DNA of 64,000 nt from Methylomonas montana (lineage in GTDB: Bacteria > Pseudomonadota > Gammaproteobacteria > Methylococcales > Methylomonadaceae). The translations under genes and the position numbers were made by a program. Below, piece after piece: positions 1 through 64,000 of the stretch; within the stretch, counting starts at the first letter, position 1; each line of letters begins with the position of its first letter. Under the pieces are notes generated by a model. That model was not told the origin of the DNA. It did not search any database and worked only from the letters and a program-made list of their open reading frames with translations. The stretch is taken from NCBI RefSeq assembly GCF_030490285.1, contig NZ_CP129884.1, forward strand, positions 1,674,001-1,738,000, given 5' to 3'.

Positions 1-2
1 AG

Positions 3-1373
3 GATTTCAAGATTGGCAAGGTGATGTTCGATCGGCCTTACCTACGCTTTAACATCAAAAAAGACGGCAAAACCAATGTCGACGACATCATGGTGTCGCA
101 GAAACCGGCCAAGACAGTAGCGACTGCTAAATCGGTGCCTAAACCCGAGTCGGGCAAATCCGGCGAGTCGCGCGTGAGCATCGGTAAAATCGAACTGAAG
201 GACGGAAAATCCGATTTTGCCGATTATTCCTTGATTTTGCCGTTCGTCGCGGAAATGAATAGTTTAAATGGCGATGTTAGCGGTTTTTCCTCGGATAAAG
301 ATGCCGAGGCCAAGCTGGTGCTGAAAGGTAAGGTTTATGATATGGCCACGGTGGGGATTAAAGGCAAATACCAATTTGATAATGGAGATTCCGATATTAC
401 CCTAAATTTTGCCAATATGCCTTTGCCTTTGATTACCCCGTATATGGCGGAATTTGCCGGCTACAAAATCGAAAAAGGCCAGATGACTCTTGATTTACAG
501 TATAAGATCAAGCATCGGCAACTAGAAGTGCGGAATAAACTGTTTATCGACCAATTGACTTTGGGTGAGCATATCGAAAATCCCAATGCTGTATCGTTGC
601 CTCTGCATTTGGCCATCGCCTTGTTGAAAGATACCGACGGTAAGATCAATCTGGATTTTCCAATTACGGGTAGTCTGGAGGATCCTAAATTCAGCATCGG
701 TTCCTTGATTGCCGATGTTCTGGTCAATCTGGTAGCCAAAGTAGCAACTTCGCCATTCAAGGCGATAGCCTCGTTGTTGGGCGATGATACAGATTTCAGC
801 ACGGTTAGCTTCGCGCCGGGTAGCGCCGAGCTGGTCGCCGAGGAAACGGCCAAGTTGGATCAACTGAAAAAAGCCTTGGACAGCAAACCCGAGTTGACTT
901 TGGAAGTCAAAGGCATTGCCTATCAAAATCTGGATTGGCCAGCGATGCGTTTAGAGGCGGTGAAGGACGTCTTGAAAAAAATGAAGTCGGGTGAATTGCT
1001 CGATAAAGGCCAGAAAGTCCGTCACGAGTACATCGAGTTGTCCGATGACGACTATAAACGTTTGTTGGCGAAATTTTTTGGCGAAGTGTTCCCGCAGGAT
1101 ATGGATCGCTCATTGTTGGGCAGGCCGCGGATTAAAAACGATCCGAATGCCGATTTTTATACGGTGGCGCGGCAAAAACTGGAAGGCGTTTTTCCACCAG
1201 ACCCGCAGCGCCTTAACGATTTGGCAGTTGCTAGAGCCAACCATATTGCGCAGTATCTGACTGAGCCAGGCGGCATTAGTAAAGATAGGGTGTATATTCT
1301 GGCTACCGAACTCAGCCAGGCCGAAACAGCCGACGGTATTACATCGGTTTTATCCTTGAACGCGTCGCAGTAA
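3..1373 (+). CDS. DUF748 family protein with OmpA-like C-terminal region (5' end outside window)
   Basis: The reading frame is open to the left edge (DFKIGKV before the first in-window start-like codon at 21), so the N-terminus lies outside the window; 456 codons are visible. The visible part resembles the C-terminal half of AsmA-like DUF748 proteins, large periplasmic proteins of the envelope. The stretch reading SLPLHLAIALLKDTDGKINL, followed by D-x-P-I-x-G-S-L-x-D-P-x-F, is typical of DUF748. From about visible residue 270 the sequence changes to an OmpA-like pattern (FAPGSAELVAEE, then LEVKGIA and a late VARANHIAQYL). This suggests a peptidoglycan-associated or OmpA-fold tail. The exact function is unknown; a role in envelope lipid handling or integrity is inferred from the AsmA superfamily. 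Confidence 0.8.
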   Translation, partial: DFKIGKVMFDRPYLRFNIKKDGKTNVDDIMVSQKPAKTVATAKSVPKPESGKSGESRVSIGKIELKDGKSDFADYSLILPFVAEMNSLNGDVSGFSSDKDAEAKLVLKGKVYDMATVGIKGKYQFDNGDSDITLNFANMPLPLITPYMAEFAGYKIEKGQMTLDLQYKIKHRQLEVRNKLFIDQLTLGEHIENPNAVSLPLHLAIALLKDTDGKINLDFPITGSLEDPKFSIGSLIADVLVNLVAKVATSPFKAIASLLGDDTDFSTVSFAPGSAELVAEETAKLDQLKKALDSKPELTLEVKGIAYQNLDWPAMRLEAVKDVLKKMKSGELLDKGQKVRHEYIELSDDDYKRLLAKFFGEVFPQDMDRSLLGRPRIKNDPNADFYTVARQKLEGVFPPDPQRLNDLAVARANHIAQYLTEPGGISKDRVYILATELSQAETADGITSVLSLNASQ

Positions 1374-1467
1374 ATGGCGGCTCGCCTGTTTGTAATATAA
1401 TTGTGCGCTGTGCCGATGCAGGAACTTATCGGTTTGTCTTACAGGTTTATAAAAGATGGAGATCCCC

Positions 1468-1914
1468 ATGAGAACCAAGTTTTTTCAATTTATTCCGCAG
1501 CTAGTCGTAGCTTTTAGCGGTCTGTTATTCGCGTTGCCGGCGGCAGCGCAACCGTTAACGTCGTGTACCATGACCTACAAGCTCAGCGGCTGGTCGTTGG
1601 TTTATAAGCAGTATGATGGTATCGGCAATATCAGTTGCAGTAACGGCCAACGCGCGCAGGTGGCGCTTGCGTCGAAAAGTATCGGTTTTACCATCGGTAA
1701 ATCGGAGATAGAGGGCACCGGCGTATTTTCCGAGGTTAGGAATCTGAATGAAATATATGGCAATTTTGTTGCCTTGGAAGGGCATGCCGGCGCTACTAAA
1801 TCGGTCGATGCGCAAGTATTGACGAGGGGCGAAATTTCCCTGGTCCTGTCCGGTAAGGGGCGCGGTATCGATATTGGTGTCACCTTGGGTGCGTTGAATA
1901 TTTCGCCCAGATGA
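1468..1914 (+). CDS. Small secreted protein, DUF992-like
   Basis: This protein of 148 residues has a clear Sec signal peptide (MRTKFFQF, then a hydrophobic core and ALPAAAQ cleavage region). The start at 1468 is preferred over the ATG at 1456 because GGAG at 1458-1461 sits six bases upstream of it. The mature part has two cysteines (TSC near the N-terminus and ISCSNGQ), a GW-containing segment, and a glycine-rich beta pattern ending in GRGIDIGVTLGALNI. That spacing is reminiscent of the DUF992 family of exported proteins, but the match is by eye only. It lies 94 bases after the DUF748 gene and is probably expressed separately or as a second gene. No function can be assigned. Confidence 0.7.
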   Translation: MRTKFFQFIPQLVVAFSGLLFALPAAAQPLTSCTMTYKLSGWSLVYKQYDGIGNISCSNGQRAQVALASKSIGFTIGKSEIEGTGVFSEVRNLNEIYGNFVALEGHAGATKSVDAQVLTRGEISLVLSGKGRGIDIGVTLGALNISPR

Positions 1915-2483
1915 AGGGCTTAAGCCCGTGTATTCTGCTAATGGTTTTTGAAATTTGTTCTATATTGGGTCGGTGAGAAATCGCCAGGCCATTGAGATTG
2001 CGGTGAGTGGCTGGCGGCCGATCACCCGAAAGTGGTGGCTTATCTAAAGGGAATCTCTAAAAATCAAAATAACCTCCTCCTCCCTCTGGGAGAAGGTTGG
2101 GATGAGGGCATTAAATCAACAACTTAATCCATCACCCTAATACTCTCCCAGAGGGAGAGAGAATTTTTAGAGGTTTCCCTATAACAATTGTTTGGCAAAC
2201 AAGCTAGGCCGGTAGCGTCGGATACTGACAATGAAATGGTCAGGGTATCGGCGACTTAGAAAAGACGTTCAATGGATGACAAAGTCCGCTAGCGGACGAC
2301 GAGGCACTTTTCTTGGCGATGCTCGTTATCGCATGTAAAGATGTCGGTTTTAATCGGAACTCATTGCTAAAATTGGGGAATGTTTTTGTTGATCTTGAAA
2401 ATACGTCAATTTATCGCCTTAGACTCGCGTAGTATGCCAGATATGGGGTACCTGGCCGTGCTCTCTTAAATTTTGGACTGTGT
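1915..2483. other. Intergenic region with repeat and short palindrome
   Basis: About 570 bases without a convincing gene. It holds a 133-bp inverted-repeat element (2048-2180, listed separately) and a perfect 14-base palindrome, GTCCGCTAGCGGAC, at 2284-2297. Short open frames here have no ribosome binding site or recognisable protein pattern. The promoter of the 2484 gene presumably lies in the last 100 bases, but no clear -35/-10 pair stands out. Confidence 0.6.
2048..2180. repeat. MITE-like inverted-repeat element (133 bp)
   Basis: The ends are imperfect inverted repeats: AGGGAATCTCTAAAAATC at 2048-2065 and GAATTTTTAGAGGTTTCCCT at 2161-2180. Just inside them lie a second pair of complementary blocks, CCTCCCTCTGGGAGA near 2079 and CTCTCCCAGAGGGAGAG near 2143, plus GGGATGAGGG opposite CACCCTAA. 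The element can fold into one long hairpin. It has no coding capacity. Elements with a CCCTCTGGGAGA core are dispersed in many proteobacterial genomes and behave like non-autonomous mobile repeats; membership of that group is inferred from the motif. Confidence 0.65.
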
Positions 2484-4076
2484 GTGAAAAACTCTTTTTT
2501 TCTGGTTATTCCTGAACAAAAAAACGATAAGCAATTACTAGCGTCGTTTACCGATGATGCGCTTAGGCAATGGGTTTCCGAGCTTCCTACCGCCAATCCC
2601 GGTTTGGCCGCACGGCTATTTCATGAATTATTGTCCGAATTGATTTCCGTGGAAATGCCGGCGGCAAAACGCTTGCAGGCCTTGGAGTTGCTCAGGGACA
2701 GCTTTTTTTCGATAGACGATTATCTGCGTTCGCGCTTGATCAGGTCGGGCTTCCCGAAAGGGGAGGTCGAGAAAAAGATATTTGGGTTGTCCTGCACGAT
2801 CGAAAGACAATTTACCATCGGTTATTGGAGTGTGGCCCGAGAGTTGACGCGCCGCGAAATCGGCTGGCTGCAGGGTAAGAGCACGGCTTTGGCCATTCAA
2901 CGGACCATCAAGGGTTTGAGTCGTATAGTCATCACCCATTACATGATGAGCTATCCGGTGCCGGATTGGATCTGGATTGATCTGCATTCGCTTTATAAGC
3001 TTGCGGTGAAATTGGGTAAAGCCGATACCAAAGTGGCTGACCAAAACGGTGTTTTCAGCAAGCTATCGTCGATTGAGGGTAGTTATAAACAGATATTGTT
3101 GCTGAGCTTGGCGTATCCATCGGGCCTGATGCAGAAAGAGTTTCAGCTGGTTTATGGGTTTGCCGAAAAAATCAACGATTTATTGGAAATCGAACGCAAA
3201 CCGGTAGCCGGTCAGGCCGTGCAATGTTCGATTTTGATGGATGAAGATTTGCCGCCGGCTTTCTTGGCTGATACTGCACAGAGCGATAGGCGTTCCGATG
3301 CCGCCATGCTTTATCTCAATTTAACCAAACTGGCTAAAATTTTTAAGCAGGCCGACAAGTATTGTAGCAAGGACGAAGCGCGCTTCAGTGCTCTGGAGCT
3401 TGATAAGCTCAGTCAGCTAAAATTATCGGCCGAGTTATTCGATTATCTGATGCAGCGTTGGCAGGGCAAGGAGCAGCAAGGCACTGTATATTTTGGCGAT
3501 CGACTGGATAGGTATGTGGCTATTGGTTTGGAAACCACCTATTATCTGTTGGATACCGAAATACCCAATGCGGATGTCGATTTGGAAATACGGGCGCAGA
3601 CCGATTCAGAACGGGCCTTGTCCTGTAGTTTTGAAAGGGAAGGGGTGTTGTCAATCGGCAGTCTGGTCAGTTTCCGAAAAACCGATGCGTCGCTGCAGCA
3701 GCGCTCGTTGGGCGTGGTCTGCAAAATTGTGTTGCCCAAACAAGACAGCAAGCTGATTTTCGAGGTGATGGTAATTGCCGCTCAGTGTTTTTCGGTGGCG
3801 TATCAGGCAGTTGATGCTGCGGCGAATACGGAACGAAAAAAGGGCTTAATTTATGGCACCAAGGATCAAGAAGGCGAAAAGAGCTTTATCATCCTGGATT
3901 CTTTCGGATTGAAAGACGGCGATCTGCTCCGGATGTTCATGGGAAATGAAAATTTCACTATCATTTTGAATGGCAGAAAAAATATAGGCTTGGGGTATTG
4001 GCAGTTTGAATGCCGGCGGATAGTGCACGAAGTGACACAGGCCACGAGTAAGAAAAAAGGCTATGACTTTATATAA
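2484..4076 (+). CDS. Unrecognised cytoplasmic protein, possible PilZ-like C-terminus
   Basis: A 530-residue protein with no signal peptide or membrane segment, starting at a GTG (MKNSFFLVIPEQ). The first 330 residues look alpha-helical. The last 140 residues look beta-rich, with the pattern SIGSLVSFRK, LGVVCKIVLPK, GEKSFIILDSFGLKDGDLL and GLGYWQFECRRI. That tail is loosely similar in layout to proteobacterial proteins with a degenerate PilZ-type barrel that are annotated near c-di-GMP functions. No RxxxR/DxSxxG c-di-GMP signature is evident, so binding is not claimed. It lies 62 bases upstream of rnr on the same strand and may be co-transcribed with it. The family is not recognised with confidence. 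Confidence 0.65.
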   Translation: MKNSFFLVIPEQKNDKQLLASFTDDALRQWVSELPTANPGLAARLFHELLSELISVEMPAAKRLQALELLRDSFFSIDDYLRSRLIRSGFPKGEVEKKIFGLSCTIERQFTIGYWSVARELTRREIGWLQGKSTALAIQRTIKGLSRIVITHYMMSYPVPDWIWIDLHSLYKLAVKLGKADTKVADQNGVFSKLSSIEGSYKQILLLSLAYPSGLMQKEFQLVYGFAEKINDLLEIERKPVAGQAVQCSILMDEDLPPAFLADTAQSDRRSDAAMLYLNLTKLAKIFKQADKYCSKDEARFSALELDKLSQLKLSAELFDYLMQRWQGKEQQGTVYFGDRLDRYVAIGLETTYYLLDTEIPNADVDLEIRAQTDSERALSCSFEREGVLSIGSLVSFRKTDASLQQRSLGVVCKIVLPKQDSKLIFEVMVIAAQCFSVAYQAVDAAANTERKKGLIYGTKDQEGEKSFIILDSFGLKDGDLLRMFMGNENFTIILNGRKNIGLGYWQFECRRIVHEVTQATSKKKGYDFI

Positions 4077-4138
4077 CAAATACGATTGCCGGCCGTTCCC
4101 AAGGCGGAATAGGCGGCACAACTCAACAAAAAGATTCG

Positions 4139-6463
4139 ATGACATCAAATACCGATCAGGCACCTGATTTTTCAACACTCGTCGATCCTCATGCTCAGCG
4201 TGAGGCCGAAAAATACGAGAATCCCATTCCCAGCCGCGAGCTAATCCTCCAGCTTATTCAACAAGCCGGCAAGCCCTTAAGACGCCAGCAAATCGCCCAG
4301 CAATTTTCCTTGGAAGCGCCCGATGCGCTGGAAGCCTTGCGCCGACGCCTACGGGCCATGGAGCGTGACGGTCAACTCAGTTTCAATAGTCGGCAAAAAT
4401 ACAGCATCGGGTCGGGGCAAAATACCATTGCCGGCCGAGTATTGGGCCATCCGGAAGGCTTCGGTTTTTTGAAGCCTGACGACGGTAGCGAGGATTTGTT
4501 TTTGTCGCCGCGGGAAATGAAACCGTTGATGCCCAACGATCGAGTGGTCGCCAGAGTAGCCGGTATCGATAGACGCGGGCGCCGGGAAGCGGCAGTGATC
4601 GAAATCAGCGAGCGCAATACCCATCAGGTGGTCGGGCGCTTCTTCACCGAAGGCCGGGTCGCTTACGTCGTACCCGAAAACAAGAAAATCAATCATGAAG
4701 TGCTGATTGCCAAGGAAGACATCGGCAACGCCAAGAAAGGCCAGATCGTGGTGGCCGAGATCATTCAGCAGCCTAGCCAGCATTGCCAGCCCTTGGGACG
4801 CATTGCCGAAGTGTTGGGTGCACATATGGCGCCGGGCATGGAAATCGAAATGGCGATTCGCTCTTACGAATTGCCGAACCAGTGGCCGGACGAGTTATTA
4901 CAAGAAATAAAGGTGCTGACGCCGCAAGTGCCCGAGTCCGCAAAGCAGGGCCGGGAAGACATCCGCAAGCTGCCCTTGGTGACGATAGACGGCGAAGATG
5001 CCCGCGATTTCGACGATGCGGTCTACGCGCAGAAAACCCCAAAAGGCTGGAAGTTGCTGGTGGCGATTGCCGACGTTTCGCATTATGTGAAAGTCGATAC
5101 CGCTTTGGATAGCGAAGCGAAAAATCGCAGCACCTCGGTGTATTTCCCGGAAAAAGTGATTCCGATGCTGCCAGAGATACTCTCAAACGGTTTGTGCTCT
5201 TTGAATCCGGAAGTGGATCGGCTGTGCATGGTCTGCGAGTTGTTGATCAACGACGAAGGCAATGTGCAACGCTCGCGTTTCTTCGAAGCGGTGATGCGTT
5301 CCCACGCCCGTTTGACCTATACCGAAGTGGCGCGGATGTTGGTGGACGGCGATCAGAAACTGGCGAAAAAATATGCCGATTTGTTGCCGCATCTGCAGAC
5401 CTTGTATGGCTTATACAAAGTGATGCGCAATCAGCGCGAGTTGCGCGGGGCGATGGATTTCGATACCCAGGAAACCAAGATCGTTTTCGGGCCGGAGCGC
5501 AAAATTGCCGAAATCGTGCCATTGCAACGCAACGACGCTCACAAGCTGATCGAAGAATTCATGATCACCGCCAATACGGCTGCGGCTCGCTTTCTAAACC
5601 GGAAAAAAATGCCGCGCTTGCTGCGTATCCACGATGGCCCCGGCGCGGAAAAATTGTTGGCCTTGAAGACCTTTCTCGGCGAACTGGGTTTATTCTTGGG
5701 CGGCCAAGCCCAGCCTACGCCGCTGGATTACATGCATTTATTGGAGTCGGTCAGGGAACGTCCGGATGCGCATTTGATTCAGACCATTTTGTTGCGCTCC
5801 ATGTCGCAAGCGGTTTACAGCCCGGAAAATAAAGGCCATTTTGGTCTGGCGCTGGATGCCTATGCACATTTCACTTCGCCAATCCGCCGTTATCCGGATC
5901 TGTTGGTGCATCGGGCTATTCGCCATTGTTTGGCCGGTAAAACAGTAGATAGCTTTCATTACACGCACCCCGACATGGTGTTGCTGGGCGAGCATTGTTC
6001 TGCTAACGAACGCCGCGCCGACGAAGCGACTCGCGATGTCGTGAACTGGCTGAAGTGCGAATACATGATGGATAAGATTGGCGAAGAGTTCGATGGCGTG
6101 ATTTCCGCCGTCACCGGTTTTGGGTTTTTCGTTGAATTGCAGGCCATTTACGTGGAAGGCCTGGTGCATATCGCCTCCTTGGTACAGGACTATTTTAATT
6201 TCGACGCCAGCAAGCATCAGTTGTACGGCGAGCGCACCGGCGTGCGTTATCGCTTGGGCGATACGGTGAAGATTCGCGTGGTGCGGGTCAATCTGGACGA
6301 CAAGAAAATCGATTTCGAGTTGATACAATCCGGCAAGAAAATCGCGAAAACCAAGTCGTCCTCGGGCCGCAAAAAGTCCGAATCCACCAGTAAAGCCGCC
6401 AAGGCCGACCAAGCCAAGAAACCCGCCGGCAAACCAAAAGCTAAAAGACGTCGTCGCTCATGA
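4139..6463 (+). CDS. rnr: Ribonuclease R
   Basis: Ribonuclease R (774 residues) is a processive 3'-to-5' exoribonuclease that degrades structured RNA and takes part in rRNA, tmRNA-linked and mRNA turnover. Order of domains: an N-terminal winged-helix segment (about 30-80), cold-shock domains, the RNB catalytic domain with the aspartate-rich motif GEDARDFDDAV at about 284-294, an S1 domain at about 650-720 (FDGVISAVTGFGFFVEL), and a basic lysine/serine-rich tail (KKSESTSKAAKADQ, ending RRRRS) typical of RNase R and absent from RNase II. Its stop overlaps the rlmB start by four bases (ATGA), so the two are translationally coupled, as in many Gammaproteobacteria. Confidence 0.97.
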   Translation: MTSNTDQAPDFSTLVDPHAQREAEKYENPIPSRELILQLIQQAGKPLRRQQIAQQFSLEAPDALEALRRRLRAMERDGQLSFNSRQKYSIGSGQNTIAGRVLGHPEGFGFLKPDDGSEDLFLSPREMKPLMPNDRVVARVAGIDRRGRREAAVIEISERNTHQVVGRFFTEGRVAYVVPENKKINHEVLIAKEDIGNAKKGQIVVAEIIQQPSQHCQPLGRIAEVLGAHMAPGMEIEMAIRSYELPNQWPDELLQEIKVLTPQVPESAKQGREDIRKLPLVTIDGEDARDFDDAVYAQKTPKGWKLLVAIADVSHYVKVDTALDSEAKNRSTSVYFPEKVIPMLPEILSNGLCSLNPEVDRLCMVCELLINDEGNVQRSRFFEAVMRSHARLTYTEVARMLVDGDQKLAKKYADLLPHLQTLYGLYKVMRNQRELRGAMDFDTQETKIVFGPERKIAEIVPLQRNDAHKLIEEFMITANTAAARFLNRKKMPRLLRIHDGPGAEKLLALKTFLGELGLFLGGQAQPTPLDYMHLLESVRERPDAHLIQTILLRSMSQAVYSPENKGHFGLALDAYAHFTSPIRRYPDLLVHRAIRHCLAGKTVDSFHYTHPDMVLLGEHCSANERRADEATRDVVNWLKCEYMMDKIGEEFDGVISAVTGFGFFVELQAIYVEGLVHIASLVQDYFNFDASKHQLYGERTGVRYRLGDTVKIRVVRVNLDDKKIDFELIQSGKKIAKTKSSSGRKKSESTSKAAKADQAKKPAGKPKAKRRRRS

Positions 6464-7203
6464 GTTTAACCCAATTGTTCGGCATTCACGCGGTGCAAGC
6501 TGCGCTGGATTATTCGCCGCAAAAAATTCGCCGTGCCTGGATCGATAATCAACGGCAGGATGTGCGTCTGAAACAAGTGATTGATGATCTAGTCAAGCTT
6601 GGCATCAATCCGGAAAAAACCGAGCGTAAAAAGCTCGAAAAGATGGCCGACGGCAAGAATCACCAAGGCATCGTCGTGGCGGTGGAATTGCCGGCGATGC
6701 GCAGCGAAGATCAGCTCAAGCAGGATGTCGAAGCGTTGACTGCCACGCCGTTTTATCTGGTGCTGGATCAAGTGCAAGACCCGCATAATCTCGGCGCTTG
6801 TCTACGCACCGCCGATGCGGTCGGCGCGCACGGCGTGATCGTCACCAAGGACAATGCCGCCGGCATCACGCCGACGGTTTGCAAGGTCGCCAGCGGGGCT
6901 GCGGAAACGGTGCCGGTCTATCAAGTCACCAATCTGGCGCGGGTGTTGCGTTGGTTGAAAGAGCAAAACATCTGGATCATGGGTGCGGCCGGCGAAGCCG
7001 AACAAACGGTATTTCAGATGAAACTGGATATGCCGTTAGCGCTTGTGATGGGCACGGAAGGCACCGGCATGCGCCACTTGACCCGCCAGCATTGCGATTT
7101 TCTGGTGAAAATTCCGATGGCAGGGCAGGTGGAGAGTTTGAACGTCTCGGTCGCGGCCGGCGTGCTGTTGTACGAAGTGTTTCGGCAGAAACAGCTTGCT
7201 TAA
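6460..7203 (+). CDS. rlmB: 23S rRNA (guanosine(2251)-2'-O)-methyltransferase RlmB
   Basis: A SPOUT-class (TrmH family) methyltransferase of 247 residues that 2'-O-methylates G2251 in the peptidyl-transferase P-loop of 23S rRNA. The N-terminal substrate-binding domain (GIHAVQAALDY) is followed by the three SPOUT motifs: DPHNLGACLRTADAVGAHGV, LVMGTEGTGMRHLT, and IPMAGQVESLNVSVAAGVLL. The conserved asparagine, glutamate and serine/asparagine of these motifs are present. It is translationally coupled to rnr. The residues around EKTERKKLEKMADGKNHQGI are the usual linker. Confidence 0.97.
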   Translation: MSLTQLFGIHAVQAALDYSPQKIRRAWIDNQRQDVRLKQVIDDLVKLGINPEKTERKKLEKMADGKNHQGIVVAVELPAMRSEDQLKQDVEALTATPFYLVLDQVQDPHNLGACLRTADAVGAHGVIVTKDNAAGITPTVCKVASGAAETVPVYQVTNLARVLRWLKEQNIWIMGAAGEAEQTVFQMKLDMPLALVMGTEGTGMRHLTRQHCDFLVKIPMAGQVESLNVSVAAGVLLYEVFRQKQLA

Positions 7204-7208
7204 GCGGC

Positions 7209-7502
7209 ATGAAGCGAATTTGCTATGCGGCGGCTCTGGCTGCTAGTTTGTTTGGCGCTGTTATCCATGCCGAGATCGATGCCCAGGCCATAGCCTTTAA
7301 TTGCCTGAATTGTCATGCCGATTCCTCCGCTTCGGTGGATACATCGATTCCGTCGCTGGAAACTTTATCAAGAGAGCAAATCCAGCAAGCCTTGCTGGAT
7401 TTTAAATACGACAGAAAGCCTGCCACGCTAATGCCGCGTCTCGCCAAAGGCTATAGCGATGAGGAACTGGCGGCGGTTGCCGATTATTTGAGCCGCGATT
7501 AA
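7209..7502 (+). CDS. fccA: Sulfide dehydrogenase cytochrome c subunit-like monohaem cytochrome
   Basis: A 97-residue exported class I cytochrome c with a signal peptide (MKRICYAAALAASLFG, cleaved after VIHA) and one haem-binding motif, CLNCH. Further on, LMPRLAKGYSDEELAAVADYL supplies the distal methionine and the C-terminal helix of small c-type cytochromes. The start at 7209 was chosen because it begins the signal peptide six bases after the rlmB stop. It overlaps the next gene by one base (TAATG). Together they match flavocytochrome c sulfide dehydrogenase, in which the cytochrome takes electrons from the FAD subunit. It is small for FccA; a monohaem version is common outside the phototrophs. 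Confidence 0.85.
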   Translation: MKRICYAAALAASLFGAVIHAEIDAQAIAFNCLNCHADSSASVDTSIPSLETLSREQIQQALLDFKYDRKPATLMPRLAKGYSDEELAAVADYLSRD

Positions 7503-8800
7503 TGGCCGGTTTATCCAGAAGGCGTTTTTTGCAAGGCCTTGCCGGCGTGGGGGCGGGCGTTCTCGGTGGCTGTGCTGGGTTGTCGAACTTAACCGGTGCC
7601 AAAGCCCATGTCGTAGTGGTCGGTGGCGGTTTCGGCGGCGCGGCGGCGGCGAAAACTTTGCGTTTGCTGGATGCGAATATCCGGGTCACGCTGATCGAAC
7701 CTAAAGCTAAATACATTACCTGTCCCGCGAGCAATTGGCTGTTTGCTGGATTGACCAATCTCGACCAATTGACAGTCGATTATCTGGCTTTGCAAGACAA
7801 GTACGGCATCGAATTGGTCGTCGATAGCGTCAGTAGTGTAGACGCGGCGCGGCGGCGGCTGCGCTTGACCAGCGGCCAAAGTATCGTTTACGACCGCTTG
7901 ATTATGTCGCCCGGCATCGATTTTCGTTGGGATGCGATTGCCGGTTACGACCAGGTTACCGCACAACTATTTCCGCATGCCTGGCAGGCCGGGCCGCAGA
8001 CCTTGCTGTTGGCTCGGCAACTGCAAGCGATGCCCGACGGTGGAGTGGTGCTGATGGCGGTGCCGGCCGATCCTTACCGATGTCCGCCCGGCCCATATGA
8101 ACGGGCCAGCATGATGGCTTATTGGCTTAAACAACATAAGCCGCGTTCGAAAATCATCATTCTCGATGCCAAACGCAGTTTTTCCAAGCAGGCGCTATTC
8201 GAAGCAGGCTGGATAAAACATTACGGCTACGGCGCCGCCAATAGCCTGATCGAATGGCATAGCTTGGCGGATAATCCCTTGCTCGAACTGAACCGGCAGA
8301 GTAGGACGCTGACTAGCGAATTCGGCGATCGATTTCGGGGCGATGTGTTGAACATCATTCCGCCGCAAACTGCCGCTGGCATCGCGGTGCAGAGCGGCTT
8401 AAGCGATGTCGGCGGCTGGTGCCCGGTTCGGCCGTTGACCGGACAATCGCTGTTCAATGAGTTTATTCATGTGATCGGCGATGCGGCTCATTATGCGTCG
8501 ATCCCTAAATCCGCATTTGCCGCTAATTCGGAAGCCAAGGCTTGCGCGTTGGCGGTGGCGAGTTTGATTCATCAGAAACCCGTTGCGGAACCGCATTGGC
8601 TAAATACCTGTTATAGCCTGATCACCCCTGAGCACGGTATTTCGGTTGCGGGCGTTTACAAGTTGGATGCGGTAAACGCGATAATGTCGGTGAAAGGCGC
8701 AGGCGGCGTCAGCGTACGGAGCGACGATGAAGCGGCGGCCTTGGAAGCCGATTATGCGCGTGTAGTTTATCGGAGCTTGGTTGCCGATACCTTTCGCTGA
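7502..8800 (+). CDS. fccB: Flavocytochrome c sulfide dehydrogenase, flavin subunit
   Basis: A 432-residue periplasmic FAD enzyme that oxidises sulfide (or polysulfide) and passes electrons to the adjacent cytochrome. The N-terminus has a twin-arginine signal (SRRRFLQGLAGVGAG), implying export in folded, FAD-loaded form. The Rossmann motif VVGGGFGGAAAAK follows at about residues 39-50. The two cysteines that form the redox-active disulfide are in YITCPASNW and DPYRCPPGPYE. The C-terminal segment GISVAGVYKLDAV belongs to the FCSD flavin-binding family. Expression is probably coupled to fccA, and to rlmB only by proximity. The substrate could also be another sulfur compound. Confidence 0.92.
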   Translation: MAGLSRRRFLQGLAGVGAGVLGGCAGLSNLTGAKAHVVVVGGGFGGAAAAKTLRLLDANIRVTLIEPKAKYITCPASNWLFAGLTNLDQLTVDYLALQDKYGIELVVDSVSSVDAARRRLRLTSGQSIVYDRLIMSPGIDFRWDAIAGYDQVTAQLFPHAWQAGPQTLLLARQLQAMPDGGVVLMAVPADPYRCPPGPYERASMMAYWLKQHKPRSKIIILDAKRSFSKQALFEAGWIKHYGYGAANSLIEWHSLADNPLLELNRQSRTLTSEFGDRFRGDVLNIIPPQTAAGIAVQSGLSDVGGWCPVRPLTGQSLFNEFIHVIGDAAHYASIPKSAFAANSEAKACALAVASLIHQKPVAEPHWLNTCYSLITPEHGISVAGVYKLDAVNAIMSVKGAGGVSVRSDDEAAALEADYARVVYRSLVADTFR

Positions 8801-8801
8801 T

Positions 8802-8830
8802 TTGACTTTTTAAGTTAAAAACAATTTATT
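8802..8830 (+). promoter_or_regulatory. Candidate sigma-70 promoter upstream of bamA
   Basis: TTGACT at 8802-8807 and TTTATT at 8825-8830 are separated by 17 bases, in a very AT-rich stretch just after the fccB stop. The -10 is a weak match. The leader from here to the bamA start is about 175 bases long. Confidence 0.3.
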
Positions 8831-9004
8831 TCAATAGTTTGTGGTATTTTTTTGTAATTTTTTTTGAATTGTTTTTCCTTGCAATTGAAACTGAATAAGA
8901 AAGCAATTTTTCAGCCAAAATTAATGAGTATTTACCATGGAAGGCGCGGGAATCCGAAAACTGCGTGTTACAATCGCGCCTGTTCATTTTCCTTGGTTGA
9001 CTGC

Positions 9005-11314
9005 GTGAAGAAAAAACCGCTATTACAAATACTGTTGCTGAGTATGCTGTCCGGCAAGGCCGCTCATGCCAGTAGCTTTGTAGTTGAGGATATTCAGGTC
9101 AAAGGCCTGCAAAGAATTTCCGCCGGTACCGTCTACAACTATCTGCCGGTTAACGTCGGTGAAACCTTTTCCGAAGACAAACAAGCCGCGGCGGTCCGAG
9201 CCTTATTCAACACTGGATTTTTCAAGGACATTTCCCTGGAACGAGACGGCGGTACGCTGGTCGTCAACGTCGTCGAGCGGCCTTCGGTTGCCAAGGTGGT
9301 CATCGAAGGCAACAAGGATATTAAAAAAGAAGACTTGACCGAGGCTTTGAAGAAAATCGGCTTGGCGGAGGGCAAAGTCTACAACAAGCAGATTCTCGAT
9401 AAAGTCGAACAAGAGCTGCGCCGGCAATATTTCAGCCATGGTAAATATGGCCTGAAAATCAAAACAGAAGTGTCCGAATTGACCCGCAATCGGGTCGGCA
9501 TTCATATCGACATTTCCGAAGGCCGGGTTGCAAAAATCAAGCAGATCAATGTCGTCGGCAGCAAATCGTTTGCCAACGATGTATTGCGCAAAGAGTTCGA
9601 ATTAAGCACCACCAATTTCCTGTCTTTTTATTCCAAAGACGATCAGTACTCCAAGCAAAAATTGTCCGCCGATTTGGAAAAGCTGCGTTCGTATTATCTG
9701 GACCGCGGCTATATCAACTTTTCCATCGAGTCGACTCAGGTCGATATCACCGCTGACAAGAAGGAAATCTATATCACGATCAACGTCAAGGAAGGCGATG
9801 TGTATATGCTGGATAAGGTCAAGCTGTCAGGCGAATTGATTGTGCCGCCCGAAGACTTGATCAAGCTGGTCAAAGTTGGGCCGGGCGAGATTTTTTCCCG
9901 GAAAAACGCCACCGAAACCTCCAAAGCGATCTCTGATCGCTTGGGCGACGAGGGTTATACCTTCGCAAACGTCAATATGGTGCCGGAAATCAACGAGTCG
10001 CAAAAAACCGTGGCGATGACTTTCTTCGTCGATCCGGGTAAACGCGTTTATGTGCGGCGGATCAATGTCAAAGGCAACACCAAAACCCGTGACGAAGTTA
10101 TTCGTCGCGAAGCTCGGCAGATGGAATCCAGCTGGGCGGCCAGCAGCAAGATCGAACGTACCAAGACCCGTTTGGATAGATTGGGTTATTTCGAGGAAGT
10201 CGGCGTGGAAACCCCGCCGGTTGTCGGCTCCGCCGATCAGATCGATGTCAATTACACGGTCAAGGAAAAAGCTTCGGGTAACTTGCAGGCCGGGGTCGGT
10301 TATTCGCAGGTGCAAGGTATCATTTTTAATGCCAACGTGTCGCAAGACAATATCTTCGGTACCGGCAAACGGGTCGATTTTGCTTTCAATAACAGCAGTA
10401 TTTTGACACGATACAATCTGGGTTTCTCCGATCCTTATTACACGCTGGACGGTGTGGCGCTGGGTTACAACCTGGGTTATACCTCCCGTAACGCTTACGC
10501 GGCCAACCTGGCCAGCTATAACACCAATATCGCCAATGCCGGCGTCAATTTCGGTATTCCGCTGAACGAGTTCGATCGGGTCGGTTTCGATATCGATCTA
10601 AAACATACCGGTATTTCCCAGACCAGTTTGTCTTCGGATACCATCATTAAATTTATCCAAGATAACGGCGATAGTTTCACGACGCTGTCCACCTCGGCAG
10701 GTTGGACTCACGATACCTTGGATAGAGCGACTTTTGCCACCAAGGGCGGGCAACAGCGGGTTTCCGGTTTGATTACCGTGCCGGGCAGCGACTTGGAATA
10801 TTTCAAGGTTGGTTATAAACAGCAGCATTATTTTCCATTGTCCAACGACTTCACCTTCCGCTTGTTGGGCGAGGTAGCGCATGGCGGTAGCTACGGCGGC
10901 AGCGCGGGATTGCCGTTTTTCGAAAACTATTTCGCCGGCGGTACCGGGGATGTCAGGGGCTTCATGCAAAACACCTTGGGCCGTATCGATACCAACGTGC
11001 TCAACCCTAGTAACACCTACAACAGGCCTATCGGCGGATCCACTAAATTGATCGGCAAGGCCGAGCTGTTTTTTCCGGTGCCGTTTTTAAGCGATGTCAA
11101 ATCGGTGCGGATTGGTTCGTTCGTTGACGCCGGTACCCTGGCGCCGGGACTGAACACAGGCGATCTGAAGAAGTATTTCCGTTATTCGGCGGGTTTGTCG
11201 GGCGAATGGTTGTCGCCCTTCGGGGCATTGGCCGTTAGTGTCGCTCAACCGCTTAATTCGGAAGAGGGCGATAGAACTCAAGCCTTCCAGTTCACCTTCG
11301 GTTCGGGATTTTAG
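9005..11314 (+). CDS. bamA: Outer membrane protein assembly factor BamA
   Basis: BamA (769 residues from this start) is the core of the BAM complex that folds and inserts beta-barrel proteins into the outer membrane. The GTG at 9005 gives a normal signal peptide (MKKKPLLQILLLSML, cleaved near AAHA); the frame is open further upstream to 8864, but that extension adds a non-signal sequence. Five POTRA repeats follow, starting SFVVEDIQVKGLQRIS. The C-terminal barrel has the conserved loop-6 motif DVRGF (VRGF/Y) and ends in an aromatic residue (TFGSGF), the BAM targeting signal. Unlike in enterobacteria, no rseP lies upstream; the neighbours are skp, fabZ and lpxA. Confidence 0.96.
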   Translation: MKKKPLLQILLLSMLSGKAAHASSFVVEDIQVKGLQRISAGTVYNYLPVNVGETFSEDKQAAAVRALFNTGFFKDISLERDGGTLVVNVVERPSVAKVVIEGNKDIKKEDLTEALKKIGLAEGKVYNKQILDKVEQELRRQYFSHGKYGLKIKTEVSELTRNRVGIHIDISEGRVAKIKQINVVGSKSFANDVLRKEFELSTTNFLSFYSKDDQYSKQKLSADLEKLRSYYLDRGYINFSIESTQVDITADKKEIYITINVKEGDVYMLDKVKLSGELIVPPEDLIKLVKVGPGEIFSRKNATETSKAISDRLGDEGYTFANVNMVPEINESQKTVAMTFFVDPGKRVYVRRINVKGNTKTRDEVIRREARQMESSWAASSKIERTKTRLDRLGYFEEVGVETPPVVGSADQIDVNYTVKEKASGNLQAGVGYSQVQGIIFNANVSQDNIFGTGKRVDFAFNNSSILTRYNLGFSDPYYTLDGVALGYNLGYTSRNAYAANLASYNTNIANAGVNFGIPLNEFDRVGFDIDLKHTGISQTSLSSDTIIKFIQDNGDSFTTLSTSAGWTHDTLDRATFATKGGQQRVSGLITVPGSDLEYFKVGYKQQHYFPLSNDFTFRLLGEVAHGGSYGGSAGLPFFENYFAGGTGDVRGFMQNTLGRIDTNVLNPSNTYNRPIGGSTKLIGKAELFFPVPFLSDVKSVRIGSFVDAGTLAPGLNTGDLKKYFRYSAGLSGEWLSPFGALAVSVAQPLNSEEGDRTQAFQFTFGSGF

Positions 11315-11397
11315 TTTAGTTTGAGCCGTTTTTACCCTATAATCGCCGTTGCGTTCTGTCTTAAAAACTCAAATATTAACCGGAGATGGTTTTGACC

Positions 11398-11898
11398 ATG
11401 AAAAATAGAATTTCTTTGTTTCTAATGCTGATGATTTTTGCTGGCGTTAGCCATGCGGAGCTGAAAATCGGCTTTGTCAATGTGGCTAAGGTTTTGGAAA
11501 AAGCGCCGCAAGCGGCAAAAGCAAAAACCCGCTTGGAAACCGAATTTTCACCTCGCGATAAAGCATTGGTTTCTCAGCAAAAAGAAATCAAAAACCTGGA
11601 AGACAAACTTGGTAAGGACTCTGCGGTGATGGGCGAAGAAGAGCGCCATAGACTGGAAAAAGACATTCTCGATAAAAAACGCGATGCCGCCAGAGCGCAA
11701 CAGGAGTTCAGCGAAGACTTCAATATGCGCAGAAACGAAGAGCTTGGCAATTTGCAAAAGCGTATTGTCGAAGCGGTAAGAGCGTTAGCGAAGGAAGAGT
11801 CTTTCGATTTATTGCTGACAGACGGCGTCATCTATGCCAACGATCAAATCGACGTCACCGCTCGAGTTCAGCAAAAACTGGAAACATTGTCGCAATAA
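11398..11898 (+). CDS. skp: Periplasmic chaperone Skp/OmpH
   Basis: Skp (166 residues) is a trimeric periplasmic holdase that carries unfolded outer-membrane proteins to BamA. A signal peptide (MKNRISLFLMLMIF, cleaved after SHA) is followed by LKIGFVNVAKVLEKAPQA, the conserved beta-strand of the OmpH family. Next comes a long charged coiled coil forming the tentacles, and a C-terminal IDVTARVQQKL. ATG 11398 is favoured over ATG 11386, because the only Shine-Dalgarno-like sequence (CGGAG) abuts the latter. TATAAT at 11338-11343 suggests its own promoter in addition to read-through from bamA. Confidence 0.93.
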   Translation: MKNRISLFLMLMIFAGVSHAELKIGFVNVAKVLEKAPQAAKAKTRLETEFSPRDKALVSQQKEIKNLEDKLGKDSAVMGEEERHRLEKDILDKKRDAARAQQEFSEDFNMRRNEELGNLQKRIVEAVRALAKEESFDLLLTDGVIYANDQIDVTARVQQKLETLSQ

Positions 11899-12008
11899 AG
11901 TCGTCACCGATGCTTTCCTGAATTCGGGAAAGTACTCACCGTTTACAGGCAGGGAAGTTCGGCAAGCATGGACTTCCCGCTATCCAATCCTCATCGCACA
12001 AACAACTC

Positions 12009-12452
12009 ATGGCTGGCTCACTCGATATTTTACAAATTCAGGAATTATTGCCGCACCGCTATCCTTTTCTGCTGGTAGACAAGGTGCTTGAATGCGAACC
12101 GGGTGTGCGCTTGTCGGCTGTGAAAAACGTCACGTTTAACGAACCGTTTTTTCAAGGCCATTTCCCGAATCAGCCGATTATGCCAGGTGTGCTGATCATG
12201 GAAGCGCTGGCGCAAGCCACTGCGCTGTTGACTTCGCAGAGCAACGACAAACTGGGCAAAGGCACGATTTATTATTTGGCTGGCATCGATAATGCCCGGT
12301 TTAAAAGACAAGTCGTGCCCGGCGATCAACTGCGCTTGGAAATCACTTATATCAAGCACAAGCGGCATCTTTGGTCGTTCGACTGTCGAGCCGAAGTGGA
12401 CGGCGAATTGGCCGCTAGCGCGCAGATCATGTGTGCGGCCTCGGCGGCTTAA
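12009..12452 (+). CDS. fabZ: 3-hydroxyacyl-[acyl-carrier-protein] dehydratase FabZ
   Basis: FabZ (147 residues) dehydrates 3-hydroxyacyl-ACP in type II fatty acid synthesis. It shares 3-hydroxymyristoyl-ACP with LpxA next door. The hot-dog-fold signature is intact: [12 protein letters not shown] at about 13-24, then [20 protein letters not shown] with the catalytic His51 and Glu65. Its stop directly abuts the lpxA start. The 110 bases between skp and this gene are where lpxD lies in many Gammaproteobacteria; nothing resembling LpxD is here. Confidence 0.97.
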
Positions 12453-13223
12453 ATGATAGATCCTAGAGCCGTTGTACATATCAACGCCGAACTGGCCGAC
12501 GACGTCAAAGTCGGTCCGTTCTCGATTATCGGTCCTGATGTGCAAATCGATTCCGGCACAGAGATCGGTCCGCATGTGGTGATCAAAGGGCCGACCGCAA
12601 TCGGTAAAGACAACACCATCTATCAATTCACCTCGATAGGCGAGGATCCGCAAGACAAGAAATACGCGGACGAAATTACTCGACTGGAGATCGGCGACCG
12701 TAATGTGATTCGCGAGTTCTGCACCATGCACCGCGGCACTCAGCAGGATCAAGGACTAACATTGATCGGCAGCGACAATTTGTTCATGGCTTATACCCAT
12801 GTCGCCCATGATTGCGTGATCGGCGACAACGTCATCATGGCCAACGGTGCCTCGATTGCCGGCCATGTACATCTCGGAGATCACTCGATTCTGGGCGGAT
12901 TCACGCTGGTGCATCAGTTCACCCAGATAGGCGAATACAGTTTTTCGGCGATGGGTAGTGCGATTACCCAGGATATTCCGCCGTATGTGATGGTCGGCGG
13001 CAGGCCGACCCGGCCGCATGGCATCAACTCGGTGGGCATGGAACGCAACGGCGTACCGCCGGAGGTGATCAGGCAGATTCGTAAAGCCTATAAGATCCTC
13101 TACAAAAATAATCTGCGTCTGGAAGACGCTATCGAAGAAATGGAAGACATGGCCGGTGAAAGCAACGAACTGTCCAACATGGTCAGTTTCCTGCGTAATG
13201 TCACACGCGGCATCCTCCGATAA
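12453..13223 (+). CDS. lpxA: UDP-N-acetylglucosamine acyltransferase LpxA
   Basis: LpxA (256 residues) transfers 3-hydroxyacyl from ACP to UDP-GlcNAc, the first step of lipid A synthesis. The N-terminal left-handed beta-helix is built of hexapeptide repeats (starting IDPRAVV, then [15 protein letters not shown]). The catalytic histidine region is [20 protein letters not shown], and the C-terminal helical domain contains [20 protein letters not shown]. It starts right after the fabZ stop and overlaps the rnhB start by 26 bases. lpxB, commonly next, is absent here. Confidence 0.97.
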
Positions 13224-13788
13224 CTGTTCACGGATTGCCGGTATCGACGAAGTTGGCCGAGGCTGCATAGTCGGACCGGTGGTCGCCGCTGCGGTGATTC
13301 TCGATCCGGCCAAGCCGATCGCCGGTTTGACCGATTCCAAAAAACTCACCGAAAAAAAACGTCGCTGGCTGGCCGAACATATCATGGCAAATGCTTGGTG
13401 TTGGGCCGTCGCCCGTGCCGAGGCCAGCGAAATCGACCGTATCAATATTTTGCAAGCGACGATGGTGGCAATGCAACGCGCCGTTGCTTATTTACCTTGT
13501 CAACCCGATTGGGTAAGGGTGGACGGCAATCGCTTACCGGCACTGGATATGCCTGGCGAAGCTATCGTGCAAGGGGATTTATTGGTTGCCGAGATCTCCG
13601 CCGCATCAATATTGGCCAAAGTGGCGCGCGACGAGGAAATGCAGACTTTGGATAGGCTATATCCGGGCTATCATTTTGCCGTTCATAAAGGCTATCCGAC
13701 TCAGCAGCATTTAGCAGCGCTGCAACAATATGGCATCACCCCGCAGCATCGAAAATCGTTTGCACCGGTCAAGAAATATCTTGCTTAA
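13198..13788 (+). CDS. rnhB: Ribonuclease HII
   Basis: RNase HII (196 residues) removes single ribonucleotides and RNA primers from DNA-RNA hybrids. The start at 13198 ([22 protein letters not shown]) places the catalytic D17/E18 where expected. Other motifs are [15 protein letters not shown], and the C-terminal [13 protein letters not shown]. An upstream in-frame extension would read into lpxA coding sequence and looks unlike an RNase HII N-terminus. The 26-base overlap with lpxA indicates coupling; dnaE follows seven bases after its stop. Confidence 0.95.
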
Positions 13789-13794
13789 GCAGCC

Positions 13795-16700
13795 ATGAAT
13801 CCGAGTTTCGTTCATCTTCGTATCCACACCGAATTTTCGCTGGTTGACGGTATCGTCAGAATCAAGCCGTTGGTGAAGAAACTGGCGGGATACGCGATGC
13901 CGGCCGCGGCGATTACCGAGCAAAGCAATCTATTCTCGCTGGTTAAATTTTATAAAGCCGCGCAAGGCGCCGGCATCAAACCGCTGATCGGCGCCGATGT
14001 GCTGGTATTCAACCCCGATGAGCCTGCTTCACCATTTCGCTTGACGCTATTAGCCCGCAATAAAAAAGGCTATGTGACGCTGACCGAGCTGATTTCTCTC
14101 GGTTACCAACAAGGCCAGCATCAGGGTATCCCGATGCTGCAGAAGGACTGGATCGCCGAAAACCATGAAGGATTGATCGTTCTGTCGGGAGCAATGGATG
14201 GCGATGTGGGCATGGCTTTATTGGCGGAAAACGCCGAACAGGCCAAGAGCTGCGCCGAATACTGGATGAGTCTGTTCGAGAACAGTTTTTATTTGGAGTT
14301 GCAACGGGTCGGCAAAGTCGATGAGGAGCGCTATATCAAACTGGCGGTGGATTTGGCTGTCGAGCTGGAGTTGCCGGTAGTGGCGACCAACGACGTGCGC
14401 TTCATCGGCAAGAACGATTTCGATGCGCATGAAGTGCGGGTTTGCATCCATCAGGGCCGGGTACTGGACGACAGCCGCCGGCCGAAAAATTATACCGCTC
14501 AGCAATATCTGCGCAGTGCCGAGGAAATGGCCGAATTGTTCGCCGATATTCCGGAAGCGCTGGAAAACAGCGTGGAAATAGCCAAGCGCTGCAATGTTGA
14601 ATTGACGCTAGGCGAAAACTATCTGCCGGACTTTCCGGTACCCGAGGGTATGACGCTGGATCAGGTGTTTATGGAAGCATCGCGGCAAGGTTTGGAAGAG
14701 CGCTTGCAACAGCATCCGCCGGTGGGCAAGGGCAGTTTCGAGGAAAATCGCCAAGTTTACGACCAGCGTTTGGAAACCGAGCTTGGCGTGATTACCCAGA
14801 TGGGTTTCCCCGGTTATTTCATGATCGTCGCGGACTTCATCCAGTGGGCCAAAAACAACGATATTCCGGTCGGGCCGGGCCGGGGTTCGGGGGCCGGTTC
14901 GCTGGTCGCTTACGCGTTGAAAATCACCGACCTGGATCCGATTGAATTCGATTTACTGTTCGAACGCTTCTTGAATCCGGAGCGGGTGTCGATGCCCGAC
15001 TTCGACATCGATTTTTGTATGGATCGCCGTGACGAGGTGATCGATTACGTAGCCCGCCACTATGGCCGAGATCATGTCTCCCAGATCATCACTTACGGCT
15101 CGATGGCGGCCAAGGCGGTAATTCGCGACGTCGGCCGGGTAATGGGGCATGCCTATGGTTTCGTGGATAGGCTGGCAAAATTGATTCCATTTGAAATCGG
15201 CATGACCTTGGATAAGGCGCTGCAAGACAGCGCCGAGTTGAAAGCTTTGTACGATACCGAGGAAGAGGTCAAATCCCTGATCGACATGGCGCGTTCGCTG
15301 GAGGGTATTTCCCGTAATGCCGGCAAGCACGCAGGCGGAGTGGTGATATCGCCAACAAAGTTGACTGATTTCAGTCCACTGTATTGCGAGCAGGGCGGCG
15401 GCAATCTAGTCACGCAGTTCGACAAGGATGACGTCGAAGCCGTTGGCTTGGTCAAGTTTGACTTCTTGGGTTTGCGGACCCTGACCATTATCGATTGGGC
15501 GCTGCAGACCATCAATCGCCAACGCGCCCAGCGCGGCGAGGAAGCGGTCGACATCAGTCAGATTCCGCGCGACGACCTGCCCAGTTACGAATTGCTGAAA
15601 AATGCTCAGACCACGGCGGTGTTCCAGCTGGAGTCGCGCGGCATGAAGGAATTGATCAAAAAACTGAAACCGGACTGCTTCGATGACATCATCGCGTTGG
15701 TGGCACTGTTTCGTCCCGGACCGCTGGAATCGGGCATGGTCGATGACTACATCAACGTCAAGCATGGCGCCAAGGCCGAGTATGCCCATCCTTTGTTGGA
15801 ACCGATCCTCAAACCCACCAATGGCGTAATTCTCTACCAGGAACAGGTGATGCAAATCGCCCGAGAATTGGCGATGTATACCTTGGGCGGCGCCGACATG
15901 CTGCGACGGGCGATGGGTAAGAAAAAGCCGGAGGAGATGGCCAAGGAGCGCGAAAAATTTATGTCGGGTGCGGTGGCAAACCAGATCGACGAAGCTATCG
16001 CCACCTATGTTTTCGACCTGATGGAAAAGTTTGCCGGCTATGGTTTCAACAAATCGCACTCGGCTGCCTACGCGCTGGTCGCTTATCAAACCGCTTGGTT
16101 GAAGGCGCATTATCCTGCCGCGTTCATGGCGGCGGTGATGTCGTCGGATATGGATAACACCGATAAAGTGGTGGTGTTGATAGACGAATGTCGGGAAATG
16201 AAGCTGGATATCTGTCCTCCGGACATCAATATTTCCGATTTCCGTTTTACTGTAAACGACCAAGGCCAGATCGTTTACGGCATCGGCGCGATCAAAGGCG
16301 TCGGCGAAAATGCGATAGAAGACTTGCTGAAAGAGCGCAATGCTAATGGCCCGTTTGCCGGCTTGTATGACTTATGCAAGCGCGTGGATTTGCGTAAGGT
16401 CAATCGCCGGGTCTTGGAGGCTCTGATCAGGGCAGGCGCCTTGGATAGCATTGATCCCAATCGTGCCGCACATCTGGCCGAATTGACCACCGCGCTAAGA
16501 GTCGCCGAACAGCACGGAAAAATGGCGCTGGCCGGTCAAAACGATCTATTCGGTTTGGCGGTGCAGGTGGAAGTCAGCGATGGCGAAGCGGAAGCCTATT
16601 CGACCGTCGTCGAACCGTGGACCGAAAAAGAAAAGCTGGAAGCGGAAAAGCAGACTCTGGGTTTGTTTCTGACCGGTCATCCGATAGCCGAATATCTGCC

Positions 16701-17283
16701 GGAATTGAAGCATATTACCTACGGTTCGCTGGCCAGCCTGGAAGTCGACGCCGGCCGCTCCAGGGGCAAGATGGAAGGCCGCGTGGCAGGATTGGTTGTG
16801 GAAATGCGTACCCGGCAAACAAAGCAAGGCAAGATGATGGGCTTTGCGACCTTGGACGACCGTACCGGCCGACTGGAAGTGGCGGCGTTTAGCGGCATTT
16901 TCGACAAATATCGGAATTTGCTGGCGAAAGACACCTTGTTGGTTGCAGAAGGATCGTTGGCAATGGACGACTTTACCAATAGTCTGCGCATGACTGCCGA
17001 AAAGCTCTACAGCATGGAGCAGGCACGGGAAATGTTTGCTAGGGCGATTGTTTTGAATTGGGATTGTCGGCAGTGGCCGACAGAACGCTCTTTTGTCGAC
17101 GAGCTAATGGAGACTCTCAATCCGTTTTGCGGCGGTTTGTGTCCGATCAGCGTCGAGTTTGCAAAGTCCGATGCGAAAGCCAGTCTGCAATTGGGCGACG
17201 ACTGGCGGGTGCATCCCGCCGATGAGTTGTTGACGCGTTTACGACGGTTGCTGTCGGTCGAGGCCGTGCAAGTCCGATATTGA
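13795..17283 (+). CDS. dnaE: DNA polymerase III subunit alpha
   Basis: The replicative polymerase catalytic subunit, 1162 residues, a normal length for DnaE1. It has an N-terminal PHP domain (FVHLRIHTEFSLVDG), then the C-family polymerase palm with VGPGRGSGAGSLVAY and the catalytic aspartates in MPDFDIDFCMDRRDEV (about residues 400-415). FRPGPLESGMVDDYI and FNKSHSAAYALVAYQTAWLKAHYPAAFMAAV are in the fingers region. The C-terminal OB-fold (GRVAGLVVEMRTRQTKQGKMMGF) binds single-stranded DNA and is followed by the tau-binding tail. It is the last gene of the bamA-dnaE run. Confidence 0.98.
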   Translation: MNPSFVHLRIHTEFSLVDGIVRIKPLVKKLAGYAMPAAAITEQSNLFSLVKFYKAAQGAGIKPLIGADVLVFNPDEPASPFRLTLLARNKKGYVTLTELISLGYQQGQHQGIPMLQKDWIAENHEGLIVLSGAMDGDVGMALLAENAEQAKSCAEYWMSLFENSFYLELQRVGKVDEERYIKLAVDLAVELELPVVATNDVRFIGKNDFDAHEVRVCIHQGRVLDDSRRPKNYTAQQYLRSAEEMAELFADIPEALENSVEIAKRCNVELTLGENYLPDFPVPEGMTLDQVFMEASRQGLEERLQQHPPVGKGSFEENRQVYDQRLETELGVITQMGFPGYFMIVADFIQWAKNNDIPVGPGRGSGAGSLVAYALKITDLDPIEFDLLFERFLNPERVSMPDFDIDFCMDRRDEVIDYVARHYGRDHVSQIITYGSMAAKAVIRDVGRVMGHAYGFVDRLAKLIPFEIGMTLDKALQDSAELKALYDTEEEVKSLIDMARSLEGISRNAGKHAGGVVISPTKLTDFSPLYCEQGGGNLVTQFDKDDVEAVGLVKFDFLGLRTLTIIDWALQTINRQRAQRGEEAVDISQIPRDDLPSYELLKNAQTTAVFQLESRGMKELIKKLKPDCFDDIIALVALFRPGPLESGMVDDYINVKHGAKAEYAHPLLEPILKPTNGVILYQEQVMQIARELAMYTLGGADMLRRAMGKKKPEEMAKEREKFMSGAVANQIDEAIATYVFDLMEKFAGYGFNKSHSAAYALVAYQTAWLKAHYPAAFMAAVMSSDMDNTDKVVVLIDECREMKLDICPPDINISDFRFTVNDQGQIVYGIGAIKGVGENAIEDLLKERNANGPFAGLYDLCKRVDLRKVNRRVLEALIRAGALDSIDPNRAAHLAELTTALRVAEQHGKMALAGQNDLFGLAVQVEVSDGEAEAYSTVVEPWTEKEKLEAEKQTLGLFLTGHPIAEYLPELKHITYGSLASLEVDAGRSRGKMEGRVAGLVVEMRTRQTKQGKMMGFATLDDRTGRLEVAAFSGIFDKYRNLLAKDTLLVAEGSLAMDDFTNSLRMTAEKLYSMEQAREMFARAIVLNWDCRQWPTERSFVDELMETLNPFCGGLCPISVEFAKSDAKASLQLGDDWRVHPADELLTRLRRLLSVEAVQVRY

Positions 17284-17311
17284 GTTCGGTGATCGGGTTT
17301 TGTTCAAGACA

Positions 17312-17339
17312 TAAAAAAGGGAGGGTTAAAGCCCTCCCC
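17312..17339 (-). terminator. Intrinsic terminator of the VWA-OmpA lipoprotein gene
   Basis: GGGAGGG (17319-17325) pairs with CCCTCCC (17332-17338) around a six-base loop. Read on the minus strand, the hairpin is followed directly by a run of six T, so it terminates the minus-strand gene ending at 17386. It may also stop dnaE transcription from the other side, although no U-tract exists in that direction. Confidence 0.85.
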
Positions 17340-17385
17340 AAGTATTAAATCGCGGGTTCAGGAAACCCACGATATGGTTCAGCGA

Positions 17386-18573
17386 TTACTTGTCGGTACG
17401 TTTGTATTCGACACGACGGTTATAAGCGCGGCCTTCATCGGTGTCGTTGGTGTCGACCGGTTTGGATTCGCCGAAGCCCGCCGCTGTCAAACGTTTGCCG
17501 TCTACCCCTTGTTTGATCAATTCGGCTTTTACCGCATTGGCTCTGCGCTCGGAAAGTTTTTGGTTGTAAGCGTCGGTGCCGTAACTGTCGGTGTGGCCTT
17601 GAATTTCTACGGTCAGACCGGGATTCAGCTTCATTACCTCAACGGCGTTTTGGATCAGTGGGTCGTATTTGGATTTGACGTTGGCTTTGTCGAAATCGAA
17701 CAGCAGGCCGCGGAACGCCCAGCAACCGTCTCTATCGACGATGGCGCCTTTGGGGGTGTCGGGGCATTTGTCGGCACAGTTGTTGACACCGTCTTTGTCG
17801 TCATCGAGTTTTGAGCAATCCGCGACAACTGCTGGCGTGCCAGCTTTGAAGAATACGTTTTTGACGAATTCGCTCATGCCGTGTGCATCTTTGATGCTAT
17901 CGGCGGTGGTTGAGAAACCGCAGGCGGATGCGTCGGAAATTTGTTGCAAGGTGGCTTGGCCGGCTGCGTCGTTGTCGTTGCCAACCCATACGGTATAAAT
18001 GCACAGTCTGTCGCCGTATTGGGCTTTCAAGGCTTCAGCGGCTGGTGCGGGAGAAAATTCCTCAATACCGTCGCTCAGTACGATCAGCGCGATGTTGCCG
18101 GCAGCATTGCTAATATCATGACCGGATTCAGTTAATGCGGTTGCCAATGGTGTACCGCCGCTAGAGCAATTCAGGGACGCGATCGCGCTATCAAAGCCAG
18201 CAGGTGTGTAATTTTGTACGGCTTGATTCAAATGAGTCGAGTTCCAAGACAGGCAAGGGCCATAACCAAAGCTCAGCAAGCCGGATGTCAATGGGATAGA
18301 CGGAATCGATTTGTTGAATTTATTCAACAGGTTTTTTTCTACATCCAGCTTGGTGCCGCTGTAATCGGCGGAGTTCAGGTAGGTGCGGCTCATCGACGAA
18401 GATGAATCGTTGACGACGAAGAAGTTATTGGTTTTTTGTACCAGTTTTCCGGATTTCACCAATGCATTTAAATCTTCGGGCTGGAATGCCTGGAAGGTGT
18501 TGCTAGACTGTGTCGCGCAGCCTGATAATAGCGCACCCGCCAAGGTGGCCGTGAATAAAAGGTTCTTTCTCAT
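17386..18573 (-). CDS. Outer-membrane lipoprotein with VWA, calcium-repeat and OmpA domains
   Basis: This 395-residue protein starts MRKNLLFTATLAGALLSGC; LSGC is a lipobox with Cys19 as the lipidated residue. AGGAG lies ten bases upstream of this start, so the longer frame to 18609 is not used. Residues about 55-260 form a von Willebrand A-like domain with a MIDAS-type DSSSS and a later LIVLSDGIEEF. A thrombospondin-3-like segment follows (DDDKDGVNNCADKCPDTPKG). The C-terminus is a full OmpA domain (LLFDFDKANVKSKYDPLI, EIQGHTDSYGTDAYN, LSERRANAV, ESKPVDTND) that should bind peptidoglycan. It is convergent with dnaE. The probable role is anchoring envelope to wall and presenting a VWA adhesion domain; the ligand is unknown. 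Confidence 0.88.
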   Translation of the reverse strand: MRKNLLFTATLAGALLSGCATQSSNTFQAFQPEDLNALVKSGKLVQKTNNFFVVNDSSSSMSRTYLNSADYSGTKLDVEKNLLNKFNKSIPSIPLTSGLLSFGYGPCLSWNSTHLNQAVQNYTPAGFDSAIASLNCSSGGTPLATALTESGHDISNAAGNIALIVLSDGIEEFSPAPAAEALKAQYGDRLCIYTVWVGNDNDAAGQATLQQISDASACGFSTTADSIKDAHGMSEFVKNVFFKAGTPAVVADCSKLDDDKDGVNNCADKCPDTPKGAIVDRDGCWAFRGLLFDFDKANVKSKYDPLIQNAVEVMKLNPGLTVEIQGHTDSYGTDAYNQKLSERRANAVKAELIKQGVDGKRLTAAGFGESKPVDTNDTDEGRAYNRRVEYKRTDK

Positions 18574-18739
18574 AGCTGGGGTCTCCTGATTGTTATTCTT
18601 TAACGGCAAGGCCGATTACTTTGCCTTGATAGGCAAGTCTAACATTAATCCTTTATTTTTTTATAGTTCATTCATCTTATTCGAATGCCGTGAAATAATG
18701 CCGGCTGGTATTTATCCATCCGTTTTTGGGGAGAATGTT

Positions 18740-19183
18740 ATGCGTAAGATTTTAACTCTTTGTTTTCTGTTGTGGCAGGCCAATTTTGCCTGGGCTGAAA
18801 GTATAAAAGAATCGGCCGAGCAGGGAAATGCTCTGGCCCAAGCCAAGCTCGCTTCACTTTATTTGCTGGGCCGAGAGGGTTTTGATAAGGACGAGCAAAA
18901 AGCCGCCGAATGGATGGAAAAAGCCGCCAATCAAGGCGTGGTCGATGCCCAGGTGATCATGGGGGCGATGTACGACAGGGGGCTTGGCGTCACAGGCGAC
19001 CGAGACAAGGCGACACGCTGGTATGAAAAAGCCGCGGCGCAAGGTCATGGCACCTCCCTGGCTATTTTAGGTAAAAACGAAGCCGCTCAAGGCAGCGTGC
19101 AATTTAATTATCAAGCGATGCGATTGAGTGCCGCGCGCTCGATTCCAACGGAATATGCAAAAAAATTTTTAACCACCAAATAA
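18740..19183 (+). CDS. Secreted Sel1-repeat protein
   Basis: A 147-residue exported protein with a signal peptide (MRKILTLCFLLWQANFAWA) and about three Sel1-like (TPR-related) repeats: AEQGNALAQAKLASLYLLG, KAAEWMEKAANQGVVDAQ, and KATRWYEKAAAQGHGTSL. ATG 18740 is chosen because GGGGAG lies about eight bases upstream and it begins the signal sequence. Sel1 proteins mediate protein-protein contacts; a specific partner cannot be named. It ends seven bases before gltX and may share its transcript. Confidence 0.85.
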   Translation: MRKILTLCFLLWQANFAWAESIKESAEQGNALAQAKLASLYLLGREGFDKDEQKAAEWMEKAANQGVVDAQVIMGAMYDRGLGVTGDRDKATRWYEKAAAQGHGTSLAILGKNEAAQGSVQFNYQAMRLSAARSIPTEYAKKFLTTK

Positions 19184-19190
19184 TTGAATA

Positions 19191-20597
19191 ATGAGTATCA
19201 GAACCCGATTTGCTCCAAGTCCCACCGGTTATCTACATGTTGGCGGCGCGAGAACCGCCTTGTTTTCATGGCTGTACGCGCGCAAACACGGTGGTCGTTT
19301 TATTCTGCGGATAGAGGATACCGACCTCGAACGCTCCACTCAGGAGTCGGTGAACGCAATTCTGGAGGGCATGACCTGGTTGGGCTTGGAATATGACGAA
19401 GGGCCGTTTTATCAAACCCATCGCTTCGATCGGTATAAAGAAGTGATTCAACAATTGCTGGAGCAGGGCGATGCCTATTATTGCTATTGCAGCCGCGAAG
19501 AATTGGATGTCTTGCGCGAACAGCAAATGGCCAATAAAGAGAAGCCCCGCTACAACGGCAAGTGCCGGCATGGCGTCGAGAATCCGCAAGGCGAGCGGGT
19601 GGTCCGTTTCAAGAATCCTGAACAAGGTGAAGTAGTGATCGAGGATTTGGTGAAGGGTCGCATCGTTGTGGCGAATAAGGAGTTGGATGACCTGATCATC
19701 GCCCGTTCCGACGGTACGCCTACTTATAACCTGACCGTGGTAGTCGACGATATGGATATGGGCGTTACTCATGTGATACGCGGTGACGATCATGTGAACA
19801 ATACACCGCGGCAGATCAATATCCTAAAAGTGCTGGGTGCGCAATTGCCGGTTTATGCGCATGTGCCGATGATTTTGGGGGCTGATGGCGCGCGCTTATC
19901 CAAGCGTCACGGCGCGGTTAGCGTGATGCAGTATCGCAACGACGGCTTTCTGCCCGAGGCCTTGCTGAATTATTTGGTGCGCTTGGGTTGGTCGCATGGC
20001 GATCAGGAGCTGTTTTCCTTGGAAGAAATGGTGGCGTTATTCGAACTGGAAAAAGTCAATGTCTCGGCGTCCACGTTTAATACCGATAAATTGTTGTGGC
20101 TGAATCATCAGTACATCATGAATAGCGATCCGGAGCATGTCGCTCGACATTTGGCCTGGCATATGGGTGAGCGGGGGATAGACCCGACAAACGGTCCGGC
20201 ATTGGCCGATGTGGTGAAAGCCCAGCGGGAGCGCTGCAAAACGCTGGTGGATATGGCTGCAGAAAGCGAATATTTCTATCGGGAGTTCGACGCTTACGAA
20301 GACAAGGCTGCCAAGAAAAACTTCAAGCAGGGTGTTGACGCTGTACTAGGACATTTGGCCGCGCAATTTAGCGCGGCAAGCGATTGGGAGGCGTCCGGCT
20401 TGCATCAGATTGTCTTGGATAGCGCCGAGCAATTGCAACTTAATCTCGGTAAAGTTGCGCAGCCCTTGCGTGTCGCGGTCTGCGGCAGCGGAGTCTCGCC
20501 GGCGATTGACGTGACTTTAGCGCTACTGGGTAAAGAGAAAACGCTGAGCAGAATAGAACGGGCTATAGGCTATATAAAGAATTTAGAAAATTTATAG
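19191..20597 (+). CDS. gltX: Glutamyl-tRNA synthetase
   Basis: A class I aminoacyl-tRNA synthetase (468 residues) that charges tRNA-Glu. The HIGH-type motif is in [19 protein letters not shown] at the N-terminus, and the KMSKS-type loop is [25 protein letters not shown] and the four-cysteine/histidine segment YCYCSREEL with CRHG are normal for bacterial GltX. Two tRNA-Glu genes, its substrates, lie directly downstream. Its stop codon overlaps the -35 box of the tRNA promoter. Confidence 0.97.
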
Positions 20598-20622
20598 ACA
20601 AAGTTCTGAAACTGCGTATAAT
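20595..20622 (+). promoter_or_regulatory. Sigma-70 promoter of the tRNA-Ala/tRNA-Glu cluster
   Basis: TAGACA at 20595-20600 (five of six matches to the -35 consensus), a 16-base spacer, and a perfect TATAAT at 20617-20622, 17 bases upstream of the tRNA-Ala gene. The -35 box includes the gltX stop codon. Confidence 0.7.
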
Positions 20623-20638
20623 ACGAGGACTCAACTAC

Positions 20639-20714
<76 letters not shown>

Positions 20715-20734
20715 AATTAGTTGATTAGTCCTTA

Positions 20735-20810
20735 GTCCCCATCGTCTAGTGGCCTAGGACACCGCCCTTTCACGGCGGTAACGGGGGTTCGAACCCCCCT
20801 GGGGACGCCA
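20735..20810 (+). tRNA. tRNA-Glu (anticodon TTC), copy 1
   Basis: 76-base tRNA beginning GTCCCCATCGTCTAG and ending GGGGACGCCA with encoded CCA. The anticodon stem-loop CCGCC-CTTTCAC-GGCGG gives TTC. It is nearly identical to the E. coli tRNA-Glu and is located immediately after gltX and tRNA-Ala. Confidence 0.97.
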
Positions 20811-20883
20811 ATTGGCTAATATCAGTTTAGGCTGATAACAATAAATTACGTATATAAGCAGAGTATTCTGCAAATAGTCCTTA

Positions 20884-20959
20884 GTCCCCATCGTCTAGTG
20901 GCCTAGGACACCGCCCTTTCACGGCGGTAACGGGGGTTCGAACCCCCCTGGGGACGCCA
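20884..20959 (+). tRNA. tRNA-Glu (anticodon TTC), copy 2
   Basis: An exact copy of the first tRNA-Glu, 149 bases downstream, with the same TTC anticodon and encoded CCA. It is probably processed from the same precursor. Confidence 0.97.
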
Positions 20960-20963
20960 ATTT

Positions 20964-20987
20964 ATCTAAAGTAGTTTTACTTTAGAT
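20964..20987 (+). terminator. Hairpin terminator-like structure after tRNA cluster
   Basis: ATCTAAAGTA (20964-20973) pairs perfectly with TACTTTAGAT (20978-20987) around a GTTT loop, five bases after the second tRNA-Glu. A U-tract is not evident (GCTTCTG follows), so it may be a processing or 3'-end stabilising hairpin rather than a strong terminator. Confidence 0.5.
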
Positions 20988-21137
20988 GCTTCTGATCAAT
21001 CTCGTAGTCTTCCCGATATATCCTTCAGTTCGTCTTTGGCGAAATCGCATATATTTGCCGATTTGTTTGCCGTGCTGAATTTGTGTTGGTGTTGCCAATT
21101 CGTCAAGGATCTGACATCAAAATGCAGGTAGGTCGAT

Positions 21138-21172
21138 AAACCAACCCTAAGCCGTTGGCATAGGGTTGGTTT
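21138..21172 (-). terminator. Hairpin downstream of mltD
   Basis: AAACCAACCCTA (21138-21149) and TAGGGTTGGTTT (21161-21172) form a perfect 12-base-pair stem with an 11-base loop, about 80 bases past the mltD stop on the minus strand. T-richness at the 3' end is limited to TTTAT, so termination is likely but not certain. Confidence 0.5.
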
Positions 21173-21250
21173 GCGTTCTGACTATCTAAACCCTAGCCAC
21201 ATCCACTCTCTCAAGTAATGTTGCTAAAGGCGCGATGGGTCTTTGAGTTT

Positions 21251-22846
21251 TTAGGTGGAAGGGTGGCCGGCTTCAATCATTACTTTCAATTTTGAACCTG
21301 GTTTGATGTCGGCCTTGTTTTTGGGGACATTGTTCCATTTGCGCAATTCAGTGACGTTGACATTAAATTTCTTCGAGATCTGGGCCAAGGTGTCACCGGA
21401 TTTAACGGTATAGCTGATTTGCTTGATTGCAGGCGCTGTGGACGCAACGGTGATAGCTCCGCCGGTCTTTTTAATAGTGAGTTTTTGACCCGGTTTTAAC
21501 GCGGCTTTGTTGGGCAATTTGTTCCAGCTCAAAATATCGTCTTTATCGACCGAAAAGTGCTGGGCCACATTCCACAGCGTATCGCCTTTCTTAACGGTGT
21601 ATACCTGCTTGGTGAATTGAGGCTGCGGAGGCGTTTGCACTTGTGTGGCTGTGGCTACAGCAGTTGCGGATTCGCCTTTTAGTGGCTGATAAGACACCGG
21701 AATCAGCAGGATTTTGCCTTCGGCAACGATCTCGTCGTCGAGGTGGTTAATGTTTTGAATTTCTTCAACACTGGTATTGTGTCGTTTGGCAATGGTTTTC
21801 AGCGATTCCTTTCTGCCGACGGTGTGGTGTTCCCATTTAATTCTTTCTTGAGACGGCAGTTCTGCCAATTTTTCTTTGAAAGTATCGGCTTTATCGACTG
21901 GGATTAACAGGTGATGGGGGCCGTTCGGGTCAGTGCTCCAACGGTTGAATCCCGGATTCAATTTGAAAAAATGATCCAGCGGTGTCTGCGCCATTTCCGC
22001 CGCTTTACCCAGGTCTATTTGCGATTTGACATCGACCAGCTCGAAATAGGGTTGGTTGGCAAATTGTTGCAGATTGACGTTGTATTTTTCAGGATTAGCA
22101 AAAATTTTCGCGATGGCTAACAGTCTAGGCACATAAGCTGAGGTTTCGTTATTCAAATCCAGCGACCAAAAGTCGGTAGGTTGGCCTCGTTCCACATTTT
22201 TATCCACGGCATTCCTGATATTGCCTTTACCTGCATTATAGGAGGCCAAGGCCAATAGCCAGTCGTTATTGAAGGTTTCGCTCAATTCCTTCAGAAAGGT
22301 GGTAGCGGCTTGAGTGGATTCGACTACGCCACGACGAGCGTCGTACCAACTATTTTGTTTTAAACCGTATAGGCGTCCGGTCGGCGGGATGAATTGCCAA
22401 AGACCGGAGGCTTGGGCGGGAGACATCGCATCGGGGCGGAATGCACTTTCAACGGCCGGCAGCAAAGCTAGTTCGCCGGGAATGTTTTTGGCTTCGATTT
22501 CATTCAGAATGAAATACAAATAGGGTTCCGCTCTCTGTTGAACCCGGGTCAGATATTCCGGATTTTTAAGATACCAATTTACTTCGCGATCGATTCTGGC
22601 ATTATCGATTTCCGGTAAAGCGTACAAGGACAGCATTCTGTCCCAAATAGTGGGATGTTCTTTTACTTCCGCTTGTTTTTTGTTGTGATTACCGCCATTG
22701 CCATTCCGCGTAAATACGGAAAACTTGCTAGTCGAAGACTGAGTCAGGTGGTCTTTTTGAGCTTGTTGGCTACAGCCGGTAACCAGCAAAATCGGCAGTA
22801 GATAAGACAGATGACGGCCTGATTTTTTAGAAATTGAGCGGGGCAT
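21251..22846 (-). CDS. mltD: Membrane-bound lytic murein transglycosylase D (MltD), three LysM domains
   Basis: A 531-residue peptidoglycan-cleaving lipoprotein. The N-terminus has a signal and lipobox ending LLVTGC. The SLT catalytic domain (about 105-260) has the catalytic glutamate in LLPAVESAFRPDA, followed by SGLWQFIPPTGRLYGL and LALASYNAGKGNIRNA. Three LysM modules follow at about 330-380, 410-455 and 475-525, each with a YTVKKGDTLWNVAQ-like start, and bind glycan. It is divergent from the methyltransferase and rnhA genes. E. coli has the same mltD - methyltransferase - rnhA neighbourhood, with gloB in addition. Confidence 0.95.
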   Translation of the reverse strand: MPRSISKKSGRHLSYLLPILLVTGCSQQAQKDHLTQSSTSKFSVFTRNGNGGNHNKKQAEVKEHPTIWDRMLSLYALPEIDNARIDREVNWYLKNPEYLTRVQQRAEPYLYFILNEIEAKNIPGELALLPAVESAFRPDAMSPAQASGLWQFIPPTGRLYGLKQNSWYDARRGVVESTQAATTFLKELSETFNNDWLLALASYNAGKGNIRNAVDKNVERGQPTDFWSLDLNNETSAYVPRLLAIAKIFANPEKYNVNLQQFANQPYFELVDVKSQIDLGKAAEMAQTPLDHFFKLNPGFNRWSTDPNGPHHLLIPVDKADTFKEKLAELPSQERIKWEHHTVGRKESLKTIAKRHNTSVEEIQNINHLDDEIVAEGKILLIPVSYQPLKGESATAVATATQVQTPPQPQFTKQVYTVKKGDTLWNVAQHFSVDKDDILSWNKLPNKAALKPGQKLTIKKTGGAITVASTAPAIKQISYTVKSGDTLAQISKKFNVNVTELRKWNNVPKNKADIKPGSKLKVMIEAGHPST

Positions 22847-22932
22847 TGTCTGAACTCGCTAAAATAAAAAAATTAGATGCTAGCATGGCTTTCCGAAATA
22901 GCCAAAAAAACATACCCTTAGCGGGCGGATAA

Positions 22933-23655
22933 ATGAAAAGAGAATTTCTATTTGCGTTGTACCAAACCCCACGGGGTAAGTTACTGCAAACCATGGAGGC
23001 CAGCTATTTAAAGCGGTCGATTACCGTCAGCTGTAAGCAACAACAATTACAGATCGGCGGCTTGGGTTGGGAAAACGAGTTCGTCGATTTTTCCTTATAT
23101 CAGAATTATCTTATTCTGGACGGTAAGGGAGAGGGCGATGGCAACGCCCTGAAAGTCACTGCCAAAGCATTCAACTTGCCGATTCAAACCGAGTCGATGG
23201 ATTTGATAATACTGCCGCACATGTTGGAGTTCGATGCGCGGCGTTTCCAAACTTTGCGTGAAGTTAATCGGGTCTTAAAGCCGGGCGGCGAATTGGTGAT
23301 GTTGAATTTCAATCCGTTTAGCCTCTCGGTGCGCTTTCAATTCTTATGGGATAGGAAGCTTGCCGATTCTTGGCGGGCGCATTTCATTACCAAGGTACGG
23401 GTCTTGGATTGGTTGAAATTGATGAATTTTGAATTATTAACGACGGCCGAATTCGGCCTTGACAGCTATACCATCGCCCATGGCAAATTCCAGTTCTGTT
23501 TGGGGTCTTTGTTTGCAATGGCTTACGGCGTCAAAGCGGTTAAAAGGCAATATACTTTGATTCCTTTATCGGCGGTACAGCGCCGTAAAGCCAATCTGGC
23601 CACGGCTGGATTAAGTTTGGAATCGAGATTACATAAATCGGAAGGTCATGACTGA
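22933..23655 (+). CDS. SAM-dependent methyltransferase-like protein (YafS-type)
   Basis: A 240-residue protein with a class I methyltransferase fold, matching the YafS-like proteins found beside rnhA. The motif [15 protein letters not shown] (motif II region) and [21 protein letters not shown] (post-motif III) are conserved. The usual glycine-rich SAM loop (motif I) is weak or missing in the N-terminal region, so catalysis is uncertain. It overlaps rnhA by eight bases. Substrate is unknown. Confidence 0.8.
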
Positions 23656-24088
23656 AGTAATTATTTATACGGATGGCGCATGCAAGGGTAATCCCGGTCC
23701 AGGAGGATGGGGCGTGCGCATGGAATATAAGGCTTATGAAAAAGAGTTGTACGGCGGTGAAACCGAAACCACCAATAACCGGATGGAATTGATGGCGGCG
23801 ATTCAGGCTTTGGAAACCTTAACCAAACCGTGCAGCATTAGACTGCACACCGACTCCAAATATGTGCTGCAAGGTATCACCGAATGGTTGGTTAACTGGA
23901 AAAAGCGGGCATGGAAAACCGCGGCGAACAAGCCGGTCAAAAACGAAGATCTGTGGCGGCGCTTGGATACCGCCATTCAACGTCATAATATCGATTGGAT
24001 ATGGGTCAAAGGCCACGCTGGGGATGTAGGTAACGAGCGCGCCGACCAACTGGCCAATGAGGGGATCGAGCAACTGCCTCGCTCCTGA
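23648..24088 (+). CDS. rnhA: Ribonuclease HI
   Basis: RNase HI (146 residues) cleaves RNA in RNA-DNA hybrids, clearing R-loops and primers. All four catalytic carboxylates are in recognisable contexts: [17 protein letters not shown] (Asp), [12 protein letters not shown] (Glu), LHTDSKYV (Asp) and [16 protein letters not shown] (Asp, with the nearby catalytic histidine). It is the second RNase H in the window, besides rnhB. Confidence 0.97.
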
Positions 24089-24109
24089 AACAAGAGCATA
24101 GGAAATATC

Positions 24110-24385
24110 ATGTTAGGTTCGATAGCAGCGGCTTTAGTCGGTATCTGGTTCTACCATACGGCTGCACGCTCGGGACGCCCGGCGGTGTCATGGGCAGTAT
24201 CCGGCGTGGTGGTCTATTTTTTGGCGGCCTTGCTATGGACGCTGGTAGTTACGCCGAGTATCAAGGATATGGCAAGTCATAACCAGAGCGCCGCACTCAT
24301 TTTTATCGTTCGCTACGCCTATATCGGATTCGGTGTGCTGGCTGCGGTACTGCTGAACGGTTGGCTGAACAAATCAGCTGATTAA
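24110..24385 (+). CDS. Small membrane protein
   Basis: A 91-residue protein with AGGAAA eight bases upstream of its ATG. Three hydrophobic segments are visible: residues about 2-16, 27-49 (VSWAVSGVVVYFLAALLWTLVV) and 65-84. The family is not recognised. Position between rnhA and a GIY-YIG gene suggests co-transcription with them. Confidence 0.7.
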   Translation: MLGSIAAALVGIWFYHTAARSGRPAVSWAVSGVVVYFLAALLWTLVVTPSIKDMASHNQSAALIFIVRYAYIGFGVLAAVLLNGWLNKSAD

Positions 24386-24392
24386 AAGGCCG

Positions 24393-24656
24393 ATGGCAGC
24401 CTGGTCGGTCTATATCATTCAATGCGATGACGGTAGTTTGTACACGGGTATCAGCACCGATGTAGAGCGGCGTTTTCAGCAACATGTTGGTCGACAGGGT
24501 GCAAAATATTTCAGAAGTCGTCGGCCAAGTCAGTTGGTCTTTGTCGAGACCGGTCATGACCGGGTCTCTGCGAGTCGCCGCGAAGCGCTGATTAAAAAAA
24601 TGAAGCGCAATGAGAAATTGCAGCTGATCGCTGCCTGTCCATTGGTAATGAATTAA
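24393..24656 (+). CDS. GIY-YIG nuclease superfamily protein (YhbQ-like)
   Basis: An 87-residue protein of the small single-domain GIY-YIG family. The core is WSVYIIQCDDGSLYTGIST, with the tyrosines replacing the GIY and YIG tyrosines, followed by RRFQQHVGRQGAKYFR (conserved Arg and His) and SRREALIKKMKR carrying the metal-binding glutamate. YhbQ-type proteins are predicted DNA nucleases with an uncertain repair role. It starts eight bases after the preceding gene. Confidence 0.88.
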   Translation: MAAWSVYIIQCDDGSLYTGISTDVERRFQQHVGRQGAKYFRSRRPSQLVFVETGHDRVSASRREALIKKMKRNEKLQLIAACPLVMN

Positions 24657-24707
24657 TGGCAAATGATGGCGTAGGGTTTGTGAAATGCGGATGTTCATGA
24701 GAATGAT

Positions 24708-24737
24708 TTGCATTAGTTGTTGTAAGGGTTTTATACT
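24708..24737 (+). promoter_or_regulatory. Candidate promoter of the porin gene
   Basis: TTGCAT at 24708-24713 and TATACT at 24732-24737, 18 bases apart, 26 bases before the porin start codon. The -10 is a good match; the -35 matches at three of six positions. Confidence 0.4.
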
Positions 24738-24763
24738 CGAGTCTCAATTTTCTGGAGACCGAT

Positions 24764-26194
24764 ATGAAGCCATTGCAGTCGAAACTTAGTGTCGCTATCG
24801 CGACGATTGCCGTCAGTGCCGGGGCAAATGCCGCTGGTATTCCCGCTGAAAAGCCGCAAACCATGGATGAAATGTGGAAGATTATTCAGGCTCAGCAGCA
24901 GCAAATCGACAGCATGACCAAGAAGCTGGAAGCTGTGGCGCAAAAAAGCCCAACTGGCGAAGTCAGCAACTTGGAACGTAAAACCAATGTGCTGACCGAA
25001 GAGGTTGAGAAGCTTCGCACCGAATTGGTGGTGCCTGAGAAAGTCGAATACAAGAGTGCTTATGGTTTGGGCCCGGCAGCCTCCAAGGTTTATCAAGTCG
25101 GTAAGGGCTTGTCGATTGGCGGCTACGGCGAGGCGAATTATCAGGCGCGGGTTGACGACCAGGGTGGGCGAAACGCAAACGGGACTTTTACCAATCCTGA
25201 TAATACCGACGTCGAGCGCTTGGTCATCTATACCGGTTACAAATTCAGCGACAGTATTCTGTTCAATAGTGAAATCGAGTTTGAACACGCGTCTACAGGA
25301 AATAATGGCTCGGGTATTTCCGGTTCAGACACTGGTACCGTCTCCGTCGAAATGGCGTCCTTGGATTTCTTCATCGACCCGATGGTCAATGTCCGGGCTG
25401 GCATGTTGTTGATGCCGATGGGTTTCATCAACCAGATTCACGAACCGCCATTTTATTTCGGTAACAACCGTCCCGAAGTCGAGAGACGCATCATACCTAG
25501 TACTTGGCGCGAGAATGGTGTCGGTTTGTTCGGCGAGTTATTGCCAGGTTTGACGTACACGACCTATGTAGTCAATGGCATGAATGCCAGAAACTTCAGC
25601 GCTTCAGGTATTCGTGGCGGTCGGCAAGCGGGCGGCCAGGCGTTGGCGGAAGACTTGGCCTATGTCGGTCGCTTGGATTACACGCCGCCAATGCTGCCGG
25701 GTGTGATGGTCGGCGGTTCGGCTTACGTCGGCAATTCCGGGCAGAATCAGCTCTATAACGGTAGACAACTCGACGTGGCCACGCAGCTTTACGAAGCGCA
25801 TTTGCAATGGAAATATCGTGGTCTGGAATTCCGTACCTTGGGTTCCTGGGGGCATATCGGCGACGCGGCCTTGTTGAGTGCTGCACGAAGCACCACCATA
25901 GGCGAAGAAAACTACGGTTGGTACAGCGAAGTCGGTTACGACATTCTGCCGCATTTCTTGCACGATACGACTCAGTATCTGGCGCCGTTTGTTCGTTACG
26001 AACGGATGGATACTGTCGCTACAGTGCCGACAGGTCGAGTCGATGATCTGACCAGGGATGTAGAAATCTACCAAGTCGGCCTCAACTATAAACCCATTCC
26101 CAATGTCGTGATTAAGGCTGATTACCGTAATTTCACCCAAAAATCCGGCGCTTCTCCGGATGACTTTAACTTGGGTGTAGGCTTTATTTTCTAG
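24764..26194 (+). CDS. Outer-membrane porin with N-terminal coiled coil (phosphate-selective porin O/P-like)
   Basis: A 476-residue beta-barrel protein preceded by CTGGAG seven bases before the ATG. A signal peptide (MKPLQSKLSVAIATIAVSAGANA) is followed by a trimerising coiled coil (MWKIIQAQQQQIDSMTKKLEA, and a second one with TNVLTEEVEKL). The barrel starts at about residue 120 (GLSIGGYGEANYQ) and ends in FNLGVGFIF, with the terminal phenylalanine used for BAM recognition. The layout matches the porin O/P-type and related uncharacterised porins. The transported substrate is not known. Two inner-membrane/periplasmic genes follow 164 bases later. Confidence 0.85.
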   Translation: MKPLQSKLSVAIATIAVSAGANAAGIPAEKPQTMDEMWKIIQAQQQQIDSMTKKLEAVAQKSPTGEVSNLERKTNVLTEEVEKLRTELVVPEKVEYKSAYGLGPAASKVYQVGKGLSIGGYGEANYQARVDDQGGRNANGTFTNPDNTDVERLVIYTGYKFSDSILFNSEIEFEHASTGNNGSGISGSDTGTVSVEMASLDFFIDPMVNVRAGMLLMPMGFINQIHEPPFYFGNNRPEVERRIIPSTWRENGVGLFGELLPGLTYTTYVVNGMNARNFSASGIRGGRQAGGQALAEDLAYVGRLDYTPPMLPGVMVGGSAYVGNSGQNQLYNGRQLDVATQLYEAHLQWKYRGLEFRTLGSWGHIGDAALLSAARSTTIGEENYGWYSEVGYDILPHFLHDTTQYLAPFVRYERMDTVATVPTGRVDDLTRDVEIYQVGLNYKPIPNVVIKADYRNFTQKSGASPDDFNLGVGFIF

Positions 26195-26357
26195 AACGGC
26201 CGGGTGATTGCTGGATTGGCCCCGTCGGTTCATACGGCGGGGCGCGCCGGTATATAATGCTATATCTAACCCGGTTATCCGCGTAACGGCTTGGCAAATC
26301 GTCGGCCGGTCTCTATCATAGCCGCCGTATTATTCACTCCCTGGATTTGTCCAACTC

Positions 26358-26909
26358 ATGCTGATTTCAAAAACTCGTCGGCTTCTGCTGACGCTACTGG
26401 TTTTTTGTTTAACGATCGTAAACGTTGCCGCCGCTGTTTTTTATAGCAAGGACGAAGCGATGAAGCTTGCGTTCGGCGACGATGCTAGCGTGGAAATGCA
26501 ATCGCTGTTCCCCACGCCGGAAGAAGTGGCGCAAATCGAACAATTGGCCAAGGTCAAGCTGGAATCCAATCTGTTCAGTTTTTATGTCGGCAAGAAGCAA
26601 GATACCGTGATTGGTTATGCCGCCATCGAATCTCACACCGTTAGAACCAAGCCGGAAACCCTGCTGGTGGTGCTAACGCCGGAAGGCAAATTGCGTAACG
26701 TCTATACGCTGGCGTTTCACGAGCCGCCGGAATATCAGCCGCCGGAGCGCTGGATGGCGTTGCTGGCCAATCATTCCATCGAAGAATTGAGTCTGAGCAA
26801 GGATATTCAAGGCGTGGCTGGCGCCACACTCAGTACCCGCGCCGCGATCAACAGTGCCCGTAAGGTATTGGCGATTTACCAAGTTCTTATCCAAAACAAG
26901 TCACACTGA
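26358..26909 (+). CDS. Membrane-anchored or secreted FMN-binding domain protein
   Basis: A 183-residue protein with an N-terminal hydrophobic segment (RRLLLTLLVFCLTIVNVAAAV) that exports or anchors it. The rest is an FMN-binding domain like that of RnfG/NqrC. The motif VAGATLSTRAAI at about 152-163 corresponds to the S/T-G-A-T-S/T site where FMN is attached covalently to threonine. The serine that usually precedes GAT is alanine here. The stop overlaps the start of the next gene by one base, so the two proteins probably work together. Full Rnf or Nqr genes are not present, so it is a stand-alone flavin electron carrier. Confidence 0.82.
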   Translation: MLISKTRRLLLTLLVFCLTIVNVAAAVFYSKDEAMKLAFGDDASVEMQSLFPTPEEVAQIEQLAKVKLESNLFSFYVGKKQDTVIGYAAIESHTVRTKPETLLVVLTPEGKLRNVYTLAFHEPPEYQPPERWMALLANHSIEELSLSKDIQGVAGATLSTRAAINSARKVLAIYQVLIQNKSH

Positions 26910-27397
26910 TGCGTTTTTTTGTTACCGGCGAGCAGAATCGCCAGCTGCTGATCAATACCTTGATCTTGATGTTCTTGGTCTATGTGGCCTTGTTGTGGGT
27001 CAGCAACGGCCTGATGTATTTTCATAAAATGAATCTCACCCCTGAGTCGGTAGTTTCTTATTATTTAGGGAATGAGCAAGAGTTTAACGAGCCGAAAAGC
27101 TATCAAAGCCTGCTGGAAGTCACGCATTTTCATTTGTTTGCGATGGGCATGCTGGTATTGACGCTGACCCATCTGATGCTGATGACCTCGCTGCCAACCC
27201 TGATGAAAGTCTGGATTAGCGCGATAGTTTATGCGGCGGCAATCGCCGATGAAGCAGCCGGTTGGTTGGTGCGTTTTGTTCATCCAGGATTTGCATATTT
27301 TAAAATAGCCGCATTTTTATCGCTGGAAACTTCCTTGTTCCTGCTAATCGTCATCGTCGGTCTGTCGCTGATTGAATCACGCCGGCACTTGCGCTAA
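26909..27397 (+). CDS. Four-helix membrane protein, putative partner of FMN-binding protein
   Basis: A 162-residue inner-membrane protein with four predicted transmembrane helices: about 14-32 (LINTLILMFLVYVALLWVS), 73-94, 102-116 and 132-156. Histidines at the start and end of helix 2 (EVTHFHLFAMGM ... TLTHLML) and one in FVHPGF could ligate a haem, but no known haem motif is present. It is translationally coupled to the FMN-binding gene. A role as a membrane electron acceptor or donor for the flavoprotein is inference. The family is not recognised. Confidence 0.7.
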   Translation: MRFFVTGEQNRQLLINTLILMFLVYVALLWVSNGLMYFHKMNLTPESVVSYYLGNEQEFNEPKSYQSLLEVTHFHLFAMGMLVLTLTHLMLMTSLPTLMKVWISAIVYAAAIADEAAGWLVRFVHPGFAYFKIAAFLSLETSLFLLIVIVGLSLIESRRHLR

Positions 27398-27564
27398 AAC
27401 GGCTCGTCTTTTCCGTTTCGCCGATTATTGAGCATTGATGCACTCTTCTCTTTAGCCGATGTCGTACACATGTGGCATTAAGAGGGTGGAGCGATGTCCG
27501 ATCTATTCTGTATGGTAGTACACGCCATCCACCCGAGTTTTTGACTTCAACCTAGAGAAAAGCC

Positions 27565-28059
27565 ATGAATAAACATTTACAACTAGTCAGAGATTTTCAT
27601 CGGAAATTCGGCATTATTCAGCCCGACGACGGTGAAATCGGGCATTTGTCGGATATGGATATTGTGATGCGCCAAGCCTTGCTGCTCGATTGCGGCAGCG
27701 AGACATTCAAAGCCATCGCTAGCGGCGATCTGGTCAAGATTTTGGCCGGCCTGGTGGACTTATCCTTTAATGCGCTGGCAGCAATTGCCAGTCGCGGCGA
27801 CGACGTTATCGCGGTGTCCGCCAACTGGCGTCAGGATGGTTCGGTGTTATCAGTGATGCGGGTATTGTCGGAAAGAATCAATAGCTGTACCTCCGGCGAG
27901 ACCGTGCACTATTCCGGCTTGTATGCAATTTGCGCGCATTTATCACAGCGCTTTATCAATGCCGATTTCGACGAAGCTTTCCAAATCGTCCATCAGCATT
28001 TGATGAGCGGTCGGGGCGACGCCGATCATCTGGATTTGAGTCCCGCGCTATTCGAATAA
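27565..28059 (+). CDS. MazG/PRA-PH-like all-alpha protein, degenerate
   Basis: A 164-residue cytoplasmic protein. The first 80 residues look like the all-alpha NTP pyrophosphohydrolase fold (PRA-PH/MazG relatives): QLVRDFHRKFGIIQPDDG, then MDIVMRQALLLDCGSETFKAI, then ASGDLVKILAGLVDLSFNALAAI. The metal-binding EExxE of active family members is not conserved, while the GD...D pair is. Hydrolase activity is therefore doubtful. The C-terminal half (about 85-164) is unfamiliar. It lies 14 bases upstream of glxR on the same strand and may be co-transcribed. Confidence 0.6.
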   Translation: MNKHLQLVRDFHRKFGIIQPDDGEIGHLSDMDIVMRQALLLDCGSETFKAIASGDLVKILAGLVDLSFNALAAIASRGDDVIAVSANWRQDGSVLSVMRVLSERINSCTSGETVHYSGLYAICAHLSQRFINADFDEAFQIVHQHLMSGRGDADHLDLSPALFE

Positions 28060-28073
28060 AGGCGGGCAGCAGC

Positions 28074-28952
28074 ATGGTAGAACAACGCTATACGCTCGGC
28101 TTTGTTGGTATAGGCTTGATGGGCCTGCCGTTAAGCTTGCGCTTGTTGGCGGCGGGTTTTCGGGTCAATGTCTGGAATCGCACCGTCGCCAAGTTGGATG
28201 GAATCAGCGGTGCCGGTGCTAAAGTCTGTGACAGTGTCAGTGAATTGGTCAAAGCTTCCGATGTGGTGATTTTGTGCCTGACCGATACCGCTGCCGTGGA
28301 AGCGGTGGTGAGGGAACAGATTATCGCCAACGGCAGCGCCGATAAATTGTTAATAGACTTGTCCAGCATCCACCCGGACGCGACCCGGCGCATGGCGGCC
28401 GAGTTGCGGGCCGCTTGCGGCATGCGCTGGGTAGATGCGCCGGTATCGGGCGGAACCGCCGGCGCAGAGCAGGGCAGCTTGGCGATTATGGCCGGCGGTG
28501 CCGACTCTGATATTGAGATCGCGCGCGAAGTGTTGCGGCCATTGTATAGCCGCTTGACGCATATGGGTGTGGTCGGCAGCGGTCAAACCACTAAAATCTG
28601 CAATCAGATGATCGTCAGTTGCAATGTGTTGGTGATCGCGGAAATGATGGCGCTGGCAAAATCGGCCGGCGTCGATGCCGCGAAAATTCCCGAAGCGCTG
28701 GCTGGCGGTTTTGCCGATTCCAAACCCTTGCAAATTGTCGGACCGGAAATGGCCGATAAGCGTTTCGAGCCGGTGAAATGGCGGGTGAAAACCCTGTTGA
28801 AAGATTTGCATATGGCGGTCGATTTGGCCGGCAAGCAGGGCAGCGCAGTGCCGATTTCCGGCTTGGCGGCGCAACTGATGCAATTGCATGGCAGTGGTGG
28901 TTTTCTGGAGCAGGATCCATCGACTCTGATCAAACTATACGCCCAAGACTAA
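28074..28952 (+). CDS. glxR: Tartronate semialdehyde reductase / 3-hydroxyisobutyrate dehydrogenase family
   Basis: A 292-residue NAD(P)-dependent beta-hydroxyacid dehydrogenase. The start MVEQRYTLGFVGIGLMGLPL puts the Rossmann GxGxxG immediately after a short N-terminus; a longer frame upstream would run into the preceding gene. The substrate motif DAPVSGGTAGAEQGSL and the catalytic lysine region GSGQTTKICNQMI are typical. Assignment to tartronate semialdehyde reduction to glycerate is inferred from the next gene, hydroxypyruvate isomerase, which starts in the TAATG overlap at its stop. A 3-hydroxyisobutyrate dehydrogenase cannot be excluded by sequence alone. Confidence 0.88.
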   Translation: MVEQRYTLGFVGIGLMGLPLSLRLLAAGFRVNVWNRTVAKLDGISGAGAKVCDSVSELVKASDVVILCLTDTAAVEAVVREQIIANGSADKLLIDLSSIHPDATRRMAAELRAACGMRWVDAPVSGGTAGAEQGSLAIMAGGADSDIEIAREVLRPLYSRLTHMGVVGSGQTTKICNQMIVSCNVLVIAEMMALAKSAGVDAAKIPEALAGGFADSKPLQIVGPEMADKRFEPVKWRVKTLLKDLHMAVDLAGKQGSAVPISGLAAQLMQLHGSGGFLEQDPSTLIKLYAQD

Positions 28953-29734
28953 TGCTGCGTTTTACCGCTAATTTGAGTTTATTGTTTGCCGAACTGCCAT
29001 TGCTCGAACGGTTTCAGGCCGCTAAACAGCACGGTTTCGAGGCGGTGGAAATTCAATTCCCTTACACGCTTCCGGCCGAGCAAATCCAAAATTTACTGGA
29101 TCAACAGGATTTGCAACTGGTGCTGTTTAATGTCGATGCCGATATCTTGTTGCAGGGCGGTGAGGGTTTGGCGGCGGTTCCGGAAAAACGCGATCAATTC
29201 AAAACGGCGGTAGAGCAAGCGCTGGTTTATGCCGAGCGCTTGAAGCCTCGTGTTATTAATGTGTTGCCCGGTCGCTGCCTGGACCCGCAACGCTTAGGGG
29301 AATATCAAACCACCTTGCTGGAAAATCTGAGCTACGCGGCGTCTGCCTTCGCTGAACTGGGGATCACTACGGTATTTGAAGCCGTCAATAGCTACGACAT
29401 GCCCGGCTTTATCGTCGATAGCAGCCAGGGGATGCTGGATGTACTCGCAAAAGTCGATCATCCGAATTTACGCATGCAATACGATATTTATCATATGAGT
29501 CGGATGGGCGAAGATTGCGCCGGATTTTTACGGCAACATCTCGATAAGATCGGCCATATTCAGTTTGCCGATTGCCCAGGTCGCGGCCAGCCCGGTAGCG
29601 GCGGGGTGGATTTCGACACGCTGTTCGATATTATCGCCGCTTCGGACTACAAAGGTTGGGTCGGTGCCGAGTATCGGCCGACCGGCATCACCGCCGCCAG
29701 CCTGGATTGGTTGAAAACCTGCGCTGTAAAATAA
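28952..29734 (+). CDS. hyi: Hydroxypyruvate isomerase
   Basis: A 260-residue TIM-barrel (xylose isomerase-like) enzyme that interconverts hydroxypyruvate and tartronate semialdehyde. The start MLRFTANLSLLFAELPLLERF and the segments GFEAVEIQFPY, INVLPGRCLDPQR, VFEAVNSYDMPGF, RMQYDIYHMSRMGED, and IGHIQFADCPGRGQPG are characteristic of Hyi. The metal-binding Glu, Asp, His and Glu of this family lie in these segments. Coupled to glxR, it forms a two-step route from hydroxypyruvate to glycerate. No glyoxylate carboligase gene is nearby. Confidence 0.93.
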   Translation: MLRFTANLSLLFAELPLLERFQAAKQHGFEAVEIQFPYTLPAEQIQNLLDQQDLQLVLFNVDADILLQGGEGLAAVPEKRDQFKTAVEQALVYAERLKPRVINVLPGRCLDPQRLGEYQTTLLENLSYAASAFAELGITTVFEAVNSYDMPGFIVDSSQGMLDVLAKVDHPNLRMQYDIYHMSRMGEDCAGFLRQHLDKIGHIQFADCPGRGQPGSGGVDFDTLFDIIAASDYKGWVGAEYRPTGITAASLDWLKTCAVK

Positions 29735-29778
29735 TCGGGCGGTATAATCGCCTAGCCTCAAATCACCGGTTCATTGCC

Positions 29779-30153
29779 ATGTCCAAGCATAATTTCACCA
29801 TTCATCACGCCAGCCTGATCGTCTCCGATACCGAGCAATCGCTACTTTTTTACCGCGACGTGCTGGGGATGGAGCAGACCGAGCGGCCGAATCTGCCGTT
29901 TCCGGGTGCCTGGTTGCAAATCGGGGCGCAGCAGATTCATTTGCTGGAATTGGATAATCCCGATCCGACGACAGGTCGGCCGGCGCATGGCGGCCGTGAT
30001 AGGCATGTGGCGATGCATATCGATTCGGTTGATGTCTTGCGTGAAGACCTGGAGCGGACCCATACGGCTTACACCTTGAGTATTTCCGGCCGCAAGGCGC
30101 TGTTCTGTCGGGATCGTGACGGTAACGCGCTGGAGTTTATCGAGCGGCCCTGA
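29779..30153 (+). CDS. VOC (glyoxalase/dioxygenase superfamily) protein
   Basis: A 124-residue vicinal-oxygen-chelate protein with a beta-alpha-beta-beta-beta repeat. The start at 29779 gives MSKHNFTIHHASLIVSDTEQ, where the histidine is a metal ligand; RDVLGMEQTERPNLPFPGAWL, IHLLELDNPD, HVAMHID and GNALEFIERP complete the fold. Metal-ligand candidates are His, Glu, His and Glu in these segments. The substrate is not known; small VOC proteins include lyases, dioxygenases and resistance proteins. Confidence 0.85.
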   Translation: MSKHNFTIHHASLIVSDTEQSLLFYRDVLGMEQTERPNLPFPGAWLQIGAQQIHLLELDNPDPTTGRPAHGGRDRHVAMHIDSVDVLREDLERTHTAYTLSISGRKALFCRDRDGNALEFIERP

Positions 30154-30159
30154 TCGATC

Positions 30160-30693
30160 ATGTTCGGACGGCTTTTCTTCGGCGGATTATTGATAGCGAG
30201 CTTGGCAATGCTGCTGTTCGTGGTCGGCTTTGTCTGTTTGCAATTCGGTTTGGGTTTGTTGATGGGGCTGTTTTATCTGCTGGCTAGTAAAGTCATGCTG
30301 CTGGCTTTGATTTTATTGGCTTTGTTGGGCGCGATCGCCTTGTTCAAAGCCGTGTACCGCGAATTCAGTGCGTATTTCAATCGCGAATCCGCCGCATTGC
30401 GGCAGCTTTTATCTTTGCAGATGCGCCGAGAAGATGTAGAGCGACGTGAGGCTGCGGAATGGCGGCAGTTGGACTATTGGCATCGATTAAGGCGCCAGCA
30501 CGTGCTGACGGCAGATAACCGCAAGCAGGCCAGAGAGTTGTCCGATGCGATTAACCGCGAATTGCAGACGGTGAGGGCGCAATTGCCGACCGCTAGATAT
30601 AAAGATTTGCGCAAGGCGTTACGTCGATGCCGCAAACAAGCCGACGCTGCGGCGATGCTGGCATTACGTCAACAGATTCCATGTCCCCGTTAG
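30160..30693 (+). CDS. Two-helix membrane protein with cytoplasmic coiled coil
   Basis: A 177-residue protein with two transmembrane segments (about 8-28 and 35-62), then a highly charged helical tail rich in Arg, Glu and Gln (AEWRQLDYWHRLRRQHVL). The family is not recognised. Its end overlaps the next gene by 13 bases, and that gene also encodes a helical, soluble protein, so they are likely partners. Confidence 0.68.
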   Translation: MFGRLFFGGLLIASLAMLLFVVGFVCLQFGLGLLMGLFYLLASKVMLLALILLALLGAIALFKAVYREFSAYFNRESAALRQLLSLQMRREDVERREAAEWRQLDYWHRLRRQHVLTADNRKQARELSDAINRELQTVRAQLPTARYKDLRKALRRCRKQADAAAMLALRQQIPCPR

Positions 30694-31223
30694 CTCGTTG
30701 GGTGGGTGAGGCGCTGGCGTTTTTACGGCGTAGTCGCGACGATAATCTGCAATGGCAACTGTCCAGGCACGGCGATGTCGCGGAGCTGCGGCAAGCCAAG
30801 GTATTAGCTGAGCAGGCTTTGGTGGCGCAGTTAAAAAAACAGTCGCAGCAACTGGCTCACGAACTGGCCATCAATAAAGCTCGCAACAGTAACGAACTGG
30901 CGATGGTGAAAACCCAGTGCAAGCAGGATTTAAAAGACTATCAACAATATCTGCAATCGTTGGATAGGTTAAAGGATTCGTTGCGCAGCAGTTATGCGCA
31001 TTTACCGGAAGCCGTGGCGTTTACGATTCATCATCACGCCAAGCAGTTATTGAATCGGATGTGGGACGCACAAGAGCCGCAGGAAAAACTGAAAATCGAA
31101 ATGCAGCTATTGCAATTTATGACAGCGGTGCACGAGGACAGTCAGGCATCGTTGCAAGGCGAGGACGGCGAAGGCCTGCCGCAGCGGGCATTGGCTTTTA
31201 TCGATGCTGATTTGGAAGATTAA
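30681..31223 (+). CDS. Helical coiled-coil protein of unknown function
   Basis: A 180-residue soluble protein starting MSPLARWVGEALAFLRRSRDD, within the end of the preceding gene. Residues 45-110 form a long coiled coil (KVLAEQALVAQLKKQSQQ, KTQCKQDLKDYQQYLQSLDRL). The C-terminal part (LPEAVAFTIHHHAKQLLNRMWD, EKLKIEMQLLQFMTAVHED) is helical. The family is not recognised. Its stop overlaps the trkA stop by four bases in convergent orientation. Confidence 0.65.
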   Translation: MSPLARWVGEALAFLRRSRDDNLQWQLSRHGDVAELRQAKVLAEQALVAQLKKQSQQLAHELAINKARNSNELAMVKTQCKQDLKDYQQYLQSLDRLKDSLRSSYAHLPEAVAFTIHHHAKQLLNRMWDAQEPQEKLKIEMQLLQFMTAVHEDSQASLQGEDGEGLPQRALAFIDADLED

Positions 31224-32575
31224 ATAGGCTGGAAATAGCCTTCGATGTCTTTGATCATTTTTTTGTTCAACGCGAACATCACGACATGGTCGCCTTCTGC
31301 AAACACGGTGTCGTGATGCACCGGAATCACTTCTTTCTCGCGAATCAGCGCGCCTAAAATGACGCCGTCCGGCAAATTGACTTGATCCACCCGCAAGCCG
31401 ACCACGGAGCTGGCGTTCTTACTGCGGTGGGCGATGGCTTCAATCGCCTCGGCGCTGCCGCCGCACACCGAGCTGACGCCAACCACGTCGCCTTTCCTGA
31501 CGTGTTTCAGAATGCCGCCCAAGGTTTCCAGTTTGGGTTGGATGGCCAGATCGATGTCGGTGCCGTCCAGCAATTTCAGATAGGAATTGTTATTAATCAG
31601 GCAGATGGCTTTTTTAGCGCCGAGTTTTTTCGCCAGTCCAGCCGAAATCAAATTGATGCCATCGTTATTGGTGATTGCGCAGAACAGGTCGATGTCTTCG
31701 ATCATTTCTTCCAAAAGCAGCGATTCGTCGGTGCAGTCGCCATGCAGAATCAGGGTTTCGCGTAAATCGTTGGCAATTTCCTTGGCGCGGGGCAGTTCTT
31801 TTTCGATGATTTTGACCTGATAGTTTTTCTCCAGCGCGATCGCCAGGCGCTTGCCGACATGGCCGCCGCCGGCCAGCATGATGGTTTTGATCGGCGATTC
31901 CAGTTTGTGTAAATCGACCAAGGTCTTATGCACTTTGTCGCGCGGGCAGACAAAGAATACCTCGTCGCCGGTGGCAATCACGGCTTCTCCGTTGACCGGA
32001 ATGGCTTTGCCGTCCCGGAAAATCGCCGCGACCCGAATCATACTGTCGGCGAGTTTTTCCTTCACCGCGTGAATACGTTTACCGGTCAGGAAGCCGGTTG
32101 GTACCACGCGAATCGAAAACAATCTGACCAGACCGTCGGCGAATTCCGATACGTGCAGTGCGCCGGGGTATTTGATCAAGTTGTGGATCGATTCGGTGAC
32201 GACCTGTTCCGGACTGATAACGATGTCGATACCGCCCGGTTGGAATAATTCCGGATGGTTCAAAAAGTCGATGGCCCGCACCCGGGCGATGGTTTTGGGT
32301 TTGCTATAAAGTGTGTTGATGACCTGGCAGGCCAACATATTGGTTTCGTCGCGGTCGGTGACGGCAATCACCATGTCGGCATCCTGGATGCCTGCCTGCT
32401 CAAGCGTGCTGGGATGCGCGGCATTGCCTTCGATGGTGGCTATATCCAGGCGGCCTTTCAATGCGGAAAGTAAAAGCGGATTTTTGTCGATGACGACAAT
32501 ATCGTTTTCTTCACTGGCTAGCGCGCCGGCAACCGAAGAGCCGGTAACGCCGGCGCCAAGAATTACTATTTTCAT
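31220..32575 (-). CDS. trkA: Trk potassium uptake regulator TrkA
   Basis: TrkA (451 residues) is the cytoplasmic gating protein of the Trk K+ channels and binds NAD(H) and nucleotides. It contains two RCK/KTN repeats. The first has the Rossmann motif MKIVILGAGVTGSSVAGAL, the second KTIMLAGGGHVGKRLAIAL; each is followed by a TrkA-C domain. No trkG/trkH transporter gene is present in the window. It is divergent from secA and convergent with the 30681 gene. Confidence 0.96.
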   Translation of the reverse strand: MKIVILGAGVTGSSVAGALASEENDIVVIDKNPLLLSALKGRLDIATIEGNAAHPSTLEQAGIQDADMVIAVTDRDETNMLACQVINTLYSKPKTIARVRAIDFLNHPELFQPGGIDIVISPEQVVTESIHNLIKYPGALHVSEFADGLVRLFSIRVVPTGFLTGKRIHAVKEKLADSMIRVAAIFRDGKAIPVNGEAVIATGDEVFFVCPRDKVHKTLVDLHKLESPIKTIMLAGGGHVGKRLAIALEKNYQVKIIEKELPRAKEIANDLRETLILHGDCTDESLLLEEMIEDIDLFCAITNNDGINLISAGLAKKLGAKKAICLINNNSYLKLLDGTDIDLAIQPKLETLGGILKHVRKGDVVGVSSVCGGSAEAIEAIAHRSKNASSVVGLRVDQVNLPDGVILGALIREKEVIPVHHDTVFAEGDHVVMFALNKKMIKDIEGYFQPI

Positions 32576-32992
32576 AACAAAGTCAAAGCTAGAAGGACAG
32601 AAATGCAGATCGTTTGGGTGGGAATATCGAATGTGCCTAACGCAGTAGGTGAAGGCGGCGAATTATACGCTGATCGCTCACCTTGTCCATGCGCAAAACA
32701 TATCCTTGCTCCGGCTGAATAATGCCGGTATTTGCTATTGACGCATTTTCGATGTGTTAGATTTCAAAGTCTTAAAATCGACAGGTGAGAATGGTCGACT
32801 TGACTCGGTGTCGTTAAAGCGCTTTTCGGGCGTGGCACGAATATTTTTCGATGATTATTTCTCGTCGTTCGAATATGCTTTCGCCGTGCCGGCGCGCGGG
32901 TTGGCATTGTTTCTAAGGCTTGTTTTCTGGTCATAGCCGCCCCATACCGTTTATAATCGCAAACTTTGGTTCACTCTCACACTGGAAGTATC
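32576..32992. other. Divergent intergenic region trkA-secA
   Basis: 417 bases. TATAAT at 32952-32957 is a candidate -10 for secA, but no good -35 is found at the correct distance. A 40-codon frame beginning near 32602 has no ribosome binding site or recognisable family and is not called as a gene. Otherwise nothing distinct is seen. Confidence 0.5.
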
Positions 32993-35731
32993 ATGCTGGG
33001 TAAGCTGGTTAAAATGGTAGTTGGCAGCCGCAATGACAGGCTGGTCAAGAAGAAACGTAAGCTGGTCAAGAAAGTCAATGCGCTGGCTGCCGAATACGAA
33101 AAATTATCTGACGCGGTCTTGCAAGGCAAAACTCAAGAGTTTCGTGATCGTCTTGCCCAGGGCGAAAAACTCGATGATTTGTTGCCGGAAGCCTTTGCCG
33201 CGGTGCGGGAAGCTTCGACGCGGGTTTTCGGCATGCGCCATTTCGACGTGCAGCTAATCGGCGGTATGGTGCTGCATGGCGGCAAGATTGCCGAGATGAA
33301 AACCGGCGAGGGTAAAACCTTGATGGCAACCCTGGCCGCATATTTGAATGCCTTACCGGGTAAAGGCGTACATGTGGTGACCGTCAACGACTATTTGGCT
33401 CGCCGCGACGCGGAATGGATGGGAAAACTCTATGGCTTTCTAGGGTTGACCACCGGTGTCATCGTCAGCGATCTGACCCACGAGCAGCGTCAAGTGGCCT
33501 ATGCCGCCGATATTACCTACGGCACCAATAACGAATTTGGCTTCGATTATCTGCGCGACAATATGGCTTTTAGCCTGGAGCAAAAAGTTCAGCGCGAGCT
33601 AAATTTTGCCATCGTCGACGAGGTGGATTCGATTCTGATCGACGAGGCTAGAACGCCGTTGATTATCTCCGGTCAGGCGGAAGGCAGTACCGATATTTAC
33701 CTGAAAACCAACCAAATCATTCCGTATTTAACCAAACAGGAAAAAGCCGACGATCCGGAAAAACAGGATCAAATGCCTGGCGATTACGCGGTCGACGAAA
33801 AATCCCGGCAGATTCATCTGACCGAAGCCGGTTACGAACATGTCGAGCGCTTGTTGGCCGAACACGGCCTGATTGCCGATGGTTCCACCTTGTACGAAGC
33901 GGCCAATATCCGCTTGATGCACTATCTGAACGCATCCTTGCGCGCCCATGTGCTGTTCCAGAAAGATGTCGATTACGTGGTCAAGGAAGGGCAGGTTATT
34001 ATCGTCGACGAATTCACCGGCCGGATGATGAGCGGACGGCGTTGGTCGGAAGGTTTGCATCAAGCGATGGAAGCCAAGGAAAGCGTATCGATCCAGAACG
34101 AGAACCAGACGCTGGCTTCGATTACTTTCCAGAATTATTTCCGACTATACAGCAAGTTGTCGGGCATGACCGGTACCGCCGATACCGAAGCGTTTGAGCT
34201 GAATAAAATTTACGGATTGGAAGTGGTCGTCATTCCGACCCATAGACCGATGATCCGTAAGGACAAAGGCGATCTGGTGTACTTGTCGGCGCGCGAAAAA
34301 TACAACGCCGTGATCGAAGATATTAAAGATTGCGTCACACGCGGGCAGCCGGTATTGGTCGGTACTACGTCGATCGAGAATTCCGAGCTGATTTCCAGGA
34401 TGCTGCACCAGCAAAATATCCCGCACGAAGTCTTGAACGCCAAGCAACACGAACGCGAAGCGCATATTATCGAAAATGCCGGTATGCCCGGTGCGGTGAC
34501 CATCGCCACCAACATGGCCGGCCGTGGTACCGACATCGTGCTGGGTGGCAACCTGAATGCCGAATTAGCGGTATTGGGCGAGGACGCCAGCGAAGCCGAC
34601 AAAGAAAGAGTGCGTGGCGCCTGGCTGGATAGACACGAAAAAGTGTTGGCTAGCGGCGGTTTGCATGTGATCGGCTCCGAACGCCATGAGTCGCGGCGGA
34701 TCGACAACCAGCTGCGCGGCCGTTCCGGCCGGCAGGGCGATCCTGGCTCCACCAGATTCTATCTGTCGCTGGAAGACGATTTGATGCGGATTTTCGCGTC
34801 CGAGCGGGTGGCCGGTTTGATGCAAAAACTGGGCATGGAAGAGGGCGAAGCCATCGAACATCCTTGGGTAACGCGTTCCATCGAAAGTGCGCAACGCAAG
34901 GTGGAAAACCGTAACTTCGATATTCGGAAAGAAATTCTGGCATACGACGACGTCGCCAACGACCAGCGTAAAGTCATTTACTCTCAGCGCAACGAATTGA
35001 TGGCAGCAGAGGATATTAATGACATTATCACCGCGATTCGGGCCGATGTGATTAACGAAGCAATTACCCAGTTCATTCCGCCGAAAACCATGGAAGAGCA
35101 ATGGGATGTGCAAGGCCTTGAAGCGCATTTGCAGCAAGAGTTCAATCTGCATTTGCCGTTGACTGAGATGATGGAAAAAGACCATTCGTTGAACGAGGCA
35201 AAATTGCGCCATCTGATCGTCGAAAAAGCCGAACAAGAAAGCCTGGCGCGGGAAGCGGCGGTGGGCGAGCAAGTGCTGCGTCATTTCGAAAAATCGGTGA
35301 TGCTGCAAGTGTTGGATAATAGCTGGAAAGAACATTTGGCGGCGATGGATCAATTGCGCCAGGGCATCCATTTCCGGGGTTACGCGCAGAAAGATCCCAA
35401 GCAGGAATACAAACGCGAGTCGTTTCACATGTTTACCAGCCTGTTAAACCACATCAAAGAGGAAGTGGTGACAATATTGGCGAAAGTACAGGTGGCCCGC
35501 GAAGAAGACGTACAGGCGATTGACGAACAGCGCCAGGCGCCACAGGAAATGCATTACGAACATGCCGAAGCGCATTCGATATTCGAGGGCGAGCAGGAAG
35601 AACCGCCAGCCGTGGAGTCAGAATTGGCCGAACAGCCTTTTGTTCGGCACGGCAGCAAAGTGGGCCGTAACGATCCTTGCCCCTGCGGTTCCGGTAAAAA
35701 GTATAAACAATGCCACGGCAAGTTAAATTGA
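32993..35731 (+). CDS. secA: Preprotein translocase ATPase SecA
   Basis: SecA (912 residues) is the ATPase that pushes precursor proteins through SecYEG. GGAAG upstream sets the start at 32993 ([16 protein letters not shown]). Walker A is [11 protein letters not shown], the DEAD-box segment is [20 protein letters not shown], and [11 protein letters not shown] is in the second motor domain. The C-terminal zinc-binding SEC-C motif ([17 protein letters not shown]) binds SecB and the ribosome. It is monocistronic or leads into glgP 134 bases later. Confidence 0.98.
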
Positions 35732-35738
35732 AGGCAAG

Positions 35739-35764
35739 CATGGCGCCACCATCGTGGCGTCATG
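35739..35764 (+). terminator. Possible hairpin after secA
   Basis: CATGGCGCCAC (35739-35749) pairs with GTGGCGTCATG (35754-35764), with one G-T pair and a four-base loop, eight bases past the secA stop. No U-run follows (GTTGCCC), so it may reduce read-through rather than act as a canonical terminator. Confidence 0.3.
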
Positions 35765-35865
35765 GTTGCCCAGACCGACCGATATAGAGGCTCTTTGTAG
35801 GGCATTGCTTTACAAATTCGGCGGCCCACAGCTTTTAAAATTCACTATTTCCAAGGGTAATCACT

Positions 35866-38370
35866 ATGCCGCATAGAGTCTTTCATAAAAGTAACCCCGC
35901 CGCCGATATTACCAAGCTTCCCAAGCTGGGTATGGAAAAAAAGCATTTTATCGCCGACTTCAAACACTATTACAGCCATCGGCTGGGGCGAGACGAAAAC
36001 TGCCGCTCACCGCATTACGCCTACGAGGCGTTATCGCTCGCTATCAGCGACCGCTTGGTCGAACGCTGGAAAAAAACTTATAACGTCTATCGGGATTCGG
36101 ATTGCAAAAAAGCCTTCTATTTGTCGATGGAATTTTTGATCGGCCGTTCGCTGAGCAACGCGATGCTGAATCTGGGCGTCGACGATATTGTTACTCAGGC
36201 CTTGTACGATTTAGGCTTGGAAGCTGAGGAACTGGTGGAAAGCGAGCCGGATGCCGGTCTGGGCAACGGCGGTTTGGGCCGGCTGGCGGCTTGTTTTATC
36301 GACAGTTGCGCGACTCTGCAATTGCCGGTGACCGGCTACGGTTTGCGCTATGAATATGGCATGTTCTCGCAGCAGATCGTCAACGGCGAACAAGTGGAAC
36401 GGCCGGATCACTGGTTGCGGATGGGCAACGTCTGGGAAATCGAACGGCCGGAGTACATGCATCGCATCAAATTCGGCGGCCGCACCCAAAGCCATATCGA
36501 TGAAAGAGGCAATAAACGCAGCAGTTGGGTCGATACGCATGATGTGTTGGCGATGCCTTACGATACGCCAGTGCCGGGCTATAGAAACGGCACCGTCAAT
36601 ACCTTGCGTTTGTGGAAAGCCATTGCTACCGAGGAATTCAATCTCCAGGAATTCAATGCTGGCGATTATGCCGAAGCGGTCGCCGAGAAAAACACCGCCG
36701 AAAACATCACCATGGTGTTATATCCCAACGACGCCAACGAAAACGGCAAGGCCTTGCGTCTGCAACAGCAATATCTGCTGGCTTCGGCCAGTTTGCAGGA
36801 CGTAATCGCCAATTGGGTGGGTCGTCACGGTAATAATTTCACGCGCTTCGCCGAAAAAAACTGCTTCCAACTCAACGATACCCATCCCAGCATCGCCGTC
36901 GCCGAATTGATGCGCTTGCTGATGGATATTCACGGTTTGCCGTGGAAAGAGGCTTGGAACATCACCCGTAGCACCATGGCCTACACCAATCATACCTTGC
37001 TGCCGGAAGCGCTGGAAAAATGGTCGGTGAATTTGATGCAGTATTTGCTGCCGCGTTTGATGGAAATTATTTTCGAGATCAACGCCCACTTCATGGCCGA
37101 AGTATCGGCACATTGGCCGGGCGATGGCGCGCGGATGGCGCGAATGTCGATTATCGAAGAAGGTCATCAAAAGCAAGTGAGGATGGCATTTCTGGCTATC
37201 GTCGGCAGCTTTTCGGTTAACGGTGTCGCTGAACTGCATTCCAAACTGTTACAGGAAGGTTTGTTCAAAGACTTTTACGAGCTATGGCCGAGCAAATTCA
37301 ATAATAAGACCAACGGTGTCACGCCTAGACGGTGGTTGGCCGGTTGCAACCCGGAATTGGCCGAATTTATTACCGCTACTATCGGCGACGGCTGGCTGAC
37401 CGACCTGTCCCAGTTGGTTAAGTTGCGACCATACGCCGAGGATGCCGCGTTCAGACAAAAATGGTACGACTTGAATCGGGCCAGCAAACAGCGGCTGGTT
37501 GATTTCAAAAAAGAAGAGCACGACATCGAGATTAATGTCGATGCTTTGTTCGATGTGCAGGTCAAACGCATCCACGAGTACAAACGGCAGATTTTGAATG
37601 TGCTGCATGTGATCCATCTGTACGATCGCATCAAACGCGGCGACACCCAAAACTGGGTGGATAGGTGCGTCTTGATTGGCGGTAAGGCCGCGCCCGGCTA
37701 TGTGATGGCGAAAAAAATCATCAAACTGATCAATAACGTTGGCAATGTCATCAATGGCGACCCGGATGTCGGTGACAAACTTAGATTGGTGTTTATGCCC
37801 AATTATTGTGTGTCGGCGATGGAAAAAATTTGTCCGGGCGCCGATCTGTCCGAGCAAATCTCTACTGCCGGCAAGGAAGCGTCAGGTACCGGCAATATGA
37901 AATTCATGATGAACGGCGCATTGACCATCGGCACCTTGGATGGCGCCAATATCGAAATCCGCGAAGAAGTCGGCGCCGATAATTTCTTCTTGTTCGGTTT
38001 GACCGAACAGGAAGTGGAAGCCTTGCGGGGCCATTACGATCCGCAATGGTTCATCAATCAGGATGGCGATTTGCAAGGCGTGATGCGTTTGCTGGAATGT
38101 GGTCATTTCAATCAATTCGAGCCGGGCATTTTCGACGATATCATCGCTTCGATTAAGAGCCCGCAAGATCCCTGGATGACGATTGCCGATTTTCGCAGTT
38201 ATCTGGAAGCGCAAAAACGCGTGGAACAGGCTTATCGGGATCAGGAACACTGGACCAAAATGAGTATCTTAAACACCGCCGCCAGCGGCAAATTTTCCAC
38301 GGACCGGACGATTAGCGAATATAACCGCGAAATTTGGAATCTGACACCGGTCGATGTGGAAAGCTATTAA
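35866..38370 (+). CDS. glgP: Glycogen/alpha-glucan phosphorylase
   Basis: An 834-residue PLP enzyme that releases glucose-1-phosphate from glycogen. An AAGGG sequence lies upstream of ATG 35866. Family motifs include KKAFYLSMEFLIGRSLSNA, DAGLGNGGLGRLAACF, FNDTHP-type QLNDTHPSIAVAELMR, VKRIHEYKRQILN, and the PLP-lysine segment EASGTGNMKFMMNGALTIGTLDGANIE. Length is normal for bacterial GlgP. The remaining glycogen genes are elsewhere. trmL follows after three bases. Confidence 0.97.
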   Translation: MPHRVFHKSNPAADITKLPKLGMEKKHFIADFKHYYSHRLGRDENCRSPHYAYEALSLAISDRLVERWKKTYNVYRDSDCKKAFYLSMEFLIGRSLSNAMLNLGVDDIVTQALYDLGLEAEELVESEPDAGLGNGGLGRLAACFIDSCATLQLPVTGYGLRYEYGMFSQQIVNGEQVERPDHWLRMGNVWEIERPEYMHRIKFGGRTQSHIDERGNKRSSWVDTHDVLAMPYDTPVPGYRNGTVNTLRLWKAIATEEFNLQEFNAGDYAEAVAEKNTAENITMVLYPNDANENGKALRLQQQYLLASASLQDVIANWVGRHGNNFTRFAEKNCFQLNDTHPSIAVAELMRLLMDIHGLPWKEAWNITRSTMAYTNHTLLPEALEKWSVNLMQYLLPRLMEIIFEINAHFMAEVSAHWPGDGARMARMSIIEEGHQKQVRMAFLAIVGSFSVNGVAELHSKLLQEGLFKDFYELWPSKFNNKTNGVTPRRWLAGCNPELAEFITATIGDGWLTDLSQLVKLRPYAEDAAFRQKWYDLNRASKQRLVDFKKEEHDIEINVDALFDVQVKRIHEYKRQILNVLHVIHLYDRIKRGDTQNWVDRCVLIGGKAAPGYVMAKKIIKLINNVGNVINGDPDVGDKLRLVFMPNYCVSAMEKICPGADLSEQISTAGKEASGTGNMKFMMNGALTIGTLDGANIEIREEVGADNFFLFGLTEQEVEALRGHYDPQWFINQDGDLQGVMRLLECGHFNQFEPGIFDDIIASIKSPQDPWMTIADFRSYLEAQKRVEQAYRDQEHWTKMSILNTAASGKFSTDRTISEYNREIWNLTPVDVESY

Positions 38371-38373
38371 ACG

Positions 38374-38841
38374 ATGATCGATATTGTCTTGTTCGAGCCG
38401 GAGATCCCGGCCAATACCGGCAATATCATCCGCTTATGTGCCAATACCGGCGCGCATTTGCATTTGATCCAACCGCTCGGTTTTGATTTGGATGACAAAC
38501 GTTTGCGTCGGGCCGGGCTGGATTATCACGAATGGGTCAATATCCGCCAGTATGGCTCGTTGAACGATTATGTTGAAAAAGCCAAACCTAAGCGTTTATT
38601 TGCGTTAACCACCAAAGGCAACACAAGTTATAGCGAGGTGCGCTATCAGGCAGGCGACGCTTTGTTGTTCGGTCCGGAAACTCGCGGTTTGCCGGCAGCA
38701 TTCCTGAGCCAACATCCTGCCGCGCAGCAGCTGTATTTGCCGATGCGTAAGGAAAGCCGCAGCCTCAATCTATCCAATACCGTTGCCGTTGTGCTGTACG
38801 AAGCCTGGAAGCAATTGGGCTATCAGGATGCGTTACGCTGA
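38374..38841 (+). CDS. trmL: tRNA (cytidine(34)-2'-O)-methyltransferase TrmL
   Basis: A 155-residue minimal SPOUT enzyme that 2'-O-methylates the wobble base of tRNA-Leu. The motif order is right: [34 protein letters not shown], and [23 protein letters not shown]. It sits three bases after glgP, so read-through expression is likely. Confidence 0.96.
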
Positions 38842-38865
38842 ATGCAAGGTCGTTAATACCGAGTC

Positions 38866-39360
38866 TCAGCGCCCGCAGCAACGCTTGAATTTTTTGCCGC
38901 TGCCGCACGCACAAGGCGCATTTTTGCCTGTATCGGTGTTTGCTACGACTTTGCCGGCCGCTTTAATAACGCCATCCAGATACCGCCAGCGCGAATCTGA
39001 TTTAACGAAGCGGCTGATTTCGTGCATGAAATAATCTTCGCCATCCTGCCTGTAATAGGCCTTAAACTCGACGATACCCTTGCTGTCCTGTGCGCCGCCT
39101 TTCTTAGTGTCGACGATGGTCAGCTTTTGCCATTGTGCGGTTTCCTTGGAAAAGTCAATGTTCGCCGGTCTTTTCGAGGCATCCCAAGTCGCCAATAAAT
39201 AATCCACATCGCGTCGGGCGTAAGCGCTAAAACGCGAGCGCATCAAAGTCTCTGCCGTGGGCGGGTAGTGTTCGCCGCCGTGATAACGGCCGCAACATTC
39301 CGGATAATTCAGGCCGGAGCCGCATAAACAAGATTCGGTATTGTTGGTCAATGTTGTCAT
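38866..39360 (-). CDS. YchJ-like SEC-C protein
   Basis: A 164-residue protein with two SEC-C zinc motifs, one at the N-terminus (ESCLCGSGLNYPECCGRYH) and one at the C-terminus (NAPCACGSGKKFKRCCGR). The middle is the NTF2-like YchJ domain (TLMRSRFSAYARRDVDYLLATWD). The start at 39360 (MTTLTNNTESC) puts the zinc finger at the N-terminus as in the family; the frame runs back to 39399. Exact function is unknown. The same zinc motif occurs at the end of SecA in this window. Confidence 0.88.
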   Translation of the reverse strand: MTTLTNNTESCLCGSGLNYPECCGRYHGGEHYPPTAETLMRSRFSAYARRDVDYLLATWDASKRPANIDFSKETAQWQKLTIVDTKKGGAQDSKGIVEFKAYYRQDGEDYFMHEISRFVKSDSRWRYLDGVIKAAGKVVANTDTGKNAPCACGSGKKFKRCCGR

Positions 39361-39485
39361 AGCGATCGATTTTACCGAAATAGACAGGTCTAAAGCCAAT
39401 CGTCGCCGGTATCATGTGTCTTTTTTCTAAAATATCGCTCGCAGGGCGGCAGGGATCGACAAAAACCGTTTTAAAGGAGGCTAGC

Positions 39486-40718
39486 TTGAAAGTCGCATTA
39501 AACACCCAAATTTTTCTCGGTGCCTTGCTGGGCATTACGCTGGGCTTAGTGTTCGCCAAACTGGGGCCGGAAGCTAAGGCGACGAAGCAAGGCATCTATT
39601 TCTGCGGTTTGTTAGGCAACTTGTTCATCGATTTGCTGAAAATGGTGTTGGTGCCCTTGGTGTTTACCTCTATCGCTGTCGGTGTTGCCAACTTGCGTTT
39701 GCATAGCCAGTTACATCGGGTATGGCTATCCACGCTGGGATTTTTTGCGTTATCGATGGCCTTGGCAATCGTGCTGGGTCTGATTGCCACCAATCTGTTC
39801 GAGTCGGGTAAGGGCTTGAGTCTGGACTTGTTTCATAATGCCGGCCAGGGTTTCGCGGCCAAACAGATGAGCTTTGCCGAATTTGTCGCCAGTTTCCTGC
39901 ACGGTTTATTCGTCAACCCGTTTGCAGCCTTGGCGCAAGCCAATGTGCTGGCGATCGTGATGTTTGCTTTGTTGCTGGGTATTGCCTTGGTGGTGGGTGG
40001 CGACCGTTATCGCAATTTGTTGCAGCTGATGCAGGAAGGCCTGGAGTTGATGCTGCGCCTGGTCGGCTGGATCATGCGGCTGGCGCCGTTCGGCATTATG
40101 GCCTTGCTGGCCCAGTTGCTGGCGACCCAGAACATGGCGCTGTTGAATAGCCTGGCCGAATTTGTCGCGGTGGTGATCGGCACTACCTTGCTGCATGGCT
40201 TTGTGGTGTTGCCCTTACTATTGTTCTTAGTGACCAAGATGTCGCCGCTAAAGTTTTTTCGCGGATCGCGCGAGGCCTTGATCACAGCATTTGCCACCAG
40301 TTCCAGTTCGGCGACGCTGCCGGTTACCTTGCGCTGCGTGGAGCAGCATCTGCACGTCAAACCCGGTATCGCCGGGTTCGTGGTGCCGCTGGGCGCCACC
40401 GTCAATATGGACGGTACCGCGCTGTACGAAGCTTCCGCTGCGTTGTTTGTCGCTAATTTGGCGGGTATCGAGCTGGATCTGGCCCAGCAGTTGATCGTGT
40501 TCTTCACCACGATGATCGCCGCGATGGGCGCGCCCGGGATTCCCAGTGCCGGCATGGTGACGATGGTGATGGTGCTGCAATCGGTCGGTCTACCCACGGA
40601 AGCCATCGCCATCCTGCTGCCGATCGATCGCTTACTCGACACCGTGCGGACCATGGTCAATGTCGAAGGCGATATGATCGGGAGCTTGGTCGTGCAGAAA
40701 TGGGTAGGGAAGGACTGA
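39486..40718 (+). CDS. Dicarboxylate/amino acid:cation symporter (DAACS family)
   Basis: A 410-residue membrane transporter for dicarboxylates or acidic amino acids. The start is a TTG at 39486, five bases after a perfect GGAGG, giving LKVALNTQIFLGALLG; an upstream ATG at 39414 would lack any such site. The family hallmarks are both present: FATSSSSATLPVTLRC (the re-entrant hairpin) and ATVNMDGTALYEASAALFVA. Eight transmembrane helices are expected. The substrate (GltP/DctA-like) cannot be fixed from sequence. Confidence 0.93.
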   Translation: MKVALNTQIFLGALLGITLGLVFAKLGPEAKATKQGIYFCGLLGNLFIDLLKMVLVPLVFTSIAVGVANLRLHSQLHRVWLSTLGFFALSMALAIVLGLIATNLFESGKGLSLDLFHNAGQGFAAKQMSFAEFVASFLHGLFVNPFAALAQANVLAIVMFALLLGIALVVGGDRYRNLLQLMQEGLELMLRLVGWIMRLAPFGIMALLAQLLATQNMALLNSLAEFVAVVIGTTLLHGFVVLPLLLFLVTKMSPLKFFRGSREALITAFATSSSSATLPVTLRCVEQHLHVKPGIAGFVVPLGATVNMDGTALYEASAALFVANLAGIELDLAQQLIVFFTTMIAAMGAPGIPSAGMVTMVMVLQSVGLPTEAIAILLPIDRLLDTVRTMVNVEGDMIGSLVVQKWVGKD

Positions 40719-40766
40719 GGCGTGTTAATGCCTGAGAGAAAACATTTTGCATATCCGTGCATTTTG

Positions 40767-40784
40767 TATAAAATGCGCGGCCTT
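40767..40784 (+). promoter_or_regulatory. Probable -10 element of the tRNA-Val promoter
   Basis: TATAAA at 40767-40772, followed by a GC-rich discriminator (ATGCGCGGCC) typical of growth-rate-regulated stable RNA promoters, just before the tRNA-Val gene. The matching -35 is weak. Confidence 0.45.
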
Positions 40785-40789
40785 TAGTC

Positions 40790-40865
40790 GGGTGCTTAGC
40801 TCAGCTGGGAGAGCGTCGCCCTTACAAGGCGAGGGTCGGGGGTTCGAACCCCTCAGCACCCACCA
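40790..40865 (+). tRNA. tRNA-Val (anticodon TAC)
   Basis: 76 bases with acceptor GGGTGCT pairing with AGCACCC, anticodon stem-loop TCGCC-CTTACAA-GGCGA giving TAC, T-loop GTTCGAACC, and encoded CCA. It follows the symporter gene by 71 bases. Confidence 0.97.
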
Positions 40866-40994
40866 GATTATTGGTGGTTTCCAAATGCATAGAACTGTTT
40901 CTATTGCTTCGATTTGAAATCTTCACGGCGGTGGCTGTTGCTATTATCCAGTCGCCGACCAGTCTGCGAAACGTCTACCGCTTTAACGATCCTT

Positions 40995-41585
40995 TTAGTA
41001 ATCTTTCGGCAAGCGCGCCGCCAGTTCGTCCCAACGAATCACGATTTCCGGTAAAATGCCCACTTGGGTTTCGCCTTCCAGTTGATAGATTTGCGGCTTG
41101 CCATATTCGGCATCCTCTAGGCGGTAAATCGTCAGCACCCGATCGACCGGATGAACCAGCCAATATTCGCGCACCCCATGCTGTTCGTAGAGTTGGCGTT
41201 TTTTGATTTGGTCGTGGCCGGCGGTGGAGGGCGACAGCACTTCCACCACCCAGTCCGGTGCGCCGCGCACGCCGCGTTTATCCAGCTTGCCGCTATCGCA
41301 CACGACCAGCACGTCGGGCTGCACGACAGTATCAATAGATTCGTCGGTTTCCTGGGCTTTGGGTAAGCGCACATCGACGGGTGCGATAAAGGCGCGGCAG
41401 GATTTGCCTTGCAGTGCTTGCCTAGTCTGGAAATAAATTTCCCCCGCCACATCCTGATGCGGCAAATCCGGTGCGGGCGACATCAGATAAGCATCGCCGT
41501 CGATCAGCTCGTAACGCAAGTCGTCCGGCCAATTCAAATAATCGCCGTAAGTATGAGATTGCCGGTCTTTCAATGCTAAAGCCAT
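40995..41585 (-). CDS. Uma2 family (DUF820) putative endonuclease
   Basis: A 196-residue protein of the Uma2 family, which has a restriction-endonuclease-like PD-(D/E)xK fold. AGGAGG lies just upstream of the ATG. The N-terminal ELIDGDAYLMSPAP, the VVQPDVLVVCD and the WVVEVLSPSTAGHDQIKKRQLY segments match the family; the D and E-x-K residues in these segments form the presumed metal site. Uma2 genes are scattered and often acquired horizontally; their physiological role is uncertain. Confidence 0.9.
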   Translation of the reverse strand: MALALKDRQSHTYGDYLNWPDDLRYELIDGDAYLMSPAPDLPHQDVAGEIYFQTRQALQGKSCRAFIAPVDVRLPKAQETDESIDTVVQPDVLVVCDSGKLDKRGVRGAPDWVVEVLSPSTAGHDQIKKRQLYEQHGVREYWLVHPVDRVLTIYRLEDAEYGKPQIYQLEGETQVGILPEIVIRWDELAARLPKDY

Positions 41586-41917
41586 TGGTTTGCCTCCTGT
41601 TTTGCCGTGTTATTAGCGCATTCGGTATTCTATCCAGTTGGGCCAGCGATGCGAGATATTTCAAATGAATAGTTGCAGGGACTTTTCGGATAGAAGGTAA
41701 ATCGCTAGTTTACTTCGCTGGGTAGGCCAAGTAACTATGAACTTCCGATACCAGAAGCGGAATGCCGACGAACTTACCATCACTGTCACCAAGCCGGATT
41801 AATACAGGCTAGGCGATTTTAAAATGGCCGATTAAACACCAGAAGCTACTCGCTTCTCGAGAAGTGATTAAATCAGCGCACTCTCAAGCGTAACTGACCT
41901 TCCATTGCAAATTTACG
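41586..41917. other. Intergenic region, no gene seen
   Basis: 332 bases between the divergent Uma2 and O-methyltransferase genes. A 21-codon frame (41737-41802) is too short to call. No repeat or clear promoter is apparent. Confidence 0.5.
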
Positions 41918-42580
41918 ATGACTATAAAAAGTATTTTGGTAACCGACGCCCTCTATCAATACATTCTGTCGACTTCGCTGCGCGAGCCGGAGGTATTGCA
42001 ACAACTCCGCGAGGAAACCGCGCAACATACCCACAGCGTCATGCAAATTGCGCCGGAGCAGGGGCAGTTCATGGCGCTGTTGGTAGAACTGATAGGCGCG
42101 AAAAAAATTCTGGAAATCGGGGTTTTCACCGGCTATAGCTCCACTTGTCTGGCGTTGGCACTGCCACCGGAAGGCCGGATCACGGCTTGTGATATTAACG
42201 AAGAATTTACCGATGTGGCGCGCCGCTATTGGGCGCAGGCCGGTGTTGCCGATAAGATAGACCTTCGGCTGGCTCCTGCGCTGGAAACGCTGAACAGCCT
42301 TATCGCCGCTGGTGATGCGGGCAGTTACGATATGGCCTTTATCGATGCGGACAAAGCCAATTACGATGGCTATTACGAGCAATCCCTGGCGCTTTTGCGT
42401 ACCGGCGGCTTATTGGTGATAGACAATGTACTGTGGAACGGCCAGGTGATCGATCCAAACATCAAGGATGCGGATACCCAAGCGATTCGTCGCCTCAATG
42501 ACAAAATTCACGTCGATCCCAGGGTCAGTATCAGCCTGCTGCCGATAGCCGACGGCCTGACCTTGGCTGTGAAACGTTGA
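41918..42580 (+). CDS. Class I SAM-dependent O-methyltransferase (caffeoyl-CoA OMT-like)
   Basis: A 220-residue enzyme of the cation-dependent O-methyltransferase family. The motif KKILEIGVFTGYSSTCLA is the SAM-binding loop; DMAFIDADKANYDGYYE and LLVIDNVLWNGQV give metal-binding aspartates and asparagine. The natural acceptor in bacteria is generally unknown (catechol-type compounds are accepted by relatives). Confidence 0.92.
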   Translation: MTIKSILVTDALYQYILSTSLREPEVLQQLREETAQHTHSVMQIAPEQGQFMALLVELIGAKKILEIGVFTGYSSTCLALALPPEGRITACDINEEFTDVARRYWAQAGVADKIDLRLAPALETLNSLIAAGDAGSYDMAFIDADKANYDGYYEQSLALLRTGGLLVIDNVLWNGQVIDPNIKDADTQAIRRLNDKIHVDPRVSISLLPIADGLTLAVKR

Positions 42581-42618
42581 AACTTTTCGTACTCAAACCG
42601 TCGCAAGAGAGTTTTAGA

Positions 42619-43149
42619 TTAGGGATAGATTAAATCGTCCGCAGCGTGCCTGAGCTGGCTATCTATCGGCAAGTGGATAATCCTGGCGTTGATTTGCTGA
42701 CCGCGGACGGTCAATTCGGCAACGGTAACCGGCAACTTGAAACGGCGCGGACCGGCGCTGCCAGGATTCAGGTACAACACGCCGTCGCGCTCCTGAAGCG
42801 ACGGTTTATGCGAATGGCCGGAAATGACGATGCGAACGCCCGCTGCCACCGGATCGATGACCAGATCGGTCAGATCGTGAATCAGGTAAATTGAGACTTG
42901 TCCCACTGTGATGTTGGCGTTGATCGGCAATTCCTCAGCCCATTCCCCTTTGTCGTTGTTACCGCGCACCGCCGTAACCGGCGCCAACTCGTTCAGCCGC
43001 TGCAATACCTCCGGTTTGCCGACGTCGCCGGCGTGGATAATCCGCTCGCAGCCGTGCAAAACCGCCAGCGCTTCGGGGCGCAGTAGGCCGTGGGTGTCGG
43101 AGATGATGCCGATGCGCTGAAAAATTGGGGGTTCGGTTTGAGTAGCCAT
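42619..43149 (-). CDS. Metallophosphoesterase (YfcE/MJ0936-like)
   Basis: A 176-residue calcineurin-like phosphoesterase. All the metal-binding motifs are visible: IGIISDTHGLL, IHAGDVGKPEV, VRGNND, and IVISGHSHKP with a final GVLYLNPGSAGPRRF. Members hydrolyse phosphodiesters such as cyclic nucleotides in vitro. It is convergent with the O-methyltransferase. Confidence 0.9.
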   Translation of the reverse strand: MATQTEPPIFQRIGIISDTHGLLRPEALAVLHGCERIIHAGDVGKPEVLQRLNELAPVTAVRGNNDKGEWAEELPINANITVGQVSIYLIHDLTDLVIDPVAAGVRIVISGHSHKPSLQERDGVLYLNPGSAGPRRFKLPVTVAELTVRGQQINARIIHLPIDSQLRHAADDLIYP

Positions 43150-43229
43150 TTTAGACCTAGTTTACGCCGGGCTTGGGTGTGGTGGAATTAAAGTAAAAAA
43201 CTGATTTTGGTAAGCGTTGCGACCTAAAT

Positions 43230-43358
43230 TCAATCTGGCAACTGCCAGTTATGAAGACTGTCAATGATTTCCATGGTCTTGGCCGAATTGAAAAAATAAT
43301 TTTTCGAGCTGTTGTTGATTTGGACGCTTCCCAAACGACTATTCCGAAGACAGTGTCT
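43230..43358 (-). pseudogene. Possible truncated protein C-terminus (remnant)
   Basis: Read on the minus strand, 43 codons are open and end in a stop at 43230-43232, with the sequence NNSSKNYFFNSAKTMEIIDS followed by LHNWQLPD. It has a protein-like composition but no start codon or ribosome binding site. It is flanked by a stop at 43359-43361. It may be the tail of a decayed gene next to the YciI-like gene. No family is recognised. Confidence 0.25.
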
Positions 43359-43389
43359 TTATCTTCATAAACCAATTCAGGAGAAAACC

Positions 43390-43782
43390 ATGAAATACAT
43401 TTGCTTCGGATACCTGGACGTCGAAAACTGGACGAGCAAGCCGGAAACCGAACAACTAGCCATGATTGATGCGTGCTTTGCCTACGATGCGATACTCAGG
43501 AAAAATGGTAATTGGATTAGCGGTGAAGGACTGCAAGGCCCCAACACCGCCGTCACCTTGCGCCATAAAAATGGCGAAGAGTCCTGTATCGATGGCCCTT
43601 ACGCCGAAACCAAAGAGCTTTTGGGCGGGCTATTGATTTTGGAGGCGACGGATATTAACCACGCCATTCAGTTGATATCCAACCATCCCGGGATCAAGAT
43701 GGGGTCTTGGGAAATTCGCCCAGCCGAGGATTTATCGGCGATGATTGCTGAAAGCGAGAAGCGGCGGCTTGCGGCGAAATAA
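43390..43782 (+). CDS. YCII-related (DGPF-type) protein
   Basis: A 130-residue protein of the YCII-related dimeric alpha-beta barrel family. A strong AGGAG lies seven bases upstream of ATG 43390, so the longer frame to 43312 is not used. The signature GPYAETKELLGGLLILEA, with GPF-like GPY and the conserved acidic residues, is evident. Relatives accompany sigma factors of the ECF type, but none is present here. Function unknown. Confidence 0.85.
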   Translation: MKYICFGYLDVENWTSKPETEQLAMIDACFAYDAILRKNGNWISGEGLQGPNTAVTLRHKNGEESCIDGPYAETKELLGGLLILEATDINHAIQLISNHPGIKMGSWEIRPAEDLSAMIAESEKRRLAAK

Positions 43783-44285
43783 GATACAAAAGGATCCAAC
43801 CGCAGATCACCTAAGGCGCAGGCGAGCTCAGGTAAACGTTCGCTCGCGGGTGATCCATATGTTGATCGACAATTTTGTTATACGGTTAAATCTCTGATTT
43901 CCGCCGATTGGCCCGGGGCGGTATGGCGGTTAAGGAGCGCATCATCCTTCGAAAGAAATAAACAGCCGGGCAATGCCAAACTATAGATACATTCGTATAC
44001 GAGGCAGGAGCTTTTCTAACGGTTGATTTGCTTGATCGGAAGTCGGCCTTGTTGATCGGACATATGGCGAAGAACATTTGGCCTGGGCCGAGCCCGGCTA
44101 ACCTTTCCATCGAGCGGACAGTTAACCGGCTATGCTAGTCACCTATGGCTCATGCAAAACGTACATTAGCGAGAATCCTCATGAGCTCAACCAATAAACG
44201 AACTACTCGCGTTAAGGGCACGTGGTTACCCGGCCTAATCACTTTTTTTCTTTTCACACTTACTTCTTGTACTGGAGGAGTAGCC
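43783..44285. other. Intergenic region with imperfect hairpin
   Basis: About 500 bases. Near 43815-43860, GATCACC and GGTGATC, with GCGAGC/GCTCGC inside them, form a long imperfect hairpin. GTTATAC occurs near 43876. A hydrophobic N-terminal extension of the following gene could start at 44181 (see that entry). No other gene is convincing. Confidence 0.45.
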
Positions 44286-44693
44286 ATGAAACCGGATTTT
44301 GATACTGCTCTACAGCAGCATCTTGCGGCCATCTCTAATCGAGATATTGAAGCGTTTAAATCACACCTTACGCGGGGCGAAACGCTCTATACAGTCGTTC
44401 AAAATGGACACGCATTCACAACGCCTTCGGAAACTATTGAAATTCATAAACAATGGTTTCAAGATCCAAACTGGGTTTGGGAGGGTACGGTTGTGCATAA
44501 AGTCGTCGGAGAGGATGTGGCGATGGCTCTTGTCAAATATCAATATCGCCCAAAAGAGGATGCTGCACCATTCAGCACTTGGCTAACATATGTTTTTCAG
44601 TTGCAAGAAGGTCAATGGCGAATCGTGCACGACCAAAATACGGCACTTGATTATGTTGCATTTGCGCGTGCTGCCGGAATTGAAATTAAATAA
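44286..44693 (+). CDS. NTF2-like (SnoaL/SgcJ-type) protein
   Basis: A 135-residue NTF2-fold protein (MKPDFDTALQQHLAAISNRD, VVQNGHAF, WVWEGTVVHKVVGEDVAMAL, WRIVHDQNTALD). ATG 44286 is preceded by GGAGGAG five bases upstream, the best start. The frame is open upstream to 44145 or 44181, where a hydrophobic stretch ending FTLTSC could be a lipoprotein signal, so a longer secreted form is possible. Base composition is visibly more AT-rich than its neighbours, suggesting acquisition. Function is unknown. Confidence 0.75.
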   Translation: MKPDFDTALQQHLAAISNRDIEAFKSHLTRGETLYTVVQNGHAFTTPSETIEIHKQWFQDPNWVWEGTVVHKVVGEDVAMALVKYQYRPKEDAAPFSTWLTYVFQLQEGQWRIVHDQNTALDYVAFARAAGIEIK

Positions 44694-44739
44694 CAATGGC
44701 TGGCACGCAGTTGTCGAGGCAATGCAGCCAGTTCCCCTC

Positions 44740-44841
44740 CGTTCCAACGCGCTGAGTTGGAACGCCTGGTCTTGACCGCGTTGCGGTTATCATTGCACCG
44801 CAGCGCGATGCTTTTTGGTTACCACGCGGCGCGTGGTAACC
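44740..44841. repeat. Paired REP-like hairpins
   Basis: Two perfect hairpins 52 bases apart: CGTTCCAAC / GTTGGAACG (44740-44764, seven-base loop) and GGTTACCACGC / GCGTGGTAACC (44817-44841, three-base loop). CCCCTCC just before the first and AGGAG just after the second give the pair an outer symmetry. The pattern resembles dispersed CGTTCC-type repeats of Proteobacteria. No U-tract suits a terminator for uvrA. Confidence 0.6.
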
Positions 44842-44874
44842 AGGAGAAGTTGGGAAAAGTTGGATGTGTGGATT

Positions 44875-47691
44875 TTAAGAAAAAAACCGCTTCAAATATG
44901 TCCCGGTATGTGAGGTCTTGTGCTTGGCTATTTGCTTGGGTGTACCTTCCGCCACCAACATGCCACCGCCGCTGCCGCCTTCGGGGCCCATGTCCACAAT
45001 CCAGTCGGCGGTTTTGATCACGTCCAGGTTGTGCTCGATGATGATCACGGTGTTGCCATGGTCGCGCAGGGTGTGCAGCACGGTCAGCAATTGTTTGATG
45101 TCGTGAAAGTGCAGGCCAGTGGTCGGTTCGTCCAAGATGTACAGCGTGGTGCCGGTGTCGCGTTTCGATAGCTCTTTCGCCAGTTTCACGCGTTGCGCTT
45201 CGCCGCCGGACAGGGTCACGGCGTTTTGACCCAGCGTGATGTAGCTCAAACCCACGTCGATCAGGGTTTGCAGTTTGCGGGCCAGGCTGGGGATGGCCGA
45301 GAAAAATTGGGTGGCGTCTTCCACGGTCATTTCCAGCACTTCGTGGATGGTTTTGCCCTTGTAGCGAATTTCCAGGGTTTCCCGGTTATAGCGCTTACCG
45401 TGGCAGATGTCGCAGGGTACGAAAATGTCGGGCAGAAAGTGCATTTCCACCTTGATCACGCCGTCGCCGGCACAGGCTTCGCAGCGGCCACCCTTGACGT
45501 TGAAACTGAAGCGGCCCGGTGTGTAACCGCGCGAACGCGCTTCCGGCGTGGCGGAAAACAGTTCGCGCACCGGCGTGAAGATGCCGGTATAGGTGGCCGG
45601 ATTGGAACGCGGGGTGCGGCCGATCGGGCTTTGGTCGATGTCCACCACTTTGTCGAATTGGTCCAGGCCTTCGATCGCCTCGCAGGGCGCCGGGATGCAA
45701 CTGGCGCCGTTGATTAGGCGGGCGGCGTGGCTATACAGCGTGTCATTGATCAGTGTCGATTTGCCGGAACCGGATACACCGGTGACGCAAGTCATTAAGC
45801 CGATCGGGAAACTGACATCGACGTTTTGCAGATTGTTGCCGCTGGCTTTGCGGATGGTGACTTGTTTGGCCGGGTCGCGTGGCGCGGTGCGTTTGGGTAT
45901 TTCTATGCTTAGCGCGCCGGATAAATATTGGCCGGTCAGTGAGTCAGGATTAGCCAGAATTTGAGCGGGTGTACCTTGCGCGACGATCTGGCCACCATGC
46001 ACGCCGGCGCCGGGGCCAATATCGACCACATGGTCGGCGGCGCGGATCGCGTCCTCGTCATGCTCGACGACAATCACCGTATTGCCCAAGTCGCGCAATC
46101 TAAACAATGTGTTCAACAAACGCTCATTGTCGCGTTGATGCAAACCAATCGACGGTTCGTCCAGCACATACATCACACCCACCAAGCCGGCGCCGATCTG
46201 GCTGGCCAGGCGGATGCGCTGCGCTTCGCCGCCGGATAAGGTGTCGGCGCTGCGGTCCAGGGTCAGATAGTCCAGACCGACGTTGACTAAAAACTCCAGG
46301 CGTTCCTGAATCTCCTTGTTGATCTTGGCGGCGATTTCGCCACGGTGACCGGGAATATTCAGCTGTTGAAAAAATCCCAGCGTCTGTTTGATTGGCAGCC
46401 GGGTGACGTGGTGCAAGGGTTGATCCTCGACAAACACATTGCGCGCGCCCAGGTTCAAACGCGCGCCGTCGCAAGTTGCGCAAGTTTGTTGCGCCAGGTA
46501 TTTGGATAATTCATCGCGGACCATTTGCGAGTCGCTTTCGTGGTAGCGCCGCTCCATATTGGGAATGATGCCTTCGAACGGATGGCGGCTGGTTTTTGGT
46601 TTGCCGTTACCCATCTGGAAGGTAAAGCTGATGCTTTCCTCGCCACTGCCGTACAGAATCACCGCCTGAATGTCCTTGGGTATTTTGGAAAACGGCGCTT
46701 CCGGGTCGAAATCGTAATGCGCAGCCAGCGCACAGATGATTTGGTAGTAGTAGGCATTGCGCCGGTCCCAGCCGCGTACCGCGCCGCCGGCCAGACTGAT
46801 CTCCGGGTTATGCACGACCAGTTGCGGATCGAAATGTTGGCGCACGCCCAGACCGTCGCAACTAGGGCAGGCGCCTTTCGGATTGTTGAACGAGAATATG
46901 CGCGGCTCCAGCTCGCTGAGGCTGTAGCCGCAGTGCGGGCAGGCGTAGCGTTCGGAAAACAGCAGTTGCTGATCATTTTCCATCGAAGCGGCAATCGCCA
47001 AGCCTTCCGACAGGCGTAGCGCGGTTTCGAAGGATTCGGCCAATCTCAACGCGATGTCGTCGCGAATTTTGAAGCGGTCGACAATGACTTCGATGGTGTG
47101 TTTCTTCTTCAAATCCAGCGCTGGCGGCTCGTCCAGCTCGTAGACTTCGCCGTCGATGCGGGCGCGCAGAAAGCCCTGCGCCTTCAAGTCTTCCAGCAGC
47201 AATACATGCTCGCCCTTGCGGTCGTTCACCACCGGCGCCAGCAACATCCAGCGCTCGCCTTCCGGCTGCGCCAACACCTGGTCCACCATCTGGCTGACGG
47301 TCTGCGCCTGCAAGGACACACCGTGTTCGGGGCAGCGCGGAATGCCGACTCTCGCATACAGCAGCCTGAGATAATCGTAAATCTCGGTGATGGTGCCGAC
47401 CGTGGAGCGCGGATTGTGCGAAGTGGATTTTTGCTCGATGGAAATCGCCGGCGACAAGCCTTCGATATGATCGACATCCGGCTTTTCCATCATCGACAAA
47501 AATTGCCGGGCATAAGCCGATAACGATTCGACATAGCGGCGCTGGCCCTCGGCGTAAATAGTGTCGAACGCTAGCGACGATTTGCCGGAGCCGGACAAGC
47601 CGGTGATGACGATCAGGCTGTCGCGCGGCAGGTCCAGATCGATATTTTTCAGATTATGAGTGCGGGCGCCGCGTATGCTGATGGTGTCCAC
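44875..47691 (-). CDS. uvrA: UvrABC excinuclease subunit A
   Basis: UvrA (938 residues) is the damage-recognition ATPase of nucleotide excision repair. The start is GTG 47691 ([15 protein letters not shown]), with AGGAAG upstream. The first ATPase has [20 protein letters not shown], zinc modules include [19 protein letters not shown] ... CPSCDGLG and [19 protein letters not shown] ... CDICHG, and the second ATPase has [18 protein letters not shown] signatures LSGGEAQRI and [15 protein letters not shown] are complete. Confidence 0.98.
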
Positions 47692-47976
47692 TGCTGTGAC
47701 TTCCTGGAATTTTTAACAGCCCGATACTATACGGGGAATAGTGGGGATTGGGCAAAGGGCGATTGGGATTTTGAGGGCCGTCATCGATGCCGCGGTGTTA
47801 GTCGTATCCAGACTTAAGGTGCTAGGGACGACAGATTGGGTTTGTTAAGTATATTTGTTTCCTATCTTAAACAGAGATAATCGTGGCGGCGACCCATAGT
47901 AAATGCCACGATGTCTTTTGATCATGGTGGATATAGATGTTAGCCTTGCGCAACTTTGCTTGAACCTTACGCAAGA

Positions 47977-50900
47977 ATGACCGACATCATTGTCCCTAGT
48001 CTGTATCTGTTGTCCGGCGCCTGTCTTTACGCCGGTATTATTCACTTTTATGCGGGAGTGGTTCGCCGGGATATTCCTCAAATCATGCTCTCTGGCATGG
48101 CCGGCATACTATTTCTGTTTGCCATTTCTCATAGTCTCAGCTTGCGTGCCCAAGACCTCAATCAATTCGTGATCGCACTTAAGTGGAGCATGGCATTCAC
48201 CCTGGTATTTTTCGTGCTGTTAATTTGGTTTATTGCCTTATATACGGAAAAACGCTCGGTTTATTTGTTGGTCGGTCTGTCCGCGCTTGATGTGGCACTG
48301 TGCGTGGTTAATTTCCTTCAGCCTTATAGTCTGCAATATGCCCTGGTTACCGGGCTTGAGCAGTTGCGCTTACCCTGGGGAGAGTTGATTACGCTGGCCG
48401 ATGGTGCCAACAGCGGCTGGTTTTACCTCGCTGTTGCAAGTCTTTTGGTCAGTTGCGCTTATATAGTTTATGCCTTGGGCAGCTGTTACCGAAGTCATCG
48501 TAGTGGCGTACATCTGAGCATGATGTTTGGGTTCGGATTTCTAGTGCTTGGTTTGATTCAAGGCGTTCTGGTGAGGTTGTCCATCATTCATTTTGTTCCT
48601 TTAGGCTGGTTGGGCTTTCTGAGCTTGATGGTCACGATGAGTCTGGCATTCAGTTATGGAAGTCATCAACGCTTACGCGAGAAAGAAACAAAATTACGTG
48701 GTCTTTACGAATTGTCTCCTCTTGGCATTGCATTAACTGACATGCAAGGCCGCTATGTTAACTTTAATGAAGCCTTTCGTCGCATCTGCGGATATTCAGC
48801 CGACGAACTCAAGACTCTGGATTACTGGACCCTGACGCCGAAGGAATATGCGCCACAGGAGGCAACGCAACTGGATTTGCTAACCGGTAAAGGATACTAC
48901 GGGCCTTACGAGAAAGAATACAGACGCAAGGATGGCAGACTGATTCCTATCCGCCTTAACGGTATGCTGATCACCGGTGCCGATGGCCAGCGCTATATCT
49001 GGTCTATCGTCGAGGATATCAGTGAGTGGAAACAGGTCCAGAATGCGCTCAGCAAGAGCGAAGAGCGCTATAGACGCATCGTTGAGACCAGTAGTGAAGG
49101 TATTTGGTCAATAGATCATGACATTCGGACCACATTTGTTAATCCTGCCATGAGCCAGATGTTGGGGCGCAATCCGGAGGAAATACTGGGCCGTGCCGTG
49201 TATGACTTTGTTTTTGAGGAAGATCTGCCCGATATAAAACGCCAGCTAGAACTGCATAAACAAAAAATAAACAGCCAGTATGAACTCCGTTTCCGGCATA
49301 AGGATAGCCATATTTGTTGGTTCTCAATCAATAGCACTGCTTTAATGGACGACCAAGGTAATTTTGCCGGTTCGTTTGCCATGTTTACTGATATTACCGA
49401 GCGCAAGCGTGCCGAGGATGACATACGCCTTGCCGCACTGGTATATCAAGCCAGCAGTCAGGCAATGATGGTCACCGATGCGGACAACCATATCATTACC
49501 GTTAACCCTGCCTTTACTGATGTGACTTGCTATGAGCAAAAAGAAAGCCTTGGCCAAAATCCAAAGATTCTCAGTTCCGGTCGCCACGACAAAGCTTTTT
49601 ATCAGACCATGTGGGCATCGCTCAACACCACGGGGAAGTGGCAAGGCGAGATATGGAACCGCCGCAAAAATGGGGAAATTTTCCCGGAATGGCTGACCAT
49701 CAACACCATCTATCAAGCCGATGGTTCTGTCCATCGTCGTGTCGCGTTGTTTTCTGACATTACCAAAGAGAAAGAGAATGAAGACTTGATATGGCGGCAA
49801 GCCAACTTCGACATGTTGACCGAGCTGCCCAATCGACGCATGGTTTACGATCGGATGAGCGAGGAAATCAAGAAAATTCGTCGTGATAGGAAGCACCTGG
49901 CAGTGCTATTCGTGGATCTTGACCGCTTCAAGGAAGTAAACGACACCCTTGGACATGAGGTGGGCGATATCTTGCTGAAGGAATCGGCTCAACGCATGAT
50001 GAGCTGCGTACGCGATTCCGATATTATAGGTCGCCTGGGTGGGGATGAGTTCGTCATCATCCTGAATGACCTGGACGATATTAATTGCGTGGGGCAGATT
50101 GCCAATAAACTATTAGACAAACTCGCTACGCCTTATCAGTTGGGGATTGAGACGGCCTACATTTCAGCCAGCATCGGCATCTCCATTTATCCCGACGATG
50201 CAACCGAAGCCGCCACCTTGCTCAAGAACGCCGACCAGGCCATGTATGCCGCCAAGCGCCAGGGGAGAAATCGCTTTCACTATTACACGCCAGCCATGCA
50301 AGAGGCTGCAAACGCCCGCATGCGGCTCACCAATGATATGCATAGTGCGTTGGCGGAAAACCAATTCAAAGTTTATTACCAACCTATCGTAGAAATGGCG
50401 ACGGGGCGTATTTACAAGGCGGAAGCACTGGTACGTTGGCAACATCCTAGGCTTGGGCTGGTAAGTCCGGCCGACTTTATTCCCATTGCCGAGGACACGG
50501 GGCAGATCATCGAGATTGGTAACTGGGTATTTCGTCAGGCAGCCGCACGGTCGGCTGATTTCCGTACGGAATATCACCCGGAATTTCAGATCAGTGTCAA
50601 CACATCGCCGGTGCAGTTCAAAGCCGATGTTAACCATCAAGCGTCGTGGTTCGACTACTTAAAAGAGCTTGGGTTATCGGGGCACGGCATTGTGGTGGAA
50701 ATTACCGAAGGTTTGTTAATGGAAACTAGAGACGAAATCAGAAGCCAATTGCTAGCCTTACGGGATAATGGGATGCAGATTGCACTCGACGATTTTGGAA
50801 CGGGATACTCATCCCTGTCGTATCTGAAGAAATTCGACATTGACTACCTAAAAATCGACCAGTCTTTTGTGCGAAATCTGGTGCCCGACTCCAACGATAT

Positions 50901-51096
50901 GGCGCTATGTGAAGCCATGATCGTGATGGCGCACAAACTGGGAATTAAAGTGATCGCGGAAGGGGTGGAGACTCAGGGGCAGAGTGATTTGCTAAAACAA
51001 ATCGGTTGCGATTATGGGCAGGGTTATCTATGGTCCAAGCCCGTTCCCGCCGATAAATTTGAGGCCTTGCTTTCGAAAAATCGAATGATGGCTTAG
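47977..51096 (+). CDS. 7TM-PAS-GGDEF-EAL c-di-GMP signalling protein
   Basis: A 1039-residue membrane sensor that makes and/or breaks down c-di-GMP. Seven hydrophobic segments fill about residues 5-230. They are followed by three PAS domains (around 240-360, 365-480 and 490-605), a GGDEF domain with an intact active motif GRLGGDEFVIIL (about 685-695), and an EAL domain with KAEALVRWQHP and DDFGTGYSSLSYLKKF, including the metal-binding glutamate and aspartates. Both activities appear possible. ATG 47977 is preferred over the TTG at 47956; neither has a strong ribosome binding site. It precedes the TIR-SLOG gene but ends well before it. Confidence 0.93.
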   Translation: MTDIIVPSLYLLSGACLYAGIIHFYAGVVRRDIPQIMLSGMAGILFLFAISHSLSLRAQDLNQFVIALKWSMAFTLVFFVLLIWFIALYTEKRSVYLLVGLSALDVALCVVNFLQPYSLQYALVTGLEQLRLPWGELITLADGANSGWFYLAVASLLVSCAYIVYALGSCYRSHRSGVHLSMMFGFGFLVLGLIQGVLVRLSIIHFVPLGWLGFLSLMVTMSLAFSYGSHQRLREKETKLRGLYELSPLGIALTDMQGRYVNFNEAFRRICGYSADELKTLDYWTLTPKEYAPQEATQLDLLTGKGYYGPYEKEYRRKDGRLIPIRLNGMLITGADGQRYIWSIVEDISEWKQVQNALSKSEERYRRIVETSSEGIWSIDHDIRTTFVNPAMSQMLGRNPEEILGRAVYDFVFEEDLPDIKRQLELHKQKINSQYELRFRHKDSHICWFSINSTALMDDQGNFAGSFAMFTDITERKRAEDDIRLAALVYQASSQAMMVTDADNHIITVNPAFTDVTCYEQKESLGQNPKILSSGRHDKAFYQTMWASLNTTGKWQGEIWNRRKNGEIFPEWLTINTIYQADGSVHRRVALFSDITKEKENEDLIWRQANFDMLTELPNRRMVYDRMSEEIKKIRRDRKHLAVLFVDLDRFKEVNDTLGHEVGDILLKESAQRMMSCVRDSDIIGRLGGDEFVIILNDLDDINCVGQIANKLLDKLATPYQLGIETAYISASIGISIYPDDATEAATLLKNADQAMYAAKRQGRNRFHYYTPAMQEAANARMRLTNDMHSALAENQFKVYYQPIVEMATGRIYKAEALVRWQHPRLGLVSPADFIPIAEDTGQIIEIGNWVFRQAAARSADFRTEYHPEFQISVNTSPVQFKADVNHQASWFDYLKELGLSGHGIVVEITEGLLMETRDEIRSQLLALRDNGMQIALDDFGTGYSSLSYLKKFDIDYLKIDQSFVRNLVPDSNDMALCEAMIVMAHKLGIKVIAEGVETQGQSDLLKQIGCDYGQGYLWSKPVPADKFEALLSKNRMMA

Positions 51097-51222
51097 GGTG
51101 GGCAGCGTGCTATGGCGTACTAGTCCAGGGTGAGTGACCAATATTCCCACACTATAAAACTCTATTTGAATCGATTTATGCAAGGTATAATCTGAGCTAT
51201 CTCGGCAGAGAGTGAACGCATA

Positions 51223-51257
51223 AAAAACCCGCAAGCTATTGGCTTGGCGGGTTTTTT
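51223..51257 (+). terminator. Bidirectional intrinsic terminator after the GGDEF-EAL gene
   Basis: AAAAAACCCGCAAGC (51223-51237) pairs with GCTTGGCGGGTTTTTT (with one bulged base) in the following 20 bases. A run of six T follows the stem on the plus strand and a run of T follows on the minus strand. It lies about 125 bases after the GGDEF-EAL stop. Confidence 0.75.
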
Positions 51258-51518
51258 AATGTCCGATAATAGACGAGCTACTGAGCACTGATCATCGGCC
51301 TAAAATCAGCGAAGATAACCTTAGGTCGGATATAGGAATGAACGTATAACGAGATTGGCATAAAGGTCTAAAGCCATTATTACCGACGACTATTGAGTGG
51401 TCCAAGCGTTGATGAACGACTGTTCTTACCCCATCAATTTCAAAAGCGTTCGGCAGTCGACGCTGTTTGAGGGCAGATCAGCGCGCTCGCATACAACCGA
51501 TTAACAAGCACGTAGCGT

Positions 51519-51665
51519 TCAGACCGAATCGGCCATGCCATAGTCTTCTGCAAACATCTGTTTTCCGGGATAATGTTCCAGCAGACTCAGGGATAGGCGC
51601 GGATCGGGGGTTTTGGCTAGCGCCGGCGACCAGCCTTTGAAAAAGCCGCATCCGCTATCGTATCG
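51519..51665 (-). pseudogene. Possible gene remnant (protein C-terminal fragment)
   Basis: On the minus strand 48 codons are open, ending at a stop at 51519-51521 and bounded upstream by an in-frame stop at 51666-51668. The sequence includes FFKGWSPALAKTPDPRLSLS and LLEHYPGKQMFAEDYGMADS. It looks like a real protein tail, with no start codon or ribosome binding site. It abuts the TIR-SLOG gene start, which is what an insertion into or replacement of an older gene would leave. No family is recognised. Confidence 0.35.
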
Positions 51666-51683
51666 CTAGTCAGGAGTAATAAT

Positions 51684-53732
51684 GTGCAACCCTACAGCCC
51701 CATCTTAAGCGTCTACATCGTCTGGCACCCGGATGCGGATACTCTTTGCAGGCCGCTGGCAACTGCGCTGTATGTCTGTCTAAACCGTGATCCTGACAAG
51801 CCGTTCGCGCACGGCATCGGTATTCCTGCTTATTTTCGTTGTGCGCCGGAATCGGGCGCTAACCTGCCGTTAGCCATCGATTTAAATGCGGCGGAGCATA
51901 CGGTGATTTTCGCGTTGGTTGACGATCATATGGTGCTCGACGAAACCTGGGCAAACTATCTGGCTGGGCTGTATTCGCAAGCGCAAGCCAGTACCGGCAA
52001 ACATTTGCTTGTGCCCGTGGCGTTGACCGGTTCCGGATTTAATCTGCATCCGGACATAGCAAAAATCAATTTTGTGCGTCTGTTTAATCTTGACCCGGCC
52101 GCCTTCAAAACCCATCTGATTCACTATGCGGCCCATGCCTTAGCCCGTTTGCTGGAAAACAGCCAAAGAATCACCACGCAGGGCGCCGCACTCAGTCCGT
52201 TGCCGATCAAATTATTCATCAGCCATACCAAACGCGAGGCCAACGCCCTACAGTTGGCCGAAGCCTTGAAACAGGCCTTGGACGATACCCAAATGGACCG
52301 GTTTTTCGATTCCGTCGATATTGCTGCGGGCCACCACTTTGCCGATGAAATCGAGGGTAATATCGAGAATGCCGCGCTGATCGCAATACGCTCGGATCGT
52401 TATAGCGACAGCCCTTGGTGCCGGATGGAAGTGATGACTGCCAAACGCCTGAATCGGCCGATGATCGTGGTCGATATCTTGCGCCATCATGAAGATCGCA
52501 GCTTTCCGTATTTAAGCAATGTGCCGGTGATGCGTTTCGAGCCCGACACGTCGTTAACCGCACCGGAAACCCAGAACAAACTGCAAGCCATCATCGATTT
52601 TGCGTTGCTGGAAGTATTGCGTTTTATCTATATCAAGCGGCATTTTGAACATTTAAAAACCATGGGCTGGTTGCCGCGGGATGCGCTGATTCTGGCCAGG
52701 CCGCCGGAAGAACGCGATCTTAAAAACCAGCCGGCCAAGCAGATCGTCTATCCCGATCCACCCTTGGGTTACGAAGAAAACAGTGAACTGAGTCAATACC
52801 AAATTCCGCTATTTACACCGACCACCTTACGCGGCGAACCTTTACAAGGCTTGGCAATCGGCATCTCGATATCCGATACCGATCCCGGCGAATTGCAGGC
52901 CTTGGGTTTGAGCGGCGCGCATTTAAAAAATGCCATGGTGGAAATTGCTTGCCATTGCCTGGCGCAGGGCGCGACGCTGATTTACGGCGGCGATTTAAGG
53001 CCCAACGGTTTTACCGAAGACCTACTGGAACTGGTTCGTTACCACAACGACGCGCTGAAAAAGCAAATTAAACCGGTTATCAATTATCTGGCCTGGCCAT
53101 TGATACCGACGCTGGATATGGCCTGGGCCGCACAACACAAGGACGCATTGAAAATCAAGAAAGTCGATGCGCCGGCAGATCTAAAACAAACCGGACTAAT
53201 CCCCGAAATTCCGCAGGGAGGCGACATAGGCGATATTTCCGCTTATGTTTGGGCTAGATGTTTAACGGCGATGCGCGAACAAATCGTGGCCAATACTCAG
53301 GCTCGCATCCTGTTAGGCGGCCGTACCGTCGACTATAAAGGCAAGTATCCCGGCCTGGTTGAAGAAGCGCTGCTAACGCTAAAAGCCAAAAAACCGTTGT
53401 TCCTACTCGGCGGTTACGGCGGCGCGGCCCGGATCATCATCCAGGCTTTGCGCGGCGGTAAGCCTCGGCAACTGACCGAGGCTTATCAATGCACCAATCC
53501 GGGCTACAAAATATTGCTGGAAGAGTTCAATGGACAGATCAAATCGCAACAACTAGCGCTTGACTCAATCGACTATTCGGCCGTCGTCGAGACGTTTGCC
53601 GAAATCGGTATTAGCGGCTTGAATAACGGCCTGAGCGATCAGGAAAACTTGAGATTGTTTGCGACGGTTAATCATGAAGAAGCGATTGGTTTGATTTTGA
53701 TGGGGCTGGCGAGATTAAAATCGACTATTTGA
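51684..53732 (+). CDS. TIR-like / TIR / SLOG protein, candidate NAD-cleaving defence effector
   Basis: A 682-residue soluble protein. The start is GTG 51684, with CAGGAG seven bases upstream; the ATG two bases earlier is in another frame and leads to a quick stop. Residues 5-155 form a TIR-like domain (YIVWHPDADTLCRPLA, HTVIFALVDDHMVLDETWAN) with no catalytic glutamate visible. Residues 173-290 form a TIR domain: PIKLFISHTKREANALQLAE and SDSPWCRMEVMTAKRL, where Glu249 matches the catalytic residue of NADase TIRs. Residues 388-600 form a SLOG domain (AIGISISD, IYGGDLRPNGFTEDLLELV, ILLGGRTVDYKGKYPGLVEE, PLFLLGGYGGAARIII), a nucleotide-ligand-binding Rossmann fold. Fusion in one chain recalls Thoeris parts ThsB (TIR) and ThsA (SLOG). 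An antiviral NAD-depletion role is inference. Confidence 0.88.
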   Translation: MQPYSPILSVYIVWHPDADTLCRPLATALYVCLNRDPDKPFAHGIGIPAYFRCAPESGANLPLAIDLNAAEHTVIFALVDDHMVLDETWANYLAGLYSQAQASTGKHLLVPVALTGSGFNLHPDIAKINFVRLFNLDPAAFKTHLIHYAAHALARLLENSQRITTQGAALSPLPIKLFISHTKREANALQLAEALKQALDDTQMDRFFDSVDIAAGHHFADEIEGNIENAALIAIRSDRYSDSPWCRMEVMTAKRLNRPMIVVDILRHHEDRSFPYLSNVPVMRFEPDTSLTAPETQNKLQAIIDFALLEVLRFIYIKRHFEHLKTMGWLPRDALILARPPEERDLKNQPAKQIVYPDPPLGYEENSELSQYQIPLFTPTTLRGEPLQGLAIGISISDTDPGELQALGLSGAHLKNAMVEIACHCLAQGATLIYGGDLRPNGFTEDLLELVRYHNDALKKQIKPVINYLAWPLIPTLDMAWAAQHKDALKIKKVDAPADLKQTGLIPEIPQGGDIGDISAYVWARCLTAMREQIVANTQARILLGGRTVDYKGKYPGLVEEALLTLKAKKPLFLLGGYGGAARIIIQALRGGKPRQLTEAYQCTNPGYKILLEEFNGQIKSQQLALDSIDYSAVVETFAEIGISGLNNGLSDQENLRLFATVNHEEAIGLILMGLARLKSTI

Positions 53733-53802
53733 TAGCACAGCCACGCCCATGCTTATGTTCAGCATGGGTCCGTGTCGGCGAAAGCGCCGAGCTGGTTTCG
53801 CC

Positions 53803-54276
53803 TTAATCAAACGCCAGCTCGGTCAAATCCTCCACATGGGCTATGTCAGCCAGGGCTCTGGCGTAGTTTCTCAAATCGATTTGCAGCGCCGCCAGCTCCT
53901 GGCGAAACGCCTGGCATTGCTCGCTCTGCTCGAAGGCGCCAGATAGCGCCAGTCTGTGCCACTTGGCGGTGAACGGTCTGACGATCTGATTTAACACGAC
54001 CACCGCGATTTTGCTGAACTGAATACAGTCGCGGCCGCGTCGGCGGAGGATTTCGCGGGTAATGCCGAACAGCGCATGGACGCTATCAAGTGCAGTTTGT
54101 TCGTCGTCGCCGGTATCGATCATCGGTTGGGTAACGACGCGAGTCAGCATTTCCACATACAGTTCCCAAGCCGCGTCTCGGTCGACCTCGCGGGGTTCCC
54201 ATTCGCTTTCCAGGAAGCCGACGCTGACTTTTAATTTGGTCAGTCCCCAGTTTTCAAACCATTTTTCTAGTTTCAT
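53803..54276 (-). CDS. Helical protein of unknown function beside the TIR-SLOG gene
   Basis: A 157-residue soluble, mostly alpha-helical protein (MKLEKWFENWGLTKLKVSVG, then WEPREVDRDAAWELYVEMLT, ITREILRRRGRDCIQFSKIA, VLNQIVRPFTAKWHRLAL). The strongly patterned, well-conserved look suggests a real family, but it is not recognised. It is convergent with the TIR-SLOG gene, 70 bases away, and could be an accessory of that system. Proteins of this look occur in variable islands in other Proteobacteria, but no claim of a specific function is made. Confidence 0.78.
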   Translation of the reverse strand: MKLEKWFENWGLTKLKVSVGFLESEWEPREVDRDAAWELYVEMLTRVVTQPMIDTGDDEQTALDSVHALFGITREILRRRGRDCIQFSKIAVVVLNQIVRPFTAKWHRLALSGAFEQSEQCQAFRQELAALQIDLRNYARALADIAHVEDLTELAFD

Positions 54277-54354
54277 AGCGGTGCCCCAGGTTTGCTGTCA
54301 ATGCGGCAATTGTAGACTGTTCGCCGAGGATAGGAAGCTTCGACTGTTGAATGA

Positions 54355-55209
54355 CTATTTGTGCTCAGCTTGGTTTCTGGCTGCCAGTCTGGGAATATCC
54401 GCACCGATAAACAAAGCCGGATCGACGGTTTCCTTGTTTAAATACACGATCCAATGCAAATGCGGGCCGGTGACGCGGCCGGTGGCGCCGACATCGCCGA
54501 GCCGGTCGCCCGCTTTGAGTTGCTGGCCGATTTTTACCGAAATCCGGCTCATGTGCAGGTAAGCGCTGATCAGACCTTGTCCATGGTCCAAAAACACCGT
54601 GTTGCCGTTGAAAAAGTAGTTACCGGCGCCGATCACCGTGGCCGCTGCCGGGGCGTTGATCGCGGTGCCGGTGCCGGCGGCTATGTCCAGGCCATTATGC
54701 GGTTGGCGGGGGGCTTCGTTGAAAAAACGTTTCAGACCAAACAGGCTGCTGAGTCGGCCATCCACCGGGGCCGTAAACGAGGTGTCGGCATCGCGCTCGC
54801 TCCAAGTGTCCTTGATGCGGGCCATTTCGATTTTCTCGGCTTCGATGCGCTTTAAATCCTCGGGCGTCATTTCATCGACCATGCGCTTATTCTGGATAGT
54901 CAGCCGTTGTTCCGGATAGGCTTTATCGGCGACATTGAAATCGAGCCGGCTACTGGCGCCATCGCGTTCGATGTCGATGCCATGGCTGCCAAGCGGCGCC
55001 GATAACGGGATGCCGACCAGCGCTTGCCATTCGCCGTCGTGTTCGGCCACTAGCACCCGATTACCGTGGTAGAACACTTTCGGCGCCGGTTTCGTGCCAT
55101 CACCGACCGGCAATATGGCGATGCCGCCGGGTACCAACGAGGCGTCCGGTAACTGGCCGGCTAGGCAAAACCAGGGAAGTAGCCAGAGGCCGATTATTTT
55201 ATTAATCAT
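54355..55209 (-). CDS. M23 family metallopeptidase
   Basis: A 284-residue periplasmic LytM/M23 protein. An N-terminal signal (MINKIIGLWLLPWFCLAGQL) precedes a beta-rich region (about 25-110). The catalytic peptidase domain (about 150-270) contains HNGLDIAAGTGT and TGPHLHWIVYLN, which hold the zinc ligands His, Asp and His. Probable substrate is peptidoglycan cross-bridges. It overlaps the xseA stop by eight bases, so both are in one operon. Confidence 0.92.
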   Translation of the reverse strand: MINKIIGLWLLPWFCLAGQLPDASLVPGGIAILPVGDGTKPAPKVFYHGNRVLVAEHDGEWQALVGIPLSAPLGSHGIDIERDGASSRLDFNVADKAYPEQRLTIQNKRMVDEMTPEDLKRIEAEKIEMARIKDTWSERDADTSFTAPVDGRLSSLFGLKRFFNEAPRQPHNGLDIAAGTGTAINAPAAATVIGAGNYFFNGNTVFLDHGQGLISAYLHMSRISVKIGQQLKAGDRLGDVGATGRVTGPHLHWIVYLNKETVDPALFIGADIPRLAARNQAEHK

Positions 55210-56545
55210 GGATAATCTCTTTAATTTGACTGACGATGCGGCCGCTGGCGAAACGGGTGTCGAGCAACTCGTTCTTGGCCAGTTGGCTAATGGATTTGAC
55301 GATGTGAGCGTTGTCGTGGCGCTGAACGATGGCGTAGCCGCGTTCCAGCGTTGCCAGCGGGCTGACCGCGTGCAGGGTTTGCGCGACCGCGTTTTGTTGG
55401 TTTTTCAAAGTCGCCAGCTTGAGTTTTACCGAACGGATCAGCCGTTGCTGAAAATAGTCCAGCTGTTGCCGATAGGCGTGGATTGCGGCCAAAGGCTGGT
55501 AGCGGTTCAGGCGTTGATCGTTTAGCGCCAGTTGCTGACGGCTTTGTTGCAAGCGGCCTTGTATCGCCCGATTCAGCCTTTGTTCCAGCTCGTCCAGGCG
55601 TTGGGCATTGCGCTGTAGTTTTTCGCCGGGATGCTGGGTTTGCAAGGCTTTATTCAGCCAGGTCAACCGCTGTTGCTGTTGTAACAATAGTCCTTGCATC
55701 TGCCGAGTCAGCTGACGCTCGATAGCGGTAAAACGGTTTAGCCAGGCGGTTTGATCCGGTACCGCATATTCGGCGGCTGCCGAGGGCGTCGGCGCGCGCA
55801 AGTCGGCGACGAAATCGGCGATGCTGAAATCCACTTCATGGCCGACTGCCGAAATCACCGGAATCCGGCTGGCAGCCACCGCGCGGGCGACGATTTCTTC
55901 GTTAAACGCCCATAAATCTTCCAGTGAACCGCCGCCGCGCGCCAGGATGATGACGTCTACCAAAGCCTGTCGATTCGCGCAGGCCAGAGCTGCACTGATT
56001 TCGAACTTGGCGTTGTCGCCTTGTACGGCCACCGGGTAAATCAACACCGGTATCGCTGGGAAACGCCGCTTCAAGACGCTGAGAACGTCGTGGATCGCCG
56101 CGCCGCTGGCCGAGGTGATCACGCCGATTTGGCAGGGCAGCGCCGGTATCGGCTTCTTGCGGCTTTGTTCGAACAAGCCTTCTTGTAACAGTTTTTGTTT
56201 CAAGCGTTCGTAAGCCAGCCGCAACGCGCCGTCGCCGGCTTCTTCCAGTTGTTCCACCACCAATTGGTAGTCGCCACGCGGCTCGTACAAGCTGACCTGA
56301 GCGGTGGCGACCACCAGATTGCCGTTGGCTGGTTTAAAACGCAGTCGTTGCTGTTGGCCCTTAAACATCGCGCAGCGGATTTGGGCTTGGGCGTCTTTCA
56401 GCGTGAAGTAATAATGGCCGGAGGAGGGCAGGCTGAGATTGGAAATTTCACCTTGCACCTGCACGGTCAGAAAATGGCTGGCCAGCAAGCGTTTGGCTTC
56501 GCGGTTGAGTTGGGAAACGCTGTAAATTAATTCGGTAGGGCTCAT
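55202..56545 (-). CDS. xseA: Exodeoxyribonuclease VII large subunit
   Basis: The large subunit (447 residues) of the single-strand exonuclease that degrades DNA ends. The N-terminal OB fold (LASHFLTVQVQGEISNLSLPSSGHYYFTLKDA) is followed by the conserved catalytic region (LPCQIGVITSASGAAIHDVLSVLKRRFPAIPVLIYPV, DVIILARGGGSLEDLWAFNEE, PVISAVGHEVDFSIADFVADLRAPTPSAAAE) and a long C-terminal coiled coil. ATG 56545 is used rather than the TTG one codon earlier. The small subunit xseB is not nearby. Confidence 0.96.
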   Translation of the reverse strand: MSPTELIYSVSQLNREAKRLLASHFLTVQVQGEISNLSLPSSGHYYFTLKDAQAQIRCAMFKGQQQRLRFKPANGNLVVATAQVSLYEPRGDYQLVVEQLEEAGDGALRLAYERLKQKLLQEGLFEQSRKKPIPALPCQIGVITSASGAAIHDVLSVLKRRFPAIPVLIYPVAVQGDNAKFEISAALACANRQALVDVIILARGGGSLEDLWAFNEEIVARAVAASRIPVISAVGHEVDFSIADFVADLRAPTPSAAAEYAVPDQTAWLNRFTAIERQLTRQMQGLLLQQQQRLTWLNKALQTQHPGEKLQRNAQRLDELEQRLNRAIQGRLQQSRQQLALNDQRLNRYQPLAAIHAYRQQLDYFQQRLIRSVKLKLATLKNQQNAVAQTLHAVSPLATLERGYAIVQRHDNAHIVKSISQLAKNELLDTRFASGRIVSQIKEIIHD

Positions 56546-56707
56546 CAACGGTGGCAGCCGGGTGGTCGGAAATATGCAAAGCCCTATTTTACGGTGGATT
56601 GCCGGTATCCGTTGCGGCTTTTATTTGGCCGCGCGTTTTTCAATATCAGCTGAGCTAGAATGGCGATTTAGTGTACGTTTTAGCTTTGGAGAATAAGGAA
56701 TCTACCC

Positions 56708-57682
56708 ATGCATGAACATCAATTGAGCAACTGGCAGCATCCGCATAATTTCGCCCGGATCAATCGCAGGGGCGAGCGGCGTACCAAATGGGTATTACTG
56801 CTGACGTTTGCGACCATGCTGGTGGAAATTGTCGCCGGGATGCAGTTTCACTCGATGGCCTTGCTGGCCGACGGCTGGCACATGGCCACCCATGTGGTGG
56901 CGTTCATGATTGCAATCTTTGCTTACCGTTACAGTCGGATCCACGAAGGCGACCAGACTTTTGCGTTTAGTCCGGCCAAGGCCGGGGTATTGGGCGGATT
57001 TGCCAGTTCGATCGCGTTGGCGATGGTGGCTTTGGTGATGATCGCCGACTCGGTGGAACGCTTACTGATGCCGGAGCTGATTCGCTTCGACGAGGCGATT
57101 TTAGTGGCGCAAGTGGGTTTGCTGATCAATTTGTTAAGTGCGCTGCTGTTGGGAGACCATCACGATCATCATCACGGGCACAATCACCACCATGGTCATG
57201 ACCATGACCATGACCATGACGAGCATGATCGCCCTCATCACGATCATAACTTGCGAGCGGCGTATCTGCATGTGATGGCCGACGCGTTGACCTCGGTGCT
57301 GGCGATTATCGCTTTGGTGGCCGGTAAATATTACGGTTGGGTTTGGCTGGATACCGTGATGGGATTCGTCGGTGCCACCGTGATCCTGATCTGGGCTTTC
57401 GGCTTAATTAAGGAAACCAGCCCGGTATTGTTGGATCTGAGTATCGATGGCCAGTATTTACAGGCAATTCAGGCGGCACTGGAGCAAGACGGCGAATGCC
57501 GGGTCAGCGACTTGCATGTCTGGCCGATCAGTGCCAATCACTACGCGGCGATCGTGGTTTTAGTCACCCAGCAGCCGAAGTCACCCAGTTATTACAAAAC
57601 CTTGCTGGCTAATTTCGCGCAGCTCGATCACATTACCGTGGAAGTCAATCGCTGCAACGGCCAAGATTGCGTTGCAGAATAA
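56708..57682 (+). CDS. dmeF: Cation diffusion facilitator DmeF (Co/Ni efflux type)
   Basis: A 324-residue inner-membrane CDF transporter. The N-terminal metal-binding helix pair (LADGWHMATHVVAFMIAI) has the DxxHD-like site, and a large His/Asp-rich cytosolic loop at about 152-182 is made of HDH and HHH repeats. The C-terminal half (DALTSVLAIIALVAGKYYGWVWLDTVMGFVGA) is typical of DmeF. Cobalt or nickel is the expected metal by homology; zinc cannot be excluded. It overlaps the convergent methyltransferase by 38 bases. Confidence 0.93.
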   Translation: MHEHQLSNWQHPHNFARINRRGERRTKWVLLLTFATMLVEIVAGMQFHSMALLADGWHMATHVVAFMIAIFAYRYSRIHEGDQTFAFSPAKAGVLGGFASSIALAMVALVMIADSVERLLMPELIRFDEAILVAQVGLLINLLSALLLGDHHDHHHGHNHHHGHDHDHDHDEHDRPHHDHNLRAAYLHVMADALTSVLAIIALVAGKYYGWVWLDTVMGFVGATVILIWAFGLIKETSPVLLDLSIDGQYLQAIQAALEQDGECRVSDLHVWPISANHYAAIVVLVTQQPKSPSYYKTLLANFAQLDHITVEVNRCNGQDCVAE

Positions 57683-58304
57683 TCGCATCGCTAGCGGCAA
57701 ATTCGATTCGGCAATCGTAACGCGCCGCTAGCCAGTTAAAAGTTGCCTGGGAAAAAAAGGCGACATGGGTCTGATCGTTTTTGTAATGCCATTTGGCAAA
57801 CGCTTCGGCGTCTATCACCAGTTTAGTCATGATACCCAGCCAGCCGCCGGGTTTCAGTAAACCAAGCAGCCTGTTGAACTCTTGCTTAGGCTCGCGAAAA
57901 TGTTCGACGACTTCGGTGCAGACGATGAAGTCGTAATCCTGTTGCAGGTGTTCCGGAAAATCGGCGTAAAACGGGTCGTAGAGCTTGACGCGATGGCCTT
58001 GGGCTTTGATTAGCTCGGCTAGTGCCGGGCCGGGGCCGCAGCCGTAATCCAAACCTAGCGCATTGGCCGGTAAACGTTCGAGCAGGGGCCTGGCTAAGCG
58101 CGACAGAAATTTAAGATAGCCAGGGTCGTCGATAGCGTTTTGATGCAGGTCGTAAATCGCTTTTTCCTGTGCCAGCGGCAAATGCTGATTGCTGTCGACA
58201 AACACTAACAAGCAATTTTCGCAACGGCTGTAATCGCGTCGCCGGTCGCTATGAAAATGGTGGGTATCGGTGGCCGCACAGAGTGGACAAGTGAGGGCTG
58301 TCAT
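57645..58304 (-). CDS. Class I SAM-dependent methyltransferase with N-terminal zinc-ribbon
   Basis: A 219-residue protein starting MTALTCPLCAATDTHHFHSD, with CPLC and CENC forming a likely zinc ribbon. The methyltransferase domain has GLDYGCGPGPALAELI (SAM loop), DFIVCTEVVEHFREP and LLKPGGWLGIMTK. This layout is seen in diverse bacterial methyltransferases; the substrate is unknown. The start at 58304 is preferred over 58343, which adds a non-family extension. Confidence 0.9.
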   Translation of the reverse strand: MTALTCPLCAATDTHHFHSDRRRDYSRCENCLLVFVDSNQHLPLAQEKAIYDLHQNAIDDPGYLKFLSRLARPLLERLPANALGLDYGCGPGPALAELIKAQGHRVKLYDPFYADFPEHLQQDYDFIVCTEVVEHFREPKQEFNRLLGLLKPGGWLGIMTKLVIDAEAFAKWHYKNDQTHVAFFSQATFNWLAARYDCRIEFAASDAIILQRNLGRCSD

Positions 58305-58323
58305 GATTAATTCAGGCTTTTGC

Positions 58324-58351
58324 TTGACGGCAGGGACATGCAATGTATAAT
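58324..58351 (+). promoter_or_regulatory. Sigma-70 promoter of tRNA-Asp
   Basis: TTGACG at 58324-58329, a 16-base spacer, and TATAAT at 58346-58351, followed by a GC-rich discriminator (GCGCGGC) as expected for a stringently regulated stable RNA promoter. It lies 17 bases before the tRNA-Asp gene. Confidence 0.75.
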
Positions 58352-58368
58352 GCGCGGCTCACTACTGC

Positions 58369-58445
58369 GGAGCGGTAGTTCAGTTGGTTAGAATACCGGC
58401 CTGTCACGCCGGGGGTCGCGGGTTCGAGCCCCGTCCGCTCCGCCA
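58369..58445 (+). tRNA. tRNA-Asp (anticodon GTC)
   Basis: 77 bases with acceptor GGAGCGG pairing with CCGCTCC, anticodon stem-loop CCGGC-CTGTCAC-GCCGG giving GTC, T-loop GTTCGAGCC, and encoded CCA. Confidence 0.97.
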
Positions 58446-58508
58446 TTTCCTTGGTTCCTCGCAGTGCTCTTTTCCACGGTTTCGTTGGAATTAAATCTCT
58501 TGCTTCCA

Positions 58509-59009
58509 TTAGTTTGCGGTTTGCCGAAACTGCTGCCAGATCATTTTGAAAGTGACTGTCAAAGTTGGATCGTTAGTGTTTACGCGATCGTCCACGATGG
58601 CTGGATTCAACCATCGGCCTTCGTCGATTTCTTCCGCCGCCAAGTTAAACGGTCCGTTATGCCGGCAGCGGTAGACCTGAATGAACTCCATGCCCAATTC
58701 GGCGCTAGCCTCCAGTTTGAACAATGGCTCTAGCGCGGCCGATACGTTTAATTCTTCTTGTAACTCGCGCGGCGCGCAGCTGTCGTAGCTTTCGCCGGCG
58801 TCAACGTGGCCGGCCGCCGAGCTGTCCCACAGGCCTTTATTCAGGTCTTTTTTCATCGAGCGTTTTTGCAGAAACAACTCGCCCAGATCGTTGAAGACCA
58901 GAATATGTACCGCGCGGTGGCGCAGCCCATTGGCGTGAATTTCCCGGCGCGGCCGCTGGGCGATGATTGCATCGTCTGCGTCGACGACATCAAGAAGCTC
59001 GTTGTGCAT
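58509..59009 (-). CDS. Nudix hydrolase (YfcD-like)
   Basis: A 166-residue Nudix protein. The Nudix box is in SAAGHVDAGESYDSCAPREL followed by QEELNV (GHVDAGE...RELQEE), with the usual terminal glycine replaced by asparagine. The context RAVHILVFNDLGELFLQKRS and KDLNKGLWDS resembles YfcD and isopentenyl diphosphate isomerase-like Nudix enzymes. Substrate is unknown. It is divergent from the TetR-type regulator. Confidence 0.9.
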   Translation of the reverse strand: MHNELLDVVDADDAIIAQRPRREIHANGLRHRAVHILVFNDLGELFLQKRSMKKDLNKGLWDSSAAGHVDAGESYDSCAPRELQEELNVSAALEPLFKLEASAELGMEFIQVYRCRHNGPFNLAAEEIDEGRWLNPAIVDDRVNTNDPTLTVTFKMIWQQFRQTAN

Positions 59010-59078
59010 GCTTAACTATCGATTCCTGTGGCAAGGTCGTGTATGGTAGCTGCTTTTAGTGCATGTCGCAGAGTGAAT

Positions 59079-59705
59079 ATGGCAAGAAGAAGCGAACATA
59101 GTCAGGAACAAATCAGGGAAATGGTGTTGGTCGCGGCGGAAACCATCGTCGTCGAGGATGGTTTTAACGCGTTGACGGTGCGTAAGATCGCGATGGAGAT
59201 CGGCTATACGGTGGGCAGTATTTACATGGTGTTTGCCAATATGAATGACTTGGCGACCCATGTGAAAGCGCGAACGCTGGACGAGTTGGCCAAACAGTTA
59301 AGCGATTGCGCGCCCACTGGTGGTGTCGAACAGCATATTCTGACCTTGGCCGAGACTTATCTAAACTTCGCCGCCCAACATTTCAACCGCTGGCGGATGA
59401 TTTTTGATGTGCAAAGCGAGGAAGCGCCGCCCGAGTGGTATCAGCAAAAAATCGAGCAACTATTTGCTATCGTCGAAGAATTATTTAAACAGCTGACGCC
59501 CAATGGCTCTCCCGAGCAAAGCCGGCTGGCAGCCAGGACGCTATGGAGCGGCGTACACGGCATCTGCATTTTATCGCTGACCGCCAAACCGCAAACCAGC
59601 GACGTCGAAGTGTCCAAATTGAGCGTGGATTTATTGGTCAATACCTTCATTCAAGGCTGGAAGGCCGTTCCACTTCAGGCAGATGCCATACCACCAGGAA
59701 AGTAG
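59079..59705 (+). CDS. TetR family transcriptional regulator
   Basis: A 208-residue regulator starting MARRSEHSQEQIREM. The N-terminal helix-turn-helix (DGFNALTVRKIAMEIGYTVGSIYMVFANMNDL) binds DNA; the C-terminal ligand/dimerisation domain ends LSVDLLVNTFIQGWKAV. The in-frame upstream start at 59028 lacks a ribosome binding site. It overlaps the convergent lplT end by 59 bases, and its targets are not known. Confidence 0.9.
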   Translation: MARRSEHSQEQIREMVLVAAETIVVEDGFNALTVRKIAMEIGYTVGSIYMVFANMNDLATHVKARTLDELAKQLSDCAPTGGVEQHILTLAETYLNFAAQHFNRWRMIFDVQSEEAPPEWYQQKIEQLFAIVEELFKQLTPNGSPEQSRLAARTLWSGVHGICILSLTAKPQTSDVEVSKLSVDLLVNTFIQGWKAVPLQADAIPPGK

Positions 59706-60819
59706 CCGCCATCAGTAACAAACCCAGTCCAATCAACGCGGCAATCGGTGTGACCAGCTGGGCGGCAGCCAGCGTATAAGCGCCGACCGACAACAACATC
59801 GCCACATTCTGGAAAAAATTCTGCATCGCTACCGCGCCGCCACTGCCGATACTGTGTTGGCCGATCTCCTGCAACGCGGCATTGATAGGGACGATGAACA
59901 TGCCGCCGGCCATGCCCATTAGAAACAACACAAAACGCGCCGGCCAAATCGTTTCGGTAAAACTCAGGGCAATGATGAATAGGCTCATCAAATATGCCGG
60001 AATTCGCGCTCGCCGCAAATGTTCCAGCGGAATCATCCGCGGTACCAGCACCGAGCCGGCGACGATGCCAAGCGCCAGAAACAGGGTCAGGTTGGCGATG
60101 TCGCTGGCGTTGTGAGTCATTAGCACCAACGGCGCCCAGGCGATGATGATGACCCGCACGCTGGCCGCCGCCGCCCAAAACAAGGACGCGCCGAGTACCG
60201 CAAACCGCGAGCGCGGCATGGCCAGAAAAGTACTAATTTCCCGGTAAAACAACACGACTTTCGAGCCGGATGGCGGCGTTTTGCGCAAGCCCACCGGCAG
60301 GAATAAGGTGGTCGCCGCCGAGATCAAGAACAGGGCTATGGTGGCGATCAAGGCCCAAGCGGTCGAATAATCGGCCAGCTTGGCGCCAACCACCATGCCG
60401 GTCAATATCGCCAGTATCGTCGAGCCTTCGATCCAGCTGTTGGCCTTGACCAGGCCGTCATGGCCGGCCAATTCCGGCAGAATCCCGTATTTGGCCGGGC
60501 TGTACAAGGCCGCGCCGACCCCGACCAGACAATAAGCCAACAACGGTTCCACCTTTAACAGCAACAAGCCGGCGCCACAGGCCTTGATCAGGTTGGCGAC
60601 GATCAATACTCGCGATTTCGCGTGGCTATCGGCAACTCCGCCCACCCAGGGTGCCAATACCACGAAGGCCACCAGAAATACGCTCTGCAAAGCCGGCACG
60701 TACCAGCTGGCCGGATGCGCTTCCTGCATCACCATCGCAATGACCGTGAACAAAATGGCGTTGTCGGCGAATGCCGACAGAAATTGGGCGACTAGCAGTG
60801 GGTAGATGTGTTTGCTCAT
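59647..60819 (-). CDS. lplT: Lysophospholipid transporter LplT (MFS)
   Basis: A 390-residue major facilitator protein that flips lysophospholipids inward for re-acylation by Aas. It starts MSKHIYPLLVAQFLSAFADNA, with segments APWVGGVADSHAKSRVLIVANLIK and GAALYSPAKYGILPELAGHDGLVKANSWIEGSTILAILTG, all typical of LplT. Its gene lies 90 bases downstream of aas on the same strand, forming the expected two-gene operon. Confidence 0.92.
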   Translation of the reverse strand: MSKHIYPLLVAQFLSAFADNAILFTVIAMVMQEAHPASWYVPALQSVFLVAFVVLAPWVGGVADSHAKSRVLIVANLIKACGAGLLLLKVEPLLAYCLVGVGAALYSPAKYGILPELAGHDGLVKANSWIEGSTILAILTGMVVGAKLADYSTAWALIATIALFLISAATTLFLPVGLRKTPPSGSKVVLFYREISTFLAMPRSRFAVLGASLFWAAAASVRVIIIAWAPLVLMTHNASDIANLTLFLALGIVAGSVLVPRMIPLEHLRRARIPAYLMSLFIIALSFTETIWPARFVLFLMGMAGGMFIVPINAALQEIGQHSIGSGGAVAMQNFFQNVAMLLSVGAYTLAAAQLVTPIAALIGLGLLLMAATFLVVWHLPEVERPSSLE

Positions 60820-60908
60820 GGCTGGAAAGGGTTTTGATAAGAAACGATAAGCCTTGCGATGCAACAAGCGGATTGCCTAAGCATCGCGGGCTTAGTGATT
60901 AGTAGCAC

Positions 60909-63077
60909 TTAAGCGGGCAGCTCCGCATGGCCTGCCAATAACTCAGCCGCCAATGCCGTTGCGCCGGGATAATCGGTTTTTCCGGTCGCCAATACCGGCA
61001 GTTTTTCCAGTACGAACACTTTCTTGGGCAGATTCAGCGCCGCAACGCCGGGCGAGGCTTCCGCCAGTTGTTTGGCCGATGCCGATTTTTGCGTGGTCAA
61101 CAATACCAATTGTTCGCCTTTTTTGGGGTCGGGTAGACTGACCACGGCATGGTGTGCGTCAGGCCAAGCCTGGATCGCCAATTGTTCGGCCGCCGTCAAC
61201 GACACCATCTCCCCGCCGATTTTCGCGAATCGTTTGCTGCGGCCCTGGATGTGAATGAAGCCTTCGTCGTCGACATGGACGATGTCGCCGGTGTCGTACC
61301 AGCCTTCGCCGTAAGCGGCCGAGCAGGGCGGCACCAGCACGCCGGGATTATCCGGCAGCAGATAGCCCTTCATGATGTTGGGGCCGGCGACATGCAGCTT
61401 GCCGGCGCCTTCGATGCCGGGCACCGGTTCCAGATGGTAGAGCATGTCCGGCATGAAGCGGCCGACGCTGCCGGCCTTATAATCCATCGGCGTGTTGACC
61501 GAGGTGACCGGCGAGGTTTCGGTGGCGCCATAGCCTTCCAGGATGCGGATGCCGAACTTGTTCAGCCAGGTGGTGCGGGTGTTTTCCTGGAGTTTTTCGG
61601 CGCCGGCCACTACATAGCGCATTTTGTAAAAATCGTAAGGATGGGCCTTTTTGGCGTAGGCGGCGAAGAAGGTGTTGGTGCCGAACATGATGGTGGCGCC
61701 CACTTCATAAGCCATTTCCGGTATCACAGCATAGTGCAGCGGCGACGGGTAGAAGAAGCTGGTCATACCGTTCAGAATCGGCATCAAGGTGCCGACCGAG
61801 AAGCCAAAGGAATGGAACATCGGCAGGAAGTTCAGCACCACATCGCCGGGGCCGAAGTCGATGCGCGACCTGATCTGCTTGTGATTGGCCAGTACGTTAG
61901 CATGTGACAGCACGACACCTTTAGGTAAGCCTTCCGAGCCGGAGGTAAACAACACCACGGCCGCGTCGTCGGCCTCGTAAGCATGGCTTTTGTACCAGAG
62001 TCCGGCGGTTTTGGCTTGCAACCAGCCGCTCAGTTTGTCGATAGTGGTCAGCGAGGTCGCCAAGTCTTCCAGATAGACCAGCTTGACTTGTTTTGCCAAC
62101 AATTCCGCATCATGGTCCAGATGTGCCAATTCGATGAATTTGCGAGAGCTCAAGACGATGTTGACTTGTCCGGTCCGGCAGGTTGCAACCATGCCGTTGG
62201 CGCCTAGCGAATAATTCAGCATCGCCGGTACGCGTTGATAGAGCTGCAAGCCCAGAATCACGTTCAGAGTCTTGCAGCTATTGGGCAGCAACACGCCTAT
62301 GTTTTCGCCGGGTTGGGTGATGGCTCTAATCAGCTTGCCGACGATGATGCTGCGGGTAATCAGCGCGTCGTAGCTCAACGGTTTACGCTCCAGGTCTTCG
62401 GCGACCGTATAGTTTCCGCCGAGAATGGCGCGTGCTTCCAGTAAGGCCGAGAATATCGTCTGTTGGTAATGACTGGTGGCGAACATCATTTCGGTCATGA
62501 TGTCGGACAGAATGTGGCCGCTGTGTTTGCGGCGGGCCTTGCCGGTCACGTCGCCGTGGGTTTCGATCAGCGTTGGCGGCAAGATATGAATGGTGATGCG
62601 CGGGAACCAGCGCTTGCGCACGACAGCGCCGAGTTTGGAAAAGCGGCTGTATTCCGCGCCGTCGATGCGTACGGGCAATATCGTGGCGCCGGACTTATCG
62701 GCGACCATGCCGGGACCATCGTAAATCTTCATCAGCGAACCGGTAACGGTGATGCGGCCTTCCGGGAAAATCACGGTCTTGGTGTCGTTTTGCATATGAT
62801 GGATCAGCGCTTTTAAAGACAGCGGATGAGTCGGGTCCATCGGAAACACTTTCGATAAGCGCAAGAACGGTCTCAGCCACCAGCGTTCGGAAATTTGGGT
62901 GTTGATCGCAAAGGTGATGTCGTCGGGCAAAAACACGCCCAGCAACAGTGGATCCAGAAAAGAAGTGTGATTTGATAGGATCAGCACCCGATCACCGGCC
63001 TTGTCGTAATTTTCCAGACCCTTGACTTTGACCCTGAAAGCCAGCGTCAGTAGCCAGCGTAATGCAATTTTTAACAT
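60909..63077 (-). CDS. aas: Bifunctional acyl-ACP synthetase/2-acyl-glycerophosphoethanolamine acyltransferase
   Basis: Aas (722 residues) re-acylates lysophosphatidylethanolamine in the inner membrane. The N-terminal acyltransferase has SNHTSFLDPLLLGVFL (HxxxxD) and FPEGRIT. The C-terminal acyl-ACP synthetase has VVLFTSGSEGLPKGVVLSH (ATP loop), EGYGATETSPV and YDTGDIVHVDDEGFIHIQGR. GGGAGGAA lies six bases upstream of the ATG. It pairs with lplT, next in the operon. Confidence 0.96.
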   Translation of the reverse strand: MLKIALRWLLTLAFRVKVKGLENYDKAGDRVLILSNHTSFLDPLLLGVFLPDDITFAINTQISERWWLRPFLRLSKVFPMDPTHPLSLKALIHHMQNDTKTVIFPEGRITVTGSLMKIYDGPGMVADKSGATILPVRIDGAEYSRFSKLGAVVRKRWFPRITIHILPPTLIETHGDVTGKARRKHSGHILSDIMTEMMFATSHYQQTIFSALLEARAILGGNYTVAEDLERKPLSYDALITRSIIVGKLIRAITQPGENIGVLLPNSCKTLNVILGLQLYQRVPAMLNYSLGANGMVATCRTGQVNIVLSSRKFIELAHLDHDAELLAKQVKLVYLEDLATSLTTIDKLSGWLQAKTAGLWYKSHAYEADDAAVVLFTSGSEGLPKGVVLSHANVLANHKQIRSRIDFGPGDVVLNFLPMFHSFGFSVGTLMPILNGMTSFFYPSPLHYAVIPEMAYEVGATIMFGTNTFFAAYAKKAHPYDFYKMRYVVAGAEKLQENTRTTWLNKFGIRILEGYGATETSPVTSVNTPMDYKAGSVGRFMPDMLYHLEPVPGIEGAGKLHVAGPNIMKGYLLPDNPGVLVPPCSAAYGEGWYDTGDIVHVDDEGFIHIQGRSKRFAKIGGEMVSLTAAEQLAIQAWPDAHHAVVSLPDPKKGEQLVLLTTQKSASAKQLAEASPGVAALNLPKKVFVLEKLPVLATGKTDYPGATALAAELLAGHAELPA

Positions 63078-63131
63078 AGAATTCCTCCCGTGCGCGCATA
63101 TTAACAGACAGTTTGCGATTTGCCGGAGAGC

Positions 63132-63160
63132 ACTATAAACATAAATTAAACTACGTTCAA
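63132..63160 (-). promoter_or_regulatory. Sigma-70 promoter of aas-lplT
   Basis: On the minus strand, TTGAAC (63160-63155), a 17-base spacer, and TATAGT (63137-63132), 55 bases upstream of the aas start. Each hexamer matches consensus at five of six positions. Confidence 0.65.
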
Positions 63161-63279
63161 TTATAATTTGTCCAAGTTGGACGGATGGCTGTTTTTGATC
63201 AGCTTAGATGATCGTTGGGCGCGGTCGTTGTGCTGGAGGGCTGGTTTGATCGGCGCTGCATGTGTCCGGAGCCAAAACA

Positions 63280-63311
63280 AAAAAGCCATCTCAGTTGAAG
63301 ATGGCTTTTTT
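63280..63311 (-). terminator. Intrinsic terminator of purK
   Basis: AAAAAGCCATCT (63280-63291) and AGATGGCTTTTT (63299-63310) make a perfect stem with a seven-base loop and T-runs in both directions. It lies about 95 bases past the purK stop on the minus strand. Confidence 0.88.
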
Positions 63312-63403
63312 GTCATTTAGAGTCGACCCTTAAGTATACGTTCGGGCAGCCTCTAAAGCTCAACAAGCGAAACACCTGTGAAAAGGTCGGGTAAAGCGGT
63401 ATT

Positions 63404-64000
63404 TTACGAATCGTCGACCGCAAGTGCTAGATTCGCCAATTGCTGCAATGCTTCGCGGTAATCACTTTCGTTATCGGCTCTGATAGTGGCGTGCGCCACT
63501 TTACGACCTTTGCGCGGGGTTTTGTCGTATAGATGTAAATGTGAGTTTGGGATGATTAACAATGTCGCATCGTCGGCCAGACCGCCGATGAAGTTGACCA
63601 TGCCGGTGTAACCGCGCGGCTGGGTAGAACCCAGCGGCAAATCCAGGATCGCCCGCAAATGATTTTCGAATTGGCTGGTCTCGGCGCCTTCTATGCTCCA
63701 ATGTCCGGAGTTATGCACGCGCGGCGCGAATTCATTGGCCAGTAGCTCGCCGTTCAGGTCAAATAATTCCAAAGCAATCACGCCGACGTAATCGAGCTTT
63801 TCCAGCAACAGGCTGACGTAATTTTCCGCGATAGCTTGTTCCGCATCGTTAGCGCAACATTCGGCCACGCGCAGAATGCCGCCGCGATGTTGGTTTTCCG
63901 ATAAAGGGTAATAAGCGATTTCGCCGGATGGGCTGCGAGCGGCGATGATCGATACTTCGCGCTGAAACGGCACGAAGCCTTCGACAATAGACGCTGCGCC
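63404..64000 (-). CDS. purK: N5-carboxyaminoimidazole ribonucleotide synthase PurK (C-terminal part; 5' end outside window)
   Basis: The frame is open through the right edge (GAASIVEGF before the GTG at 63973), so only the C-terminal 198 codons are seen. PurK is the ATP-grasp enzyme that carboxylates aminoimidazole ribonucleotide in purine synthesis. The segments VEGFVPFQREVSIIAARS, YVGVIALELFDLNGELLANEFAPRVHNSGHWSIEGA and GYTGMVNFIGG are diagnostic. purE would be expected upstream, outside the window. Confidence 0.93.
   Translation of the reverse strand, partial: GAASIVEGFVPFQREVSIIAARSPSGEIAYYPLSENQHRGGILRVAECCANDAEQAIAENYVSLLLEKLDYVGVIALELFDLNGELLANEFAPRVHNSGHWSIEGAETSQFENHLRAILDLPLGSTQPRGYTGMVNFIGGLADDATLLIIPNSHLHLYDKTPRKGRKVAHATIRADNESDYREALQQLANLALAVDDS

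Follow-up and report, generated by a model that had tools for sequence, protein, structure and literature searches.

A three-gene set that encodes a predicted outer-membrane porin, an exported FMN-binding protein and a small four-helix membrane protein is conserved in many Methylococcales, and it is probably a machinery with which these methane-eating bacteria reduce iron outside the cell interior before taking it up. The set was analysed in a 64,000-nucleotide stretch of the Methylomonas montana genome (4.63 Mb, single contig), referred to here as the window. To the reading that the triad is an iron-repressed trans-envelope ferric reductase, in which electrons would pass from quinol to the four-helix protein, then to a covalently bound FMN and a ferric species, with Feo as the route of uptake, we give a probability of roughly 0.6. 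The membrane protein stands where related operons carry a PepSY or b561-like protein, and the porin is preceded by a conserved Fur-box-like element. The locus is a concrete three-gene candidate for extracytoplasmic Fe3+ reduction in many Methylococcales.

Organization and conservation of the gene set

The three genes lie on the forward strand of the window. The porin gene occupies 24764-26194 (476 aa), the gene of the exported FMN_bind protein 26358-26909 (183 aa) and that of the four-helix membrane protein 26909-27397 (162 aa). The TGA stop codon of the FMN gene (26907-26909) and the ATG at 26909 have one base in common. The initial annotation had proposed a module of these three genes at 24764-27397 with a one-base overlap between the last two, and both points were borne out. 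The genes may be co-transcribed, with candidate promoters lying between the porin and FMN genes. This gap contains promoter-like matches at 26229-26258 and 26291-26319 (a total of three in the region against a shuffle mean of 3.2), and its RNA fold, searched for a terminator, is ordinary (z -0.76). Upstream of the porin, a candidate -10 element, TATACT, can be read at 24732..24737 on the forward strand, downstream of the Fur-box-like element. It is absent from the output of the consensus promoter scan; several relatives have TATACT or a similar sequence.

The co-occurrence of the three families was studied in a sample of 151 Methylococcales genomes, with strong matches defined as at least 150 bits for the FMN protein, at least 98 for the membrane protein and at least 419 for the porin. 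The weaker matches left out by these cuts concern 16 of 108 genomes for the FMN protein, 21 of 116 for the membrane protein and 23 of 117 for the porin. Strong matches were found in 92 genomes for the FMN protein, 95 for the membrane protein and 94 for the porin, and in 92 for all three, such that the membrane protein and the porin are present in every genome (92/92) with a strong FMN match. Since the genomes are related, the Fisher values for this co-occurrence are descriptive only. In 75 of the 92 genomes, no more than 1.5 kb separates the porin from the FMN gene (66 on the same strand and 9 on the other); the distance is 1.5-4 kb in five and larger in four, and in eight the porin is on a separate contig. 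Thus, the linkage, which the initial annotation had singled out for checking, is conserved.

Some genomes show an incomplete set. In G061, the FMN gene is broken and there is no porin match; in G104 and G092, the membrane gene is fragmented; and G101, a genome that is 78% complete, has the porin alone. In the genus of the window, 10 of the 19 sampled genomes carry the set and 9 lack it, which makes its distribution patchy there. A MauG/MbnH-like gene was also considered as a fixed fourth member and was ruled out, as it is present at a subset of loci.

Among the 16 genomes with a weak FMN match, one is the broken case of G061, and the other 15 all have a distant type of porin that is 31-36% identical to the window porin. 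This type is present in 22 Methylococcales genomes in all. Ten of its loci were opened (L099-L106, L110 and L111), and PepSY_TM was found in nine of them; L111 reaches the contig end. In the operon of L100, the products match Porin_O_P with 46 bits (cut-off 20.9), FMN_bind with 41 bits and PepSY_TM with 51 bits, and the porin is about 32% identical to that of the window.

The window porin itself shows an apparent signal peptide, a coiled coil at the N-terminus and a Phe at the C-terminus when its sequence is read, in agreement with the coiled-coil porin of the initial annotation. A Pfam scan of this protein gave no match above cut-off, and a search of solved structures with its profile gave nothing at E below 0.18. 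Judged by these features and by its relatives, it is an outer-membrane porin that has Porin_O_P among its distant relatives.

The FMN protein and the membrane protein

The FMN protein matches FMN_bind (PF04205) with 24.4 bits against a cut-off of 22, over residues 101-171. It contains the site IQGVAGATLS, of which G155, A156, T157, L158 and S159 are invariant in all 24 aligned orthologues; the exported FMN-binding protein with a GAT-type site was, therefore, correctly recognized at the outset. With the AF2 model (pLDDT 90.6), a Foldseek search of the PDB returned RnfG/NqrC at all of ranks 1-18, with 12 at E<=0.001, and a profile search found RnfG of Acetobacterium (E 1.1e-5). The modelled fold is RnfG/NqrC-like, and T157 is the predicted site of covalent FMN attachment. 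The flavinylation motif is given as [S/T]GA[S/T] in PMC8238504. The residue preceding GAT is Ala in 7 of the 24 orthologues, including the window protein (AGAT), which departs from this motif. At -6 from T157, Gln is found in 14 of 24 orthologues, the window protein among them, and Asp in 10; the site IQNISGAT of L167 and L169, where ApbE is in the operon, likewise has Gln at -6.

ApbE is absent from the three-gene operon itself. Two ApbE loci (277 and 251 bits) are found elsewhere in the genome, such that the flavin transferase for which the initial annotation had advised a search is present, and the threonine, whose conservation it had also held to be of importance, does not vary. The genome has three FMN_bind loci. 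Its Rnf cluster is located at 3.51 Mb, which is 1.8 Mb from the window genes, and no Rnf/Nqr subunits were seen among the ORFs at 20-33 kb of the window; the earlier remark that no Rnf/Nqr genes are nearby, therefore, holds.

The best model of the four-helix protein has a pLDDT of 82.7 (the five models span 66.7-82.7) and places the helices at residues 3-41, 65-91, 97-123 and 126-161. The second helix carries H73, H75 and H88. These three are invariant in 25 of 25 aligned rows, as are H39, E70, K100, E115, W119, K132 and E140, and the description of four helices with several histidines in the second one was thereby upheld. In an outlying family (L161), comparison by eye indicates that H39 is replaced and that H73, H75, H88 and E115 are kept. 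The protein gave no Pfam or NCBIfam match above cut-off, and neither PepSY (PepSY_TM, PF03929/PF16357) nor the DUF4405 and b561 models matched it at E<=1. Structural searches with the model returned only generic helical bundles, both by Foldseek (best E 0.08) and by VIA-align (best Z 10.6); such uninformative PDB matches of a predicted structure should not be taken as evidence for a new fold.

In a survey of 369 Gammaproteobacteria genomes, 80 had an FMN match, and operon types were assigned for the 30 best FMN loci, with a Pfam check of the types in L100 and L169. The most common arrangement among these 30 best loci is porin-FMN-PepSY_TM (15 loci). The porin-FMN-four-helix arrangement was found in five, namely the own genome, one other Methylococcales genome and three loci (L114-L116) of one Gammaproteobacteria family outside Methylococcales, in which the triad is present. 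Two loci have porin-FMN-ApbE-b561-like, three have another barrel protein with FMN and ApbE (two of them with a b561-like gene), two have FMN-ApbE-b561-like and three have none of these partners. Altogether, ApbE is found in 7 of the 30 best loci and a b561-like protein in 6 of those 7. The membrane protein of L169 scores 27.5 bits with b561 and 18.2 bits with DUF4405, both under the cut-off. As PepSY and b561-like proteins occupy the same place in sister operons, the four-helix protein can be assigned to the slot of the membrane electron donor; going by these operon types, it stands at the position of known or likely membrane cytochromes. This exchange of partners supports the earlier suggestion of a trans-envelope flavin electron-transfer or metal-reduction system. 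The survey also points to a widespread porin-FMN-PepSY operon.

Remote relatives of the membrane protein were collected by profile. The first 16 examined all have HxH together with an Asp at 114; 13 of these contain CxxCH and three a Met/His-rich loop. Twelve further relatives, obtained from the weak membrane-protein matches in Methylococcales, each have a single CxxCH, which brings the proteins with one CxxCH to 25 of the 28 remote relatives read. The HxH...D superfamily proposed here, for which no Pfam or NCBIfam model was found, would have free-standing, c-haem-bearing and Met/His-rich members. NCBIfam gave no match for any of the three remote relatives searched. A COX1-like oxidase accompanies two remote relatives, L094 and L204; for the relative in the own genome, and likewise for that in L204, the neighbours are this oxidase and a cytochrome c. 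The relative in L199 sits downstream of a gene for a 736-aa multihaem cytochrome and a 533-aa ORF without a Pfam match, and a protein with one CxxCH is encoded next to those in L197 and L203. For the remaining 8 of the 12 CxxCH relatives, a redox neighbour was not evident by eye among the ORFs. The Met/His-rich relatives have a DUF4198-type gene (L173, by Pfam; L174, by eye) or a CbiM-type Ni/Co cluster (L175) adjacent, and their FMN-like partner aligns weakly with the FMN protein (hhalign probability 40%), in its N-terminal half and without GAT.

It is about an even bet that the four-helix protein is the first representative of a new type of electron carrier in the membrane, which belongs to the HxH...D superfamily and, in methanotrophs, stands in for PepSY in a Fur-controlled porin-flavoprotein operon, and that it is a candidate for the ferric reductase of Methylomonas. 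The locus would then point to an undescribed membrane protein superfamily in the position of the PepSY reductase.

The Fur-box-like element and the proposed ferric reduction

The Fur-box-like element ATGAGAATGATTTGCATT is located at 24697..24714 on the forward strand and begins 67 bp upstream of the porin start. It agrees with the Fur consensus at 13 of 16 positions. In most of the lineages examined, such an element is found about 65-85 bp upstream of the porin, and this position is kept across genera. The motif was spotted by eye before the tests. Against shuffles, it was significant in 12 of 25 porin upstreams and 1 of 28 FMN upstreams, with near-identical Methylomonas rows counted separately; the element is, therefore, tied to the start of the porin and not to that of the FMN gene. 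After seven near-duplicates had been dropped, a score of at least 12/16 was reached by 13 of the 18 porin upstreams and by 5 of the 91 upstreams of other genes in the same loci. The motif is weak (10/16) in L084, L091 and L092. Related porin operons were also considered, 28 in number less 9 with a short or incomplete upstream; the best site has p<0.05 in 10 of these 19, and 9 are without a significant site (L122 and L169, neither of them significant, come from the same genome).

The 64-kb window contains two sites that reach 11/14, one of which is ATGAGAATGATTTGCATT and the other lies at 19186. In the own genome, an 18-base pattern occurs exactly at two places, the porin site and a place upstream of a small ORF that precedes a tonB gene. 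When up to one mismatch is allowed, it occurs at four places and its reversed control at none; the one-mismatch places lie between ECF-sigma and FecR-like genes and before a NuoE-like gene without an evident iron link. A looser 15-base pattern gave seven matches at five places against two for the control, and an iron gene was not evident at three of the five. The genome patterns place no constraint on positions at which the window site differs from the consensus, and they were written after the site had been seen, so the tonB match is the independent part of this result. Fur is encoded in the genome (156 bits), and FeoB is also present. FeoB is widespread in the sample, shows no association with the triad (of the 22 genomes without FeoB, at least 14 belong to the 92 with the triad, p=0.82) and, therefore, neither supports nor refutes the iron reading. 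Siderophore-type TonB-dependent receptors, which just missed the cut-off of 223.5 with 206 and 219 bits, adjoin the module in L081 and a remnant in L109. The conserved element makes the operon a candidate for control by iron and Fur. The initial annotation had no evidence for a particular metal, and its metal-reduction option is narrowed towards iron by this element.

The roles that we infer for Fur, the porin, the membrane protein and the flavin would combine as follows. At low iron, Fur would leave the element upstream of the porin. The porin may then admit a small ferric species to the periplasm, with a chelate or flavin shuttle as the other candidate cargo. The four-helix protein would draw electrons from the quinol pool, probably by means of a b-haem or another cofactor held on its invariant histidines, and pass them to the FMN that ApbE would have linked covalently to the periplasmic protein at T157. 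This flavin would reduce ferric iron, and the ferrous iron could enter via FeoB. For Methylomonas sp. DH-1, the authors infer an extracytoplasmic reduction of the supplied Fe3+ that precedes Feo uptake (PMC13274454). Iron uptake of methanotrophs is called poorly characterised in the same paper, the available part of which does not name the reductase.

The layout of the module also spans the envelope in a manner that would suit respiration, with electrons dumped on external acceptors such as ferrihydrite or humics in hypoxia and a reduced flavin or shuttle leaving via the porin. Reduction of Fe(III) minerals by methanotrophs is reported as background in PMC13322032; the four-TM inner-membrane monohaem cytochrome of the Methylobacter conduit in that paper resembles, by description only, the c-haem relatives; and the relative in L199 is downstream of a multihaem gene. 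However, a Fur-box-like element suits nutrition better than respiration, the relatives of the porin are Porin_O_P and the triad is without CxxCH, and we consider such electron disposal unlikely. Much the same doubt applies to a module for the reduction or acquisition of copper. A MauG/MbnH-like di-haem gene (MbnH-family model below cut-off) adjoins the porin in L074, L081, L084, L085, L087 and L108, and a role in reducing copper in the periplasm has been proposed for the PepSY_TM protein CrpH (PMC13038864). Nevertheless, the di-haem gene is found in only 13 collected loci, some of them duplicates of one place and two at 32-36% identity, none of the 13 being from the own genome, and by eye it is absent from the window ORFs at 20-33 kb. 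The regulatory element, moreover, resembles that of Fur.

The four-helix protein might, instead, bind or transport a metal, with the electrons of the FMN protein coming from elsewhere. HxH...D could hold a metal, and three remote relatives with Met/His-rich loops lie next to the DUF4198-type (L173, L174) or CbiM-type (L175) genes. This too is improbable, given that the protein takes the place of PepSY and b561-like proteins, that one base is common to its gene and the FMN gene and that most of the relatives read have the CxxCH of a c-haem. That the porin is a mere neighbour, unrelated to the other two genes, is very hard to credit. It does lie more than 4 kb away or on a separate contig in 12 of 92 genomes, but the co-occurrence is 92/92 and the linkage to the porin is kept in the PepSY versions of other families. 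The reading as an iron-repressed ferric reductase is preferred.

Relation to known systems

A description of the triad was not found in the literature searched, which mostly does not cover subscription journals. The nearest systems are the PepSY-like flavinylation and iron-reductase clusters, such as VciB, FoxB and HiuB (PMC8238504), which like the triad consist of an extracytosolic flavoprotein and an inner-membrane reductase. Meheust et al. 2021 (PMC8238504) connect such clusters with Fur and with the reduction of iron, some examples being Fur-repressed, and HiuB and VciB are the examples for iron (PMC12424826, PMC12004947). The word 'porin' is absent from the text of PMC8238504. In the porin-FMN-PepSY operons of our survey, two of the three genes are homologous to those of the window; the membrane protein of the triad, in contrast, is not PepSY_TM and is without a recognised family.

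The DUF4405/b561-like cytochromes are, like the four-helix protein, small membrane proteins with conserved His that are linked to flavinylation (PMC11334425). In L169, such a protein is found together with ApbE, a porin and an FMN protein homologous to that of the window, whereas the window membrane protein matches neither of the two models at E<=1. With RnfG and NqrC, the window FMN protein has the FMN_bind fold and the GAT site in common, but it is a small exported protein with no Rnf/Nqr subunits alongside. The MtrAB/PioAB conduit of Methylobacter (PMC13322032) has likewise been proposed to carry electrons across the envelope in Methylococcales, and one of its components is a four-helix protein of the inner membrane. 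Its inner-membrane monohaem protein is, from the likeness of its description, a possible relative within the HxH...D superfamily. The triad differs from it in that its proteins are without CxxCH, a flavin would replace the cytochromes and the porin has Porin_O_P relatives. The triad is best read as a new variant within the flavinylation/PepSY iron-reductase systems; if the four-helix protein is indeed a new type of electron carrier, it would add one more path across the membrane to extracytosolic flavins.

Remnants, duplication and neighbours of the module

Three decaying copies of the module are present among the sampled Methylococcales genomes (loci L107, L108 and L109, in G061, G092 and G104, respectively). 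The decay takes two forms: in one, the FMN gene is broken and the membrane gene remains, and in the other, fragments of the membrane gene adjoin the porin, a MauG-like gene or a TonB receptor. An apparently partial tandem duplication of the FMN gene is seen in a Bathymodiolus symbiont (L077, locus positions 520-1594). In a subset of methanotrophs, the porin is directly adjoined by a MauG/MbnH-like di-haem gene (L074, L081, L084, L085, L087 and L108).

Other FMN clusters

The second FMN cluster of locus L100 (2745-6293) encodes barrel-like, FMN, small b561-like, PepSY_TM, another barrel-like and Rieske-like proteins, some of them recognized by eye; the match of the b561-like protein lies below the cut-off. 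Locus L165 (4133-10951) carries a set of barrel, FMN, ApbE and four-helix genes, and the adjoining genes resemble, by eye, imelysin, di-haem and DUF1513 iron-type genes.

Relatives of the four-helix protein

Relatives with a Met/His-rich loop are paired with a small exported protein, weakly like the FMN protein and devoid of GAT, in L173 (5717-7011), L174 (2061-5759) and L175 (5667-7006), next to DUF4198 or CbiM-type genes. A c-haem relative is found in the M. montana genome itself, clustered with a COX1-like oxidase and a cytochrome c (L094, 1107-4324); L204 holds the same combination. In L199 (1262-5923), a c-haem relative comes directly after two genes, one encoding a multihaem cytochrome and the other being a 533-aa ORF with no Pfam match, an arrangement that recalls the published Methylobacter conduit.
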